From Segnochrobactrum spirostomi (GTDB lineage Bacteria > Pseudomonadota > Alphaproteobacteria > Rhizobiales > Segnochrobactraceae), in NCBI RefSeq assembly GCF_009600605.1, contig NZ_VWNA01000001.1:930001-994000 (forward strand): a stretch of DNA of 64,000 nucleotides, written 5' to 3'. A program made the position numbers and the translations under genes. Of the stretch, positions 1 to 64,000 are shown one piece after another. How positions within the stretch are numbered: the stretch's first letter is position 1; every line of letters starts with the position of its first letter. Below the pieces are notes generated by a model. It was not told the DNA's origin and did not search any database. It saw only the letters and a program-made list of their open reading frames with translations.

Positions 1-2
1 AC

Positions 3-743
3 ATGGCCTGCCTCGGCCTCCCGTCGATGCCGGATGCGATCGCGCCTGAAGCGGCCGCCTCGGTCACCGCGGCGGTGCGGGAGACGGGGATCGCCGTCGT
101 CGCGGTCTCCGGCACCTACAACATGATCCATCCGGACCCCGCAGTGCGCGCGACCGGGCTCGCTCGCCTCGAGGTTCTGGCGGCCGCCAGCGCCGGCCTC
201 GGCACCGGCCTCGTGACGCTTTGCACCGGCACGCGCGACGCCCACGACCAGTGGCGCCACCATCCGGACAATGCGAGCCCCGAGGCGTGGCGCGATCTCC
301 TCGTCGAGATGACGAAGGCCGCCGCCATCGCCGAGCGATACGGCATCGATCTCGGCATCGAGCCGGAGCTTGCGAACGTCGTGAGCTCCGCCCCCCTCGC
401 CCGGCGGCTGATCGATGAGGTCGCCTCGCCACGCCTCAAGATCGTGCTCGATCCGGCGAACCTGTTCGAGGTCGCGAGCCGCGCCGAACAGCAGCGCCTC
501 GTCGCCGGCGCGATCGACCTCCTCGCCGACCGCATCGCCATGGGCCACGCCAAGGATCGCGGGCCGGAGGGCGACTTCCGCACCGCCGGCACCGGCGTGC
601 TCGATTACGACTTCTACCTCACGCGGCTCGCCGCGACGGGCTTCGACGGCCCGCTGATCACCCACGGCCTCGCGGCCCACGAGGCGGCCGGCGTCGCGGC
701 CTTCCTAAGCGCCAAGCTCGCCGCGATCGGAGCCGGGCGATGA
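3..743 (+). CDS. Sugar phosphate isomerase/epimerase-like TIM barrel protein (5' partial)
   Basis: The frame is open from the window edge, so the true start probably lies upstream; 246 residues are visible, against roughly 270-290 for the AP-endonuclease-2/xylose-isomerase-like family. Family-type metal-site segments are visible: GIEPE, LDPANLF and GHAKD. The last segment reads PLITHGL, where relatives usually carry a Glu, so the fourth metal ligand may differ. The stop overlaps the next gene's start in ATGA, so it belongs to the sugar operon running to 3284. A role in isomerising or epimerising a keto-sugar is inferred; the substrate is unknown. Confidence 0.75.
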   Translation: MACLGLPSMPDAIAPEAAASVTAAVRETGIAVVAVSGTYNMIHPDPAVRATGLARLEVLAAASAGLGTGLVTLCTGTRDAHDQWRHHPDNASPEAWRDLLVEMTKAAAIAERYGIDLGIEPELANVVSSAPLARRLIDEVASPRLKIVLDPANLFEVASRAEQQRLVAGAIDLLADRIAMGHAKDRGPEGDFRTAGTGVLDYDFYLTRLAATGFDGPLITHGLAAHEAAGVAAFLSAKLAAIGAGR

Positions 744-1576
744 GCGTCACGCTCGACCGCGATGGGCTCGCCCTCAGCCTCGTCGATCAGGGCGGCGAAG
801 GCCTGCCGATCGTCTTCCAGCACGGGCTGTGCGGCGGCGAAGGTCAGGTCGCGGAACTCCTTCCGACGCCGGCCCCCGCGCCGCTTCCCCCGCTCCGACG
901 CCTGACGCTCGAATGCCGCGGCCACGGCGCCTCCGAGGCCGGCGACCCGGCGCGCTTCTCGATCGCGACCTTCGCCGACGACGTCGCCGCCGCCGTGGAA
1001 AGCCGCGGCATCACCCGCGCCGTGTTCGGCGGCGTCTCGATGGGCGCGGCGATCGCGACGCGCCTCGCCGTCCGCCGGCCCGATCTCGTCCGCGCACTTG
1101 TCCTGCTGCGCCCCGCCTGGATCACCGAGGCCGCGCCGGCGAACATGGCCGCCAATCTCGAGGTCGGCCGTCTGCTCGCCGCCCACGCGGCCGACGACGC
1201 CCGCGCTTTGTTCGAAGCCTCCGACACCGCCCGGACGCTCGCCGCGGAGGCCCCCGACAATCTCGCCTCGCTGCGCGGCTTCTTCACCCGCGAACCGATT
1301 CCCGTGACGTCGGACCTCCTCACCGCGATCTCCCTCGACGGGCCGGGCATCAGCGAGGCCGAGCTCGCGGCGTTGCGCGTGCCGACGCTGGTGATCGGCC
1401 AGGCCCGGGACTTGGTCCATCCGCTCTCCCACGTCCGCCGCCTCGCCGATCTGATCCCCGGCGCACGCACCGTCGAGATCACGCCGAAGGGCGAGGACAA
1501 GCCCCGCTCCCTCGCCGAGTTCCGCGCCGTGCTCGCCGAATTCCTCCTTTCTCTGCCAGACGAGACCGCCCGATGA
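740..1576 (+). CDS. Alpha/beta hydrolase
   Basis: A 278-residue alpha/beta hydrolase. The oxyanion segment QHGLCGG lies near residues 28-33, and the nucleophile elbow GVSMG puts the catalytic Ser at about residue 100. The acid is probably the Asp in QARDLVHP. At the C-terminal position where the catalytic His usually sits, the sequence reads PKGEDKPRS, and I see no obvious His, so the triad may be non-canonical. It overlaps the genes on both sides by ATGA and sits inside a sugar operon, which suggests action on a sugar ester, lactone or related intermediate (inference). Confidence 0.8.
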   Translation: MSVTLDRDGLALSLVDQGGEGLPIVFQHGLCGGEGQVAELLPTPAPAPLPPLRRLTLECRGHGASEAGDPARFSIATFADDVAAAVESRGITRAVFGGVSMGAAIATRLAVRRPDLVRALVLLRPAWITEAAPANMAANLEVGRLLAAHAADDARALFEASDTARTLAAEAPDNLASLRGFFTREPIPVTSDLLTAISLDGPGISEAELAALRVPTLVIGQARDLVHPLSHVRRLADLIPGARTVEITPKGEDKPRSLAEFRAVLAEFLLSLPDETAR

Positions 1577-2295
1577 CGAACGCCACCGCCCGCTTCGATG
1601 TCCTGCCGAAAGACCGCCTCCTCGCCGAGTTCTCGCTGTGGTCGGCCGATCTCATTCGCCTCGCGGACGACGTCGCCCGCTCCGAGGGGCAGGCCGACGT
1701 GCTGCACGTCGATGTGGCGGACGGCCACTTCGCCCCCGCCTTCCTGTTCTTCCCCGATCAGGTCGCCCGCGTGCGCGCCGTCACGAACCTGCCGATCCAC
1801 GTCCACCTGATGGTCGACGACGCGATCCTCATCGAGCAGATCCGCCAGTTCGCCGAGGCCGGGGCGGACATCATCAGCATCCACGTCGAGAACCGCAGCC
1901 TCGTCGACGAGGGGCTCGCGCTGATCGCCGAGCTCGGCTGTGTGCCGGGCGTCGTGCTCCGCGTCGAGACGCCGGTCGAAGAGGCCGCACCTCTCCTCGA
2001 CCGCGTCGGCTTTCTGACGCTGCTCGGCACCGCGATCGGCGTCAAAGGCCAATCCCTGTCCGAGACGGCGACCGGCCGCCTCGAAGTGGCCCGCCGCCTC
2101 ATCGCCGAGGTCGGTCAGGGCCGGCGCATCGTGCTCGCGGCCGACGGTGGCATCCGCGAACACACCGTGCCGCTGCTGCGTGCCGCCGGCGCCGAGACGG
2201 TGGTGATGGGCTCGCTCGCCTACGGCGCGCCCGATCTCGCCGCCCGCATCGCCTGGGTGCGCGGCCTGCCGGCGCCGGAGGCGCTCGCCTCGTGA
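1573..2295 (+). CDS. Ribulose-phosphate 3-epimerase family protein (pentulose/hexulose-phosphate epimerase)
   Basis: A 240-residue TIM barrel of the Rpe/AlsE family, which inverts C3 of ketose phosphates using metal-bound Asp/His residues. Family motifs are present: HVDVADGHFAP, HVHLMV, and DGGI near the C-terminus. The phosphate loop reads GTAIGVKGQ rather than the usual NPGFGGQ of housekeeping Rpe, pointing to a specialised relative such as a D-allulose-6-phosphate 3-epimerase. The start at 1573 is set by ATGA overlap with the hydrolase; the frame is open further upstream, but that part is antisense-like noise. The substrate is inferred only from family and the neighbouring kinases and aldolase. 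Confidence 0.85.
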   Translation: MTNATARFDVLPKDRLLAEFSLWSADLIRLADDVARSEGQADVLHVDVADGHFAPAFLFFPDQVARVRAVTNLPIHVHLMVDDAILIEQIRQFAEAGADIISIHVENRSLVDEGLALIAELGCVPGVVLRVETPVEEAAPLLDRVGFLTLLGTAIGVKGQSLSETATGRLEVARRLIAEVGQGRRIVLAADGGIREHTVPLLRAAGAETVVMGSLAYGAPDLAARIAWVRGLPAPEALAS

Positions 2296-3284
2296 GCCGC
2301 GCGGCGATCGGCCTCGATCTCGGCGGCACGGAGCTGCGCGCGGCGATCGTGAGCGAATCCGGCCGCGTCCTCGCCCACGCCCAGGTGAAGACCGAGGCGG
2401 CGGCGGGACCGGACGCGGTGATCGCCCAGATGGCCGCCCTCGCCCGCAGCGTGCGCGCCGAGCGGCCCGATCTCGAAATCCTCGGCGTCGGCATCGGTGC
2501 GCCGGGGCCGCTCGATTCCGACACCGGCATCGCCATCGCCCCGCCCACCCTCGCCGGCTGGCGCGACGTGCCGCTGCGCGACCGCCTCGCCGAAGCGCTG
2601 TCGATGCCGGTCGTGCTCGACAATGACGGCCACGCCGCCGCGCTCGGCGAATGGCGCTTCGGCAGCGGCGCGGGCCTGCGCCACTTCGTCTACGTCACGG
2701 TGAGCACCGGGATCGGCGGCGGCGTCGTCTGCGACGGCCGTCTGGTGCGCGGCCGCCGCGGCCTCGCCGGCCATGTCGGCCACATGACGATCGTCGAGGA
2801 CGGTCCCGCCTGCGCCTGCGGCAATCACGGCTGCTGGGAGGCGCTCGCCTCCGGCACCGCCTTGGGCCACGAGGCGCGCCGCGCCGTCGCGGCCGATCCG
2901 ACGTCCCGCCTCGCCGCCCTCGTCGGCGACGCACCCGCCACCGCCCGTCATGTGACCGCCGCGGCGCGCGAGGGCGACGCGGCATCCCTCGCCCTGATGG
3001 CCGAGGAAGGCCGCCGGCTCGGCATCGGCATCGCCAACCTTCTGCACCTCTATTCGCCCGAGCGAATCGTGCTCGGCGGCGGGCTCTCCTCCGCCTTCGA
3101 TCTCTTCGCCCCCGCCATGCGCGCGACGATCGCCGCCCGCGCCATGCCGGAGTTCCGCGCGGTGCCGGTCGAACCCTCGGCCCTCGGCCTCGAGGTCGGC
3201 GTCATCGGCGCTGCCGCGCTGGTGCTCGCCCCCGATCCGGGGCGCGGGCCGGTTCAGCCGGTCTTCGCCTCGGCGTCGATATGA
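2292..3284 (+). CDS. ROK family sugar kinase
   Basis: A 330-residue ROK protein starting with GTG, which overlaps the preceding TGA. It has the N-terminal ATP-binding DLGGTELRAAI segment, GTGIGGG-type loops, and the ROK zinc signature with the CACGNHGCWE core. There is no N-terminal winged helix, so it should be a kinase rather than a ROK repressor. ROK kinases phosphorylate hexoses or amino-hexoses at the 6-hydroxyl. It is the last gene of the first sugar operon. Its 3' end overlaps the convergent SorC-type regulator by 31 bp. The substrate is unknown. Confidence 0.9.
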   Translation: MSRAAIGLDLGGTELRAAIVSESGRVLAHAQVKTEAAAGPDAVIAQMAALARSVRAERPDLEILGVGIGAPGPLDSDTGIAIAPPTLAGWRDVPLRDRLAEALSMPVVLDNDGHAAALGEWRFGSGAGLRHFVYVTVSTGIGGGVVCDGRLVRGRRGLAGHVGHMTIVEDGPACACGNHGCWEALASGTALGHEARRAVAADPTSRLAALVGDAPATARHVTAAAREGDAASLALMAEEGRRLGIGIANLLHLYSPERIVLGGGLSSAFDLFAPAMRATIAARAMPEFRAVPVEPSALGLEVGVIGAAALVLAPDPGRGPVQPVFASASI

Positions 3285-4216
3285 TCGATCACGGCCTGGG
3301 CGGTCCTGAGATCGGTGACCAGCGCATTGACGAGCCCGGCGCGCGCCGCGCCGACGATCGCCGGCACCTTGGCGACGCTGACCGCGACCCCGATCGCGAG
3401 CGGCACCGCCCGCAGCGCCGTCGGCGTCACCGCGATCAGCCGGGCCTCGCCGTCCCACGGCATCAGCGTGCCGGCTTCATCGTAGAAGTGCTGCAAGACG
3501 TCGCCCGCCGCGGCGGCGAGCGCGGGATCGCTCGGCGTGCCGGCGGTGCCGCCGAGTGCGCGGTCGGTCGCGACCGGCAACCCGATGCCGACCAGCACCG
3601 CATCGAGCCGGGACCACAGCGCGATGTGGTCGCGCGTCGCCGGATCGCCGAGATAGGCGGCCCGAGCCTCGGCCGACGGCAGATAGGGCGCGTGGATGAA
3701 GCGCGGCGTGCCGCCGAGCTGTTCGGCGGCGAGGCGGACGAGTTCGTTGATCTGAAATTCCGGCGCCGGCTGTTGCATGCCGCCCATCGCCGCGACGGTG
3801 ACGATTCCGGGCAGGCGCGGCAGCCCGGCGAGCAAGACCTCGCGCAAAGTGCGCCCCCAGCCGATGGCGAGCACGGAGCCCGCCTTGAGCCCGGCCTCCT
3901 TGAGGAGCGCACCGACGGGCGCCGCGAGCGCGGCGAGACCGCCCGCCTCCGGTGCGTCGATCACCGCCGCGCGCTTCAGCCCGAGGCGGGCGACGAGGGC
4001 GGCGTTGACGTCCTCCGGCGTCGCGACGTCGCGGATCTCGATGCGCACGATGCCCTCGTCCCGGGCGCGCCGCAGCAGCCGCGAGACGGTCGCCGCCGAC
4101 ACGCCGAGCCGGCGCGCGATCTCCACCTGGGAGAGATCGGCCTCGTAATGCAGCTTGGCGACCGTGTGCAGAACTGTGCGCGAGGCGCCGCTCTCCGGTG
4201 CGATCGGACTGGTCAC
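3254..4216 (-). CDS. SorC/DeoR-type sugar-binding transcriptional regulator
   Basis: A 320-residue regulator with an N-terminal helix-turn-helix at about residues 28-61 (LSQVEIARRLGVSAATVSRL) followed by the SorC sugar-phosphate-binding domain, which is related to NagB/RpiA folds. The start is GTG at 4216. It is transcribed away from the aldolase at 4451, and a strong inverted repeat sits between them at 4248-4274. Members of this family usually repress neighbouring catabolic genes until a phosphorylated sugar binds; control of the flanking sugar cluster is the obvious inference. Confidence 0.9.
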   Translation of the reverse strand: MTSPIAPESGASRTVLHTVAKLHYEADLSQVEIARRLGVSAATVSRLLRRARDEGIVRIEIRDVATPEDVNAALVARLGLKRAAVIDAPEAGGLAALAAPVGALLKEAGLKAGSVLAIGWGRTLREVLLAGLPRLPGIVTVAAMGGMQQPAPEFQINELVRLAAEQLGGTPRFIHAPYLPSAEARAAYLGDPATRDHIALWSRLDAVLVGIGLPVATDRALGGTAGTPSDPALAAAAGDVLQHFYDEAGTLMPWDGEARLIAVTPTALRAVPLAIGVAVSVAKVPAIVGAARAGLVNALVTDLRTAQAVIDHIDAEAKTG

Positions 4217-4247
4217 GCCGAGCCCCTCTCAGCCATTGAAATTTCTT

Positions 4248-4274
4248 TCCGAAAGATGTTACATCGCTTTCGGA
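4248..4274. promoter_or_regulatory. Inverted-repeat operator, probably for the SorC-type regulator
   Basis: Perfect 8-bp arms TCCGAAAG and CTTTCGGA are separated by 11 bp whose core ATGTTACAT is itself nearly palindromic. The site lies in the 234-bp gap between the divergent regulator and aldolase genes, about 30 bp from the regulator's start codon, a usual place for an autoregulated operator. Confidence 0.65.
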
Positions 4275-4450
4275 CGGTGTGCAGCATCGATCGCGCAAAA
4301 GCGGCGCGGCCGCAATCACCTCCCTGACCCCGCGCGAGGCTCACGACCCTCGCGCACCGCGGCCGCCGCACGAGCGGCCCATCGAGAACAAAGCCCTTCG
4401 GGCGAGGAACGGCCGCGACAGAGCGGCCCCAAGCGAGTGGACGACACACC

Positions 4451-5368
4451 ATGGCGAAGATGACGACGGCGGAATATCGCGGCTATCAGCAGATCTGCGA
4501 TCGCGACGGGATGATGATGGTGATCGCCTGCGATCAGCGCGGCGGCATGCGACAGCTCCTCGCCGCCGATCCGGCCGAGCAGGCGAAGATCTCCGACGCG
4601 ACCCTCGGCGACACCAAGGCGGACATCGCCCGCCACCTCGCGAACGAAGCCTCCTGCGTGCTGCTCGATCCGATCTGCGCAGTGCCGAAGGTGATCGACG
4701 AGACGGTGCTCGCCCGCGATGTCGGCCTGGTCGTCGGCCTCGACGCCTCCGGCTGGGACACGGCGCCGGGCACCGGCTACCGCCTGTCGAAGCTCGTCCC
4801 CGGCATCGACGCCCGCCGCGTGCGCGCGCTCGGCGGCACCGGCGGCAAGATCATGGTCTATCTGCGCTCCGACCTGCCCGAGGCGAACACGCACAATCTC
4901 GACATCATGCGCCGGGTGATCGAGGATTTCGCCCGCGAGGACCTGCTGCTCGTCACCGAATTTCTCACCTACCGCGTCGAGGGCGAAAGCGCGGAGGATT
5001 ATGCCGCGAAGCTTCCCTCCCTGATCGAGGGTGGCACGCGGCTCTCCCTCGAGGCCGGCGCCAAGGTGCTCAAGATCCCCTATCCCGGCGATGCCGCGAC
5101 CTGCGCGGCGATCACCCGCCTTTCCGGTGAGGTGCCGTGGGCCGTGCTCTCCGCCGGCGTTGACCACGCGACCTTCCTCGGCCAGGTCGAGACCGCGATG
5201 GCGAACGGCGCCTCGGGCGTCATCGCCGGCCGCGCGCTCTGGAAGGATTGCATCTCGCTCGACCGCGCGGTGACCCGCGAACGGCTGACGACCATCGCCG
5301 TGCCGCGGCTGCGCGAGATCCAGGCCGTGCTCGCCCGCCACCGCCGCGCCGAGCGTGAGGCGGCCTGA
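4451..5368 (+). CDS. Class I aldolase, LacD/tagatose-1,6-bisphosphate aldolase-like
   Basis: A 305-residue DeoC/LacD-type aldolase. The start ATGGCGAAG and the N-terminal segment VIACDQRGGMR match the family. The segment KVLKIPYPGD probably carries the Schiff-base Lys, and AVLSAGV and GASGVIAGRALW resemble the phosphate-binding end of the barrel. Family members cleave ketose 1,6-bisphosphates (tagatose, fructose) or sulfofructose phosphates to triose products. It is the first gene on the other side of the SorC operator and is followed by a second ROK kinase. A route ending in dihydroxyacetone phosphate plus an aldehyde is inferred; the exact sugar cannot be told. Confidence 0.85.
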   Translation: MAKMTTAEYRGYQQICDRDGMMMVIACDQRGGMRQLLAADPAEQAKISDATLGDTKADIARHLANEASCVLLDPICAVPKVIDETVLARDVGLVVGLDASGWDTAPGTGYRLSKLVPGIDARRVRALGGTGGKIMVYLRSDLPEANTHNLDIMRRVIEDFAREDLLLVTEFLTYRVEGESAEDYAAKLPSLIEGGTRLSLEAGAKVLKIPYPGDAATCAAITRLSGEVPWAVLSAGVDHATFLGQVETAMANGASGVIAGRALWKDCISLDRAVTRERLTTIAVPRLREIQAVLARHRRAEREAA

Positions 5369-5519
5369 GGGGCCGCTCCAGTCCCGGCCAAAATGGCGGC
5401 CGGGTCGCAATAGATCCGATCGTCCTGCCGCAGCAAAGGCGGCGGACGATCGGGCGAACGACAGACGAGGATCGTCGGGCGCTGGCCCGGCCCAAGATCC
5501 CGAAGCACGGGTGGAGACG

Positions 5520-6473
5520 ATGGCGAGACGTGAGAGACGCCCCGGCGCGGGCCTGATGCCGACGGCGATCGGCGTCGATATCGGCGGCACCAACCTGCGC
5601 GCGGCGCGGGTGACGAACCGCGGCGAGATCCTGGAACGCATCTCCGAGCGCATCACCCGCGATCCGGAGACGGTGGTCGGCCGCATCATCGACCTCGTCT
5701 CCCGGCTCGACCGGCCGGACGTCGCGGCGATCGGCATCGGCGTGCCCGGCCGTGTCGACGCCCGCCGCCAGGAGGTGCTCTCCGGCGGATATCTCAACCT
5801 CGCCGGTGCGGCCCTCGCCGAGCGGCTCGAGGCGGCCGTCGGCAAGCCGGTCACCCTCGACAACGACGGCAACATGGCGCTCGTCGCCGAGGTCGCCGTC
5901 GGCGCCGGGCGCGGCTGCGACAATGTCGTGATGTTCACCATCGGCACCGGCATCGGCGGCGCCGTGATGGAGGACCGCAAGCTGGTGCGCGGGCGCATGG
6001 CGGCCGGCCAGCTCGGCCACGTCACCGTCGACATCGAAGGCGGCCTGTGCGCCTGCGGGCGGCGCGGCTGTGTCGAGACCACGAGCTCCGGCACCGCCCT
6101 CGGCCGTCTCGTCGCCGAGGCGGGCCTGCCCGCCGGCCTGAGCGCCGACGATCTCTTCGCCCGCGTCCAGGCCGGCGACGAGTCCGCGACCACCGTGCTG
6201 ACCCGCTGGAGCCGGCCGATGCGGGCGGCGATCGATTCGATCGTCGCCGCCTTCGATCCCGACATGGTGCTGCTCGGTGGCGGCCTCGGCGCCAGCGCCC
6301 ACCGCGCCCTGACGCGCTTCGCCCCAGCGCCTTCCGCCTGGTATCAATGCAATGTCGCCGCGGCCGCCCTCGGCGACGATGCCGGCGTCATCGGCGGCGC
6401 GATCTCGGCGCTGATGGAGCACCACATGGACGCCCCCGTTGCGCGGCCCGATTCCCTGGCCGCGGCGCTGTGA
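5520..6473 (+). CDS. ROK family sugar kinase (second copy in cluster)
   Basis: A 317-residue ROK kinase distinct from the one at 2292. It shows VDIGGTNLRAAR at the N-terminus, IGTGIGGAV, and the zinc motif CACGRRGCVE. The start at 5520 was chosen because a GGTGGAG sequence precedes it; an internal ATG at 5556 is possible. It lies 151 bp behind the aldolase and is followed at 7 bp by the P-loop protein, so the three are probably co-transcribed. Two ROK kinases in one cluster could act on two different sugars or at two steps. Confidence 0.88.
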   Translation: MARRERRPGAGLMPTAIGVDIGGTNLRAARVTNRGEILERISERITRDPETVVGRIIDLVSRLDRPDVAAIGIGVPGRVDARRQEVLSGGYLNLAGAALAERLEAAVGKPVTLDNDGNMALVAEVAVGAGRGCDNVVMFTIGTGIGGAVMEDRKLVRGRMAAGQLGHVTVDIEGGLCACGRRGCVETTSSGTALGRLVAEAGLPAGLSADDLFARVQAGDESATTVLTRWSRPMRAAIDSIVAAFDPDMVLLGGGLGASAHRALTRFAPAPSAWYQCNVAAAALGDDAGVIGGAISALMEHHMDAPVARPDSLAAAL

Positions 6474-6480
6474 ACCGCCG

Positions 6481-7056
6481 ATGAAGCGCGCGATCCTCGT
6501 CAACGGCGTGCCGGCCTGCGGCAAGAGCACCATCGCCCGCGGGCTTTCGGCGCGCCTCGGCCTGTTCGTCTTCACCCTCGACACGGTGAAGGAGCCGTTC
6601 TTCGACGAACTCGGCGTCGGCGACCGCGAGTTCAACCGCGCCCTCGGCCGGGCGAGCTACAAGGCGATCTGGTCGGTCGTCGCCGACGCACCGGAGGGGG
6701 CGACGGCGATCGTCGACGCCTGGTTCGGTTTCCAGCCCCGCGAAGTGCTCGAAGCCCACCTCGCCCGCGCCGGCGTGGACGAGACCCTCGAAATCTGGTG
6801 CCACGCCCCGCCGGCGGTGCTCGCCGAGCGCTACCGCGAACGCCTGCCGCAGCGCCATCCCGGCCACCCGGGCGAAGCCTTCGTGCCGGAGCTGATCGCG
6901 CTCGCCGAACGCGCCCGCCCCGTCGACCGCGGCCCCCGCTACGACATCGACACCACCCGGCCGATCGACTTCGACGCCCTCCTCGCCTGGATCGCGGGCC
7001 ATTGGGCGCTACCGCTCGGGACGACCGCCGCGGACCGCGCGCTCACGGGGCTCTGA
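6481..7056 (+). CDS. P-loop kinase-like AAA-33 family protein
   Basis: A 191-residue small nucleotide-binding protein with Walker A GVPACGKST at about residues 9-17. The frame is open slightly upstream, but ATG at 6481 lies right after the ROK kinase stop and puts the P-loop at the usual distance from the N-terminus. The fold resembles small-molecule kinases of the AAA_33/zeta-toxin/gluconokinase type. Its place at the end of the sugar operon suggests phosphorylation of a sugar or sugar derivative, but no substrate-specific motif is recognised. Confidence 0.75.
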   Translation: MKRAILVNGVPACGKSTIARGLSARLGLFVFTLDTVKEPFFDELGVGDREFNRALGRASYKAIWSVVADAPEGATAIVDAWFGFQPREVLEAHLARAGVDETLEIWCHAPPAVLAERYRERLPQRHPGHPGEAFVPELIALAERARPVDRGPRYDIDTTRPIDFDALLAWIAGHWALPLGTTAADRALTGL

Positions 7057-7074
7057 CGGCCTCCGAGCGCCCTG

Positions 7075-7162
7075 CCGCACGCGCCGGAGCCGCCTTCCGC
7101 ACGAGCCGCGGCGCGCTTCCGCACGCACCGGAGCGCCTTTCCGCGCGAACCAGAGCGCCGCG
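7075..7162. repeat. Four imperfect 22-bp tandem repeats
   Basis: Units begin at 7075, 7097, 7119 and 7141, each starting CCGCACG or CCGCGCG and containing a variant of CCGGAGCGCC. Spacing is exactly 22 bp. They lie just after the P-loop kinase gene; function is unknown. Confidence 0.6.
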
Positions 7163-7174
7163 GAACCCCCATCC

Positions 7175-7330
7175 CCCCTCCGTCGCCATTGCCGGCCTTG
7201 TGCCGGCAACCCAGGGGCGGAGATCACGACGGCCGACCGAGCCCATAGCGGTGATCATGGCCACGTCACAGAGTACACCGTGCCGCCTCCGGGTCCCCGG
7301 GACGAAGCCCGCGGATGACGTGGAGAGGGC
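7175..7330. repeat. Dispersed palindromic repeat, copy 1
   Basis: Contains the hairpin arms TTGCCGGC and GCCGGCAA around CTTGT, followed by CCCAGGGGCGG and, about 80 bp on, GGGTCCCCGGG. The same arrangement occurs at 23371-23480. Such intergenic palindromic elements are common in Hyphomicrobiales. Confidence 0.65.
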
Positions 7331-7555
7331 GTGCAAAGCCACGTCTACAGCGCTGGCGATGAGGCTCCGTCCGTCCGCACGACGACGGCGTAGTTCCAAC
7401 AACGCCGGCAGTCTCCGCCGCTCCCTCCGGTGCCAAAGGAACAGGCGTTCCGGCCGTCCGCGTTACGACTTCGCCCCGACACACGTCTTTCGCTGTGCAT
7501 GCCGCCGCACGAGTGTTGACGGCCGGGGGTCGGAACTATAAGGCTTCAGGCCGCT

Positions 7556-7647
7556 GGAGACGTGGCCGAGTGGCTGAAGGCGGCGGTTTGCTAAACCGTT
7601 ATACGGGGAAACCCGTATCAGGGGTTCGAATCCCCTCGTCTCCGCCA
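7556..7647 (+). tRNA. tRNA-Ser (anticodon GCU)
   Basis: A 92-nt class II tRNA with an encoded CCA end. The 7-bp acceptor stem pairs GGAGACG with CGTCTCC, the anticodon loop reads TTTGCTAAA giving anticodon GCU, a long variable arm follows, and the T loop is GTTCGAATC. The broken integrase just downstream suggests this gene served as an attachment site for an integrative element. Confidence 0.97.
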
Positions 7648-7687
7648 CCTCAAATTTTTAACCTCCTGAAATCGTTGAACTTTTCGC

Positions 7688-7704
7688 AGAAATCCTGGAT
7701 TTCT
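7688..7704. repeat. Short perfect inverted repeat downstream of tRNA-Ser
   Basis: Arms AGAAATCC and GGATTTCT are separated by one base, 41 bp past the tRNA and 56 bp before the integrase relic. It could be a recombinase arm site or the end of the tRNA transcript; neither is proven. Confidence 0.4.
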
Positions 7705-7759
7705 CGATTCTCTGCGGTACAAACCGTCCTACATTTCGTCGTATACGGACGAGATTCGG

Positions 7760-7957
7760 ATGGCGCAGTTTCTCGTTCGCCGCGGTGAACTCTGGCACTA
7801 CCAACGACGCGTCCCGACCGGCGTTCGCATTGCCGACGACCCTCGCGGGGTGAATGCGAGCCCGATCGCCCATCCATACTATGACGAAGTGAAGATCGCC
7901 TTCAGCGCGGCCATCAATGTTAAGCCGGTCGCTTGGCTACTAACCGGGAACAACTGA
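7760..7957 (+). pseudogene. Truncated tyrosine integrase (N-terminal relic)
   Basis: The first codons read MAQFLVRRGELWHYQRRVP, typical of the N-terminus of tRNA-associated phage/island integrases, and VRIADDPRG is a later segment of the same family. The two are nearly joined, suggesting an internal deletion. After about 40 residues the similarity ends and the frame runs into the antisense 3' end of the glycosidase-like gene, with a stop at 7957. The catalytic domain with its Arg-His-Arg-Tyr residues is absent, so it cannot be active. It sits 112 bp from tRNA-Ser, the classical arrangement for an integrated element. Confidence 0.6.
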
Positions 7958-9222
7958 TCGACCGGATAGTCAACACTGGGCCATGCCGCATAGCTCACCT
8001 GTGTTGTTCCGGTAGCCTCCTGGTACAGAACATTGCCACTAGGGTACGACTCCGGCTCAACCATATAGAGACCCCAATTCGCCTGTACCGTTACCTCGTC
8101 GTTGAACTCGTAGATACAGTAGCCGATCAAGTAGCTATTCTCATCGGCACTTAGATAGCTCGCAATCGTCTCCGCGATCTCTCCCGTAATCGTATTGTAT
8201 TGCGTCTCCTGACTTTGGTCATCCACCCCGCCTCTGGCGAGCCCCGTCTCAGTTAGCAGCAGGGGGACGCTAAACTGCTGGCCGGGCCAATTGGTGCTAT
8301 TAACACTAGTTGCCGACCAATCGTCGTACTGACCGATCGTCGTCGCAAGCCCGGATCCATACTGATATATATTTACGCTGTTATAATACCAGCTATCATT
8401 TGCCCCTCCGATAGTCGAGATACCAAACCACGACGCCTCGAAGGTCGGCCCGCTTCCTCCCACCGTACCGAAAGGAAGTAATGTGTCGCTATTTACCCCA
8501 TTCCAAAACGCCTGAAACCAGTAACTTAGGGGGGCGCTACCAGATTCCGGATTGCCTTGGTCACCATTAGAAATCGGGCTCGTTAACAGTACAGCACGGT
8601 AACTGCTCGCATTAATCTGAATTTGTAGATTTACGATCCACCAGATCACACGCGCCAAGCGAGACGCAGGATCCACTGCAGGACCACCCTGACCTGACAG
8701 GTCGTTAATATCTATCTCATTGCCGACCGAGAAGCTGTGGACCGCAGGGTGTATGTCGCCATTCTTGACAACACTTCCAATGAATTGCGTTAGTGCCGAT
8801 GTAATGGCAGATGGCGCACTATCAAAGCTATATTTCGAATCTGGATATGCGTTTCCCCATGCATATTCCGCGCTAGATAGGAAGTAATTCGAAATTGGAA
8901 CAATTACCTGAAGACCGTTTGCATAGGCGTAATCAAGGAAGTTTATGTGGGCGTTGCCGACCCCTGTCGCAGCATCCCAGCCTCTTGTTGGCCCCCAGTC
9001 ATAGAGCCGGATCAAATTGAAGCCGCAACTTCCAATCGTGCCGACATCGTCGCGGTATGAGTTACCCGCGTCATCCTGTCCAGAGTTCCAAAGCGCCTGA
9101 AAGCTGTCGTTTGCATAGTCGGAGTCGGAGAACTGGGCATCCGGCCCGGTGTTTGAGTACGGCCCGTTCCAGGTGGTCCAAGTCGGGCTGTATGCAATAC
9201 CCTTCAGGTAGGAACTAGTCAT
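7879..9222 (-). CDS. Glycoside hydrolase clan A-like protein (GH17-like)
   Basis: A 447-residue TIM-barrel-like protein. Likely catalytic residues are the Glu in VGNEID (about residue 169) and the Glu in LLLTETGLARGG (about residue 325), the pattern of retaining beta-glucanases such as GH17 and GH72. Other barrel segments include FNLIRLYDW and VNIYQYG. There is no signal peptide or lipobox, so export by a non-Sec route or an internal role must be considered. Codon use is visibly AT-richer than the surrounding genes, and it lies directly next to the integrase relic, both pointing to horizontal acquisition. Beta-1,3-glucan as substrate is only a guess. Confidence 0.65.
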   Translation of the reverse strand: MTSSYLKGIAYSPTWTTWNGPYSNTGPDAQFSDSDYANDSFQALWNSGQDDAGNSYRDDVGTIGSCGFNLIRLYDWGPTRGWDAATGVGNAHINFLDYAYANGLQVIVPISNYFLSSAEYAWGNAYPDSKYSFDSAPSAITSALTQFIGSVVKNGDIHPAVHSFSVGNEIDINDLSGQGGPAVDPASRLARVIWWIVNLQIQINASSYRAVLLTSPISNGDQGNPESGSAPLSYWFQAFWNGVNSDTLLPFGTVGGSGPTFEASWFGISTIGGANDSWYYNSVNIYQYGSGLATTIGQYDDWSATSVNSTNWPGQQFSVPLLLTETGLARGGVDDQSQETQYNTITGEIAETIASYLSADENSYLIGYCIYEFNDEVTVQANWGLYMVEPESYPSGNVLYQEATGTTQVSYAAWPSVDYPVDQLFPVSSQATGLTLMAALKAIFTSS

Positions 9223-9330
9223 CTAGGCCCCTCCAGTTAGGTTAGAAGCGATGTCGCCTCAACCGAGATCGCGAATGAGCAGATTACCAATATGGGACCG
9301 CGGTCGCGGCCGCCCCAAAGTTCAACGTGG

Positions 9331-9601
9331 TCAACAGTCGATCTTTTCGCGGATCTTGTTGACCTGCTCGAGGCCGTGACAGACGTTCTCGCACGGGACG
9401 CCGTCGCCATCACCGGCCGCGGGCCGGTGGCCCGAACACCAGAGCTTGACCGCTGCCTTGCATGTCGAGACGGTCTTGCAAGTTGCACCGGCAACCAGAG
9501 TGGCCTTGGGCGGCCTGACGGTGCGCCCAGACGGCCAGCTCATGTGCCGAAGCCGCGCTGGCGCCGATGATGAGAGCAAGAGAACGGCGTGTCATTCTCA
9601 T
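9331..9601 (-). pseudogene. Excalibur-like small secreted protein, frame disrupted
   Basis: Starting at 9601, one frame encodes a signal-peptide-like start, MRMTRRSLALIIGASAASA. A second frame, ending at 9331, encodes a typical excalibur calcium-binding-like domain with TCKTVSTCKAAVKLWCSG and DGDGVPCENVC. The two halves overlap but lie in different frames, so a single insertion or deletion has probably split one gene. An alternative is a shorter protein in the second frame from TTG at 9579, which would lack a signal peptide. Excalibur domains carry a DxDxDGxxCE-type Ca2+ loop in extracellular proteins. Confidence 0.5.
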
Positions 9602-9715
9602 CGGCGCCCCCGATTGGGTTCCCTTGAGGAGACCACAACGAGGGCGCGAACGCAACTCACGGCATCGAGGGGGCGATGCGGACGCGGCCGCCCCTCGTAC
9701 CCTTGATGACAGCGG

Positions 9716-9746
9716 GGCCGCCCAACTGGCTTAAGGTTGGGCGGCC
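9716..9746. terminator. Perfect 11-bp hairpin GGCCGCCCAAC / GTTGGGCGGCC
   Basis: The 9-nt loop contains the stop codon of the possible small ORF on the minus strand. No T-run follows on either strand, so it may be a repeat element rather than a terminator. Confidence 0.45.
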
Positions 9747-9898
9747 TCTAGTCGACCGCGCTTGACCGGGGAACGATGCTCGGCAGATGTTCCGTGAAAT
9801 GATCTAGCTCGGGTGGAGATACTCTTGAGAAAGAAGCGCATCGCAAATTTCTGGCTGCTCTCCTGATCAAGTCCACTGAGGTTAAAATTGCCAGACAT
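9731..9898 (-). CDS. Possible 55-residue small protein
   Basis: ATG at 9898 opens a 55-codon frame beginning MSGNFNLSGLDQE and ending in a basic stretch before TAA. A purine-rich GGAG lies about 15 bp upstream, which is far for a ribosome site. No family is recognised. It is bracketed by the two related hairpins. This is listed as a candidate only. Confidence 0.2.
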   Translation of the reverse strand: MSGNFNLSGLDQESSQKFAMRFFLKSISTRARSFHGTSAEHRSPVKRGRLEAAQP

Positions 9899-10002
9899 AT
9901 CTTTCAAAAAATCTCCGCGCGATTCAGGAACATCTACGTATCTCGATAAGCGTCAGAATGTCTGGCGGCGCTTGTCCTGTCGCGAAGCTGTTTATAAAGG
10001 GA

Positions 10003-10033
10003 GGCCGCCCAACTGATCCAAAATTGGACGGCC
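10003..10033 (-). terminator. Probable terminator of the chemoreceptor gene
   Basis: A 12-bp stem with two mismatches, GGCCGTCCAATT against AGTTGGGCGGCC, ends about 45 bp after the chemoreceptor stop and is followed by TCCCTTTATAAA in the direction of that gene. It is a relative of the hairpin at 9716-9746. Confidence 0.5.
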
Positions 10034-10077
10034 CCAATTACGCATAACTTGAGTAGTCGCAGCCCGACAGATGATCC

Positions 10078-11775
10078 TCAGCCGGCCCGGAGGTTGCCGA
10101 CGAAGGCGTTGACTTCGCGCTGGAGATCGTCTGCCTGCTCAGCGAGGGCAGACGAGAGCGTCATCAGTTGCGTCGACGCGGAGCCGGTCATCTCGGCGGC
10201 ACGACCGACGCCGGCAATGTTGTCGTTGACAGCCTCGGTCCCGCTCGCCGCGCGCTGGGTGTTGGTCGCGATCTCCTGGGTCGCAGCCCCCTGCTCCTCG
10301 ACCGCGGAGGCGATGGTCGCCGTGGCGGCGCGGATCTGGTTGATCGTGCCCACGATCTTCTCGATCGACCCCACGGTGCGGCCGGTCGCCTGCTGGATGT
10401 CCTCCACCTTGCGGGCGATTTCCTGGGTGGCGCGGGCGGTCTGCTCGGCGAGGGCCTTGACCTCCTGGGCGACGACCGCGAAGCCCTTGCCCGCCTCGCC
10501 GGCCCGCGCCGCCTCGATGGTGGCGTTGAGGGCGAGGAGATTGGTCTGGGACGCGATGTCGGTGATGAGGTTGACGACCTCGCCGATCTTCGAGGCCGCG
10601 TCCGAGAGCTCGCGGATCTCGCCCGAGGTGCGGTTGACCTCCTCCGTGGCACCGACGGCGACGTTGGCGGCATGGGTGACCTGGACGCCGATCTCACGGA
10701 TCGACGAGGTCATTTCCTCGGTGGAGGCGGCGACGGTCTGGACGTTCGAGGAGGCTTCCTCCGCGGCGCCGGAGACCGCGAGGGCCTGACGAGAGGTCTC
10801 TTCGGCGCTCGCCGAGAGGCCGCGGGCGGCCGACGAGACCTCGCCGGACGAGTTGGCGAACGCGCGGGCGAGCGCCCCCATCTTGGTTTCGAACTCGTCG
10901 GCGATGGCGTTGCGTTCGGCCTTGAGGCGCTCGGTGGCACGGATCTCGGCGAGACGGGCCTCTTCGCGCATGCGCTCGGCCTCCTCCAGGCCCTGGCGCA
11001 GCCGCTCGGCGGCTTCCGCCATCCGGCCGATCTCGTCCTTGCGGTCGGTGTCGGCGACGGTGATGTGGAAGTTGCCGGCGGCGAGGGTGCCGAGGGTCTC
11101 GCGAATGCGGGTGACCGGCTTCACGACGCCGAAGCGGGTGACGACGACGGCGATGCCGAGGACGATGACGAGACCGCCGAACACGATGCCGTAGACGAGC
11201 CGCACCGCCTGGGACGAGTCCGCATTCAGAGTGTCTTGAAGATCGTCGACCCCCTTCATGCGTTCATCGACGGACTTGGCGATGTCGGCCACCAACGCGG
11301 CCGAAATCGGCATGCATTGAGCATTCCAGTCCGCCGATATCTTCAAATTCTGCGTGGCATCAGACGACGAATTCGCTGCATCGATGATCGATTTGCATGT
11401 GCCTAGAAAATCTGTGAAGCGCTGATTGAAAGATTTCACTTCATCAGCATGAACGGGATCGAGCGCCGCGGACTCGTTCATCCGTTTGCGATAGACCTCG
11501 ACGGCGCTCTTCTGCGTCTGGATCGCCTCGTTGTTACCGGCGTCGGTCGTCGCCGAGAGCGACTGATAGACGCCCTGACTGAATTGCACCACCGAGCGGT
11601 TCGCCCGAGCGAAGGCGATCGCGGCCCGCACCGGACCAGAGAGAGCCTCGCTGTAGGCACCGTCGATGGCCTCCATTTTCGAGGCACTCAACACCGTCGC
11701 CGCCACCGAGAACACGGCAAGCAGCAGCAATAGTCCCACGATTTTGGCGATAAGCGGCAAATTCTTGAATGACAT
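10078..11775 (-). CDS. Methyl-accepting chemotaxis protein
   Basis: A 565-residue chemoreceptor. A transmembrane helix near residues 10-30 is followed by a four-helix-bundle-like periplasmic domain (about 35-185, with three Cys), a second helix near 190-215, a HAMP domain, and a full cytoplasmic signalling domain whose hairpin tip reads [20 protein letters not shown]. The start at 11775 is preceded by AAGGGGATCACA; an in-frame extension upstream is unlikely. No C-terminal CheR-binding pentapeptide is present, so methylation would depend on other receptors or direct binding. It stands alone with no che genes in the window. The ligand is unknown. Confidence 0.93.
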
Positions 11776-12118
11776 TGTGATCCCCTTGTTGCCAAGCCCA
11801 GCCCGGAAAAGTGCCCTGGAAGTGCACATTTCCCTTAGCCAGCGAAGCTTGCCCCAGGCTTGGCACGCTCGTGAATTGACACAATCATTGCGCGCAGTGA
11901 TAAGTAATACCTGCGCATTAAAGGCCGACAATGCTGTAATTTAGATCGTCAATAGGGCGAGATCGACGCAACCGAAGGTCGGGCACGAATGAAAATCAAA
12001 CACAACCTTGGAGAAATACACAGAGGCGGATGCTCCCTGAGGACCAAGGGTCACACGCGAGGCGATCCGGGTCCTCGCGCGGAGGAAGGCGCTGCATCCG
12101 CTGGGCACGCCGTCCGCT
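11776..12118. other. Gap upstream of chemoreceptor
   Basis: No gene is recognised. It must hold the chemoreceptor promoter (minus strand), which I cannot place. A plus-strand promoter-like sequence at 11876-11904 is listed separately. Confidence 0.5.
11876..11904 (+). promoter_or_regulatory. Sigma70-like promoter with no obvious gene
   Basis: TTGACA and GATAAG are spaced by exactly 17 bp on the plus strand. There is no plus-strand gene for over a kilobase downstream, so it could drive an unannotated RNA or be chance. Confidence 0.3.
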
Positions 12119-12454
12119 TCAGCGGCCGTCGGCCCGCCACTGCGTGAACTCGAACTCGTCCTGAAGGCACCCGGCCAACACGACATAACAAAGCCCACCA
12201 CGATTGAGGGCCTTGTACATCTGGTTCAGGCACTTCTCCCTCTGGCTTTCGGAAAGCATGCGCCACAGGCTTCGCGACTCCTGCAACGCCGACCGCTCCA
12301 TCTGAACGCACTCGTCGTTAGCCCGGCGCGCTTGGTATCGAGAGCACATCGCAGGGATGTTGTAATATGGGATGGCGTTCAAGTGATCGGCGCGCGCAGA
12401 TCTCTCTGCAAATAGACTATAGATAAGCAGCAACGCCACGCACTTCAGCACCAT
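12119..12454 (-). CDS. Small secreted protein of unknown function
   Basis: A 111-residue protein with a Sec signal-like start (MVLKCVALLLIYSLF, then ARSARA-type cleavage context) and several Cys residues in the mature part, for example NRGGLCYVVLAGCLQDEF, suggesting disulfides. The start was chosen because TTGGAGGGGGA directly precedes this ATG; a TTG 72 bp upstream in frame is less likely. The pattern of spaced Cys and an xxYVxLxxCL-type segment recalls small periplasmic proteins common in Hyphomicrobiales. Function unknown. Confidence 0.6.
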   Translation of the reverse strand: MVLKCVALLLIYSLFAERSARADHLNAIPYYNIPAMCSRYQARRANDECVQMERSALQESRSLWRMLSESQREKCLNQMYKALNRGGLCYVVLAGCLQDEFEFTQWRADGR

Positions 12455-12940
12455 TCCCCCTCCAAGGTGCGCGAGCCGCGCGGGCTCCGCTGTCGCAAGC
12501 GTTCTATTTTGAAGAGGAGAAATCAAGAGTGAAATGGTTTTGCACAGCCGTTCATACCAACAAAAGGCACTCGTAAGTCTCCAAAAATCCTGTTCATCGC
12601 GATCTGGTTGCGTATTTCTGCTGCTAAATTCTGGATTTCATTGTGTAATATTTTATGATCAACTTTGAATTGCGTAACTCTCGGCAGAACGCGACGCAAC
12701 CGAGAAATCTCGGCTCCGAGCCGCCGCGGCTCGCCCACCGTCACCTCGACGACGGCGCTCGATCGGTCCGGTGCCCCGCTGGCGAAGCCGCGCATGATCT
12801 GCCGCGCTTGATCTGCGGCGCATCCGATCGGACGAGGGGAGCCACCCGGACATTGGAATGGGGCGCCATGCCGCGCCGATCGGCGCCCCATGGGATCGCG
12901 GGTTCGAACAGGCTACTCGGACGATGCCCACAAGACAAAT
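12455..12940. other. Non-coding gap
   Basis: No convincing gene on either strand. Open frames here lack ribosome sites and domain signatures. It contains a 10-bp-stem hairpin at 12858-12891 and ends at the terminator of the alcohol dehydrogenase. Confidence 0.5.
12858..12891. repeat. Hairpin with 10-bp perfect stem
   Basis: Arms ATGGGGCGCC and GGCGCCCCAT flank a 14-nt loop. No T-run follows. Role unknown. Confidence 0.45.
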
Positions 12941-12967
12941 CCGCCCGCGCCGAGACAGCGCGGGCGG
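12941..12967 (-). terminator. Rho-independent-like terminator of the alcohol dehydrogenase
   Basis: A perfect 10-bp GC stem (CCGCCCGCGC with GCGCGGGCGG) and 7-nt loop, 56 bp past the stop of the minus-strand alcohol dehydrogenase and followed in that direction by ATTTGTCTT. Confidence 0.75.
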
Positions 12968-13022
12968 CTCTCCGTTTCGCATGCCTCGGGAGAATGCGTG
13001 CATCCGCTTCTCCCGCGCGCGC

Positions 13023-14060
13023 TCACGCAGCCATGATGACCTTCATCGCCTTTTCGCGGGCGGCATTCCCGAACACCTCGTAGGCATCCAGGATCTCGTT
13101 CAGCGAGAAGCGGTGTGAGATCAGCTTGGTCGGATCGACCTTGCCGGCCTGCACCGTCTTGAGCAGCATCGGCGTCGTGCTGGTGCAGACGAGACCCATC
13201 GAGATGTTGATGTTCTTGATCCAGAGATCCTCGATGTGAAGATCGACCGGCTTGCCGTGCACACCGACATTGGCGATGTTGCCGCCGGCCGAAACGATCT
13301 TCTGACAGATATCGAAGGTCGCCGGAACGCCCACGGCCTCGATCGCCACGTCGACGCCCTGCCCGCCGGTCAGCCCGCGGACGGCGGCGACGGCATCCTC
13401 GTCACCGACCTGGACGGTGTTGGTCGCACCGAACTGGAGCGCCAGCGCCAAGCGCGCCGGATCCATGTCGATCATGATGATACGGCCCGGCGAATAGAAC
13501 TGTGCCGTGAGCAGCGCCGACATGCCGACCGGCCCGGCGCCGACGATCGCGATGGCGTCGCCGGGCTTCACCTTGCCGGCCTGGACGCCGATTTCGAGCC
13601 CCGTCGGCAGGATGTCGGAGAGCATGACCAACGCTTCCTCGTCCGCTCCCGCGGGGATCGGATAGAGCGAGTTGTCGCCATGGGGAATGCGGACATATTC
13701 GGCCTGCGTGCCGTCGATCCTGTGGCCGAGGATCCAGCCGCCGTCGTCGCAATGGGCGTAGAGCTGGCGCTTGCAGTTCGCGCAGGATCCGCACGAGGTG
13801 ATGCAGGAGATCAGAACCGGGTCGCCCTTCTTGAAGTTGCGGACGGCGGACCCGACCTCCTCGACCCGGCCGACGCCCTCGTGACCGAGGATGCGTCCGA
13901 CGTCCACGGTGGGAACGTCGCCCTTCAGAATATGCAGGTCCGTCCCGCAGATCGTCGTCTTGGTGATCTTCACGATCACGTCGGTCGGCTTCTGGATCGC
14001 GGGCTTCTCTCTGTCGGTCCAGGCCTTCTTTCCAGGGCCCTGATAGACGAGCGCTTTCAT
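13023..14060 (-). CDS. Zinc-dependent alcohol dehydrogenase (medium-chain)
   Basis: A 345-residue MDR enzyme. Catalytic zinc ligands are visible in TTICGTDLHILKG and GHEGVGRVEEVG; the structural zinc site is the Cys-rich stretch around SCGSCANCKRQLYAHC. The Rossmann loop IVGAGPVGM binds NAD(P). It looks like the isopropanol/short-chain secondary alcohol dehydrogenase branch or a related aldehyde reductase. The start at 14060 has GGGAGGAGACTGAC ahead of it. The AraC-type gene upstream at 14334 runs the same way, and both promoters share a TGTAATA palindrome, so that regulator probably controls it. Confidence 0.9.
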   Translation of the reverse strand: MKALVYQGPGKKAWTDREKPAIQKPTDVIVKITKTTICGTDLHILKGDVPTVDVGRILGHEGVGRVEEVGSAVRNFKKGDPVLISCITSCGSCANCKRQLYAHCDDGGWILGHRIDGTQAEYVRIPHGDNSLYPIPAGADEEALVMLSDILPTGLEIGVQAGKVKPGDAIAIVGAGPVGMSALLTAQFYSPGRIIMIDMDPARLALALQFGATNTVQVGDEDAVAAVRGLTGGQGVDVAIEAVGVPATFDICQKIVSAGGNIANVGVHGKPVDLHIEDLWIKNINISMGLVCTSTTPMLLKTVQAGKVDPTKLISHRFSLNEILDAYEVFGNAAREKAMKVIMAA

Positions 14061-14276
14061 GTCAGTCTCCTCCCAGCCTGATGGCTTGCGCAACGCATGC
14101 GATCGGCAGGACGACAGCAGCAGAACCCGCACGACGACCCGCCGACCAAGGGAGGATCTATTCCTCCGCTGCGGCCAGGGCATGCACGCCCGGCGCGTAC
14201 TGAGATCGGTCTCGGAAATCCACGCTTCAAAACGGAAGAAAAGCGACCGAGCGGGGACGGAGACACTCCCATTGCG

Positions 14277-14297
14277 TTATGTAATACTATAACATGA
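14277..14297. promoter_or_regulatory. Palindromic site upstream of alcohol dehydrogenase
   Basis: ATGT and ACAT arms flank AATACTATA, about 215 bp before the dehydrogenase start. It shares TGTAATA with the site upstream of the AraC gene at 15393-15409. Confidence 0.45.
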
Positions 14298-14333
14298 CGT
14301 AGATGATCGACTGCGATCTGTGCCGCGTTTCGA

Positions 14334-15350
14334 TCACAGGCGCAGTGTGCGGCTCCGCAGTGTTTGCGCCGGGCTTTCACCGAACCGCTCCCGATAGCGC
14401 ACGGCGAGCGCGCCGAGATTGACGTAGCCCCGCCCCCCGGCGATCGAGGACACGGTCTCACCGGGTGCGGCGGCGAGCAGGGCCTCACGCAAGGCCGTCA
14501 GTCGCTGGGCTGCGAGGAACGCGTGCGGCGTGATCCCGCGGAACCGCCGGAAGCCTTCCGACAAGGATCGCGCCGAGATGCCGATCATAGCCGCGATCTC
14601 GAGCACGCTCGGCGCCTCGACCGCCCGCTCCGTCATCAGGCGCTCGGCCTCCCGTACATAATAGGGCGCGGCCGAACGAGCCCCCGTCTCGAGGTTCAGT
14701 TCCGCGCTCTCCGCCCAGTTGCGCAGCAGTTCGAGGCCGATGGTTTCCTCGATCCGCCGTTCGATCAGCGGATTGGGCACCGCATCGTGGCGGGCGTCGA
14801 GGGAGCGGGTCGCATAATCGAGGAGCGAGAGCCAGGCCGAATGGCCGACGCCGAAGATCAGCCGCTTCTTCCAGAGATCGTCGCCGGGAACGAACCCGTA
14901 CCAGCGGGCGGCCGTCTCCTCCATCAGCGCATGGGGGATGGTCAGGTTGAGCTGAAGGTCGTGGCCGTCGGCGACGTTCCAATAATCCGTCCGGCTGCAA
15001 TCGACGACATAGCTGTCCCCGGGCCGGGTATCGACGGCCGCCTTGCCGCCGAGCGGATGGCGGACGCTGCCGCGCAGGGTGTTGACGACGATGATGTTGC
15101 CGGAGTTCGGGTCGAAGTCGTCGGCGCGTGTTGGGGTCCCGAAACAGAAGCGGCTGAAGGTGATGCGACCGATCCGGAGCATCCGCATCGTCGAATCCGG
15201 GTTCATCCCCGGCGTCAGCGGCCGCGTGGACAACGGCATATAAGTCCGGTGACAGAATGCGTTGACCTCGGACCACTCCCGCGAGCCGTTCAATTTGCCG
15301 CGCAGCAGCGGTTTTCCTTGACCATCCTCCAGAAGTGCCCTGTCCAACAT
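14334..15350 (-). CDS. AraC family transcriptional regulator
   Basis: A 338-residue regulator: an N-terminal AraC_binding_2-like sensor domain (about residues 60-210) and a C-terminal pair of helix-turn-helices (about 235-335) with EIAAMIGISARSLSEGFRRF and the second helix region ending PAQTLR. It sits directly upstream of the alcohol dehydrogenase on the same strand with a 273-bp gap, suggesting local activation in response to an alcohol, aldehyde or aromatic compound (inference). A palindrome just ahead of its start at 15393-15409 suggests autoregulation. Confidence 0.9.
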   Translation of the reverse strand: MLDRALLEDGQGKPLLRGKLNGSREWSEVNAFCHRTYMPLSTRPLTPGMNPDSTMRMLRIGRITFSRFCFGTPTRADDFDPNSGNIIVVNTLRGSVRHPLGGKAAVDTRPGDSYVVDCSRTDYWNVADGHDLQLNLTIPHALMEETAARWYGFVPGDDLWKKRLIFGVGHSAWLSLLDYATRSLDARHDAVPNPLIERRIEETIGLELLRNWAESAELNLETGARSAAPYYVREAERLMTERAVEAPSVLEIAAMIGISARSLSEGFRRFRGITPHAFLAAQRLTALREALLAAAPGETVSSIAGGRGYVNLGALAVRYRERFGESPAQTLRSRTLRL

Positions 15351-15392
15351 GGCGCTACCCTCCCGAGCCGCGTCATGTTCGCGGCTTATTAT

Positions 15393-15409
15393 TGTAACAT
15401 TATATTACA
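15393..15409. promoter_or_regulatory. Palindromic site upstream of AraC regulator
   Basis: TGTAA and TTACA arms flank CATTATA, 43 bp upstream of the AraC start codon. Read on the minus strand it begins TGTAATA, as does the site at 14277-14297. Confidence 0.45.
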
Positions 15410-15528
15410 GCACACCTTCCCCGCTGTGGAATATTAGCCGAGACGTGGGCGGCGGCAAGTCTAACCGCAGCCGCTCCCCCGCGAGACCCCGCCGAATGAC
15501 CGGGGCGGGCGCGGCCCCATGCGCCGCC

Positions 15529-16149
15529 TCACCGCTCCGTCGCGCCCTTGCCGGCGAGGATCTTCGGCCGGAAGGCGGCGATGCGGGAGAGCCGGGTCGC
15601 CTGGGTCTTGGCACCGTTGACGGCGAGCACGTAGCTGCGCTGCCGGCCGGGTGTCAGGGCCGCGAAGGCGCTCGCGAGGTCGGGGTCGGCTTCCATCGCC
15701 TCGACGAGGTCTTCGGGGAGTTCGATGATCCAGTCTTCCTTCGGCGGCTTGAGGCCGGCTTCCGCGTGGCCCATCGCCTCCTTGAGATAGGCCGCTATGA
15801 TCGGCGCCCGTGCGGCGACGTCCGTCGCGGCGGTGAAGCGCATCATGTCGGGGTGCCGCGTGTTCGGCCCCTGGCGCTCGAGAAGGCCCATCGGATCCCG
15901 CATCAGCGCCGCGTTCATGAAGATGAGGCGGAAATCGCCGCGAACCGCGCCGATGAGGACGATATTGCGCCCAGCATGCCCATAGCAGGGATGGCCCCAT
16001 TTGACGGCTTCGGCGAGCCCCACCGCGTGGCAGATACGGCGCAGCTCGAGGAGCCCAGGAGACCAGACCCGCGCCGAACAATCCGGCGTGGCGAAGCGCT
16101 CGCAGCGTCCGCATCCCTGCGTGAAGAAGTCTTCCACATCTGTGATCAT
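15529..16149 (-). CDS. DUF1801 / YdeI-OmpD-associated family protein
   Basis: A 206-residue cytoplasmic protein. The central part (AVKWGHPCYGH, then a segment ending in LMRDPMGLLERQG) matches the DUF1801 fold, and the C-terminal GRQRSYVLAVNGAKTQATR matches the YdeI/OmpD-associated helix repeat. An N-terminal Cys cluster, QGCGRCERFATPDCSARVW, is an addition that could bind metal. The start at 16149 is the first ATG giving the family N-terminus; upstream in-frame codons look like GC-rich non-coding sequence. Family members are linked to bacteriocin or stress protection, but a biochemical role is not established. Confidence 0.75.
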   Translation of the reverse strand: MITDVEDFFTQGCGRCERFATPDCSARVWSPGLLELRRICHAVGLAEAVKWGHPCYGHAGRNIVLIGAVRGDFRLIFMNAALMRDPMGLLERQGPNTRHPDMMRFTAATDVAARAPIIAAYLKEAMGHAEAGLKPPKEDWIIELPEDLVEAMEADPDLASAFAALTPGRQRSYVLAVNGAKTQATRLSRIAAFRPKILAGKGATER

Positions 16150-16418
16150 GGCACGGTCTCCTCTCGCGGGCTTCTTCCGGCCCGCGTTCCGGCGTGTTCG
16201 CCGCGTTCCCGTATCGGGGTCGCGGGCGATCGCCCTCGTCAAGGGGACCCCGATCGGCTACTCAAGTCTTGAACGGCTCGCGGAGCCCGGGCTGCGGCGC
16301 GGGTCGCCGTGACGAGGCGGGAGCGGTGACGGGCTTGGGACCCGGCGCGGGTGCCGCCGGCCGACCTTCCAGCCCGACCGTAGCGCGTTCCAAGCCGAAA
16401 CCCTCCAAGACGTTCCAG

Positions 16419-17648
16419 ATGCGGATTCCCACTCCCCTCCGGCAGCTTTGGCGCCGCATCCACCGGCAGGCGCGGCTCGATCTGTGGTTCCCCCAGGTGC
16501 CGGTGGCGATCGCCGTCGCGGCCATCGGCGTCCTCGCCCTGCTGCCGGCCTTGACCGCAGACGTCGGCGACCTCCTCCACGACCACATGCCGGCATTCAC
16601 GGACATGCTGCGCCAGTTCGCGGGCGAGGGGCCGCCCCCGCTCCTGCGCGGAGTGCCGAACGCGGTCATCGGGATCGTGCAGATCGTGGCGGCGATCGGC
16701 TTGGTCCTGCGCTCGCGCATCGTCTGGGTCGCGACCCTGGTGATGACGCTCGCCCACCTCGTGCTGCGCGTCGGCTATGACGGGCGCCCGTTCACGGCGC
16801 CGACCGAGCTTCTCACCGCGGCGACCTTTCTCGCGCTCGCTTTGTCGGGACGCCGGTTCGATCGGTCCTCGCTCGCCGCCGGCACGCTGTTCGCCTTCGG
16901 CGCCACCATGCTGTTCTTCGCTTACGGCGTGCTCGGCACCCTCGTGCTCGGCCAGGGCTTCGAGCCGCCGATCGTCAACGTCGTGCAATCGATCTATTTC
17001 ACCGTGGTGACGATGAGCACCGTCGGCTACGGCGACATCGTCGCCAAGTCCGACGAAGCGCGGCTCTTTGTGATTTCGCTCATCGTCATCGGCATCACCG
17101 TGTTCTTGAGCTCCCTCTCGGCCCTGGTCGGGCCGCTCGTGCAGGGCCGGCTCGCCAGCATTCTCAATCTGAAGGGCAATGGAAAAATGCGGCGCGTCGA
17201 CCATTTCATCATCGCCGGCACCGGCACGCTCGCCCGCAACACCGTGCGGGAGTTGCTCACGCGCGGCCTCGGTGTCGTCGTCATCACAGAGGACGACGAC
17301 ATCGTGGTCGAAGGCGCCGAGATGGAGGTCGGCGACCCGACCGATCTCGAGGTGCTGCGCCGCGCAGGTGCGCTCGACGCGCGCGCGGTCCTCGCGCTGT
17401 CGGACGACGACGCCGACAACGCCTTCATCATCCTGGCGCTGAAGGAACTCAACGCCACCGCCAAGACGGTCGCCGCGGTCAGCGCCCGCAAGAACATGGA
17501 CCGGGTGCGCCGGGTCCAGCCCGACATGATCATGGCCCCCAACGTGTTCGGCGGCGAGGTGCTCGCCATGGCCCTCACCGAGGAGAAGATCGACGGCGAG
17601 CGCCTGATGGAGCGCTTCCTCGACGTGAACAAGGACAGCAAGAGCTGA
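16419..17648 (+). CDS. Voltage-gated-like K+ channel with RCK/TrkA-N domain
   Basis: A 409-residue membrane protein with five to six transmembrane helices, the pore helix and selectivity filter TMSTVGYGD at about residues 198-206, then a cytosolic RCK Rossmann domain starting with HFIIAGTGTLARNTV and containing EVGDPTDLEVLRRAG. The architecture matches E. coli Kch-like channels, in which the RCK domain senses ligands and gates the pore. The start at 16419 gives a basic N-terminus before the first helix; the ribosome site is weak and the frame is open upstream. It stands alone. Confidence 0.88.
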   Translation: MRIPTPLRQLWRRIHRQARLDLWFPQVPVAIAVAAIGVLALLPALTADVGDLLHDHMPAFTDMLRQFAGEGPPPLLRGVPNAVIGIVQIVAAIGLVLRSRIVWVATLVMTLAHLVLRVGYDGRPFTAPTELLTAATFLALALSGRRFDRSSLAAGTLFAFGATMLFFAYGVLGTLVLGQGFEPPIVNVVQSIYFTVVTMSTVGYGDIVAKSDEARLFVISLIVIGITVFLSSLSALVGPLVQGRLASILNLKGNGKMRRVDHFIIAGTGTLARNTVRELLTRGLGVVVITEDDDIVVEGAEMEVGDPTDLEVLRRAGALDARAVLALSDDDADNAFIILALKELNATAKTVAAVSARKNMDRVRRVQPDMIMAPNVFGGEVLAMALTEEKIDGERLMERFLDVNKDSKS

Positions 17649-17843
17649 GATCCCGCTTCGTTCAACCGAAAGCGGCATGCTCGGCACAACTTCCGAGACG
17701 ATCGTTATGGGCGACAAAATCAACGCCTGCAAGGAGACGCGAAATTCTGGTTCGTTCACTGAAATTTTAGATCGGGTGCCCTGCGTGAACCATAATATCG
17801 TCGCAACCACAAAGCGATGGTGCGACGAGGATAAGTTCGATCT

Positions 17844-18878
17844 ATGGATCCGTGCGTGACATCGGCTCGAGAAGACGAGCGTATCGCAGCGCTTCAGGCG
17901 CTGAAGACTTTCGAGCCGGCGGCCGACGAGCCCTTCCGCCGCGTCACTCGCATCGGCAAGACCCTGCTCGCCGTTCCGGTCTGTCACGTCTCGCTGATTG
18001 GCGCGAACACCCAATGGCTCCGCTCCGAGCAGACGTTGGCCATCTCGGAGTGCCCGCGCCATCTGTCGTTCTGCACCTACACGATCGAGATCGACGAGCC
18101 GCTGGTCGTGCCGGACGCGCTGCTCGACGCGCGGTTCGCACAGCATCCGTTCGTCGTCGGCGCGCCCTTCGTCCGCTACTATATCGGCGCTCAGTTGCGC
18201 ACCCGGGACGGGCACAATATCGGCGCCTTGTGCGGGATCGACACGGTCCCGCGTCCCCAGACCCACCCTGAAATCGTGGCCGGACTCCAGGACCTCGCCC
18301 AGATCGTCATCGACGAACTCGAGCTGCGGCGCATCGCGACCTCGGACAGCCTGACGAGCGCTCTGACCCGCCGGGGCTTTATCGACCTCGCCGAGCACGC
18401 CTTCGCCCGGGCGCACCGCGATGGCCGCCCGCTCGCCTGCATCGTCCTCGATGTCGACCATTTCAAGCGCGTCAACGACGCCCACGGCCATGCTGCGGGC
18501 GATGAGGTGCTGCGCCGCCTCGTCCAGATCGCGAAAGCAGAGCTGCGCGAGTGCGATCGGATCGGGCGGCTCGGTGGCGAGGAGTTCGCCGTTCTCTTGC
18601 CGGAGGTCGGCGCCGGCGATGCGCTCGCCGTGGCAGAGCGGTTTCGGTGCAGGATCGAGGGTCAGTTCTTCTCGATCGGGGGCGAGACCTTCGCCGTCAC
18701 CATCAGCGCCGGGGTCGCCGAGGCCTCGGCCGGGTCCCTCGATCTCGCGCACTTGATCGCGGCGGCCGACGGCGCGCTCTATCGCGCCAAGCACGGCGGT
18801 CGCAACCGGGTCGCGCTCGCGGACGGATCGGCGAGCGGATGGCAGCCGGCGAGCGACCCCGTCGCCGCCGCAGGATAA
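17844..18878 (+). CDS. GAF-GGDEF diguanylate cyclase
   Basis: A 344-residue cytosolic protein: GAF sensor domain (about 15-160) and GGDEF domain (about 165-325). The active-site loop reads RLGGEEF at about residues 242-248, so it should make cyclic di-GMP. The inhibitory I-site RxxD is present as RECD exactly five residues before the GGEEF loop, predicting product feedback inhibition. The GAF domain carries several Cys residues and a SFCTYTI segment seen in GAF domains fused to cyclases. No transmembrane segment. The signal sensed is unknown. Confidence 0.92.
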   Translation: MDPCVTSAREDERIAALQALKTFEPAADEPFRRVTRIGKTLLAVPVCHVSLIGANTQWLRSEQTLAISECPRHLSFCTYTIEIDEPLVVPDALLDARFAQHPFVVGAPFVRYYIGAQLRTRDGHNIGALCGIDTVPRPQTHPEIVAGLQDLAQIVIDELELRRIATSDSLTSALTRRGFIDLAEHAFARAHRDGRPLACIVLDVDHFKRVNDAHGHAAGDEVLRRLVQIAKAELRECDRIGRLGGEEFAVLLPEVGAGDALAVAERFRCRIEGQFFSIGGETFAVTISAGVAEASAGSLDLAHLIAAADGALYRAKHGGRNRVALADGSASGWQPASDPVAAAG

Positions 18879-18927
18879 GGCCTCCCAGCCGGCTGGATCG
18901 CGGGCAGGATCGGTGGCACAAGGGACC

Positions 18928-19911
<984 letters not shown>

Positions 19912-19983
19912 GCGCCCGCGCCCGGTGGCGCGCGCGGGCCGGCCGGCCTATGATTCCGATCGAGCAATCCGGGAGCGCCGCCG

Positions 19984-20901
19984 ATGGTCCAGCCGATCCC
20001 CGCCTCGATCGACGACACGATCGCCTTCCTCGACGGCCAAGGCTACGTGCCGGACCGCGCGCTGGCGACCGTCCTGTTCCTCGCCCTCCGGCTCGGCCGG
20101 CCGCTTTTTCTCGAAGGCGAGGCCGGTGTCGGCAAGACGGAGATCGCCAAGGTGCTCGCCGCCGGCCTCGGCCGGCGGCTGATCCGCCTGCAATGCTACG
20201 AAGGCCTCGACATAGCGTCCGCCGTCTACGAGTGGAACTACGCGGCGCAGATGATCGAGATCCGCCTCGCCGAAGCGGCCGGCGAGACCGACCGGGCGAC
20301 GCTCTCGACCGACATCTTCGCCGAGCGCTTCCTCATCAAGCGGCCGGTCTTGCAGGCGCTGGAGCCCGACCTCGCCGGCCCGCCGGTGCTGCTCATCGAC
20401 GAACTCGACCGCGCCGACGAAGCCTTCGAGGCCTTTCTCCTCGAGGTGCTCGCCGATCATCAGGTCACCATCCCGGAACTCGGCACCATCCGGGCCGAGG
20501 CGCCGCCGATCGTCCTCATCACAACGAACCGCACCCGCGAGATCCACGACGCCCTGAAGCGGCGCTGCCTCTATCATTGGGTCGATTATCCCGATTCCGA
20601 GCGCGAGCTCGCGATCCTGCGCCGCCGGGTTCCGGGGGCCGGTGCGGCGCTCGGCCGGCAGGTGGTCGCCTTCGTGCAGAGCCTGCGGGACGAAGGTCTG
20701 TTCAAGGCACCGGGCATCGCCGAAACCCTCGATTGGGCGGCGGCCCTCGTCGAGCTCGATCAGGCCGCGCTCGACCCCGAGATCGCCACCGATACGCTGG
20801 GCGCCCTCCTCAAATATCAGGACGACATCGCCCGCATCCGCGGCAGCCGCGTCGCCGCCCTCGTCGAGGCGGCCCGCCGCAGCGCCGAGATCGCCGCCTG
20901 A
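19984..20901 (+). CDS. MoxR/CoxD-type AAA+ ATPase
   Basis: A 305-residue AAA+ ATPase with Walker A GEAGVGKT (about 45-52), Walker B LLIDELDRAD (about 136-144) and the sensor segment ITTNRTREIHDALKRRC. This branch (CoxD-like) works with a VWA protein to load or mature metal cofactors in large enzymes such as CO dehydrogenase. Its partner follows after 7 bp. No molybdenum hydroxylase gene is in the window, so the client is not visible. Confidence 0.92.
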   Translation: MVQPIPASIDDTIAFLDGQGYVPDRALATVLFLALRLGRPLFLEGEAGVGKTEIAKVLAAGLGRRLIRLQCYEGLDIASAVYEWNYAAQMIEIRLAEAAGETDRATLSTDIFAERFLIKRPVLQALEPDLAGPPVLLIDELDRADEAFEAFLLEVLADHQVTIPELGTIRAEAPPIVLITTNRTREIHDALKRRCLYHWVDYPDSERELAILRRRVPGAGAALGRQVVAFVQSLRDEGLFKAPGIAETLDWAAALVELDQAALDPEIATDTLGALLKYQDDIARIRGSRVAALVEAARRSAEIAA

Positions 20902-20908
20902 GGCCGCC

Positions 20909-22399
20909 ATGGCGCGCGCTCCCGACGGTCCTCTCGCCCCGGAAGAGCCGATCGCGGACGGCGGGCGGCTCGCCGAAAACATCGCCCATTTCGCCCGCGC
21001 CTTGCGCAAGGCCGGCCTGCCGGTGGGACCGGCCGCAATGATCCGCGCGGTCGAGGCCATTGAGGTCGCCGGCATCGGCCGGCGGGACGATCTCTATTGG
21101 ACGCTTCACGCCGTCTTCGTCACGAAGCGGGAGCAGCACCCGGTGTTCGATGCCGCCTTCGCGGCGTTCTTCCGCTCGAAGGGGCTCGTCGAGAAGCTCA
21201 TCGCGATGCTCTCGCCGGTCGCCCTGCCCCGCGCACCGGCGCCACCCCGGCCGGGCGAGGCGCGGGTTGCCGAAGCGCTCGCGCCGCGCCGACGGCAACA
21301 GCCCGAAAACCGCGAGCCCGAGATCGTGCTCGACGCCCGCCTCACCGCCTCCGACCGCGAGGTTTTACAACGCAAGGACTTCGCCCAGATGAGCGCGGCC
21401 GAGATGGCAGCGGCGGAACGGGCCGTCCGCGCCCTGGCTCTGCCGCTCGACCGGGTCCGGACGCGGCGCCTCGCGCCAGATCCGCGCGGGCCGAGGATCG
21501 ATCCGCGGCGGACGCTGCGCGCCTCGCTGAAGGCCGGCGGCGCGGCGATCCGCCTGGAGCGGCGCGCACCCGTGGAGCGGCCGCCGCCGATCGTGGCGCT
21601 CGTGGACGTGTCGGGTTCGATGGCGGATTATTCGCGGGTGCTGCTGCACTTCCTCCACGCGCTCGCGGCGGTGCGCACGGTCCACACCTTCGCGTTCGGC
21701 ACCCGCCTCACCAACATCACGCGCGCGCTCGCCCGCAAGGACCCAGACGTCGCGCTCAGCGAGGCCTCCGCCCGCGTCGCCGATTGGTCCGGGGGCACAC
21801 GGATTGCCGCCACGCTCGCCGCCTTCAACCGCGACTGGAGCCGCCGCGTGCTCGGCGGCGGCCCGATCGTTCTCCTCGTCACAGACGGGCTCGAGCGGGC
21901 CGCCGACGCAGACGACGATGCCGACCTCGCCCGCGAGATGGACCGGCTGCACCGCTCGTGCCGGCGGCTGATCTGGTTGAACCCGCTGCTGCGCTTCGGC
22001 GGCTTCGAGGCGCGCGCCACGGGAATCCGGGCGATGCTGCCTTATGTGGACGAGTTCCGGGCCGTCCATTCTCTCGAGGCGGTGGCCGATCTCTGCGGCG
22101 CGCTTTCGGCGCGGCGGCGCGCGGCAGAGGTCGATCCGCGCCGCTGGCTCACGGCCCCGCGCGGGACTGAGGGCCCTAGCGTTTGCCGAACAGGTCGCTC
22201 CAGGCGGGGACGTGACAGTCCGGCCAGGACTGCGCCTCGTAGACGCCGCGGGCGATGGCGCGGGCGAGCACGGCGGCCGCCACCGCCCCGAGCCCGACGA
22301 GATCGGCGGCAGGGTCCGCGAGCGAGTGGCGTCCCGTCGCCAGGGCAAACACCGTGTCGCCGTCATAGGGCGTATGGGCCGGCCAGATCGCGCGGGTGA
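20909..22399 (+). CDS. CoxE-type VWA domain protein, 3' end probably frameshifted
   Basis: Residues 1-420 form a CoxE-like protein: an N-terminal helical part, then a VWA domain with MIDAS motif DVSGS at about 233-237 and VLLVTDG further on. It starts 7 bp after the MoxR gene and is probably its functional partner in enzyme maturation. The frame then continues for about 75 Arg-rich residues antisense to the convergent peptidase gene. A stop at 22168-22170 lies one frame away, only 5 bp before the peptidase stop, so a single missing base near 22150 is the likely cause of the extension. Catalytic and metal sites precede the shift and look intact. Confidence 0.85.
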   Translation: MARAPDGPLAPEEPIADGGRLAENIAHFARALRKAGLPVGPAAMIRAVEAIEVAGIGRRDDLYWTLHAVFVTKREQHPVFDAAFAAFFRSKGLVEKLIAMLSPVALPRAPAPPRPGEARVAEALAPRRRQQPENREPEIVLDARLTASDREVLQRKDFAQMSAAEMAAAERAVRALALPLDRVRTRRLAPDPRGPRIDPRRTLRASLKAGGAAIRLERRAPVERPPPIVALVDVSGSMADYSRVLLHFLHALAAVRTVHTFAFGTRLTNITRALARKDPDVALSEASARVADWSGGTRIAATLAAFNRDWSRRVLGGGPIVLLVTDGLERAADADDDADLAREMDRLHRSCRRLIWLNPLLRFGGFEARATGIRAMLPYVDEFRAVHSLEAVADLCGALSARRRAAEVDPRRWLTAPRGTEGPSVCRTGRSRRGRDSPARTAPRRRRGRWRGRARRPPPPRARRDRRQGPRASGVPSPGQTPCRRHRAYGPARSRG

Positions 22400-23204
22400 G
22401 ACCGTCGTGAGCCATCACCGCCAGTCGGCGCGCCTGGGCCTTGTCGAGGGCGGCGTCCGTCGCGACGATCGCGATCGTCGTGTTGGCGAGGCTGCCGATG
22501 CCGCCGAGCTTGGTCACCGGCAGGCGCGCCTCCGCCGGCCACGGCGCGGGCAGACCGAGGCCGCCGAACTCCGCTCCCTCCTCGAACGGGGCAGCCCAGA
22601 AGTGCGGCCCATGCCCGACCGTCGCCATGCCGAGGGCGTTGACGGCGACGAGGGCCCCGACCGTGATGCCGCTGTCGAGCAGTGCCGAAGCCGAGCCGAG
22701 CCCGCCTTTGAGGAGGCCGCCGTCGGGACCGGCGATCACCGCGCCGGCCCCGGCCCCGATGCGGCCCAGCGCGAAGGCACCGCCTTGCGCCGTGGCCGCC
22801 GCCTCGTAACCGAGCTCGCGATAGGGCGGGAAGCGGCCCCAGCCCTTGTCGCCGCCGTTCAAGAGATCGAACAGGATCGCCGCCGGCACGATCGGCACCC
22901 GGGCGTCGCCCACCGCGAAGCCCCGCCCCGTCTCGCGCAGCCGCGCCTGGACGCCGCTCGCCGCATCGAGGCCGAACGCCGAGCCGCCGGCGAGCACCAC
23001 GGCATCGACCGCCTGCACGGTCTGCTCCGGGGCGAGCAGATCTGTCTCCCGCGTGCCGGGCGCCCCGCCGAGCACCATGACCGAGGCGGCCGCCGGTTCG
23101 TCGCAAAGCACCGCCGTCACCCCGGAGCGAAGCCGGTCGTCAGTCGCCTGCCCGACCGCGAGTCCCGCGACGTCGGTGATGAGATTGAGCGGTCCGGGCT
23201 TCAT
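22176..23204 (-). CDS. P1 family peptidase (DmpA/BapA/NylC-like)
   Basis: A 342-residue N-terminal-nucleophile hydrolase. The self-cleavage site is visible at LANTTIAIVATDA, with cleavage expected between Asn241 and Thr242 to free the catalytic Thr. LAGGSAFGLDAASGV and the segment around LLNGGDKGWG are also typical. Family members are aminopeptidases acting on beta-peptides or D-amino acid amides, or nylon-oligomer hydrolases; the substrate cannot be told. No signal peptide. Converges on the CoxE-like gene. Confidence 0.9.
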   Translation of the reverse strand: MKPGPLNLITDVAGLAVGQATDDRLRSGVTAVLCDEPAAASVMVLGGAPGTRETDLLAPEQTVQAVDAVVLAGGSAFGLDAASGVQARLRETGRGFAVGDARVPIVPAAILFDLLNGGDKGWGRFPPYRELGYEAAATAQGGAFALGRIGAGAGAVIAGPDGGLLKGGLGSASALLDSGITVGALVAVNALGMATVGHGPHFWAAPFEEGAEFGGLGLPAPWPAEARLPVTKLGGIGSLANTTIAIVATDAALDKAQARRLAVMAHDGLTRAIWPAHTPYDGDTVFALATGRHSLADPAADLVGLGAVAAAVLARAIARGVYEAQSWPDCHVPAWSDLFGKR

Positions 23205-23561
23205 ATCGGATCTCCCCCGCGGACAGGCGCGCGCCTCGGCCGGACACGTCCGACGCTCCGTTATAGCCCGCGCGCAGATCGCGTTCAGCTTTCGGAGGGG
23301 CGGAGCGGCAGACGGGATGCCGTTCGCGCCCCATCGAACTCCACGTGCGCCGGCGCTCGCCGCTCACACCCGCCCTCCGTTGTCATTGCCGGCCTTGTGC
23401 CGGCAACCCAGGGGCGGCGAACAGGGCGCCTGTGGCCCTGGGTCCCCGGGTCAAGCCCGGGGAAGACGGCGGAGAGGGTGAATGCGCGGCCAAAGCGCCA
23501 AAGGAGCAGAGGGCTGCAGATAAGGCGGTGCTGCAATGAGCCGCCGGACATACCGCAACAA
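23205..23561. other. Gap with dispersed repeat
   Basis: Between the divergently lying peptidase start and the end of livK. It holds dispersed repeat copy 2 and the livK terminator; no gene is recognised. Confidence 0.6.
23371..23480. repeat. Dispersed palindromic repeat, copy 2
   Basis: Shares with 7175-7330 the TTGCCGGC/GCCGGCAA hairpin, the CCCAGGGGCGG block and a GGGTCCCCGGG block, but the middle is shorter. It ends with the palindromic CCCGGGTCAAGCCCGGG. Confidence 0.7.
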
Positions 23562-23588
23562 AAAGGCCCCGGGGTCACCGGGGCCTTT
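23562..23588 (-). terminator. Terminator of the liv operon
   Basis: An 11-bp perfect stem, AAAGGCCCCGG with CCGGGGCCTTT, 5-nt loop, 22 bp after the stop of the substrate-binding protein gene. The A/T ends make it work-capable in either direction. Confidence 0.85.
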
Positions 23589-23609
23589 CCGTTCAAGAGG
23601 CTGAGGAGA

Positions 23610-24716
23610 TCAGCTCTTGTAATAGTCGTACTTGCCGTCGTGCCACTGGTACATGACGTAGCCCGGCAGGGTGACGTCGCCCTTGTCGTTGAACTTCAGG
23701 CTTCCGAGCACGGTCTGGAACGAGCCCTTGTCGAGCTCCTTGGCGACGGCGTCGGTCTCGACCGACTTCGCAGCCTTGGCGGCCTCGGCCCAAGCCTGGA
23801 TCGCGGCGTAGGTGTAGAGCACGTAGCCTTCCGGCTCGATGCCCTTCTTGCGGAACTCCTCGACGATCTTCGAGGCTTCCGGGTTCTTGCGCGGGTCGGG
23901 CGAGAAGGTCATCAGCGTGCCTTCGCCGGCCTTGCCGGTGATCGACCAGAACTCGTCGGTCACGAAGGCGTCGCCCGACATCATGACGGCGTCGAGGCCC
24001 TGGTCACGCATCTGGCGCAGGATGAGGCCACCCTCGGTGTGGTAGCCGCCGACATAGACGACCTGCACGCCGGCCTGCTTCAGCTTCGAAACCAGCGCGG
24101 TGTAGTCCTTCTCACCGGCCGTGTAGGACTCCCAGAGGACTTCCTTCACGCCCGCCTCGTTGAGGTACTTGCGGGTCTCCTCGGCGAGGCCGAGGCCGTA
24201 AGCCGACTTGTCGTTCAGGATCGCGATCTTCTTGTCCTTGAACTTGTCGGCGAGGAACTTGCCGGCGACCTGACCCTGCTGATCGTCACGACCGCAGACG
24301 CGGTAGATGATGTTGCCGGGGCGCTCGTCGGAATACTTCGGGTTGGTCGAGGCGGGCGAGATCTCGATCACGCCTTCCTCGGCGTAGACGGCGCTCGCCG
24401 GGATCGACGAACCCGAGCAGAAGTGGCCGGCGACCATCTTCACACCCTGGCCGACGAGCTGGTTCGCCACCGCGACCGCCTGCTTGGGATCGCAGGCATC
24501 GTCGCCGATCACGAGCTTCAGCTTCTCGCCGTTGACGCCGCCAGCGGCGTTGATGTCCTCGACCGCCTGCTCCGCACCGGCCTTCATCTGCGCGCCGAAC
24601 GAGGCGTACTGGCCGGTCATCGGACCGGCAGTGGCGATCAGGATGTCGGCCCAGGCCGCGCCCGACACGACAGTGCCGAACGCCAGCGCGGCACTCATCA
24701 AAAGAGCCTTCTTCAT
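23610..24716 (-). CDS. livK: Branched-chain amino acid ABC transporter, substrate-binding protein
   Basis: A 368-residue periplasmic binding protein with a clear Sec signal (MKKALLMSAALAFGTVVSGAAWA) and type I fold. The mature protein starts with DILIATAGPMTGQYASFG, typical of LivJ/LivK; the segment VAGHFCSGSSIPASAVYAEE is in the ligand cleft. It is the last gene of the liv operon on this strand, 175 bp after the DUF6867-like gene, with a hairpin in that gap that may stabilise its mRNA. Leucine, isoleucine and valine are the expected ligands, though the family also binds other amino acids and amides. Confidence 0.93.
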   Translation of the reverse strand: MKKALLMSAALAFGTVVSGAAWADILIATAGPMTGQYASFGAQMKAGAEQAVEDINAAGGVNGEKLKLVIGDDACDPKQAVAVANQLVGQGVKMVAGHFCSGSSIPASAVYAEEGVIEISPASTNPKYSDERPGNIIYRVCGRDDQQGQVAGKFLADKFKDKKIAILNDKSAYGLGLAEETRKYLNEAGVKEVLWESYTAGEKDYTALVSKLKQAGVQVVYVGGYHTEGGLILRQMRDQGLDAVMMSGDAFVTDEFWSITGKAGEGTLMTFSPDPRKNPEASKIVEEFRKKGIEPEGYVLYTYAAIQAWAEAAKAAKSVETDAVAKELDKGSFQTVLGSLKFNDKGDVTLPGYVMYQWHDGKYDYYKS

Positions 24717-24769
24717 CGGTCAGTCCCCTCTGGAAATCATAACCACCGGTTGCCCGGTCAATGGGAAGG

Positions 24770-24795
24770 CGGCAGGGCTAACCCCACCCCTGCCG
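24770..24795 (-). promoter_or_regulatory. Intercistronic hairpin before livK
   Basis: CGGCAGGG pairs with CCCTGCCG around a 10-nt loop in the gap between the DUF6867-like gene and livK. No T-run follows, so it is more likely an mRNA stability or processing element than a terminator. Confidence 0.45.
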
Positions 24796-24891
24796 GCGAG
24801 TGTGCCGCATTTATTCCGGTGCGGTACAGGGCTTTTTTGGCACCTGCGACACCTCGGAAAGAGGCTGCGGACGGCCTCCCACGCGCAGCGG

Positions 24892-25242
24892 TCACGTCCC
24901 GGCGCGCTCGCGCCAGGTGAATGGACCGGTCCGCTCGTAGATCCAACGATATTGTGTCGTCATCTGCCCGGTGCGCTTGTGGCGCCAGCCGGCGAAGCCG
25001 ACGATGAGATAGATCACGAAGGTCACGATCCAGTAGTGGATCGACAAGAGCGTGCCCTGAAACAGCGCGAACTGCAGGAAGCGGATGCCGCAGGCGAGCA
25101 GCGCCATGTAGACCACGAGATGGGGGAGCGGCGACCAGCCCCGGGCGATCGCGCGGCCGGTCATCCAGGCTCCGCCGCCACCCAGCAGCACGGTGAGCAC
25201 GAGGAAGGCACCGAAGGAAGTTTCCCACAAAAGTCCCATCAT
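24892..25242 (-). CDS. DUF6867-like small membrane protein of the liv operon
   Basis: A 116-residue protein with three predicted transmembrane helices and a C-terminal Arg-rich tail (TTQYRWIYERTGPFTWRER). It lies 7 bp after livF within the transporter operon. I recall similar small proteins of unknown function in liv operons of Hyphomicrobiales; the family name is from memory. An accessory role in assembly or stability of the transporter is inferred from position alone. Confidence 0.75.
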   Translation of the reverse strand: MMGLLWETSFGAFLVLTVLLGGGGAWMTGRAIARGWSPLPHLVVYMALLACGIRFLQFALFQGTLLSIHYWIVTFVIYLIVGFAGWRHKRTGQMTTQYRWIYERTGPFTWRERAGT

Positions 25243-25249
25243 TGCCTCC

Positions 25250-25998
<749 letters not shown>

Positions 25999-26002
<4 letters not shown>

Positions 26003-26841
26003 GCTCCGACCTCCACCTCGACCTGTTCGACCTCTTCGTCCTCGACGCCGAGATAAGCCGCGATCACCTTCGGATCGTTGCGCACCTCGGTGGGCGTGCC
26101 GTCCGAGATCTTGCGGCCGTAGTCGAGCACGACGACGTGGTCGGAGATTTCCATGACGACGCTCATATCGTGCTCGATGAGAAGCACGGAGACGCCCTCA
26201 TCCCGCCGCAGGAACAAGAGGAGCTCGTTGAGCTCCGCCGATTCACGCGGGTTGAGGCCTGCTGCCGGCTCGTCGAGGCAGAGGAGCTGCGGCCCGGTGC
26301 ACATCGCGCGGGCGATCTCGAGCCGACGCTGGGCACCATAGGGCAGATCGGCCGCCGGATCGTCGGCGCGGGCGAACAGGCCGACGCGATCGAGCCAATA
26401 TTTGGCCTTCTCCAGCGCGTCCCGCTCCGCGTGGCGGAAGCGGCCGAGCCCCAGGATACCGGCGATCGAGAACAGCGACGCCTTCATGAGCGCCCGGTGC
26501 TGGGCGACCATCAGGTTTTCGAGCAGCGTCATGCCGCCGAACAGGCGGATGTTCTGGAAGGTGCGCGCCACGTGGGCGGTGCCGGAGATGGCGTGATCCG
26601 GCATCCGCTCCAGAAGGAAGGTCTCGCCGTCCTGGTGGCGGACGGTGAGCCGCCCCTCGGTCGGCTTGTAGAAGCCGGTGATGCAGTTGAAGACCGTCGT
26701 CTTGCCGGCGCCGTTCGGGCCGATCAGGGCGGTGATGTCGCCCCGGCCGACGGCGAAGGAGAGGTCGCCGACGGCGGTCAGGCCGCCGAACCGCATGGTG
26801 AGGTGCTCGACGGTGAGCACCGGATCATGTTCCCAGCGCAT
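25999..26841 (-). CDS. livG: Branched-chain amino acid ABC transporter, ATP-binding protein
   Basis: A 280-residue ABC ATPase with Walker A GPNGAGKT, the LivG-type long insertion after the Q-loop containing TAHVARTFQNIRLFGGMTLL, and Walker B LLCLDEPAAGLNP. The signature region reads LPYGAQRRLEIARAM, a variant normal for LivG. The C-terminal tail after about residue 262 is acidic (EDEEVEQVEVEVGA). Start overlaps the livM stop in TGATG. Confidence 0.95.
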
Positions 26842-28157
26842 CAGCCGTGCCCCTCCCCGACGAGCGACGCATCGATCACCTTGGCCTTGCCGAGCGCGAT
26901 GGTCGGTTTGCGGACCGACACCATGCCGCGCGGCCGCCAGATCATGATGAGCACCATCGCGAACCCGAACACCAGCATGCGGTATTCGTCGAGCCCGCGG
27001 AACGCCTCGAAGCCGCCGATCATGATGACGGAGGCGATGACGACGCCGATCTGGCTGCCGAGACCGCCGAGCACGACGATCGCGAGGATCGTCGCCGATT
27101 CCATGAAGGTGAAGGACTCGGGTGAGATGAAGCCCTGGCGGGTGGCGAAGAACGAGCCGGCGAAGCCCGCGAACATGGCGCCCGTGGCAAACGCCGAGAG
27201 CTTCGTCAGCGTCGTGTTGATGCCGAGCGAACGGCAGGCAATCTCGTCCTCACGCAGCGCCTCCCAGGCGCGTCCGACCGGCAATCGTCGCAATCGGACG
27301 GTCACGAAGGCCGTCAGGAGCGCAAGCGCCAGGATCAAATAATAGAGGAAGACAATGCGGTGGATGGGCGAGAAGGTGAGCCCGAACGTCGCCGCAAAGC
27401 CGCCCGGACCGCGGTCGAACGGAATGCCGAAGAAGCTCGGGCGCGGGATGTTCGAGATGCCGTTCGGACCGCCGGTGAAGTCGATCCAATTGAGCAGCAC
27501 GACGCGGATGATTTCGCCGAAGGCGAGCGTCACGATGGCGAGATAGTCTCCGCGCAGGCGCAGCACGGGGAAGCCGAGCGTCACGCCCCACAAAGCGGCG
27601 AGGATGCCGGCGACCGGCAGGCAGAGCCAGAACGACCAGCCGAAATATTGCGCAAGCAGGGCGTAGGAATAGGCACCCACCGCGTAGAAGGCGACGTAGC
27701 CGAGATCGAGGAGCCCCGCGAGACCGACCACGATGTTGAGGCCCCAGCCGAGCATCACGTAAGTCAACACGAGGATCGAGGTGTCGATCACGTAGCGGCT
27801 CTTCTCGGGCACGAACGTCATCATGAGGAACGGCAGGAGCACGGCGATCGCGAGCAGCGCCGGGCCGACGAAGCGGCCGACGACCAGCATCTTCGCCTGG
27901 CTCGGCGCGAGCCCCGAGAACAGACCCGTCACCGGCCGGTCGGTCTTGAAGACGAAGAGGTTGAGGAGGAGCCGGCCGACGAAGACGATCGCAACCGCGA
28001 TGCCGACCGCGCCCCAGCGCTGCTGCAAGAGAAGGCCACCGGTGGTGGTGACGGTCTTGAGCCCCAGCAGCGGGCCGGACAAAGCGAGCGCCAACAAGGC
28101 GGCCACGACGGCGTCTTTCAGAGAGGCGCCGAAGCGGTTCTTCACATTCGATGCCAT
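26841..28157 (-). CDS. livM: Branched-chain amino acid ABC transporter, permease
   Basis: A 438-residue membrane protein with about ten transmembrane helices. The long N-terminal part before the core is typical of LivM. Core segments GLNIVVGLAGLLDLGYVAFY and the cytoplasmic coupling region around EALREDEIACRSLGIN identify it. ATG at 28157 starts MASNVKNRF, 5 bp after the livH stop; upstream in-frame codons lie in livH. Confidence 0.95.
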   Translation of the reverse strand: MASNVKNRFGASLKDAVVAALLALALSGPLLGLKTVTTTGGLLLQQRWGAVGIAVAIVFVGRLLLNLFVFKTDRPVTGLFSGLAPSQAKMLVVGRFVGPALLAIAVLLPFLMMTFVPEKSRYVIDTSILVLTYVMLGWGLNIVVGLAGLLDLGYVAFYAVGAYSYALLAQYFGWSFWLCLPVAGILAALWGVTLGFPVLRLRGDYLAIVTLAFGEIIRVVLLNWIDFTGGPNGISNIPRPSFFGIPFDRGPGGFAATFGLTFSPIHRIVFLYYLILALALLTAFVTVRLRRLPVGRAWEALREDEIACRSLGINTTLTKLSAFATGAMFAGFAGSFFATRQGFISPESFTFMESATILAIVVLGGLGSQIGVVIASVIMIGGFEAFRGLDEYRMLVFGFAMVLIMIWRPRGMVSVRKPTIALGKAKVIDASLVGEGHG

Positions 28158-28161
28158 CTGA

Positions 28162-29085
<924 letters not shown>

Positions 29086-29376
29086 AGAACCCACTATCCC
29101 ACGGAAGCTTTTTTGGAAACGTCCGGATTAGCGGGTATCCCCGTCCGGCATCCCCATTTGGTTGAGGTGTAGCAACTTGCGAGCCAGCCGACAATCACCG
29201 CCGGCTGCGTCTTTGGGCTGACGGGCAGGAGGCTGTGGACCGCGGGTGGGAGAGCGGGCGTTCAACTCAAGGAAGCCGCAGCGCGCGCCATGCACGAACG
29301 ATGGGCGAACCCGACCTTCCCCCGTGCGTTGTGCAGAGACCGGCGACGCGCGATGTCCCGGCAAGCGGAGGCGAAA

Positions 29377-29799
29377 ATGGACGCGGATGACAAGGGAAGA
29401 CGCAGCGCGGATCGGGACGAGGAGGCCGGCGGAACCGGGCTCGGCACCGTGATCGTCGGGCGGGGCGGGATCGGCAAGGACGCGCGCGGCGCGATCAGGG
29501 TCGAGCAGGCGATCCTACAGGCCGAGCGGATCGAGGCAATGCTGCTCGACAGCGCGTGGCAGGACCCGCGGACCTTCGACGTCTCGAAGATCGCCATCGC
29601 CCTCGACGGGCCGCCGGAGGGACCGGCAGGCTGGCATATCGACCGCATCGAGCGCGGCGGGACGGGCTACAGCCCCGGCGATTTCGACGGCGGGCAAACG
29701 CCGCCGCACGACCGCTCGTCGGCCTCGGACGGAGAGGTCAGGGCGTTGCTCGATGCGGTCGCGGTGGTGCTGCGCGAAAATTATAGGGCGGTGGCGTGA
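29377..29799 (+). CDS. Hypothetical protein
   Basis: A 140-residue soluble protein with a charged N-terminus and a glycine-rich segment (GTVIVGRGGIGKDARGA) that resembles but does not match a P-loop. Start at 29377 chosen for the GGAGG 5 bp upstream; the frame is open to 29290. No family recognised. It is followed by a convergent orphan gene with a 25-bp gap. Confidence 0.55.
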   Translation: MDADDKGRRSADRDEEAGGTGLGTVIVGRGGIGKDARGAIRVEQAILQAERIEAMLLDSAWQDPRTFDVSKIAIALDGPPEGPAGWHIDRIERGGTGYSPGDFDGGQTPPHDRSSASDGEVRALLDAVAVVLRENYRAVA

Positions 29800-29824
29800 G
29801 CGGCGGTGGCGCGCAACCCCGAGC

Positions 29825-30376
29825 CTAGTGCGCAGGAAAATCGAAATAATAGCGGCCGTTATAGTTGGCGAAGAAGCCGACGAGATCGTCGATGATCACG
29901 TTGGTGAACGTGCTGTTGTGATCGTTCCAGTCGGGCGCACCGAGCCAATAATCGCTCCACGCCGCCGGCGCATGTACCCTCGCGATGCCGTGTCCGTCGG
30001 CATCATGCCAGACGGGACCGGTGTCACCGAAGGAACAGGCCCAGTCGGTATCCGGATTCGTGCCTGGGACGATGACATGGTAGCAATAGGCAATATCATT
30101 GATTTGCTGCCAGATCGTTTGCGCGATGACTGCATCGGTCGCGTAAATATTGACGGTCGCAGCCGTATTGTCGTCCGCCAGCCATTGGACGAGTTGGCGC
30201 GTCACCGCATGCGCATTGTCGTCGAAATGGGTAAAGGCGCCCCGCTGCGACGTCCCGCACCAAAGCGATACGGGCCGGCACGGTCCGCCGGGTGTCGAGT
30301 AAAAGGCTACCGTCGCGTAATGCGCGTGGTCGACTAGTCCCCATGCGTTCTGCGGAATGTAATAATAGTGGGGCAT
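29825..30376 (-). CDS. Hypothetical protein rich in aromatic residues and His/Asp
   Basis: A 183-residue protein starting MPHYYYIPQNAWGLVDHAHY, with many Trp, Tyr, His and Asp, and four Cys. No signal peptide and no recognised domain. AGAAGGA lies 10 bp before the ATG, supporting the start; upstream in-frame sequence is GC-rich and Arg-heavy. The coding sequence is less GC-rich than its neighbours, hinting at acquisition. Could be a secreted or surface-associated protein exported without a Sec signal, but this is speculation. Confidence 0.6.
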   Translation of the reverse strand: MPHYYYIPQNAWGLVDHAHYATVAFYSTPGGPCRPVSLWCGTSQRGAFTHFDDNAHAVTRQLVQWLADDNTAATVNIYATDAVIAQTIWQQINDIAYCYHVIVPGTNPDTDWACSFGDTGPVWHDADGHGIARVHAPAAWSDYWLGAPDWNDHNSTFTNVIIDDLVGFFANYNGRYYFDFPAH

Positions 30377-30678
30377 GGGGCGCGTCCTTCTGGATAGGCT
30401 GCTCGGCCTGGGTTTCGGTCCATTCGACGCTAAGCGGCCTGCGCCGGGCCGTCGGTGACCTTCGTCACATATCGGGAGGGGCGACGATCCCCCGCTGATC
30501 CTCCCTCCCCATCGTGCTATCGTCGCCTCAGGCCGAATTGACCTGCTCGTGTGGACCCGTCTCGTCCGCGCATGGGCGCCCGGCGCCCGCCGGGTGATGT
30601 CGACGGTCGGGAAACGTCCATCCGTCCGCCGTCGGCTCCGTGCCGCTCGGCGGCTCAACCCAATCGAGGGTCAGATCC
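30377..30678. other. Divergent intergenic region
   Basis: Between the orphan gene and the aldo/keto reductase. No gene, palindrome or clear promoter found. Confidence 0.5.
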
Positions 30679-31728
30679 ATGCAATATCGCCAGCTCGGCC
30701 GTTCGGGCCTGCGCGTCTCCGTGCTCTCCATGGGCACCATGACGTTCGGCGGCACAGGACCGTTCGAGAAGGTCGGCAACGTCGATCTCGCAACCGCCCG
30801 CCGCCAGATCGATCAATGCCTCGAAGCCGGCGTCAACCTGATCGACACCGCCAACATCTATTCCGCCGGCCGTTCCGAGGAGATCGTCGGTGAGGCCCTC
30901 GCCGGCCGCCGGGCCGACGTCCTGATCGCCACCAAGGCGCGGATGCGCACCGGCTCAGGGCCGAACCAGGGCGGCGCCTCGCGCCACCAGATCATTCTCG
31001 AATGCGAGAAGAGCCTGAAGCGGCTCAAGACCGACTATATCGACCTCTATTTCATCCACGAATGGGACGGCGAGACCCCGGTCGAAGAGACCATGGAGGC
31101 GCTCGACACGCTCGTGCGCGCCGGTAAGGTCCGCTATCTCGGCGCCTCGAACTATTCCGGCTGGCACCTGATGAAGGCCCTCGCCGCCGCCGACCGCGCC
31201 CATTGGCAGCGCTTCGTCTGCCAGCAGATCCATTACAGCCTGGAGGCGCGCGAGGCGGAGTACGAGCTCGTGCCGATCTCGCTCGATCAGGGCCTCGGCA
31301 TCATGGTGTGGAGCCCGATCGCCGGCGGCCTTCTCTCCGGCAAATATCGCCGCGGCAAGCCGACGCCGGAAGGCACCCGCGTGCTGGCGAACTGGGGCGA
31401 GCCGCCGATCCGCGACGAAAACCGTCTCTACGACATCGTCGAGGAACTGGTGGCGATCGGCGAGGCCCACGGCGTCTCGGCGGCGCAGATCGCCCTCGCC
31501 TGGCTCCTCGGACGGCCGGCGGTGTCGTCGCTCGTGATCGGCGGACGGACCGAAGCGCAGTTCGCCGACAACCTCGCCGCCGCCGATGTCGTGCTCACGG
31601 ACGAGGAGCGCAGCCGGCTCGACGCGGTGAGCCGGCTGCCGCTCCTCTATCCCTATTGGCACCAGGCCCGCACCGCCCACGACCGTCTCAGCGCCGCGGA
31701 CCGCTCCCTCCTCGATCCTTATCTCTGA
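30679..31728 (+). CDS. Aldo/keto reductase
   Basis: A 349-residue AKR barrel using NADPH. The catalytic tetrad is visible: Asp and Tyr in NLIDTANIYSAGRSEE, Lys in LIATKARM, His in LYFIHEWD. NADPH-binding segments near the C-terminus include LAWLLGRPAVSSLVIGG. It resembles the YajO/YghZ/KCNAB branch acting on aldehydes or sugars. Start at 30679 matches the family N-terminus MQYRQLGRSGLRVS. Stands alone. Confidence 0.93.
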   Translation: MQYRQLGRSGLRVSVLSMGTMTFGGTGPFEKVGNVDLATARRQIDQCLEAGVNLIDTANIYSAGRSEEIVGEALAGRRADVLIATKARMRTGSGPNQGGASRHQIILECEKSLKRLKTDYIDLYFIHEWDGETPVEETMEALDTLVRAGKVRYLGASNYSGWHLMKALAAADRAHWQRFVCQQIHYSLEAREAEYELVPISLDQGLGIMVWSPIAGGLLSGKYRRGKPTPEGTRVLANWGEPPIRDENRLYDIVEELVAIGEAHGVSAAQIALAWLLGRPAVSSLVIGGRTEAQFADNLAAADVVLTDEERSRLDAVSRLPLLYPYWHQARTAHDRLSAADRSLLDPYL

Positions 31729-31785
31729 GGGCGCGAGCGGGAACGCCTTCGACCTCCCGCGGCCGGTGCCCCCGGCCGCGGGGGC

Positions 31786-32862
31786 TCATTGCAGCGGCGC
31801 CGGCCGATAGCCGACATAGCCGCCGGCGGCGTCGTAGAGCATGTCGAAGCCGTTGAGGAAGTGGCTACCGGTGTTGACGAAGTTCGGCCGATCGCCGCCG
31901 ACGAGGACGATGCGCGCGGGCGCCATCGGGGAATCGTGCTCGCCGACATCGAAGCTGTAGCGCGCCGCCGGCTGGCCCGGCGGACCGGCCTCGATCGTGA
32001 CCTTGGTCCCGGGGGCGAGGGTTTCGCCGCCGCGCCGCGACCGGGTCAGGCCGTCGCTCGCGGCCGGCGGCACCGTCATGAACATCTCCTTGAGCCCGGT
32101 ATCGACCAGGATCGAGCCGCAGGCGGGCTGGCGGTCGGCGACAATGATGCAGCCCGGCGCACCGTGCCAATCGTCGTTCGCTGCATCACGCTCTAGCTTG
32201 ACGAAGGAAAAGCCCTTGGCCCGTTCGGCGTCGAGGCCGACCCAGACGCCGGTGCGCGTCATCACGTAACCGGGATGCACATTGCCTTCGAGGTTGAGGA
32301 GGGCGTTGGTCTTCGGCTTGCTCTCGGGCTGATGATCGTGCTCGCGGCCGAAGCCGATGCCGAGCATGCCGATGCGCGACGGGCTGTCGTTCGGCTCGCA
32401 CCGCCGGGCGTCCGGCATGCACTCGACGCGATCGACCGCGAGGACCGGGATCGCCTTGGTCTGGACCGACGTTCCGTCGGCTCCGAGGATCGTCACCGGG
32501 GTCACGACCCAGCGCCCGACCATGATCTGGCCGGAGCTCGAATAGGTGAGTTTCGCCGGGCCGAGGACTTGCAGATTGTCGATGCCAGGAATGTGGTTGG
32601 CCGAGAGGACGAGGCCGGTCGAGCCGCTGTCCATGACCACGCGGGTGCGTTTGCCCCCGATCACCACCGCGAGATGGGGCTCGCCCTTCAGCGGCTCGCC
32701 ACCCTCCGGGCCGCGGAAATAGGGCAGGAAGACGGATGGTGCGCCCGCCTCGAAGGTCGGCTCCGCCGCGACAGCCGGCCCGACCACGGCGAAGCCGAGC
32801 AGCCCGGCAGAGACCCCGAGGGCCGCGAGGAAGGTGTTCAGCCCCCGGCCGATCTTATTCAT
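31786..32862 (-). CDS. Secreted pepsin-like (bilobal) aspartic protease-like protein
   Basis: A 358-residue protein with a Sec signal ending AVAA. Two aspartic-protease motifs lie in separate halves: VVMDSGSTGLVL and ILVDTGLKEMFM. The C-terminus HFLNGFDMLYDAAGGYVGY matches the last strand/helix region of pepsin, and IGMLGIGFGR matches the pepsin psi-loop region. The size and two-Asp layout suggest a single-chain A1-like enzyme rather than a retropepsin dimer. Three Cys-bearing loops (VECMPDARRCEP, GCIIVADRQPACG) may form disulfides. ATG at 32877 is an alternative start. Catalytic activity is not certain: the second motif lacks the usual Thr/Ser after DTG. Confidence 0.75.
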   Translation of the reverse strand: MNKIGRGLNTFLAALGVSAGLLGFAVVGPAVAAEPTFEAGAPSVFLPYFRGPEGGEPLKGEPHLAVVIGGKRTRVVMDSGSTGLVLSANHIPGIDNLQVLGPAKLTYSSSGQIMVGRWVVTPVTILGADGTSVQTKAIPVLAVDRVECMPDARRCEPNDSPSRIGMLGIGFGREHDHQPESKPKTNALLNLEGNVHPGYVMTRTGVWVGLDAERAKGFSFVKLERDAANDDWHGAPGCIIVADRQPACGSILVDTGLKEMFMTVPPAASDGLTRSRRGGETLAPGTKVTIEAGPPGQPAARYSFDVGEHDSPMAPARIVLVGGDRPNFVNTGSHFLNGFDMLYDAAGGYVGYRPAPLQ

Positions 32863-33077
32863 TGCAACGACGCCCATTGCTCAATGCCCATGACGATCGC
32901 CCCCCTGTTGGCCGACGCGTGGTCGGCCAAGCGCGGCTCATCCCCCGATGCTCCGCACGCTACCGCCCGCGTACAATTCATCCTCCCACGGTGGCGATGC
33001 CGCAGAGGATCACTATATCAGGCTCGACCCATGACGAGGATGCGAAGGTCGCATCCCAACGAGATGAGGATGGATCG

Positions 33078-34073
33078 ATGAGCTTTCGCAAGCGTTCTCG
33101 CGCAGTGCTCGTGCTGATGGCCCTCGGGCTCGGCACCAGCCTCCTCGCCGTGGACGTGGCGGACGCCCGCCGTGGCGGCAGCTTGGGTAGCCGGGGTGCG
33201 CGCACCTTCCAAGCCCCGGCTCCGACCGCGACGGCGCCGAAGACCACCCAGCCGATCCAGCGCTCGATGACCCAGCCGGGCAACCCGGCAACGGCGGCGC
33301 CGGTCGCTGGCGCCGCGCGCCCGGGCGGCTTCTTCGGCGGCTTCGGCGGGTCCATGCTCCGCGGCCTGATGCTCGGCGGCCTCATCGGCCTCCTCCTCGG
33401 CCAGGGCTTCGGCGGCATCGCCGGCCTGTTCGGCTTCCTCGTCCAGGCCGCCATCGTGGCGTTCGGCGTGATGTTGCTGATGCGCTTCCTGGCGAACCGC
33501 CGGGCGCCCGCTGCCGCGAGCGCCGGTCCCTCGGCCATGCGCAACGACATGTTCGGCGGGCTTGGTGGTGGTCTTGCTGGCGGGCTCGGCAATCCGTCGG
33601 CCAACCCCGGCCCCGCCGCATCCGTCCCCGGCGTCGGCGCCGGCAGTGGGCCGCGTCAGCCCAAGGACGAGCTCGGCCTCGGCGGGGCCGACTTCGACAC
33701 CTTCGAGCGCCTGCTCGGCGAGGTGCAAGGCGCGTTCGGCCGCGAGGATTATGCCGCGCTGCGCGAGCGAACCACGCCGGAGGTCATGTCCTATCTCGCC
33801 GAGGAGCTCGGCGAGAATGCCACCCGCGGCGTCCGCAACGTCGTCAGCGACGTGAAGCTTCTCCAGGGCGACCTCTCCGAGGCCTGGCGCGAGCGCGATG
33901 CGGATTATGCGACGGTTGCGATGCGCTACGAGAGCCGCGACACGATGGTCGATCGGGCGACAGGCGCGCTCGTCTCCGGCGATCCCGACCGGCCGACCGA
34001 GACCACCGAGCTTTGGACTTTCACCCGCCGCCCCGGCGGGGCGTGGAAGCTCTCGGCTATCCAGGAAGCCTGA
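33078..34073 (+). CDS. Tim44-like domain membrane protein
   Basis: A 331-residue protein: signal/anchor (residues 7-30, RAVLVLMALGLGTSLLAV), a Pro/Thr-rich linker, a Gly-rich double transmembrane hairpin (about 90-140), a Gly-rich linker, and a C-terminal Tim44-like domain (about 210-331) with FDTFERLLGEVQGAFG and the end TRRPGGAWKLSAIQEA. Bacterial Tim44-like proteins of this layout are common in alphaproteobacteria; a role in membrane or transport has been suggested but not fixed. GAGGA precedes the start. Confidence 0.9.
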   Translation: MSFRKRSRAVLVLMALGLGTSLLAVDVADARRGGSLGSRGARTFQAPAPTATAPKTTQPIQRSMTQPGNPATAAPVAGAARPGGFFGGFGGSMLRGLMLGGLIGLLLGQGFGGIAGLFGFLVQAAIVAFGVMLLMRFLANRRAPAAASAGPSAMRNDMFGGLGGGLAGGLGNPSANPGPAASVPGVGAGSGPRQPKDELGLGGADFDTFERLLGEVQGAFGREDYAALRERTTPEVMSYLAEELGENATRGVRNVVSDVKLLQGDLSEAWRERDADYATVAMRYESRDTMVDRATGALVSGDPDRPTETTELWTFTRRPGGAWKLSAIQEA

Positions 34074-34165
34074 CGAGCCCGAACGATTATTTTCCGGCGT
34101 GCTGGTGGGCGTGCTCGCGTTTCCGTGATAACCGTCGGCGAAACGCGAAGAGGATTTTGCCTGCC

Positions 34166-34816
34166 TTGCTGAAGCGCCTTGCCGGCACCGCCATCTCGAT
34201 GTGGCTCAAGACCGTCCACGGAACGAGTTCGTTCAAGACCGAGCCCGTCGACCTCTACGCCGAAGTCCGCGACGTCTTCCCCCTCATCATCGCGATGTGG
34301 CACGGGGATGCGTTCATGGCGCCGTTCATGAAGCCGGCCGGCCGCGAGTTCAGCGTCATGGTCTCGCGCCACGGCGACGGCGATATCATCGCGACGACCC
34401 TGGAGGCGCTCGGGACGAAGACGATCCGCGGTGCGGGCGGCAAGCCGAAGGACATCCATCGCAAAGGCGGTGCACAGGCCCTGCGGCAGATGATCCAGAC
34501 CCTCGAATCCGGCAGCAGCGTCGGCATGACGGCGGACGTCCCCAAGGTGGCGCGGCGTGCCGGCCCCGGCATCGTGGCGCTCGCGCGCCTCTCCGGGCGC
34601 CCGGTCGTGCCGGTCGCGGTCGCGACCTCCCGCATGATCCGACTGAACACCTGGGACAAGATGGCGATCTGTCTGCCCTTCTCGCGCGGCGCCTTCGTCG
34701 TCGGCTCGCCGATCTGGATCCCCCGCGAAGGCGGCGAGGCGGAGGAACACCGCCTCGCGGTCGAGATGGCGCTCAATAAGGTCCACGAACGCGCGGCGGA
34801 GATGGTCGTGGCCTGA
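34166..34816 (+). CDS. DUF374 lysophospholipid acyltransferase-like protein
   Basis: About 216 residues of the DUF374 branch of the LPLAT superfamily, which transfers acyl chains in lipid or lipid A synthesis. Segments LIIAMWHGDAFMAPF, VMVSRHGDGDIIATTLEALG, RGAGGKP and VGMTADVPKVARRAGPGIV match the family. No ATG fits the N-terminus; TTG at 34166 with AGAGGA 11 bp ahead is the best choice, and ATG at 34199 is an alternative. Lies 92 bp behind the Tim44-like gene. Confidence 0.8.
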   Translation: MLKRLAGTAISMWLKTVHGTSSFKTEPVDLYAEVRDVFPLIIAMWHGDAFMAPFMKPAGREFSVMVSRHGDGDIIATTLEALGTKTIRGAGGKPKDIHRKGGAQALRQMIQTLESGSSVGMTADVPKVARRAGPGIVALARLSGRPVVPVAVATSRMIRLNTWDKMAICLPFSRGAFVVGSPIWIPREGGEAEEHRLAVEMALNKVHERAAEMVVA

Positions 34817-34931
34817 GGCCGCCGCCGCACGGCATACGAAGTTTCGTGATCCGCCAGGCGGATTGTCTCGCGGCCCGGCATCGGGCAATGATCCGGCGCC
34901 TTCAGCAACCCCTCGCCGACCGGGTCCAAAC

Positions 34932-36137
34932 ATGTCCGCCGAGTTCGCCCGCCGCGCCGTCGTGCTCGGCCTCCTGACCGCCGTTGCGCCTTCGGCGATC
35001 GACATGTATCTGCCCGCCTTCGGCGCGATCGCGGCCCATTTCCAGACGACCGACGCCGAGGTTCAATTGAGCCTCGTCACCTTCTTCGCGGCGCTCGCGA
35101 TCGGGCAGATCCTCTATGGGCCGGTGTCGGACGCGATCGGGCGCAAGAGGCCGATCCTGTTCGGCCTCGCCCTCTTCGTCGCGAGCTCGATCGGCTGCGC
35201 TTTCGCCCCGAACATCGAGACCCTGATCGCCCTGCGCTTCCTGCAGGGCCTCGGCGGCTGCGCCGGCACCGTCGTCACGGTCGCCGTTGTGCGCGATCTC
35301 TACAGCGGCGGCGAGGCGGCGCGGATGCTCTCGCTCACCCTGCTCGGCCTCAGCCTGTCGCCGATCCTCGCCCCGATCGCCGGCGGGGCCCTGATCGCCG
35401 TCGGCACCTGGCAGTGGATCTTCGGCGCCCTCGTCGCCATCGGCGTCCTGATGCTCGGCTTCGTGGCGCTGTTCCTGCAGGAAAGCCTGCCGCCGGCGCG
35501 GCGCAACAAGGTGAGCGTCGGCTCGAGCCTCCTCGCCTTCGCCCGGCTCCTGTCAAGCGGCTGGTTCATGACGGCGACGATGACGGCCGGCTTCACCCAG
35601 GCGGCGCTGCTCTCCTATGTCGGCGGTTCGTCGTTCGTGTTCATGACGCTGCACGGCGCCTCGCCGCTGCTCTACAGCGCGATCTTCGCGAGCAATGCCG
35701 TCGCCATCATCGGCGGCGCCCAGTTCAACGGCTTCCTGATCCGCCGCTTCGGCTCCAAGGCGCTCATCAGCGTGGCGCTCATGGTCTTTCTCGCCGCGGC
35801 GCTCGCCCTCTATCTCGTCGTCGGCCTGTTCGGTGCCGGCTTATGGACGACGGTCGCCCTCATCTTCGTCACCCTCGCCGGCATGGGCCTCATCATGCCG
35901 ACCGCCACGATGCTCGGCCTCGAGCCGTTCGGCGCCATGGCGGGCACGGCCGCGGCGCTCGGCGGCGCGCTCCAGTTCACCACGAGCGCGCTCGCCACCT
36001 TCCTCGTCAGCGCGCTTGCCGACGGCACCGCCCGCCCGCTCGTCGGGGTGATGGCCGCCTCGGCGATCGCCGCGGGCCTCTCCTGGCTCGCCTTCCTGAA
36101 ACTCAGCACCCGCGTCGCCGCCACCAACCCGGCCTGA
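34932..36137 (+). CDS. Bcr/CflA family MFS drug transporter
   Basis: A 401-residue MFS protein with twelve helices. The first helix contains APSAIDMYLPAF and the loop after helix 2 carries GPVSDAIGRKRP, both hallmarks of Bcr/CflA exporters (bicyclomycin, chloramphenicol, sulfonamide type). LRFLQGLGGCAGTV is motif C-like. Start chosen at MSAEFARRAVVLGLL. Probably confers multidrug efflux; the natural substrate is unknown. Confidence 0.9.
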   Translation: MSAEFARRAVVLGLLTAVAPSAIDMYLPAFGAIAAHFQTTDAEVQLSLVTFFAALAIGQILYGPVSDAIGRKRPILFGLALFVASSIGCAFAPNIETLIALRFLQGLGGCAGTVVTVAVVRDLYSGGEAARMLSLTLLGLSLSPILAPIAGGALIAVGTWQWIFGALVAIGVLMLGFVALFLQESLPPARRNKVSVGSSLLAFARLLSSGWFMTATMTAGFTQAALLSYVGGSSFVFMTLHGASPLLYSAIFASNAVAIIGGAQFNGFLIRRFGSKALISVALMVFLAAALALYLVVGLFGAGLWTTVALIFVTLAGMGLIMPTATMLGLEPFGAMAGTAAALGGALQFTTSALATFLVSALADGTARPLVGVMAASAIAAGLSWLAFLKLSTRVAATNPA

Positions 36138-36328
36138 GTGGGCGAAGCACAGGGGCGGCGAAGGCCGCCGGTCGGTGCTGGGAACGCCGCGCGCCCTTTC
36201 GCCCCGATTCCGGCTGAAAATTCGCGTTCTCTCCCTATGATGCGGGCGTGGGATTCGGAGTGGGCCCGGCTCGGCCCGCGAACGTCGCGGTCAGCCGGTC
36301 AATTTGGCCACGAGGACGAGGAGCGGCG

Positions 36329-37018
36329 ATGAAATCCGATGTCGTGCTCGAGATCACCCCGCAGGTCCTGCTCAAGGCCTATGCCTGCGGCATCTTTCCC
36401 ATGGCGGAATCGGCGGACGATCCCGGCCTCTATTGGATCGAGCCGGAGCGGCGCGGCATCCTGCCCCTCGACGGCATGCACATCCCCCGCCGGCTCGCCC
36501 GCACCGTGCGCCAGGACGTCTTCGAGGTCCGCGTCGATCACGATTTCGCGGGGGTGATGGACGGCTGCGCCGCGCCCGCGCCCGGCCGCCGCAAGACCTG
36601 GATCAGCGGCCGCATCCGCAAGCTCTACGGCGACCTCGCCGCGCTCGGCCATTGCCATTCGGTCGAGTGCTGGCAGAACGGCGCGCTCGTCGGCGGGCTC
36701 TACGGCGTGCGGCTTGGGCGCGCCTTCTTCGGGGAGAGCATGTTCACGCGGGTGCGCGACGCCTCGAAGGTCGCGCTCGTCCACTTGGTGGCCCGGCTCG
36801 CGGCCGGCGGCTTCACGCTGCTCGACACCCAGTTCATCACCGACCACCTCGCGAGCCTCGGCGCGATCGAGGTGAGCCGCCGCGATTACCAGAAGCGGCT
36901 CGATGCGGCACTCGACGGGTTCGGCGATTTCTTCGCCCTGCCGGCGACGGCGAGCGGCGCGGACGCCCTCGCCGCGCTCGGCCTCGATCAATCCTCGGGC
37001 GGCTCGGTCGCGTTCTGA
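36329..37018 (+). CDS. aat: Leucyl/phenylalanyl-tRNA--protein transferase
   Basis: A 229-residue enzyme that adds Leu or Phe from aminoacyl-tRNA to N-terminal Arg/Lys, marking proteins for ClpSAP. Family segments: [23 protein letters not shown], and [18 protein letters not shown]. Start at 36329 has AGGAGCGGCG just ahead. Its 3' end overlaps the convergent DUF2155 gene by 31 bp, a pairing often seen in this order. Confidence 0.96.
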
Positions 37019-37539
37019 TCCGGCGTCGCGGTCCCGGAGGGGACCTCCGGCCGCGGCTCGGGCATCGGATACCAATCCGGCGGGCGCTTGATGACGTCGA
37101 TGATCTCGCTCGCGAAACGCGAGGAATCGAAGCCCTGGGGCGGGGGAACGTCGGAGGCGACTTTGCAGTCCGTCAGCCACACGTCGTAAATCGGGTGATC
37201 GACGGCGTTGAGGCCGGGGCTCGCGGCGAACATCCAGCCGGTGAAGATGCGCTGGATCTTGTTGTCGAGGGTGATCTCGTCCACCTCGACGAAGGAATCC
37301 GTCTGCGGCGCCTCGGTCGAGGGGCGCGTATAGCAGGCCTTCGGCGTGATGCGCAGCGCGCCGAACTGCACCGTCTCGTCCATATAGACGTCGAACGAAA
37401 TGATGCGCCCGGTGATCTTGTCGAGCCCGGAGAACACCGCAATGGGGTTCGAGATCTTGTCGTCCGCCTGGACGGCGGGTGCCGTGGCGCCGAGCGTGGC
37501 GCCCGCGAGCGCCACCAGGCCGATAATGCTTGACCGCAC
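36988..37539 (-). CDS. DUF2155 domain secreted protein
   Basis: A 183-residue protein with a signal-like start ([16 protein letters not shown] then AVQA) and the DUF2155 core: [30 protein letters not shown], and [28 protein letters not shown] at 37539 is chosen for GGAGGA 9 bp upstream; GTG at 37587 is an alternative. The C-terminal tail is Pro-rich. Function unknown; conserved beside aat in many Hyphomicrobiales. Confidence 0.9.
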
Positions 37540-37720
37540 GCCGATCCGTCCTCCGCGGGGTCCCGACCGAAAACGCCGCCGTGACACCGGCCGCTCGGGA
37601 TCGGATCGCTGATTATCACCCGCTTTTGGCGCTGGAAAGGCGCAAAGCCGGCGGAGCGGCGGGCGCCGCGCCCTTTTCGCGCGGCTGTGTCCGGCCGGTC
37701 GTCCCGGTGCCGCGCCGTGA

Positions 37721-38632
37721 TCAGGGGAGCGGCGCGCGCTCGTCTTCGGCGACGTCGGCGATGAGGCGGGCGAGCGCGCGGAAATCGTCGGCGTTGCGCG
37801 AGGCGCTGCGCCAGGCGAGGCCGATGATCCGCTTCGGCTCCGGCGCCTCGAACGGCACGACCGCGATGCGCGGATCGTCGTGGACCTCGGACTTGACCGC
37901 GATCTCCGGCAGCAGCGTCACGCCGTAGCCGTTCGCCACCATCTGCATGATGGTCGACAGGCTCGTCGCGCCGAGTTCGTTGCGGATGCCGGCATTGGCA
38001 CTGCGGCAGAAGGCGAGCGCCTGATCGCGCATGCAGTGGCCCTCTTCGAGGAGCAGCAGCTTCTCCCGCGAGAGGATCGCCGGATCGGCGGCGCGCAGCC
38101 GGTCGAGCGCGGGCGTCCGCCGCGCCGCGAGGAGGAAGCGGTCCTCGAACAGCGGCTCCGTCACGATCCCCGCCTCCGAGACGGGGAGCGCCAGCACCAG
38201 CGCGTCGAGCCGGCCGGCGAGCAGGTCCTCGACGATGACGCCGGTCAGCGCCTCGCGGATCTCGAGGTTGAGATCGGGATGGTCGCGGTGGATGACCGGC
38301 AGCACCGTGGGCAGCAGATAAGGCGCGATCGAGGGGATGATGCCGAGCCGCAGGCGGCCGGCGAGCAGGCTCGACCGCCGGCGCACCGCGTCCATGAGGG
38401 CGCCGACCTCCTCGAGGATCGCCTCGCCCCGCCGCGCCACCTCGTGGCCCGCGTCGGTCAGCGCGATGCCGCTCGGCCGGCGCTCGACGAGCTGGGCGCC
38501 GAGGGCGAGCTCCATCTCGCGGATCTGCTGGGACAATGCCGGCTGCGTCACGGCACATTCGGCCGCCGCCTTGCCGAAATGGCGGTGGCGTACGAGGGCC
38601 CGGAAATAGCGGAGCTGCCGCAGCGTGATCAT
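37721..38632 (-). CDS. oxyR: LysR-type peroxide sensor OxyR
   Basis: A 303-residue LysR regulator. N-terminal helix-turn-helix at about residues 5-60 (AAECAVTQPALSQQIREME). The redox pair is present: EEGHCMRDQALAFC puts Cys at about 200 and 209, matching E. coli OxyR Cys199/Cys208, so peroxide should form the activating disulfide. It follows the AMP-ligase gene on the same strand at 63 bp. No catalase or peroxidase gene is adjacent in the window, which is unusual for a locally acting OxyR. Confidence 0.92.
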   Translation of the reverse strand: MITLRQLRYFRALVRHRHFGKAAAECAVTQPALSQQIREMELALGAQLVERRPSGIALTDAGHEVARRGEAILEEVGALMDAVRRRSSLLAGRLRLGIIPSIAPYLLPTVLPVIHRDHPDLNLEIREALTGVIVEDLLAGRLDALVLALPVSEAGIVTEPLFEDRFLLAARRTPALDRLRAADPAILSREKLLLLEEGHCMRDQALAFCRSANAGIRNELGATSLSTIMQMVANGYGVTLLPEIAVKSEVHDDPRIAVVPFEAPEPKRIIGLAWRSASRNADDFRALARLIADVAEDERAPLP

Positions 38633-38695
38633 GGGCGATCAGATATTCTTATCCCGCCCACCCCGCAATGCGCGGGCGGGCGAGCGCCGCCGCGA

Positions 38696-40213
38696 TCAAA
38701 CCTCGTAGATCGCCTTGTAGGTGTCGCGCAGCACCGCCTTCTGCACCTTGCCCATGGCGTTGCGTGGCAGATCCTCGACGAAGAACACCCGCTTCGGCTG
38801 CTTGAAGCGGGCGAGCCGGCCTTCGAGCGCGTCGAGCACCGCCGCCTCGTCGAGCAGCACGGCGGGCGCCCGCACCACGACCGCCGTCACCCCCTCGCCG
38901 AAATCCGGGTGCGGCACGCCGATGACCGCGCTCTCGACGACGCCGGGGATCTGGTCGATCTCGGTCTCGACCTCTTTCGGGTAGACGTTGAGGCCACCCG
39001 AGATGACGAGATCCTTGTCGCGCCCGACGATCTGGACGTAGCCGGCGCGGTCGATCAGGCCGAGGTCGCCGGTGACGAAATAGCCGTCGGGACGGAACTC
39101 CGCCTCGGTCTTCTCCGGCATCCGCCAATAACCCTTGAAGACGTTGGGGCCCTTCACCTCGATCATGCCGATGGTGCCGGGCTCGACCGGCATCGCGGTG
39201 TCGCGATCGACCACCCGAACGGAGATCCCCGGCAAGGCCGGCCCGACGGTCCCGGCGACGCGCGGCCGGTCGTAGGGGTTCGAGGTGATCATGTTGGTTT
39301 CCGTCATCCCGTAGCGCTCGAGGATGATCTGACCGGTGCGCTCGGCGAAGGCGCGGAATGTCTCGGGGAGGAGCGGCGCGGAGCCGGAAACGAACAGGCG
39401 GATGTGGCGCACGACGTCCCGGTTCAGACCCGCATGGGCGAGCAGGCGCACATAGAAGGTCGGCACGCCCATCAGGACCGTGGCACGCGGCATCAGGTGG
39501 ATCACCTCGCCGGCGTCGAAGCGCGGCAGGAAGATGATCGCGGCCCCGGAGAACAGCACCGTGTTGATCGCCACGAACAGGCCGTGGGTGTGGAAGATCG
39601 GCAGGGCGTGGATCAGCACGTCGTCGCGGGTGAAGCGCCAGGCCTCGACGAGCGCCCGGGCGTTCGAGGCGAGGTTCTCGTGGGTGATCATGGCGCCCTT
39701 GGAGCGCCCCGTCGTGCCCGAGGTGTAGAGGATGGCGGCGAGATCGTCGGGACCGCGCGCGACGTCGGCGAACACGGCCTTGTGGTGGTCGAGCCGCTCC
39801 ATCAGCGTGCCGGTGCCGTCGACGCCCAGCGTATCGACCGCCCGCACCGAATGGGCGAGCGCGATCGCCTCGATGCCGGTCGCGTTGTCGGGCGAGACGA
39901 CGATCAGGGCGGGCTCGGAATCGGCAATGAAATAATCGAGCTCGACGAGCGTATAGGCGGGGTTGAGCGGCACGAAGACCGCGCCGGCGCGCACGCAGGC
40001 GATGTAGAGCACGATCGCCTCGACGCTCTTCTCGACCTGTACCGCGACCCGGTCGCCCGGCTTGACGCCGCGCGCGACGATGGCGTTCGCCATGCGGCCC
40101 GACCAGCCGAGGAGATCGCCGTACGTGAGCCGCCGCCGGCCCACCGGATCGATGAAGATCTTTTCCGGCTCCGGCATGGCCTGCCGAATCGACCCGAACA
40201 AGTGGTTGGCCAT
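38696..40213 (-). CDS. matB: Acyl-CoA synthetase, malonyl-CoA synthetase-like
   Basis: A 505-residue AMP-forming ligase. Phosphate loop YTSGTTGRSKGAM, core ERYGMTETNM, and ATP-binding ending at GYFVTGDLG are visible; the C-terminal catalytic Lys is in PRNAMGKVQK. Sequence pattern, including HLMPRATVLMGVPTFYVRLL, is closest to MatB malonyl-CoA synthetases, but related dicarboxylate or short-chain ligases are possible. It lies 63 bp upstream of oxyR on the same strand. No matA decarboxylase is nearby. Confidence 0.8.
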   Translation of the reverse strand: MANHLFGSIRQAMPEPEKIFIDPVGRRRLTYGDLLGWSGRMANAIVARGVKPGDRVAVQVEKSVEAIVLYIACVRAGAVFVPLNPAYTLVELDYFIADSEPALIVVSPDNATGIEAIALAHSVRAVDTLGVDGTGTLMERLDHHKAVFADVARGPDDLAAILYTSGTTGRSKGAMITHENLASNARALVEAWRFTRDDVLIHALPIFHTHGLFVAINTVLFSGAAIIFLPRFDAGEVIHLMPRATVLMGVPTFYVRLLAHAGLNRDVVRHIRLFVSGSAPLLPETFRAFAERTGQIILERYGMTETNMITSNPYDRPRVAGTVGPALPGISVRVVDRDTAMPVEPGTIGMIEVKGPNVFKGYWRMPEKTEAEFRPDGYFVTGDLGLIDRAGYVQIVGRDKDLVISGGLNVYPKEVETEIDQIPGVVESAVIGVPHPDFGEGVTAVVVRAPAVLLDEAAVLDALEGRLARFKQPKRVFFVEDLPRNAMGKVQKAVLRDTYKAIYEV

Positions 40214-40448
40214 CCGGCGGTTCCCGATCCTTACGCGCGGCGAGCGCCGGATTTTTCCGGCCCCCTCCGCCCCATCGCCCCGTCGCGCGAGCCCGTCCCG
40301 TCGCCGGGTCGCGAGCCCACGCGCGCCCGGTCGCCGATTCGGCGCCCGCGTCGCGCTTCTCCGACGATAGGCTTGACAAGTAAAGCCGCGCTTTCCGCCG
40401 ACGGTTCTACTCGAAAATCATCAAATGACGCACGGGCGCCCGCCCGCC

Positions 40449-41144
40449 TCAGCGGGCAGAGAGCGGGTGGGTGGTGAGCGGCGCGCGCTGGCGGCCCTCT
40501 TCGTCGAAATTCGCAGGGTCGAGCCACGCCTCGAAGGCCGCCTTCACCGCCGGCCATTCGCGGTCGATGATCGAGAACCACGCCGTGTCGCGGTTGCGGC
40601 CCTTGTAGACGATGGCCTGGCGGAAGATGCCCTCGAAGGTGAAGCCGAACCGGGTCGCCGCCGCGCGCGACGGGGCGTTCAGGCTGTCGCATTTCCACTC
40701 GTAGCGGCGATAGCCGAGCTCCTCGAAGACGCGGCGCATCATGAGATACATCGCCTCGGTGGCGACCCGGGTGCGCTTCAGGCGCGGCGCGAAATTGATG
40801 TGGCCGACCTCGATCACGCCGTTGACGGGATCGATGCGCAGGAACGCCGCGACGCCGGCAGGCATGCCGCTCTCGTCGAGGATCGCATGGAACAGCGGAT
40901 CGTCGCCGCCGGCGACGGTGCCGAGCCAGATCCGGTAATCGTCGAGGGTCGGCGGCGCGTCGATACCGAGATAGGTCCAGTTGCGCCCGTCCGCATCGTC
41001 GGCGAGGGCGGCGTAGAGATCGGGCGCATGCAGGTCGATGTCGAGCGGCTCGACCCGCGCATACCGGCCGACCATCGGGGTGCGCGGCGGCCGCGGCCGC
41101 GCCGTCCAGGCCGGCACCGGCGTTCCGACCGGTTGTGAAGGCAT
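40449..41144 (-). CDS. GNAT family N-acetyltransferase (RimJ/RimL-like)
   Basis: A 231-residue GNAT with central acetyl-CoA-binding region VGHINFAPRLKRTRVATEAM and the RimJ/RimL-like segment YEWKCDSLNAPSRAAATRFGF. Such proteins acetylate protein N-termini or small amines; substrate unknown. ATG at 41144 is preferred for AAGGGG upstream, ATG at 41168 is possible. N-terminal 25 residues are Pro-rich. Confidence 0.85.
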   Translation of the reverse strand: MPSQPVGTPVPAWTARPRPPRTPMVGRYARVEPLDIDLHAPDLYAALADDADGRNWTYLGIDAPPTLDDYRIWLGTVAGGDDPLFHAILDESGMPAGVAAFLRIDPVNGVIEVGHINFAPRLKRTRVATEAMYLMMRRVFEELGYRRYEWKCDSLNAPSRAAATRFGFTFEGIFRQAIVYKGRNRDTAWFSIIDREWPAVKAAFEAWLDPANFDEEGRQRAPLTTHPLSAR

Positions 41145-41227
41145 CGTGCGGTCCCCTTCGGTCGTCATCGTCGGCTCCGGTGTCGCTGCGCGGGTCTTTC
41201 GCCCGCCGGGGCAGATGGTCGCGCAGA

Positions 41228-41989
41228 TCAGCGGGCGGGAACCGCGCTCGCGATGGCGAGGAAGTCGGCCGCTTTGAGGCTGGCGCCGCCGATGAGGCCG
41301 CCGTCCACGTTCGGAATCGCCAGGATTTCCTTCGCGTTCGACGGCTTCAGCGAGCCGCCGTAGAGGATGCGCATGCCGCGCCCCTCGACGCCGAATCGGG
41401 CAACCAGCAGGTCCCGGATGTGGCCGTGCATATATTCGATGTCGGCCGAAGTCGGAGTGAGGCCGGTGCCGATCGCCCAGATCGGCTCATAGGCGATGAC
41501 GAGACGGTCGTCGGTCGCGCCGTCCGGCACGGAATGGGCGAGTTGGCGCTCGACGACGGAGACGGCGGTGCCGGCGTCGCGTTCAGCGCGGGTCTCGCCG
41601 ACGCAGATGATGGCGGCGAGACCCGCGCGCCACGCGGCGAGCGTCTTGGCGTGGACCATCGCGTCGGTCTCGTCGAGGATGGCGCGGCGCTCGGAATGGC
41701 CGACGATCACCGCCGAGGCACCGGCGTCGGCCAACATTTCCGCGGAGAGGAAGCCGGTATAGGCGCCGAAGGTCTCGGTGTGGGTGTCCTGCGCGCCGAC
41801 GGAGACGGGTGAACCAGCGGCGAAATCGGCGAAGAGGGTGAGCAGCGTCACCGGCGGGCAGACAAGAATGTCGGCACGGCCGACGAGCTCGGGCGTCGCC
41901 CCGGCGATCATCGCCTCGAACTCGCCCTTGGAGGCCCTGAGCCCGTTCATCTTCCAGTTGCCGGCGATCAGGGGCTTCGGGGTCGGCAT
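41228..41989 (-). CDS. tpiA: Triosephosphate isomerase
   Basis: A 253-residue glycolytic TIM barrel. Catalytic residues are visible: Lys in AGNWKMNG, His in VGHSERR, Glu in [11 protein letters not shown]; the phosphate loop is [10 protein letters not shown] and [11 protein letters not shown] at 41989 gives the family N-terminus; upstream codons are non-coding. It diverges from ppiD, a usual layout in alphaproteobacteria. Confidence 0.97.
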
Positions 41990-42316
41990 CGGCGTTCCTC
42001 TCTTGTGAGATCTTATGGCGTCCGCAAGGGCCGCGCGACCCGCGCGAAAATCGTTCCGCGATTCAACCGCTTGCCGCGAGGAGCCGCAGCAGGCGCAGCG
42101 ATCCGGCGCTGAGGCCATGCTCTAGCAAAAGCGCATGCTGCGTCCAAGAGGCCGGCGTCGGACCGCAGAGCGGCATTTCCAGCGGCTTCCGACCAGCGAT
42201 CCGTCGTTGTTCCCCAGCGTTCTTGCCCGGCGCATCCCCCGTCACTATGATCCGCGCCGAATTGAAGGATCGGGCGGGATCGTCCCGCCGGCGAAGCGGC
42301 TGAAATATAAAGAACC
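41990..42316. other. Divergent promoter region tpiA/ppiD
   Basis: 327 bp with no recognised gene. It must contain both promoters; no consensus is clear. Confidence 0.5.
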
Positions 42317-44206
42317 ATGCTCAATCAAATGCGCCGGGGAGCGGCGAACTGGATCGCCAAGGTCTTCATGGGGGTCCTCGTCGTCAGCTTCGTGGTGTGG
42401 GGGGTCGCCGACGCCTTCCGCAGCAACGGCCTGACCGTGGTCGCGACCGTGGGCAACACCGACATCCCGGTGGAGCAGTTCCAGACGGACTATAACCGCG
42501 CGCTTCAGCAGCTCGGCCAGCAGATGGGCCGCCCGGTGTCGTCGGCGGAAGCCGTGCAGTTCGGCCTGCCGCAGCAGGTGCTGAGCCGCCTCGTCACCGA
42601 GGCCGCGATGAGCGACGCCGGCAAGCAGCTCAATATCGGCCTGTCCGACGACGAGCTCGGCCGCCAGATCGAAGCCGATCCGAACTTCAAGAACGCGAAC
42701 GGCGATTTCGACAAGAACCGCATGATCCAGCTCATCGCCGCCAACGGCATGAACGAGCAGACCTATGTGGACGCCGCCCGCAGCCTCGCGAAGCGCCGTC
42801 AGCTCATCGAGGGGCTGGTGGGCGGCCTCGAAGCCCCGACCGTGATGGTCAAGGACTTCGACCTCTACATGAACCAGGAGCGCACGGTCCGCTATCTCGA
42901 CGTGCCGCCGCGGGCGATCAAGCCGATCGGCGAGCCGACGGCGGATCAGCTCAAGGCGTTCTACGAGGCGCACAAGGCCGAGTTCCGCGCGCCTGAATAT
43001 CGCTCCGCGACCTTCGTCGTGCTCGATCCGGCGACGCTCGCCGATCCCTCGAAGGTCAGCGACGCGGACGCCCAGGCCGCCTACGACCGCGACAGCGGCT
43101 CCTACGGCACGCCCGAGACCCGCGCCGTCCAGCAGATCCCCTTCCCCGACAAGGCCGCGGCGGACGCCGCGCTCGCCAAGCTCAAGGGCGGCGGCACGCT
43201 CGATCAGGTGCTTGCCGACCGCAAGCTGACGGAGAAGGACATCGATCTCGGCACGGTGGCAAAGACCGGCCTCGTCGACCCGAAGATCGCGGATGCCGTG
43301 TTCTCGCTGCCCGTCAACCAGTTCGCCGAGGTGGACGGCCGCTTCGGCCCGGTCATCGTGCGGGTGACCGCCATCGAGCCCGCGGCCCGCAAGCCGTTCG
43401 ACAGCGTGAAGGACGACATCAAGCAGCAGATCGCAGCCGAAAAGGCGAAGCGCGACCTGCTGACCACCTACGATTCGGTCGAGGACGCCCGCGCGGCCGG
43501 CTCCACGCTGAAAGAGATCGCGGCGAAGAACAAGCTGCCGTTGACCGAGGTCGCCGGCGTCGATTCGACGGGCAAGACCGCAGCCGGCCAGACGGTCGAC
43601 ATCCCCGGCGGCAGTGACGGCCTCTCGGCGGTGTTCACCGGCGAGGTGGGCGGCGACCACGATCCCGTGAAGCTGCCGAGCGGCGGCTTCGTGTGGCTCG
43701 ACGTCACCGATGCGAAGCCGGCCCACGACCGCCCGCTGGACGAGGTGAAGCCGGAAGTCGCCGGTGCCTGGAAGTCCGACGAGACCCAGAAGGCGCTGGC
43801 CGCCAAGGCCGACGAGGTCGCCGCCGCGATCCGCAAGGGCGAGACGATCGACGCCGCCGCCCAGGCGCTCGGCACCGACGTGAAGACCTCCGCCGCCTTC
43901 AAGCGCAACACGACCGCCGCGGGCCTCACGCCTCAGGCGATCGACGCCGCCTTCTCCGGCCCGCAGGGCACGGTCGCGACGGCGCCGTCGGAAGCCGGCG
44001 GCCGCAGCGTGCTCGTCGTCGCGAGCGTCACCGACCCGACCTTCTTCGCCGACGGGCCGCAGACCGTGCAGCTCAAAGAGAAGCTCACCCAATCGCTCGC
44101 CAACACCCTGCTCGGCGAATATGTGGCCGAGATGCAGAAAGTGTCGGGCGTGAAAATCAATCAGGCCGCCTTGCAGCGGATCGTGTCGCCGAATCCGGAA
44201 TCCTGA
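42317..44206 (+). CDS. ppiD: PpiD-like peptidyl-prolyl isomerase / SurA N-domain chaperone
   Basis: A 629-residue inner-membrane-anchored periplasmic chaperone: single transmembrane helix at about 14-33 ([19 protein letters not shown]), SurA-like N-domain to about 180, then parvulin-type rotamase region (about 230-360) and a long C-terminal region. It helps outer-membrane proteins fold. The parvulin core is divergent and may be inactive as an isomerase, as in E. coli PpiD. Followed at 35 bp by trpD. Confidence 0.9.
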
Positions 44207-44241
44207 TCGGCTTTGACAGACGGACGTCGTCGGAGGGGCGG

Positions 44242-45258
44242 ATGGCGGAACTGAAACCATTCATCGCCAAGGTCGCCGCCGGCATGGCGCTGGAGCGACA
44301 CGAGGCGGAAGCGGCGTTCGACGTGATCATGTCGGGCGAGGCGACGCCGGCGCAGATCGGCGGCTTCCTGATGGCGCTGCGCGTTCGCGGCGAGACGCCC
44401 GACGAGATCGCCGGGGCGATAGGATCGATGCGCTCGCGCATGCTCCCGGTCTCGGCGCCCGCCGAGGCGATCGACGTGGTCGGCACCGGCGGCGACGGCG
44501 TCGGCACCTACAACATCTCGACCTGCTCGGCCTTCGTGGTCGCGGCCTGCGGCGTGCCGGTCGCCAAGCACGGCAACCGGGCGCTGTCGTCGAAATCCGG
44601 CGCGGCGGACGTGCTCCGCGCGCTCGGCGTCGAGATCGAGCTTGCGCCGGACCGCATTGCGCGGTGCGTCGAGGAGGCGGGCGTCGGCTTCATGTTCGCC
44701 CCCGCCCACCATGCGGCGATGAAGCATGTCGGCCCGGCCCGCGTCGAACTCGGCACCCGCACCGTCTTCAATCTGGTCGGCCCGCTGTCCAACCCGGCCT
44801 CGGTGCGCCGTCAGCTCGTCGGCGTCTACGACCGGCGCTGGATCGAACCGGTCGCCCAGGTGCTCGCCTCGACCGGCTCGATCCGGGCCTGGGTCGTCCA
44901 CGGCTCCGACGGGCTCGACGAGGTGACCGTGACCGGCCCGACCCACGTCGCCGCCCTCGAAGACGGCGTCGTGACCACGTTCGACGTGACGCCCGAGGCG
45001 GTCGGCCTCGCCCGCTGGCCGATCGAGGCGCTGAAGGGCGGCGATGCCGGCGTGAACGCCGCGGCGCTCTTCGCCGTGCTCGACGGCACGCCGGGCGCCT
45101 ACCGCGACTGCGTGCTGATGAATGCCGGTGCGGCTCTGGTGATCGCCGGGAAGGCCGACGATCTCGAAGCCGGCGTCGCCCTCGCGGCGGAGGCGATCGA
45201 CAGCGGCGCGGCCCGCGCACGCCTGGAGCATCTGGTCCTGATCTCCAATCGGGAGTAG
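44242..45258 (+). CDS. trpD: Anthranilate phosphoribosyltransferase
   Basis: A 338-residue enzyme of tryptophan synthesis that joins anthranilate to PRPP. PRPP loop [16 protein letters not shown], the [17 protein letters not shown] segment, and [12 protein letters not shown] identify it. Start at 44242 with CGGAGGGGCGG just ahead; the long open frame upstream overlaps ppiD and is not coding. trpG and trpE are not here. Confidence 0.97.
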
Positions 45259-45382
45259 GACGACGGCGATACCGAACGGAGCGTCCCATCGGTCGCCGCC
45301 TCGCGGGCGGCCCGGAAGGGCGCTCCGGTGAACCGGGACGCATCCGCATGAGGCGGACGAGGCCGTCCCCGGGGAGAACGAG

Positions 45383-46207
45383 ATGAACGCCATCGCCGCG
45401 CAGAACGACAAGGCCGACGTGCTCAAGCGCATCGAGGCCTACAAGCTGCGCGAGATCGCCGACGCCAAGGCCGCGGTTCCCGAAGCCGAGATGCGGGCGC
45501 GCGCCAGCGCCGCCCTGCCGGCCCGCGACTTCCTCGCCGCGCTGCGCCAGACCGTCGTGGAAGGCCGCACTGCGCTCATCGCCGAGATCAAGAAGGCGAG
45601 CCCGTCGAAGGGGCTGATCCGCCCCGACTTCGACCCGCCGGCGCTCGCCCGCGCCTATGCCGAGGGCGGCGCGACCTGCCTCTCGGTGCTGACGGACGAA
45701 CCCTCTTTCCAGGGCCACCCGGATTTTCTGATCTCCGCCCGCGCCGCGGTGTTCCTGCCGGTGCTGCGCAAGGATTTCCTCTACGACCCCTATCAGGTCT
45801 ATCAATCGCGTGCGCTCGGGGCCGACTGCATCCTCGTCATCATGGCCGCGGTGGACGATGCGACCGCTCTCGCCCTCACCGAGACCGCGCACGGCCTCGG
45901 CATGGACGCCCTCATCGAGGTCCATGACGAAGAGGAGCTCGAACGAGCGCTCGCGCTGCCCTCCCCGCTGATCGGCATCAACAACCGCAATCTGCGCACC
46001 TTCGAGACGTCGCTCACCGCGAGCGAGCGACTCGCGCCGCTGGTGCCGCGCGACCGCTTCCTGGTCGGCGAATCGGGGATCTTCACCCCCGAGGACGCCG
46101 CCCGCCTCGCCGCGGTCGGCATCCGCTGCCTGCTCGTGGGCGAGAGCCTGATGCGCCAGGACGACGTCACCGCGGCGACGCGCGCGCTGCTCGAACGTCG
46201 GGCCTGA
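45383..46207 (+). CDS. trpC: Indole-3-glycerol phosphate synthase
   Basis: A 274-residue TIM barrel. Catalytic and phosphate-binding segments: [53 protein letters not shown], and [11 protein letters not shown]. It is 124 bp behind trpD, with GGGGAGAACG before ATG, and probably in the same transcript. Also followed at 3 bp by moaC, coupling it to cofactor synthesis genes, an order common in this group. Confidence 0.97.
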
Positions 46208-46210
46208 GCC

Positions 46211-46705
46211 ATGACGACGGGCGGCGCCGGCTCCCTCACGCATCTCGACGAGACGGGCGCGGCGCGGATGGTCGACGTCTCGGACAAGGACGTGACGGAG
46301 CGCGTCGCGGTTGCCGAGGGTGCGGTGCGCATGGCCCCCGAGACGCTCGCCCTGATCGAGCGCGGCGAGGCACCGAAGGGCGACGTGATCGCGACCGCCC
46401 GCATCGCCGGCATCATGGGGGCGAAGCGGACGGCCGATCTGATCCCGCTCTGCCATCCGCTCGCGCTGCAATCGGTGAAGGTCGAGATCACGGCCGATGC
46501 CGACCTGCCGGGCTACCGCGTCCGCGCGACCGCCAAGGTGACGGCCCGCACCGGCGTCGAAATGGAAGCGCTGACGGCGGTCTCGACCGCCTGCCTCACC
46601 CTCTACGACATGGCGAAGGCGGTTGATCGCGGCATGACGATCACCGATATCCGCCTCGTCTCGAAGACCGGCGGCCGCTCCGGCGCGTGGCACGCGGCCG
46701 ACTGA
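46211..46705 (+). CDS. moaC: Cyclic pyranopterin monophosphate synthase
   Basis: A 164-residue enzyme of molybdenum cofactor synthesis, forming cPMP together with MoaA. Conserved segments are [14 protein letters not shown] near residue 20, DLIPLCHPL, and [19 protein letters not shown], with the active-site Lys and Asp in the last region and after (KAVD). Starts 3 bp after trpC. Confidence 0.97.
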
Positions 46706-46788
46706 ACGAGCCGCCGGGACCGCCGCACCGAACGCCGGGACGCCCGCTCGATCCGAACGGGCCATGCCGGCGCGAAGCGAGGATCGCC

Positions 46789-48048
46789 ATGTCGTCCGAC
46801 ACCACAGCCCCGTCTTCCGCGCCCGCCAAAACCGGTGCGTCGCCGCTCCTGCCGGTCGACGAGGCGCTCGCCCGTGTCCTCGCCGGAGCCGGACCGTGCG
46901 GTCACGAATCGGTGCCGCTCGTCGAGGCTGCCGAACGGGTGCTCGCCTCCGACCTCAAGGCCCGCCGCCGCCAGCCGCCGTTCGACGCCTCGGCGATGGA
47001 CGGTTACGCCGTGCGCGCGACGGATGCGGCCGAGGCCCCGGCCCGCCTCGCGGTGATCGGCGAGGCGATCGCCGGTCGCCGCTTCGACGGAACGGTGGGA
47101 CCCGGCCAAGCGGTGCGGATCTTCACCGGCGCGCCGGTGCCGCAAGGCGCCGACGCCGTCCTGATCCAGGAGAACGCGGAGCGGCACGACGGCGGCGAGA
47201 TCGCCGCCCTCGAACCCGTGCGCCCGGGCCAACACGTCCGCCGCGCCGGCTTCGATTTCGAGGAGGGGCAGATTCTGCTCACCGCGGGCCGCCGGCTCGA
47301 TTTCCGCGCGCTCTCGCTCGCCGCCGCGATGAACCATCCGGTCGTGCCGGTCGTGCGCCGGCCCAAGGTGGCGATCCTGTCGACCGGCAGTGAGTTGGTG
47401 CCGCCCGGCACCATCCCCGGACCGGACGAGATCGTCGCCTCCAACCACCTCGGCATCGCCGCCCTCGTCACCGCGAACGGTGGCATCACGCTGCCGCTCG
47501 GCATCGCGGAGGACGATATCGGCACCATCGCCGCGCGTATCCGCGAGGCAATCGAGAGCGAGGCTGACGTGCTGGTGACGCTCGGCGGCGCGTCGGTGGG
47601 CGACCACGATCTCGTCGCTGCGGCGTTGAAGAGCGAGAACGTCAAGCTCGACTTCTGGAAGATCGCGATGCGCCCCGGCAAGCCGATGATGTTCGGCACC
47701 GTCGGTGGCCTGCGCGTGCTGGGCCTGCCGGGCAATCCGGTGTCGAGCCTGATCGGCGGCTTCCTGTTTCTCGCCCCCCTCGTCGCGGCGCTCGCCGGGC
47801 GCGGCGCGGCGGCCCCGGTGCCCGAGGAGGGACGGCTCAGCACGGCGATCAAGGCGAACGACACGCGGCGGGATTATCTGCGCGCCCGCCTCTCCCGCGA
47901 CGCCGACGGCGTCGCCGTGGTGACGCCGCTCGGCGTCCAGGATTCCTCGATGATGTCGGCGATGGTCGAGGCCGATGCCCTGCTCATCCGCGAGCCGTTC
48001 GCCCCGGCCGCGGAGGCCGGGGCACCCTGCCGCTTCCTGCGGCTCTGA
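46789..48048 (+). CDS. moeA: Molybdopterin molybdenumtransferase
   Basis: A 419-residue protein inserting molybdate into adenylated molybdopterin. N-terminal pair of domains with FDASAMDGYAVRA, the catalytic domain with STGSELVPPG, GGASVGDHDLV and MRPGKPMMFG, and the C-terminal beta barrel. ATG at 46789 is chosen; in-frame upstream codons overlap moaC. In many relatives lexA follows this gene; here an unrelated transporter lies convergently 3 bp away. Confidence 0.96.
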   Translation: MSSDTTAPSSAPAKTGASPLLPVDEALARVLAGAGPCGHESVPLVEAAERVLASDLKARRRQPPFDASAMDGYAVRATDAAEAPARLAVIGEAIAGRRFDGTVGPGQAVRIFTGAPVPQGADAVLIQENAERHDGGEIAALEPVRPGQHVRRAGFDFEEGQILLTAGRRLDFRALSLAAAMNHPVVPVVRRPKVAILSTGSELVPPGTIPGPDEIVASNHLGIAALVTANGGITLPLGIAEDDIGTIAARIREAIESEADVLVTLGGASVGDHDLVAAALKSENVKLDFWKIAMRPGKPMMFGTVGGLRVLGLPGNPVSSLIGGFLFLAPLVAALAGRGAAAPVPEEGRLSTAIKANDTRRDYLRARLSRDADGVAVVTPLGVQDSSMMSAMVEADALLIREPFAPAAEAGAPCRFLRL

Positions 48049-48051
48049 TCC

Positions 48052-49260
48052 TCAGTTCGGCGCGGACGGGGACGCCGCGAGCGCGGCGGCCTCCTCCGCG
48101 GTGCACCGCGGTCGAGCGCGCAAGGGCCGCCGCACCAGAACGAGGGCAAACGCGACACACACCGCGGCGATCCAGCCGATCGTGCCGACACTGCCGTAGG
48201 CGATCGCCAGCGAGCCGAGGCTCGCCCCGATCGAGACCCCGAGATAGGTCGCCGAGGCGTTGAGCGACAGCGAGATCGGCGCGAGCTTCGGATCGAGCCA
48301 GACGAGGCGCGCCTGCTGGATCGATGGAAAGGCCCAGCCGTCGATGCCCCACACCGCGATGGCGACGACGGCGACGATCGCGCCGAACGGCCGCGCCAGA
48401 TCCTCTGCGAGGGCGAGCGCGACGAAGGTCGCCATCAGCACCGAGAGCACGATCGTCATCAGCCGCTTCGGGTGGAAGCGGTCCGCCGCCCAACCGCCGC
48501 CCAGATTGCCGATCGTGCCGCCGAGGCCGAACAGGAACAGGAACGGGGCGACCCAGGCACCGTGCACGCCGACCACGGCGCCGAGATAGGGCGCGAGGTA
48601 GGTGTAGACGCAGAAGGCGCCCGCGAGCCCGATCACCGTGACGAGCAGCACGGAGAGGATCTCCGGCCGCCGCATCACCGCGAGGCGCTCGCCGAAGCCG
48701 ATCGCCTTCATCCCCGCCATCGGCTTCAGAAAGATCGCGATCCCGAGCGCCGCGAGCGAGGCGAGACCGGCGACGCCGTAGAACGTGGCCCGCCAGCCGA
48801 ACTGGCCGCCGACCACCGCCCCGAGGGGCACGCCGATCAGGATCGCGCCGGTCAGCCCGACATAGACGTAGGAGATCGCCCGGCCGCGCCGCTCCGGGCC
48901 GCCGACGGCGGCCGCATAGGCGCCGGCGGTCGGCATGAAGAGGCCGGCGGCGAGGCCGAGCAGCACGCGGGCGGCCATCAGGGTCGTGTAATCGGGCGCG
49001 ATCGCCGCGAGCGCGTTGCCGATCGCGAAGGCGGTCATCGCGGCGAGCAGCACGCGCTTGCGCTCCACCCCGCCGGAGACGACCGCGATGACCGGCGAGC
49101 CGAGGGCATAAGCGAGGGAGAAGGCGGTGACGAGATGGCCGGTCATCGGCACCGTGGTGCCGAGATCCGTCGCCATGGCCGGCAGGAGGCCCGCCACCAT
49201 GAAGCTTTCGGTGCCGAGCGCGAAGGCGCCGAGCGTGAGCCAGACGATGGTACGGAACAT
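48052..49260 (-). CDS. MFS transporter (DHA1-type exporter)
   Basis: A 402-residue transporter with twelve helices and DHA1 motifs such as GTESFMVAGLLPAMA in helix 1 and GGVERKRVLL after helix 2. The long C-terminal tail is cytosolic. ATG at 49260 has GAGGTGG ahead; the GTG two codons upstream is an alternative. It is divergent from the ArsR regulator, and operator-like palindromes sit on both sides of the 104-bp gap, so repression by that regulator is likely. Drug or sugar efflux is possible; substrate unknown. Confidence 0.9.
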   Translation of the reverse strand: MFRTIVWLTLGAFALGTESFMVAGLLPAMATDLGTTVPMTGHLVTAFSLAYALGSPVIAVVSGGVERKRVLLAAMTAFAIGNALAAIAPDYTTLMAARVLLGLAAGLFMPTAGAYAAAVGGPERRGRAISYVYVGLTGAILIGVPLGAVVGGQFGWRATFYGVAGLASLAALGIAIFLKPMAGMKAIGFGERLAVMRRPEILSVLLVTVIGLAGAFCVYTYLAPYLGAVVGVHGAWVAPFLFLFGLGGTIGNLGGGWAADRFHPKRLMTIVLSVLMATFVALALAEDLARPFGAIVAVVAIAVWGIDGWAFPSIQQARLVWLDPKLAPISLSLNASATYLGVSIGASLGSLAIAYGSVGTIGWIAAVCVAFALVLVRRPLRARPRCTAEEAAALAASPSAPN

Positions 49261-49272
49261 GGCCACCTCGAT

Positions 49273-49292
49273 AGTTCAATAAATCTTGGACA
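49273..49292. promoter_or_regulatory. Imperfect operator half-site, MFS side
   Basis: AGTTCAATAAATCTTGGACA resembles the strong palindrome at 49323-49348 (AGTTCGATAAATATTGAACT) at most positions, and lies 13 bp before the MFS start codon. Confidence 0.5.
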
Positions 49293-49322
49293 TCAAATGC
49301 GCCGCCTGCCGGGCCGGTGTCA

Positions 49323-49348
49323 AGGAGTTCGATAAATATTGAACTCCT
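49323..49348. promoter_or_regulatory. 26-bp palindromic operator, ArsR regulator side
   Basis: Perfect 8-bp arms AGGAGTTC and GAACTCCT; the 10-bp centre GATAAATATT is partly symmetric too. It lies 17 bp ahead of the regulator's start codon and so probably covers its promoter. Confidence 0.7.
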
Positions 49349-49364
49349 GCCGTCGGAGGCGTAC

Positions 49365-49751
49365 ATGCAGGCCATGGTGAAACCCATCGCCCATCCGGAC
49401 GCCGATCAGATCGAGCTGTCCGCCGTGCTCGATGCCCTGAGCGATCCGATCCGCCGGGAGATCGTGCTGCGTCTGTCCGAGGCGGGCGAACTGCGCTGCG
49501 GCGCGTTCGGCGACACCTCGTCGAAGACCAACCTCACCTATCATCTGGCGCGGCTGCGCGAGGCGGGGATCCTGCGGATCCGCTGCGAGGGCGCCTGCCG
49601 CTGGAGTTCCCTGCGCACGGACGAGCTCGACGGCCGCTTCCCCGGCCTCCTGCGCGCCGTCCTCGACGCCGCGCGGCTCGAAGGCGGCGCCCGGCTCGGC
49701 GAGGCGCTGGTGGCTCGGGACGTGTCGGACGAGGCGAACCCGCCGAGATGA
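49365..49751 (+). CDS. ArsR-type winged-helix regulator
   Basis: A 128-residue regulator with the ArsR winged helix: ALSDPIRREIVLRLSEAGEL, then TNLTYHLARLREAGILRIRCEG as recognition helix and wing. It has the helix-level GALFxxCxxD metal site neither in helix alpha-3 nor elsewhere obvious, although a few Cys occur (CEGACRWSSL), so the ligand may be organic. GGAGG precedes ATG 49365. Likely represses itself and the divergent MFS gene. Confidence 0.9.
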   Translation: MQAMVKPIAHPDADQIELSAVLDALSDPIRREIVLRLSEAGELRCGAFGDTSSKTNLTYHLARLREAGILRIRCEGACRWSSLRTDELDGRFPGLLRAVLDAARLEGGARLGEALVARDVSDEANPPR

Positions 49752-49919
49752 GGTCTTGCCCTGGAGCCGGTGCGCTCCGAGGCCCGGAAGCTGACATATT
49801 CCGAGGCGCCTCGTCGGGAGGTGTCCCGAGACCTCTCCGCTTCCCCTTCGCCCCGCTCGCGGGGAGAAGGGACGGCGGCGGCGTGTTCCCGAACTGCAAA
49901 AGCTCCCCTAACCCAAGCC

Positions 49920-50969
49920 CTACGGCTTTGCCGGCGTGGTCGCGGGCGGGGCGCCCGTCTCGCTCGCCGGCGCGGAGCGGCGGACGCGGATTTCGATGCG
50001 GCGGCGATTTTCCATGTCGAGCACGCTGTCCCCGGCCGTGAGGCGGCCGTCCGGCTCGATCAATTGCGCCGCGGAGAACGGCAGGACATTGATCCCGGCG
50101 AGCCGCGGGTCGGCCGCGAGCACCTGGACGACGGCGACGGCGCGGGCGAGCCCGAGGCCGGCATTGTCGGCGGGGGCGAGGCGGCCGATCGCCTCCTGCC
50201 CCTTCACCACCTTCACGATGTCCTGGTCGAGGTTCGAGGCGCCGCGGGCGACCGGCAATTCGTCGGTGTGGCCGATCACCTCGACCACGTCGACATTGTA
50301 TTGCTTGATCATATCGACCAGACGCGGGACGACGAAGTCCTTGAGCTGCTTCTCGAAAGCCGGCGTGAGCTCGGCGCTGCCGCTGCGGAAATAATAGCCG
50401 TCCGCCTCGCTCAGGCTGATGATCGGCGGCCAATCGTGTTCGCCACGCCCGGGGGCAGCGGCGCTGGCGGCGGCACTCGCGGCGCGCTCGGCGTCGCGGC
50501 CGGCATCGATCACATGGCCGACCGTCTCCGCATCCTTCGGCGCGATCTGGCGGGCCGCCAGGGCGTCGAGAACCGGCTTCCAGGCCTGATATTTCTCCGC
50601 CTCGGCCCGCGCCTCGTCGACGGTGAGCCCGCTCTTGTGCAGCTCCTCGACAGCGGCGTAGCGCTCGACGAGCTTCTGCCAGAACGCGCCGATCGGTGGC
50701 GGATTGGCACCGCCGGCGCGGTGGCGCAGTTCCTCGGCGAGGAGCGGCTGGGTCTTGATCTCGGCGAGCACGGCCTCGTTGCCGGCGGCGATCCGGCGGG
50801 CGGTGACGAGTTCCGCTTCGACTTGGCGCAGCTTCTCCCGCTCGTGGGCGAACAGGCCCGCGACGCCCATCAAGAGGCAGAACACCAGAAGGAGCATGAT
50901 CTCGGCCATGGTGAGGCCGAGCACCATGCCCTCGCGGAACGAGCGGCCCTGGCGGGACACCGTCTCCAT
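49920..50969 (-). CDS. MotB-like OmpA-domain protein of the four-gene motor operon
   Basis: A 349-residue protein: a short cytoplasmic N-terminus, one transmembrane helix at about residues 17-40 whose start MAEIMLLLVFCLLM aligns with MotB/TolR/ZorB proton-channel helices, with Glu23 at the place of their key Asp; then a periplasmic helix-rich linker (45-170) and a C-terminal OmpA domain (185-330) with IGHTDELPV and NRRRIEIRV for peptidoglycan binding. An Ala/Pro tail follows. Start at 50969 would overlap the MotA-like gene's expected stop in TGATG. It is the fourth gene of the operon. Confidence 0.85.
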   Translation of the reverse strand: METVSRQGRSFREGMVLGLTMAEIMLLLVFCLLMGVAGLFAHEREKLRQVEAELVTARRIAAGNEAVLAEIKTQPLLAEELRHRAGGANPPPIGAFWQKLVERYAAVEELHKSGLTVDEARAEAEKYQAWKPVLDALAARQIAPKDAETVGHVIDAGRDAERAASAAASAAAPGRGEHDWPPIISLSEADGYYFRSGSAELTPAFEKQLKDFVVPRLVDMIKQYNVDVVEVIGHTDELPVARGASNLDQDIVKVVKGQEAIGRLAPADNAGLGLARAVAVVQVLAADPRLAGINVLPFSAAQLIEPDGRLTAGDSVLDMENRRRIEIRVRRSAPASETGAPPATTPAKP

Positions 50970-52230
50970 CAGCCGACCTGCTCGGCCGGGCCGGCTGCAC
51001 CCGGCCGGGCCGGGGGGACCCGGCATCGGCCGCGGCCTCGCCTTCGTGGGCACCCTCGGCCGGCAGCGTCTCAGGCTTCGTCTCTGGCTCCATCTCGGGC
51101 GCGGGCTCGGCGAAGAGCGGCAATTGCGGCTCGTCGGCACCGCGGGCCCCGTCCGCGGCGACGATCTCGGCGGCGGGCGCGCTGGCTCCGACGAGCGAGG
51201 CGAGATCGCGCGCGGCATAAGGCGACGACGCCGTCCGCGTGGAAGCCCCCTCGCCCGTCCCTGACGACGGCATCCGGCCCGCCCGCAGCTCGGCGGCGAT
51301 GATGCCGAGAGAGGTCACCGCCTCGCCGAGGCGCGCCGTCTCGGTGTTGCTACGCCGCGCCATCGCCTCGAGCGTCTCGATCAGGCGTTCGATCATCGGA
51401 TCGAAGCGCATGCCGATGACGTTGTCGGACTGGTTGAGGGACGTCGCACGCTTTGTCAGCGCATCGAAGCTGCGGGTGATGTCCTGGGTCGCGCGGGCGA
51501 GGTCGGCGCTCGCCTCGGAGACCCGCCCGGTGCCGACATTGAGCACCTCTGCGACCGCGGCGAGGAGCTCCTGAAGCATGGTCGCCGTACGCTCCGCCGC
51601 GGCGTCCAACGGCTCGGACGACTTCCGGCTCGTCACTTCGAGCGCCGCGATGAGGGCGTTGCCGGCCTCCTCGGTGCGCTTGGCGATCTCGAGGAAGCTG
51701 TCGCGCACCGCCTGTTCCTGGCTGCGGCGGAAATGGGCCATCTCGACCACGGTCGAATCGAGCTCGCGGCGGACCCGGCGCGCCGCATCGGCGAGTTCGA
51801 GGCGCGCCGTGCGCTCGATGTCGACGGGATCGCGCCGCATCTGCCCGAACAGCACGCGCAGCGCGACGCCGGTGATGGTCGAGCCGATCGCGACGCCGAA
51901 ATTGCGGACGATGGTGTCGGCGGAGCCTTCGGCGGTGAACTGGTAGAGCGACACCCCGAGGCTCGTCAGGGTGTAGAGGAAGCCGAGATAATAGAGGTTG
52001 TCGCCCGATTGGTCGGGTCTGAGCGACAGCCGCGGCACGAAGGCGAGCAGCCCCGCATAGAGGATCATCAGCACGATCGGCACGCCGGTCACGACCGGCG
52101 CCGGCGCAGCGAGCGTCTTCGCCGCGATGATGAAGGCGACGCCGGCGACGAGGAACAGGAGGAAGGCGGCGATGTCGCCGCCCCCGCCCCGGCCGAACCC
52201 GTCGGCCGCGTTGTGCTCGCGGTCCGCCAT
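50969..52230 (-). CDS. MotA/TolQ-like membrane protein with long helical tail, frameshifted near 3' end
   Basis: Four transmembrane helices (about 20-37, 48-66, 79-97, 106-127); the last two, LGFLYTLTSLGVSLYQF and VAIGSTITGVALRVLF, recall the channel helices of MotA/TolQ/ExbB/ZorA. A long cytosolic coiled-coil tail (about 135-320) and an acidic Pro-rich C-terminus follow. The start overlaps the previous gene by 1 nt (TGATG). As read, the frame passes the expected end and runs to 49534. One extra C in the run of six at 51012-51017 would end the protein at TGA 50969-50971, overlapping the next gene exactly as at the other junctions. I annotate the intact form. Confidence 0.75.
51012..51017. other. 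Run of six G (C on coding strand) at presumed frameshift
   Basis: On the coding (minus) strand GGTCCCCCCGG. Adding one base restores a 420-residue MotA-like protein that ends at the start of the MotB-like gene. Confidence 0.6.
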
Positions 52231-53051
52231 CAGCCTTCTCCCTGCAGACGTTCCGCCGCGTCGAGGCGGCCGCCGTTGTCATCGATCCAATCGGTCCAGA
52301 ACTTGATATGGGCCGCGTCGTCGAACTTCTTGCCCGACTTGCGCTGGACATAGAGGATCGTCACCTCCGCCCCGTCGAGGTCGGTGTGGAGCTTGCGGTA
52401 GACGGGCGACGCGCGGAAGCGCTCGTAGGTGAGGTCGCCCTTGTATTGGCTGTAGCCGGGCGCGTTCTCCAGCATGTCGGAGACGACGACGAGATGCTTC
52501 GGGATCGCCTCGTTGGCCGCACCGGCGAAGCGCTGGACGGCGATCTCCTGGATCGTCGCGATGATCGGCGAGGTCTCCGATTGATCCAGGGCGAGGCCGC
52601 CCGAGAGCGCCTTCTCGAGCGGCGCCGAGAAATCCGCCTCCCAGCGGTGCTTCAGGAGCTCCGGATTGGCGGTGAACTCGCTCGCACCCTTGCCGTCTCC
52701 CGGATTGCAGCGGGAGAACACGACCTTGCCGCCCGCCGAGCCGGGATCGAGCAGGCGCAGTTCGAGCAGATCGTAGGGCGGCAGCGCCTTCGCCATGTCC
52801 TCGATCTTGGTCGTGATCTCGGCGCGGGTGACGTCGGGCAAGGCGTCCGAGGCGTCGACGAGCACGACGGTCACGCCGCGCGGTCCTGTGAGCGGGCACA
52901 ACGTGGCGCGGTCGAGGGCCGGCGGCTTCGGGGTGAGGAAATAGAACGCGCCGAGCCCGCCGAGAGCGGCGAGCGCGACCACGATGAGGACGATGCCGAC
53001 GACGTGGCTGCCGCCGGACGACCGCCTACGACGCCGCGAGCGCCGGGCCAT
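52230..53051 (-). CDS. Membrane-anchored VWA-like protein of the four-gene motor operon
   Basis: A 273-residue protein: an Arg/Ser-rich cytoplasmic N-terminus, one transmembrane helix (about 17-38), and a periplasmic von Willebrand A-like domain (about 58-250) with VTVVLVDASDALPD at the first strand, where a MIDAS DxSxS is expected but only partly kept (DASDA at 66-70), and HLVVVSDMLENA further on. Two Cys (LCPLTG, SRCNPG) may form a disulfide. GGAGGGG before ATG 53051 fixes the start; it overlaps the upstream gene by 26 bp and the next by 1 nt. A ligand- or scaffold-binding part of an envelope complex is inferred. Confidence 0.8.
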   Translation of the reverse strand: MARRSRRRRRSSGGSHVVGIVLIVVALAALGGLGAFYFLTPKPPALDRATLCPLTGPRGVTVVLVDASDALPDVTRAEITTKIEDMAKALPPYDLLELRLLDPGSAGGKVVFSRCNPGDGKGASEFTANPELLKHRWEADFSAPLEKALSGGLALDQSETSPIIATIQEIAVQRFAGAANEAIPKHLVVVSDMLENAPGYSQYKGDLTYERFRASPVYRKLHTDLDGAEVTILYVQRKSGKKFDDAAHIKFWTDWIDDNGGRLDAAERLQGEG

Positions 53052-54492
53052 GCCGCCCCTCCGCCTTTGCGCCGTCACCTTCGATCATGTCGTCGATCTG
53101 CCGATAGGTGGCGACCGCCGCCTCGAACTCGCCGTGGATCGCCTCGACGTGACGGACGAGCAGGGCCTGGGATTCGGCGATCTGGGTCCGCAATTCCTCG
53201 CGCATCGTATCCTGGGGCACGTCGATCTCGATGCGCTCCAGCGAGACGGCGTGGGAGAAATGGGTCGGCGCCGGCGCCTGCCGGGCGCGCACATTCGCCT
53301 CGCGATAGGTCGAGAGCAACGCGTTCGCCGCCCGCTCGATCTGCCGCTCGTGGGCGGCGAACAGCTTCACCACCCGGACCCGGTTGGCGACGATCGCCTC
53401 ATATTCGGCCCGGCGCACCGAGAGGTCGCGGTCCGCCTCCTCAAGCGCCTCGGTCGCGTCGTCGCGGATTTCGCGCAGGCGGCCGATCAGGTCGGCCTTA
53501 GCGTCGATATAGACGTCGTGGGCGGCGGCGAGCCGCTTCTCGATGCCGCCATAGCCCGGATAGGGATCGTAGATGAAGAAGGCGTCGCCGAATGCGATCG
53601 CCGAAAAGAGCAGGCCGATCGCGAAGAACATCCACGATTTCATCTCGGCGAGGCCGAGCGGATCGGCGAGGATACGCCGCACCACCTCGACCCCGGCATC
53701 GCTCGCGAAGGTGCCGGAGATCTCGCGATAATGGGAGAGCGCGAGATTGAGGCCGATCGCGAAGGCGACATAGAACACGAGGCTCGCGAGCCCGATCAGC
53801 TTCATGAACCAGTTGCGGTGGAGCAGGCAGCGCACGCCGGCGGCGGCGATCGCAAAGCTGACGCCGACATTGAGCATGGCGAAGGTGAGCGCCTCCACGG
53901 CGCCGCCGACGAGCCCGAGCTCGCTGCCCTTCGACAGGAAGACGCCGTTCACCACCACCTCGAACACGAAGAGGACGAGGAGGATGCCGACCTTGAGGGT
54001 GAGCCCGCCGCCGGTGGCGGGCCGCGCCGTGCGGCGGATCTTGTGGCGGGTGCGGAAATCGGCCCGCTCGTCCTCGAGATCCTTGAGCTGACGCCGCAGC
54101 CGGTGCAGTTCGTCGCGACCCTGCGCCGCCTCGGCGCGGAACTCGCTCACCGCCTCCGGCGCGGCCTGGCGGATCAGCGCGAAGCGGCCCTCGAAATCGA
54201 GCACGGCGAGACGCTCTGTATAGGCGCGCATCTCCTCGGCGAGCACGCCGTGGGCCGCCTTGTGCTCCGACTGCACCTTCTCGACGATGCGGTTCTCGAC
54301 CTCGTCGAACTGGGTCTGGAGCATCGCCGGCTCGTCACGTGCGCCGCGTTCGGCGCCGCGTTCGGAGAGCCTCAGCTCCACGGCGATGCGCTCGACCTCG
54401 AGATCGGGAAACACCTGGAGCGAGGGTCGATAATCGTGAGGGGCTTTGCGCAGGCCGGCGAGCAGCCGCGGCAGAACGGACGTGTTGGCCAT
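53026..54492 (-). CDS. Coiled-coil multi-pass membrane protein, first gene of the motor operon
   Basis: A 488-residue protein with an N-terminal cytosolic helical region (about 20-145), four transmembrane helices (about 160-275), and a C-terminal coiled coil (about 320-470). No known domain. AAGGAGACGC precedes ATG 54492. It overlaps the VWA-like gene by 26 bp, so translation is coupled. The symmetric coiled-coil/TM/coiled-coil plan suggests a scaffold. Upstream is a 434-bp divergent region shared with the GH64-like gene. Confidence 0.8.
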   Translation of the reverse strand: MANTSVLPRLLAGLRKAPHDYRPSLQVFPDLEVERIAVELRLSERGAERGARDEPAMLQTQFDEVENRIVEKVQSEHKAAHGVLAEEMRAYTERLAVLDFEGRFALIRQAAPEAVSEFRAEAAQGRDELHRLRRQLKDLEDERADFRTRHKIRRTARPATGGGLTLKVGILLVLFVFEVVVNGVFLSKGSELGLVGGAVEALTFAMLNVGVSFAIAAAGVRCLLHRNWFMKLIGLASLVFYVAFAIGLNLALSHYREISGTFASDAGVEVVRRILADPLGLAEMKSWMFFAIGLLFSAIAFGDAFFIYDPYPGYGGIEKRLAAAHDVYIDAKADLIGRLREIRDDATEALEEADRDLSVRRAEYEAIVANRVRVVKLFAAHERQIERAANALLSTYREANVRARQAPAPTHFSHAVSLERIEIDVPQDTMREELRTQIAESQALLVRHVEAIHGEFEAAVATYRQIDDMIEGDGAKAEGRHGPALAAS

Positions 54493-54926
54493 GCGTCTCC
54501 TTGACACCGCGGCGATCATGATCCGCGCCGGCCGCACGGACTTGTGCCGACGATAGAGCATCCTTGTGTCAGCGGAATAAGGCGACCGAGCGTCGGGCCG
54601 ACGCCGTGCCATCCTCGCGAAAGCCTCGGACGGTTGAGTGGGCATCGTGCGAGATGAGCTGAGCCCCGCAGAAGACTCGCAGAGCGGGCATTCCATGAGA
54701 AGCCACCGCCCCGCGCGCTGGAAATAATAATCCCGGGATTCTTGCGCAGATTCACCGAATCAGATCGACTCACGCTTAGTTCTCGACCGTAGCGCGGACC
54801 TTCGTTCCGTCACGGATTCGGCGTGCCATGCGGGGGAGTACGGCACAGTCGGCGTCTATCAGTCTATTCGAGCATTGATGAAGCTGCACGACCCCCGCCT
54901 CACGGCGGAGCATCGAGGGGGCGCAC
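54493..54926. other. Divergent intergenic region
   Basis: 434 bp between the motor operon and the large GH64-like gene. No gene is seen. No convincing promoter or palindrome found. Confidence 0.5.
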
Positions 54927-57900
54927 GTGACGAATCTGAATATCACCCTGAGTTCCGACCTTCGGAACCAGTTGACGACGGCGAGCGCCGCCGCAGGCCA
55001 CGTCAATTTCCAGGTCGTCATCTTCGACAACAGCGGCACGACGCCGATCTACCAGCAGACCTACACCGACAGCGCCATCCCATCGAGCACGATCAACATC
55101 GCGCTGCCTGCTGACGTCGATAGTGGCAAAGCCTATTTCATCATCCAAAGCCAGGGCACCACAACCCCGGCTCTGAGTATCACGCAGCAGAGCGACATCA
55201 ACTGGACCGACGCGCAGGATAAGAACTATCGCTACGACAGCATCGAGTTCAACCTCAGCGGCAGTCCGAACGACAAGGCCAACCTGACCTCGGTCGCCGG
55301 ATTCGGCACCGGGATGATTCTCCAGGTTCCGAACGGCTCGACGACGGAATCCGCGAGCTTCCAATATTCCGCCTCGACGCTGCAAAACTCCTACCTGCAC
55401 ACGATCGGCGCGAACAATCAGGACACGTTGTCGTCCTTCTCGGACGGGCCGCTGAAGAACTCCGTGCGGGAGGCGATCTCCCCGACGACGTCGGTCGGCC
55501 AGGCCTCCGGCCAGCCCGGCTCCGGCATCTACAGCAACACCCAATGGGCGAGCTATATCGACAGCCTCAAGAACGCGGCCGCCGCGGACAAAGTCCATAT
55601 CGCCGGGTATTTCAACGGCGCGAAAGATGCGAACGCCGTCTATCACAATGGCTCGTTCTACTCCTACCATCTCGAGTGGGATGCCGCGCAGAACGTGTTC
55701 TGGCTGAGCCCAACCGAGCAGAGCCAGGTCCAGGGCTACATCAAGATCGACCCGACCGAGCTGCAAAACAGCATCTATTCGACGCTCGGCGACGTCGAGA
55801 TCTACAAGAGCAAATCGGATACGACACCCTATCAGATCCTCGACAACGGCGGGTCCGCCATGAATGTCGGGGACAACAACCAGTGGGGCACCGCCCTTCG
55901 CGACTTCCTGACCGGCTTCACCGCCGGCTTCTATGGCGTCACCGGGCAATCGGCGAACGCGGAGGTCACGACGCCGATCGACCTCAACAACAATTGGAAC
56001 TGGGACCCGACCTACGGCTTCGGCCAGCATCTCACCAACGGTCAACAGCCGATCTTCACGGACCCGTATTCCGCCGTCTTCGCTGCCCATTCCAATTCTT
56101 ACGGCTCCGCCTACTCCGATGCGCTGGCCAGCCAATATGCCAAGGGCGGTCCGCTATTGTCGCTTTACGACAGCGGCACCCACGCCAACGTGTCCGACAT
56201 AAATCTGACGCTGCTCGGTGACGGCGAAACACCGGACAGCAATACGGCCAATTCTTACGTCGCGCCGACGATGTACAATTATATCGCCCCGACCGGCGGC
56301 CATTATCAGACGATGCCGGCGACCGAAGGCGATCCGGGCACATTCCGCTCGCTCACGCTCACGCTCCAGAACGCGAGCATGCGGCTGAACGACGATGTGC
56401 CCGTCACGCTGCAAATCTATGGTGGCGAAGACTCGTCCGGGCATCCGATCTGGCATTCGGCCTCCATGACCGGGTCCGACACGCCGTGGGCGACGTGGAA
56501 CTTCAACCTCGACGCCAACAACAACTATATTTTGAACGCCGACGGCACCTACAGCGTCACCGCGCTGCCCGGAACGTCGGTGCCCGGCAGCATGACGTTC
56601 GCCCATCTGCCGACGGCGGCAAGCGGCGTCTCGTGGTACCGCGTCGTGGTCGGCGACGGCGACGCCCAGAAGATCTACAATCTCTACACGACTACGAGCG
56701 GCTATCAGTTCGTCGCCGCCGATGGCTCCCAGGCGATCGATGGTCTCGCCGCAATCACGATGCCCGGCCACTCGGGCACGGTCGAGACCTTCACCGTCAA
56801 CATGTTCAACGGCACGTCGACGTCGCTCGATCCGTCCCTGCTGCACCAATATACCGACTCCAACTACACGACGGCGAGCGTTCCGAACGCCGCCGTCGCC
56901 GGCACGCTGTCGGGAACGACGGACCACGTCACCTTCACGGCCTTCTCCGGCCAGACGAACCAGGTGAGCAATTCGATCACGCTGCACCAGGGCGAGTCGG
57001 CCCTCGGCTGGACCGGCACCAACAACGACAGCAGCACCGCGTCGTGGATCTCCGGCATCACCAACAAGGTGAACGGCCTCAACGTCGCGCTGCTCTCGAT
57101 CGTCGACACCACCCACCATCTGTCCATCGCCCCGGTCGCCGCTCAGGCGGATCTCGACGGCCAGTGGCAGACGCAGGTGATGCAGCAGCTCGGCAACGGC
57201 ACCTACACCGTCAACATGACGGAATATTCCTTCAAGGACAGCGCGCTCACGACCGCGCTGACCTCGCCGAGTTCGACGCTGACGCTGAATGTAGACTTGG
57301 CGCACCTCGGCCTCGAGGGCAACGCGACGGGCCTCAACCTCATCTCGGACGCCTCCGGCACCACGGGCAACTGGATCGATCTCGACACGACCGCCTCCAA
57401 CCTGCCGCCCGAGGCGACGCTGATCCTCTACCGGACCAACAATGCAGGCCAGATGATCGACGCCAACGGCCAGATCGTCACCGATGTGAAGGACGCGGCC
57501 CTCGCTTATGTCGGGGCGGTGCAGACGGACCACGGCACGGCGACGCTGTTCGACGGCCACCAGCAGGTCTATCTCGGCACGGGGCAGAACCTGCACTTCG
57601 CCCTCCAGACCGGCCAGAACACCATCAACACCAACGTGCCGGTGACCACATCGGCCCAGGGCGACGGGTCGGTCGCCATCAATGTCGGCGGCATCCAACT
57701 CAAGGCGGCCGTCAACAACACGCTCGACGACGCCGCCAACATGGCGACCGTCCAGCGCATGTACGACTTCCCCATGGTCTACGCCCACCACGGCGAACAA
57801 TTGGACATCAACGTCGCGGGCAGCACCGACGACGTCAATTCGCTGCACTTCGTCCGCCTCGATGCGAACTTCAATAAGGACCAGATCACGGTCGGCGGGG

Positions 57901-58226
57901 TCGCCTACGGCAACACCGACGCCTTCCGCGCGGCCGTCGTCGCCCACCTCGACAGCGGCTATTCGGACACCCAAGGGGCGAGCCAGAACTTCCACGACAG
58001 CAAGACGTGGACGGTCGCGGGGGCAGACGGCTTCTACATCCCGGTGATGATTTCGCAGCATGGCGACGTGTTCGTGCCGGGCACAGCGAACGTGGACGGC
58101 GCCGAGCACGTGCGGACCTTCGGCGCCAACACGTTCGGCTTCGAGGATCTCACGGCGGCGCAGCACTCCGACTTCGACTACAACGATATGGTGATGCAGA
58201 TCCATCACCACGACGGCGTCTCCTGA
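54927..58226 (+). CDS. Large GH64-like / DUF4114 protein
   Basis: A 1099-residue protein. The N-terminal part (about 1-430) resembles GH64 beta-1,3-glucanases and thaumatin-like folds: YDSIEFNLSGSPNDKANLTS and AGFGTGMILQVP, and later an AGYFNGAKD segment. The middle is Ser/Thr/Asn-rich beta-sandwich sequence. The C-terminus (about 980-1095) is DUF4114, with TFGFEDLTAAQHSDFDYNDM, a probable calcium-binding end domain. No Sec signal, so non-classical or type I-like export is possible. Base composition is lower in GC than housekeeping neighbours. Activity and substrate are unproven. Confidence 0.7.
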   Translation: MTNLNITLSSDLRNQLTTASAAAGHVNFQVVIFDNSGTTPIYQQTYTDSAIPSSTINIALPADVDSGKAYFIIQSQGTTTPALSITQQSDINWTDAQDKNYRYDSIEFNLSGSPNDKANLTSVAGFGTGMILQVPNGSTTESASFQYSASTLQNSYLHTIGANNQDTLSSFSDGPLKNSVREAISPTTSVGQASGQPGSGIYSNTQWASYIDSLKNAAAADKVHIAGYFNGAKDANAVYHNGSFYSYHLEWDAAQNVFWLSPTEQSQVQGYIKIDPTELQNSIYSTLGDVEIYKSKSDTTPYQILDNGGSAMNVGDNNQWGTALRDFLTGFTAGFYGVTGQSANAEVTTPIDLNNNWNWDPTYGFGQHLTNGQQPIFTDPYSAVFAAHSNSYGSAYSDALASQYAKGGPLLSLYDSGTHANVSDINLTLLGDGETPDSNTANSYVAPTMYNYIAPTGGHYQTMPATEGDPGTFRSLTLTLQNASMRLNDDVPVTLQIYGGEDSSGHPIWHSASMTGSDTPWATWNFNLDANNNYILNADGTYSVTALPGTSVPGSMTFAHLPTAASGVSWYRVVVGDGDAQKIYNLYTTTSGYQFVAADGSQAIDGLAAITMPGHSGTVETFTVNMFNGTSTSLDPSLLHQYTDSNYTTASVPNAAVAGTLSGTTDHVTFTAFSGQTNQVSNSITLHQGESALGWTGTNNDSSTASWISGITNKVNGLNVALLSIVDTTHHLSIAPVAAQADLDGQWQTQVMQQLGNGTYTVNMTEYSFKDSALTTALTSPSSTLTLNVDLAHLGLEGNATGLNLISDASGTTGNWIDLDTTASNLPPEATLILYRTNNAGQMIDANGQIVTDVKDAALAYVGAVQTDHGTATLFDGHQQVYLGTGQNLHFALQTGQNTINTNVPVTTSAQGDGSVAINVGGIQLKAAVNNTLDDAANMATVQRMYDFPMVYAHHGEQLDINVAGSTDDVNSLHFVRLDANFNKDQITVGGVAYGNTDAFRAAVVAHLDSGYSDTQGASQNFHDSKTWTVAGADGFYIPVMISQHGDVFVPGTANVDGAEHVRTFGANTFGFEDLTAAQHSDFDYNDMVMQIHHHDGVS

Positions 58227-58259
58227 GAGCTGCAAGACGGCGCGAGCGCGTCCGGAACG

Positions 58260-58295
58260 CAAAGAGGCCGCCGATCGCAATCGGCGGCCTCTTTG
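58260..58295 (+). terminator. Strong bidirectional terminator hairpin
   Basis: A 16-bp perfect stem (CAAAGAGGCCGCCGAT with ATCGGCGGCCTCTTTG) and 4-nt loop, 33 bp after the large gene's stop and 33 bp before the end of the convergent ligase gene; serves both. Confidence 0.9.
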
Positions 58296-58328
58296 CATGG
58301 ACGGTTCGGATCGTCGCCTGAGCGGCGA

Positions 58329-59654
58329 TCAATAGGCGCGCTTGTAGGCGGCGATCAAAGCGGCCTCGTCGATCTCCTTCGCGCGGGCAACCTCGAAGCG
58401 CTTCAGGGCGAGATAGGTCGCCTTGAGGCGGGGCGAGAACCACGAGGACACGACATCGTCCGCCTCGAACGCATCGAGTGCCGCCTCGAGGGAGGCCGGA
58501 AGCGCCGCCGCGGCTCGGGCGACGGCAGCCGGATTGCCGTCGACGGCGGCTGGCAGGCTAAGGCCGCGCTTGATGCCGTCGAGCCCCGCCCGCACCAGGG
58601 CGCCGAGCACGAGATAAGGCGAGGCGCACCCGTCAGACGGGCGATATTCGATATTGAAGCCACGCCGCCGGCGGACCGGGTCGTTGGAGGCGGACGGTAC
58701 GACGCGCAGCGCCGCATCGCGATTCTGCACGCCGATCGTGTTGTAGGCACAGCCCCGCGCACGCGGCGCCAGGCGGCCATAGGACAACGGCGACGGCGCC
58801 GTGAGCGCAACGAGGGCATCGAGGTGGGCGAGAATGCCGGCGCAGAATTGCGCCGCCGCCTTGCTGAGGCCCAGCGGCTGCGAAGGGTCGTGGGTGATGT
58901 TCTCGCCGTTGCGATCGACCAGGCTGAAATGGACGTGCGCACCGTTGCCGGCACCCCCGCTCGCCGTCAGCGGGCTGAAGCTCGCCCGCATGCTGTGATC
59001 GGTCGCGACCGCACGGATGAGCTCACGGGCGATCACCGCGGAATCGGCGGCCGCCATGCCCGATTGCGGCGCACAACTGATCTCGTATTGCGACGGTCCG
59101 AATTCCGGTTCCAGCGTCTCAGGCACGAGCCGCGCCGACCGCAGCGCGGCCGCGCACGCCTGGAGCACTCCATTCGCCCGCCGCGCTGCGGCAAACGAGA
59201 AGGAAGCCTCCGCCGCAACCGCCGTCTCGAGCGAAAACTCGTGTTCGACGCCGGCGACGAAGGTGAGGCCGGCATCGCTGCGCAGGTCTTCGAGGGCGTG
59301 GCGGAAAAACGTCCGCGGACAGCAATCCCAATCTTCAGTCGGCCCGCGCTTGGAATCGCAGATCACCGCCTCCCAGGCTTCGTCGAAGACGCCGCTCTGA
59401 TAGGCGAAATAGGATCGCGGGTCCGGGATCTGACGGACTTCGTCCATCGGTCCCCAATCGTTGTCGACGATCGTGTCGAACGGTGTCAGCGCGAAACCGG
59501 CGCAGGCCCATCCGAGCCCGGTCTCCAACTTGGTCTCGAGGTCGGCCTTCGGAACGCCTCGGGTGCGCGTGATGCCCACCAGATCGTTCCAGAGCAGATA
59601 GACGATCGGCTCGGCTGTCATATCGATCGCGTGTCCTCTCGTCAGCTCGGTCAC
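58329..59654 (-). CDS. Glutamine synthetase family ligase (PuuA/GlnT-like)
   Basis: A 441-residue glutamine-synthetase-fold enzyme. Metal and substrate segments are visible: GVEHEFSLET, NGAHVHFSLVD and FNIEYRPSDG. It is closer to gamma-glutamylpolyamine or ethanolamine synthetases than to GlnA. GTG at 59654 is chosen because GGGGGGAGG lies 6 bp ahead; ATG at 59621 is an alternative. It is alone, without the puu aldehyde dehydrogenase or hydrolase genes, so the amine substrate is unknown. Confidence 0.85.
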   Translation of the reverse strand: MTELTRGHAIDMTAEPIVYLLWNDLVGITRTRGVPKADLETKLETGLGWACAGFALTPFDTIVDNDWGPMDEVRQIPDPRSYFAYQSGVFDEAWEAVICDSKRGPTEDWDCCPRTFFRHALEDLRSDAGLTFVAGVEHEFSLETAVAAEASFSFAAARRANGVLQACAAALRSARLVPETLEPEFGPSQYEISCAPQSGMAAADSAVIARELIRAVATDHSMRASFSPLTASGGAGNGAHVHFSLVDRNGENITHDPSQPLGLSKAAAQFCAGILAHLDALVALTAPSPLSYGRLAPRARGCAYNTIGVQNRDAALRVVPSASNDPVRRRRGFNIEYRPSDGCASPYLVLGALVRAGLDGIKRGLSLPAAVDGNPAAVARAAAALPASLEAALDAFEADDVVSSWFSPRLKATYLALKRFEVARAKEIDEAALIAAYKRAY

Positions 59655-60335
59655 GGCGTGCCTCCCCCCGGGATCCGAGAACGGCGGCCCGGAGCCAGGC
59701 GCACGCCGACACGGCATCCGGTGTCGTCTCGGGGTTCACGCCGAGCAAGGCGGTCGTCGGGGAGGGTCGGACCTGGGAGAGCGGAGAGGCGAAAGCCCGA
59801 ATGCCGCGTCGGCGGCACCGTCTGCGGTCCCCGTGTCTCGCGGTCAAGGGCAACGGTCCGCGTCATCAAGCGCGCCGTGCCCTGCATTGAAATGCATACA
59901 TCGGCCCCCCGCGGAAATTCAAAGGTGCACGCATGCGACCTTCGCCCGCCCCTTCATGCATTTGGTGAGTTTGAAGCCCCATCCCTCTCCCCCCACGGGT
60001 AGTCCTAGCACGACACCCGTTAAAATTGGATGGCAGCTCTAGACAAATTTCGCGCTCCCGCTTCGCTTGCGCAAGGGCCGAGCCGCAAACCAGCGCTGAA
60101 CGACGCAAAATTTTGCACCGGCCCAACGTATTTCATCACGATGCAATAAATAGGCCTAAAAGAGGCGGATTGGCCGAAAGGACAGAGACTTAAAAGACCG
60201 TTCGCGGAGGCACCGCCGGGACGGTCGAGAGCCCGACCGGCGAGCCCCCGCTGCAGCGCAGATGCCCTCCATGCTCAGCGGCGTCATCGACACATTGTCT
60301 CAGCGCGCTGACTACACAATCGGAGCGATCAGGGC
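59655..60335. other. Non-coding gap
   Basis: 681 bp with no recognised gene. It holds the promoter of the ligase and a perfect 12-bp palindrome GCAAAATTTTGC at 60105-60116. Its middle is AT-richer than the surroundings. Confidence 0.5.
60105..60116. promoter_or_regulatory. Perfect 12-bp palindrome
   Basis: GCAAAATTTTGC within the gap. Possible regulator site, but chance is not excluded. Confidence 0.25.
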
Positions 60336-60590
60336 TCAGCGGCCCGAAAAGGTGGTCGGGTCTGGAACCCGCCCGGCGGCGTAGAGCACCTCCAGCCGGC
60401 TCGTGAGCCGACCGTCATCGGGGTTCCAGAGTTGGGCGATGGCGACGACACCGGCATGGTCCGACGCGACCCGGCGGGCCTTCTCGCGCGCGTCTGCTGC
60501 GCTGAAGGCCTCGATGGGCGGGCACGCCACCAAGGTGCCATCGCTTCCCGCACCGTACGGCAGCACAGCAAACAGCGCAGAGCCCGTCAT
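60336..60590 (-). CDS. Small hypothetical protein
   Basis: An 84-residue soluble protein starting MTGSALFAVLPYGAG, with an amphipathic helix around EAFSAADAREKARRVASDH. No known domain. GAGGAGAGG lies just before ATG 60590 and supports the start. Confidence 0.6.
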   Translation of the reverse strand: MTGSALFAVLPYGAGSDGTLVACPPIEAFSAADAREKARRVASDHAGVVAIAQLWNPDDGRLTSRLEVLYAAGRVPDPTTFSGR

Positions 60591-60894
60591 TGGCCTCTCC
60601 TCAACCGAGGTGGGTACAGTCCACCCGGACCCGGACGATGTCGACTCACGCAATCGCGAGTTGCCACCGACCCGACAGGTGCCAAGCCCGCCCGATTCGA
60701 TGCGCAAGGCCTTGAAAGCGCACCAGCCCAAGACGTTGATCGTGCCGCGCGCGTTGCCCGCCGACGCCGCCGAGAGCAGAGCGGCACGCTTCCCGATTTG
60801 GTGATCGGATGAATCAGAATCGGACGGCAGCTTCGCGCCAGCTTCGGCCGATAGCCTGCCGATCTCTTATGGGTGTTCGAAGGCGCTTCAGGTC
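60591..60894. other. Divergent gap
   Basis: 304 bp with no gene seen. The promoters of the small gene and of DUF1217 must be here. Confidence 0.5.
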
Positions 60895-61677
60895 ATGGTC
60901 GTGTATCTCGGATCGACGTCCGCCACCTACGCCTATCTGGCGAAGGACCTGACGAAATCGCTCTCGATGGAGGCCAAGGACGCCCAGGTCGCCCGCGAAA
61001 CCAAATATTACCAGGACAATATCGGCAAGGTGAAGTCGGTCGATGACTTCATGAAGAACACGCGTCTCTACAATTATGCGATGAAGGCCTACGGCCTCGA
61101 AGACATGGCCTATGCCAAGGGCTTTATGAAGAAGGTTCTAAACGAGGGCGTCGTCGACAAGAACGCGTTTGCCAACAAGCTGACGGATTCGCGATTCAAG
61201 GCGTTCGCGACCACCTTCAACTTCGCGCTTCTCGGCGAATATGCGACCACCACGAAGGCGGCGACCTCGGACGTGGTCGATAAATATGTCCGCCAGAACT
61301 TCGAGGACGCGGCGGGCGAGCAGGATGAGGGCACCCAACTCGCCCTCTATTTCAAGCGGATGGCGCCGACCGTGACATCCGCCTACGACCTCCTCGCCGA
61401 CAAGGCCCTTTGGACTGTCACCCAGACGATCTTCGGCTTCCCGACCCAAATGAGCTCGGCCGACATCGATAAGCAGAAGAAGGCCGTCGACGCCAAACTC
61501 AACGTCGCCGACCTTCAGGATCCTGCAAAATTGGACAAGCTTCTCAAACGCTTCACCGCCATGTGGGACGCGACATCGTCGTCGTCCTATTCGCCGCTGC
61601 TCGAGCTGTTTTCGTCCAGTTCAACCACCAGCACCGACGTCTCGATGAGCATTCTCTCGCTGAAGCCCGGCGGCTAG
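60895..61677 (+). CDS. DUF1217 domain protein (flagellar-type)
   Basis: A 260-residue protein of the DUF1217 family, usually coded within Hyphomicrobiales flagellar gene clusters. Typical features are the helical N-terminal half (SVDDFMKNTRLYNYAMKAYGLEDM) and FNFALLGEY, then a Ser-rich C-terminus. Here no flagellar gene is in view, so it is either a duplicate or displaced. Role in flagellar assembly is inferred from the family's genomic neighbourhood. Confidence 0.85.
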   Translation: MVVYLGSTSATYAYLAKDLTKSLSMEAKDAQVARETKYYQDNIGKVKSVDDFMKNTRLYNYAMKAYGLEDMAYAKGFMKKVLNEGVVDKNAFANKLTDSRFKAFATTFNFALLGEYATTTKAATSDVVDKYVRQNFEDAAGEQDEGTQLALYFKRMAPTVTSAYDLLADKALWTVTQTIFGFPTQMSSADIDKQKKAVDAKLNVADLQDPAKLDKLLKRFTAMWDATSSSSYSPLLELFSSSSTTSTDVSMSILSLKPGG

Positions 61678-61686
61678 CGTCTCACT

Positions 61687-61938
61687 TCACGCGCGGCGCT
61701 GGAAGGCGCTCCAGATAAGCAGCAGGATTACGGCACCGACGATGGCGCCGATGAAGCCCGCGCCCTCACCGGGCTGGTACCAGCCGACCGCTTGGCCGAG
61801 ATAGCTCGCCACGATCGCGCCGACGATGCCGAGCACGGTCGTCAGAATGAAGCCCTGCGGTTCGTTGCGGCCAGGTGTGATCCATTTTGCGATTAGGCCT
61901 GCGACAAAACCGATGATGATCGCCCAGATGATGCCCAT
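61687..61938 (-). CDS. GlsB/YeaQ/YmgE family stress membrane protein
   Basis: An 83-residue protein with three short transmembrane helices and the family start MGIIWAIIIGFVAGLIAKW, GFILTTVLGIVGAIVASYLG and C-terminal FQRRA. Members are induced by stress or stationary phase; also called transglycosylase-associated. Lies convergent with DUF1217, 9 bp apart. Confidence 0.93.
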   Translation of the reverse strand: MGIIWAIIIGFVAGLIAKWITPGRNEPQGFILTTVLGIVGAIVASYLGQAVGWYQPGEGAGFIGAIVGAVILLLIWSAFQRRA

Positions 61939-62151
61939 GATGTCCTCGTTCGGCAGATTGCCGGCGGGGAAACGGCTTCGGGTGCCCGCGGTTCCGCTGC
62001 GCAGGCGCCCCACTCTGGCCAAAGCGCCACAGTCATGGTATCCGTCCGTTCACTCTTCGTTCGCAATCAGGCCGCCCCGGTCTACGGGTATCCTTCGACG
62101 AGGGCGCGGTCCGCCCCCCTCGATCCCGTCCGCGGCAGCCCGCTTGAGGGT

Positions 62152-63441
62152 ATGATCGTGGCCAAGCGAGCCGGAAGCGCCGATCTGCCGCTGCACAGCG
62201 GCCGGGTTCCGGCCTGGCTCGGCCAACGGATGACGCGCCTCGGCGCCGTCATCACGCAGGCGATCGTCCACCATTATGGGCGCGACGAGTTCCTGCGCCG
62301 CCTTGCCCACCCGTTCTGGTTCCAGTCGTTTGGCGCCGTGATGGGGATGGATTGGCACTCCTCCGGCATCACCACGAGCGTCATCGGTGCGCTGAAGCGG
62401 GGGCTCGCGCCGATGTCCGGCGACCTCGGTCTCCACGTCTGCGGCGGACGCGGCCGCCATTCGCGCGAGACGCCGGCGGAGCTGATGGCGATCGGCGATC
62501 GGACCGGCCTCGACGGCGCGGGACTCGCCACGGCGAGCCGGCTCGTCGCCAAGGTGGACAGCGCCGCCGTTCAGGACGGCTTCGACCTCTATCTGCATGG
62601 CTTCATCGTCGCCGACGACGGTAAATGGGTGGTGGTGCAGCAGGGCATGAACGGCGAAGCGCGCTATGCGCGCCGCTATCATTGGCTTTCGGAAGACCTC
62701 AAGACGTTCGTCGAGGCCCCGCATGCCGCGATCGACGGGATCAATCGCGGTGAGATCGTCAACCTGACCGACCGCCGTGCCGCCGCCTCGCGCGCGGGTC
62801 AGATCGATCTGTTGCGCACGCTCGGTCCGGACGGGATCGTCCGCGAGATCGCGGCGGTCGAGGGCCGCAATCGAGAACCCGCTCCGCCACCCGACGCGCC
62901 CCTACTGCCGCACCTCGTCATGCCGGAGCACCACGACGTACGGCCGAAGGACGTCATCCTCCGCCGCCTGCATGGCGCACTCGCCGCGGCGAGCGACGCC
63001 GCGCCACACGACTTCGCCGATCTGCTCTTGGTGCCCGGCGTCGGGGCGCGGACGGTCGAATCCCTCGCGATGGTCGCCGAGGTCGTCCACGGGGCGCCGT
63101 GCCGGTTCACCGATCCCGCCCGTTTCTCCCTCGCTCATGGCGGCAAGGACCGCCATCCGTTCCCTGTCGCGACCGCTGTCTACGATCGGACCATCACCGT
63201 GCTTCGCTCGGCGATCGAGGCGGCGAAGCTCGGCAACGACGAACGGCTCGACGCGATCCGCCGCCTCGACGCGCAATCGCGCTCCCTCGAGCACGCCGCC
63301 ACGGGACCGTCGCTGCCCGCCTATATCGACGGCGAACGTGCCCGGTCCCACGATTATGGCGGACGCAGCGTGTTCGGATGGGAGCCGCCGCCCGAACCGG
63401 CGGCCGGGGCCAACACCCGATCCGCCCGCTCCCGCCCCTGA
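62152..63441 (+). CDS. DUF763 domain protein
   Basis: A 429-residue protein. The start AKRAGSADLPLHSGRVPAWL matches DUF763. It has a helix-hairpin-helix-like segment, LLLVPGVGARTVESLAMVAE, then SLAHGGKDRHPFPV, and ends with GWEPPPEP. The helix-hairpin-helix hints at DNA binding, but no function is established for the family. GAGGGT precedes ATG 62152; the frame is open upstream. Stands alone. Confidence 0.88.
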   Translation: MIVAKRAGSADLPLHSGRVPAWLGQRMTRLGAVITQAIVHHYGRDEFLRRLAHPFWFQSFGAVMGMDWHSSGITTSVIGALKRGLAPMSGDLGLHVCGGRGRHSRETPAELMAIGDRTGLDGAGLATASRLVAKVDSAAVQDGFDLYLHGFIVADDGKWVVVQQGMNGEARYARRYHWLSEDLKTFVEAPHAAIDGINRGEIVNLTDRRAAASRAGQIDLLRTLGPDGIVREIAAVEGRNREPAPPPDAPLLPHLVMPEHHDVRPKDVILRRLHGALAAASDAAPHDFADLLLVPGVGARTVESLAMVAEVVHGAPCRFTDPARFSLAHGGKDRHPFPVATAVYDRTITVLRSAIEAAKLGNDERLDAIRRLDAQSRSLEHAATGPSLPAYIDGERARSHDYGGRSVFGWEPPPEPAAGANTRSARSRP

Positions 63442-63527
63442 TTCATCGACCGCGCGACGAGCCCGCGGCTCTGTTATAGGACGGCGAAGCGATTTCCTTC
63501 GCAGCGACACGGCATTTCCGGGCGATA

Positions 63528-63881
63528 ATGGCGAGCGACGTCACCCTCTACGGCATCAAGGCGTGCGACACGATGAAGAAGGCGCGCGCCTGGCTCGACG
63601 CCCACGGCGTCACCTATGCGTTTCACGATTACAAGGCGGCCGGGATCGACCGCGCCCATCTCACCGCCTGGGCCGACCGCGTCGGATGGGAAACCCTGCT
63701 CAACCGGGCCGGCACGACCTTCCGCAAACTCGACGACGCGGAGAAGGCGGATCTCGGCGAAGACAAGGCGATCGCGCTCATGGAGGCGCATCCTTCGCTC
63801 ATCAAGCGTCCGGTCCTCGTCGCGGGAGACACGCTTCTCGTCGGCTTCAAGCCCGAAAACTACGCCGCCACATTCGGCTGA
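63528..63881 (+). CDS. ArsC/Spx family reductase-like protein (YffB-like)
   Basis: A 117-residue thioredoxin-fold protein of the ArsC/Spx/YffB family. The N-terminal Cys is in YGIKACDTMKKA (single Cys as in YffB), and the cis-Pro region IKRPVLVAGD is intact. YffB proteins are thought to be glutathione-dependent reductases; arsenate activity is unlikely without the other Arg residues being confirmed. Followed 17 bp later by the YbaK-type gene. Confidence 0.9.
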   Translation: MASDVTLYGIKACDTMKKARAWLDAHGVTYAFHDYKAAGIDRAHLTAWADRVGWETLLNRAGTTFRKLDDAEKADLGEDKAIALMEAHPSLIKRPVLVAGDTLLVGFKPENYAATFG

Positions 63882-63898
63882 TCGTCCGCGGCGCGCCC

Positions 63899-64000
63899 AT
63901 GTCCAGCACCACCCAGGCCACCCTCGCGCTTACCCGCGCCGGCATCGCCTTCACGGTCCATGCCTACACCTACGATCCGAACGCCGAGCGGATCGGCCTG
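63899..64000 (+). CDS. ybaK: Cys-tRNA(Pro) deacylase, YbaK/EbsC-like (3' partial)
   Basis: The first 34 residues, ending HAYTYDPNAERIGL, match the start of YbaK/EbsC, which hydrolyse Cys mischarged on tRNA-Pro. The gene is cut by the window edge. ATG at 63899; 17 bp after the ArsC-like gene, so probably co-transcribed. Confidence 0.8.
   Translation, partial: MSSTTQATLALTRAGIAFTVHAYTYDPNAERIGL

Follow-up and report, generated by a model that had tools for sequence, protein, structure and literature searches.

What do four tightly packed genes encoding apparently envelope-bound proteins make together, and what is their product for? The question is raised by a locus in a 64,000-nucleotide stretch of the genome of Segnochrobactrum spirostomi (contig NZ_VWNA01000001.1, positions 930,001 to 994,000), referred to below as the window. 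A preliminary description had read these genes as an envelope motor system serving defence, cell wall or signalling. The features discussed are as follows, in window coordinates.

g1: 53026-54492, minus strand; coiled-coil protein with four transmembrane (TM) helices, 488 aa
g2: 52230-53051, minus strand; membrane-anchored VWA protein, 273 aa; alternative GTG start at 53078
g3: 50970-52230, minus strand; MotA/TolQ/ZorA-like subunit with coiled-coil tail
C6 run: 51012-51017, minus strand; likely site of a one-base indel, at a position deduced from the reading frames
g4: 49920-50969, minus strand; MotB/ZorB-like subunit, 349 aa
DUF4114-like gene: 54927-58226, divergent from the cassette; protein of 1099 aa

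The four-gene unit and its distribution

The four genes are real and, as had been proposed, compact neighbours on the minus strand; g1 and g2 overlap, and the g2/g3 junction has the form TGATG. The order g1-g2-g3-g4, in one orientation, is kept at each of the 84 related loci with a g3 gene, so that conservation of the gene set exceeds chance, and the earlier view that the genes belong together holds for them as one conserved unit. In searches of Pfam and NCBIfam, none of the four proteins reached the threshold of a family; they are almost always annotated as hypothetical proteins. No published name for the four-gene set was found in a literature search, and a text search of papers with locus tags matched unrelated genes.

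As deposited, g3 has no stop codon ahead of g4, and its frame stays open to 49534. Near 51050 the coding signal departs from the frame of g3, and that of g4 begins near 50970; a TGA overlapping the g4 ATG, in the same TGATG arrangement as at the g2/g3 junction, lies one base off the g3 frame, and the g3 genes of relatives end at g4. The stop codon of g3 thus seems to have been lost by a one-base indel, most likely in the C6 run, as either a genuine mutation or a mistake in the assembly.

The cassette was found only in Alphaproteobacteria, where its occurrence is patchy and often plasmid-borne: the full set is present in 5 of 150 genomes of the host's order, many copies are chromosomal, and 11 of the 24 plasmid copies reside on conjugative plasmids. 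Conserved synteny around the cassette is absent beyond close relatives. In the Rhizobium tropici/rhizogenes group the four genes are kept in a stable chromosomal setting without a recognised linked nuclease, and on plasmid pRL11 of R. johnstonii 3841 they correspond to RL_RS31080 to RL_RS31095, with a penicillin-binding protein gene upstream. A phage-borne origin was considered and rejected after none of 50,697 phage records matched; one IMG/VR contig (L197) contains the cassette.

Folds of the four proteins

The subunit assignments of the preliminary description were examined by structure prediction and by the conservation of residues among homologues. In the AlphaFold model of g3, four membrane helices (pLDDT 82-96 in the TM region) precede the long coiled-coil tail that had been noticed earlier, the length of which varies among relatives (258-629 aa for the whole protein). 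The loop between TM2 and TM3 is very short, leaving almost no cytosolic domain there, and the channel-type polar residues T87, S90 and T118 are invariant. When this model was compared with known structures by Foldseek, the best match was type II ZorAB (PDB structure: 8vvi), with a probability of 0.98 though a weak E value of 0.14; MotA (6ysf) and TolQ (9kpz) scored below it, and the proposed kinship with the MotA/TolQ/ExbB/ZorA folds is not refuted by this comparison. The membrane part of g3 gave no significant score against MotA/TolQ and ZorA profiles, which were built from small reference alignments that include wrongly framed rows. The MotA_ExbB family (PF01618) was not detected in g3 by Pfam; its three matches in the genome all lie at other loci. 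PADLOC ZorA matches to g3 are weak (E 2.4e-4) and confined to the coiled coil. Sequence-search matches of g3 in PDB were discarded as evidence, as they too cover only the coiled coil and include ZorA among many unrelated proteins; a QLPLF clamp-binding motif in the tail was dropped from consideration for want of conservation in the alignment.

The product of g4 consists of one TM helix (by hydropathy over 38 homologues), a helical linker, and an OmpA/Pal-type peptidoglycan-binding domain, with PomB as the best PDB relative (E 2.5e-5). The single acidic residue of the TM helix, Glu23, which the preliminary description had noticed, is invariant in 38/38 sequences, as is T20; the GHTD signature, N246, D248 and R276 of the OmpA domain are equally invariant (38/38). 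Taken together, these data favour g3 and g4 as a MotA/MotB-type pair with a fold probably nearest to that of ZorAB.

The other two proteins are unfamiliar partners for such a pair. In g2, an Arg-rich cytosolic N-terminus is followed by one TM helix (hydropathy, 38 homologues) and a periplasmic domain. Its AlphaFold model (pLDDT 88.6) has 92 Foldseek matches in PDB at E<=1e-3, the best at E 2.8e-6, among VWA/I-domains, BatB, and TFIIH p44-type proteins; the MIDAS-like residues D66-x-S/T68-D69, S161 and D192 are conserved, the second MIDAS serine is replaced, and cysteines C52 and C115 are invariant. As modelled, g2 clearly adopts the Rossmann-like VWA fold, with a MIDAS-like site. The g1 product begins with a cytosolic coiled coil, continues into four TM helices within about 159-302 (candidates at 159-177, 202-220, 232-250 and 284-302, from hydropathy averaged over 38 homologues) and closes with a second coiled coil. 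Residues N182, N208, N249, H254, R256, D309 and G313 are invariant in these homologues, and searches of Pfam and PDB found neither a family nor a structural relative. We regard g1 as a putative scaffold or linker.

Nuclease partners and the proposed function of the cassette

The main clue to function comes from relatives of the window copy. Among 57 dereplicated cassettes, 25 have a staphylococcal-type nuclease (SNase) gene or domain within 0.5 kb or fused to g4. The linked SNases are secreted, having signal peptides, and are encoded on either side and either strand of the cassette; most cassette-linked copies retain the catalytic residues. Four relatives (L151, L157, L159 and L162) carry the SNase as a C-terminal fusion to g4, and in a fifth (L161) a GmrSD_C domain of the HNH type takes the place where others carry SNase; all these fusions were confirmed by Pfam. 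An SNase or HNH-type nuclease is thus fused or adjacent in 26/57 cassettes, and none was recognised in the remaining 31, the window copy included. The linkage is spread over many branches of the tree and extends to L025, the closest relative of the window copy. Signal peptides, and fusion at the periplasmic end of g4, predict that the nuclease would be periplasmic.

Plasmids of all kinds often carry thermonuclease genes. Of 29 plasmid records with an SNase of the cassette type, 14 also carry g3, always adjacent, where 0.01 would be expected (nominal p about 1e-43, the records being related to one another). The two SNases of the host genome differ from the cassette type. A rhizobial plasmid thermonuclease has been described beside traG in a conjugation region (RcgA/RcgR; PMC13055273); it is not the present cassette.

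As the nuclease of relatives is adjacent or fused to g4, the choice left by the preliminary description between defence, cell wall and signalling narrows towards DNA-targeting defence, even though the window itself lacks such a gene. What stood of the envelope-motor reading is the MotA/MotB-type pair nearest to ZorAB, the VWA protein, and the conserved unit; its function and the flow of ions we infer. The explanation towards which we lean, with a little better than even confidence, is a Zorya-like motor with an effector nuclease that sits on the rotor shaft within the periplasm, where it would attack incoming DNA. The g3 ring and the g4 shaft would form an ion-driven envelope motor, probably of the 5:2 type, with the shaft gripping peptidoglycan through the OmpA domain, and the periplasmic VWA protein g2 and the four-TM coiled-coil scaffold g1 would be held in one complex with it. 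The complete form would work with a periplasmic nuclease, either a secreted SNase encoded nearby or an SNase or HNH-type domain ending the g4 shaft. Disturbance of the wall at the point of DNA entry, by phage injection or possibly by conjugation, would make g4 engage peptidoglycan; ion flow would then turn or release the shaft, whereupon the nuclease borne by it or lying close to it would become active and cut DNA in the periplasm. The window copy is a core of four genes with no nuclease linked to it; it may rely on a nuclease in trans, have lost its own, or act differently. Against this explanation stand the 31 cassettes in which no nuclease was recognised, the stable chromosomal setting in the R. 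tropici/rhizogenes group, the different type of the host's SNases, the insignificant profile score and weak Foldseek E value of g3, the frequency of plasmid thermonucleases, and the modest enrichment of defence genes described below.

Some evidence fits a Tol-Pal-like motor for envelope maintenance or signalling, which would remodel or sense the wall under certain growth conditions, with the nuclease as an accessory in some lineages: many lineages, some stably chromosomal, have the core without a linked nuclease, g4 keeps its peptidoglycan-binding residues, a penicillin-binding protein gene precedes the pRL11 cassette, and the BatB-type proteins matched by g2 are likewise membrane-anchored and periplasmic. 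We nonetheless consider it unlikely, given the patchy, plasmid-borne distribution, the three other MotA/ExbB/TolQ genes (PF01618) in the host genome, and the repeated nuclease fusions and same-position nuclease swap, which it leaves unexplained.

The neighbours of the cassette include GajA, AbiEi/AbiEii, RmrA, Mrr_cat, HSDR_N, and, at L130, a SNIPE-like DUF4041 nuclease; with very strong matches alone, the enrichment of defence genes is modest (about 7-9/128 vs 2/130, p about 0.03). Known defence-type neighbours mostly act on phages, and this, together with the many chromosomal copies, makes it quite improbable that the cassette is a plasmid-carried barrier to conjugation or transformation (entry exclusion), not mainly anti-phage, whose periplasmic nuclease would cut transferred or free DNA. 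Such a role would suit the copies on conjugative plasmids, the predicted location of the nuclease, and the properties of SNases, which degrade single- and double-stranded DNA without sequence specificity, but conjugative type IV secretion channels shield DNA within the periplasm. The divergent DUF4114-like gene of the window brings to mind SiiAB, a MotAB-like pair that powers type I secretion by the SPI-4 system. An accessory motor of this kind for the DUF4114 protein is very improbable and was rejected, as DUF4114 and type I secretion genes occur at single loci only and do not recur beside cassettes.

Returning to the motor with a periplasmic nuclease, we tentatively propose, at a little under even confidence, an undescribed alphaproteobacterial immune machine in which an ion-driven rotor would carry or command a non-specific nuclease on the periplasmic face of the inner membrane and DNA would be destroyed on its way through the periplasm, with the VWA protein as periplasmic clamp or sensor and SNase and GmrSD_C as interchangeable heads. 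Zorya, the known motor-based defence, uses cytosolic nucleases. If the proposal is true, the ZorAB principle would be extended from the cytosolic to the periplasmic face of the membrane, with the nuclease on the motor shaft in the periplasm, where foreign DNA could be destroyed without risk to the chromosome; another branch, equipped with VWA and scaffold subunits, would join the ion-driven 5:2 motors; and the "hypothetical proteins" of many rhizobia, including those of pRL11, would receive a testable function.

Comparison with known systems

The closest resemblance is to Zorya, which likewise places a MotA-like subunit with a long coiled-coil tail beside a MotB-like subunit in which a single TM carboxylate is combined with an OmpA domain, pairs the motor with a nuclease effector, and occurs patchily; g4 has both marks of a Zorya B subunit, the TM carboxylate and the peptidoglycan-binding OmpA domain, and type II ZorAB is the best, albeit weak (E 0.14), fold match of g3. 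Yet the cassette is not Zorya. The type-specific Zorya effectors are ZorC/ZorD, ZorE or ZorF/ZorG (PMC11890865); none of these adjoins the window copy or recurs beside its relatives, and the earlier observation that ZorC/ZorD, tol, exb and fla genes are missing agrees with what we found next to the cassette. The PADLOC ZorA model PDLC00600, which detects true ZorA elsewhere in the order, fails to recognise g3 and has no match in the host genome. The cassette also differs in its two extra core proteins (VWA and four-TM coiled coil), in a Glu as TM carboxylate, in a small g3 almost without a cytosolic domain between TM2 and TM3, and in an SNase or GmrSD_C nuclease that is predicted to be periplasmic, whereas that of Zorya is cytosolic.

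With MotAB/PomAB, TolQR and ExbBD the cassette shares the two-subunit plan, and the OmpA domain of g4 is nearest to that of PomB; unlike them, it has no PF01618 domain in g3, is free of flagellar, Tol and Ton partners, and adds the VWA protein and the scaffold. The nearest precedent for its proposed action is SNIPE (DUF4041 + GIY-YIG, PD-Lambda-1), an inner-membrane-tethered nuclease that strikes phage DNA during injection, which, however, is a single protein with a cytoplasmic nuclease and no motor (PMC13190303). Secreted thermonucleases (PF00565, SNase) share their fold and catalytic residues with the linked or fused enzyme, but the cassette SNase is tied to a motor shaft by fusion or adjacency. 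What is new here is the adjacency or fusion of SNase, and in one relative the fusion of GmrSD_C, to such a cassette.

Gene layout and distribution of the cassette

The four closely packed genes of the preliminary description are confirmed on the minus strand of the window, as g1-g4; we call this set, in the window or in relatives, the cassette.

53026-54492, minus strand: g1
52230-53051, minus strand: g2
from 52230, minus strand: g3, without its own stop codon in the deposited sequence
49920-50969, minus strand: g4
51012-51017, minus strand: C6 run, probable site of a one-base indel removing the g3 stop

The deposited g3 frame stays open to 49534 (898 aa), spanning all of g4; the coding signal departs from it at about 51050 and lies in the g4 frame from about 50970, and in relatives g3 ends exactly at g4. 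The likeliest cause of the lost stop would be one base missing from the C6 run. At L094 (9022-9995), a related locus in one rhizobial isolate (AFS040727), g2 is broken into two frames, likely by a frameshift.

Relatives were sought in the host's order, in named genomes (148 confirmed stretches, 80 kept) and in plasmids. The order g1-g2-g3-g4 and its orientation are the same in 84/84 related loci with g3, so that the four genes are one conserved unit. The distribution of the full cassette is patchy: it occurs in 5 of 150 genomes of Rhizobiales and in 3 of 296 from a sampled family of another order, and 398 genomes of Pseudomonadota gave 10 matches, all within Alphaproteobacteria. Plasmid copies were found in Rhizobium, Sinorhizobium, Microvirga, Tistrella and Paracoccus; most of their proteins are annotated as hypothetical or OmpA family proteins, and a few bear misleading labels (chemotaxis protein, DMT transporter). 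A 23-kb contig listed as viral (L197, IMGVR_UViG_2671180139_000005) holds a complete four-gene cassette, which could be the host flank of a provirus.

Three loci, L019 (9049-11435), L020 (8841-11215) and L021 (8387-10767), have only g1-g2, as do L166 and L167; profile search found no g3 in these five genomes, which represent two families and also lack g4. This pair (four-TM coiled coil and VWA protein) may have a separate role as an independent module.

Protein families and predicted folds

No Pfam family passes for any of the four proteins, the OmpA match of g4 falling slightly under the cut-off (E 4.3e-5), and NCBIfam has no family for them. PADLOC gives weak ZorA matches for g3, confined to its coiled coil, and weak ZorB matches in the OmpA part of g4. 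The three ordinary MotA/ExbB/TolQ genes of the host all lie away from the cassette.

The AlphaFold model of g3, built from 38 homologues, has a confident membrane part with four helices (17-39, 44-64, 72-97, 104-132). Searched against 350,542 PDB chains, it best matches a type II ZorAB complex, with a probability of 0.98, a weak E-value of 0.14 and a TM-score on target of 0.60; MotA and TolQ rank below. T87, S90 and T118 of TM3-TM4 are kept in 38/38 homologues, as the polar ring of MotA/ZorA-type motors would predict, and variation in tail length gives whole proteins of 258-629 aa. Profile comparison with ZorA or MotA yielded no significant score, so the case for homology of g3 is based on its fold, its topology and its gene partner; the suggested MotA/TolQ likeness appears, at a weak E-value, in the four-TM model and not in the profile.

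The MotB-like and VWA-like assignments are borne out: g4 has a single TM helix, in which T20 and E23 are invariant, and its OmpA domain is closest to PomB among solved structures; the g2 model (pLDDT 88.6) is clearly of VWA fold (92 PDB matches at E<=1e-3), and the protein has MIDAS-like residues and two invariant cysteines. Four TM helices flanked by coiled coils make up g1, for which Pfam and PDB hold no known relative. Together, g1-g4 likely form a motor and complex.

Nuclease partner and genomic surroundings

Comparison of neighbours across cassettes singled out one recurring gene, which encodes a secreted thermonuclease (SNase, PF00565) and is fused or within 0.5 kb in 25 of 57 dereplicated cassettes, in several positions and orientations. 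These cassettes are spread over many branches of the cassette tree; one of them is L025, which in that tree is closest to the window copy. In L151, L157, L159 and L162 g4 carries the SNase as a C-terminal fusion, and in L161 a GmrSD_C (HNH-type) nuclease domain occupies that place; Pfam confirmed OmpA plus nuclease in the fusions. Catalytic residues are retained in most SNase copies. Since g4 ends in the periplasm and signal peptides are present on the free SNases (judged by eye from sequence), the linked nuclease should be located in the periplasm.

Among 72,556 plasmid records, 29 have the cassette-type SNase, 24 have g3, and 14 have both, always adjacent (0.01 expected). Because thermonucleases in the wide sense are frequent on plasmids, the case is built mainly on the fusions and the subfamily test and not on adjacency by itself; coupling of the nuclease to the cassette in relatives is strongly supported. 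The cassette in the window lacks a linked nuclease, and neither of the host's two SNases is of cassette type. In R. laguerreae, L055 retains a piece of the SNase C-terminus behind g4 (about 12120-12246, minus strand), suggesting that the nuclease gene has decayed. Directly upstream of the GmrSD_C-fusion cassette, L161 encodes a 751-aa protein (9789-12041, minus strand) with a Top6A/Spo11 Toprim match just under the cut-off.

At E<=1e-10 the cassette flanks match 103 PADLOC families and random genes from host genomes 23, the PD-Lambda-1 gene added by hand being excluded; strong matches include GajA (4.7e-265), RmrA, AbiEi, AbiEii, PDC-S06 and PDC-S46. Counting each protein with a very strong match once gives about 7-9 among 128 for the flanks and 2 among 130 for the random genes (p ~0.03 for 9 vs 2), and the enrichment, part of which accessory location may explain, is suggestive only. 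Mrr_cat lies directly 3' of g4 in L057, HSDR_N upstream of the cassette in L024, and a SNIPE-like DUF4041 protein near it in L130. Defence-type neighbours, which the preliminary description proposed to search for, lie near some relatives' cassettes; the neighbours of the window copy are ordinary.

DUF4236-like proteins recur beside the cassette in Mesorhizobium, where their genes overlap g4 or follow it within a few bases, and in two other genera: just after g4 in L042, L047, L049, L050, L052, L062 and L064, and upstream in L057 and L099. Divergent from the window cassette is a gene with G+C 0.62, against 0.68 for the window:

54927-58226, plus strand: 1099-aa protein with a C-terminal DUF4114-like match

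Proposed working and relation to Zorya

ZorAB (PMC11890865) serves as the model for the proposed working of g3-g4. By this analogy, disturbance of the wall would cause g4 to grip peptidoglycan, opening ion flow through the g3-g4 interface; the responding nuclease would sit on the periplasmic side, on the g4 shaft or free beside it, with g2 as a putative clamp or sensor and g1 as a putative scaffold. A precedent for such action is SNIPE (PMC13190303), a nuclease that is tethered to the membrane and cleaves phage DNA as it is injected. DNA-entry defence is a plausible role for the cassette, one that we favour slightly.

No paper naming the cassette was found in a search of open-access literature other than bioRxiv. 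The cassette is not Zorya by membership: it lacks the Zor effectors that Zorya has, in line with the absence of ZorC/ZorD noted before; the ZorA model has no match in the window genome, though true ZorA is found elsewhere in the order; and there are two extra core subunits. By analogy, the cassette would resemble Zorya in its working, its effector being placed on the opposite side of the membrane.
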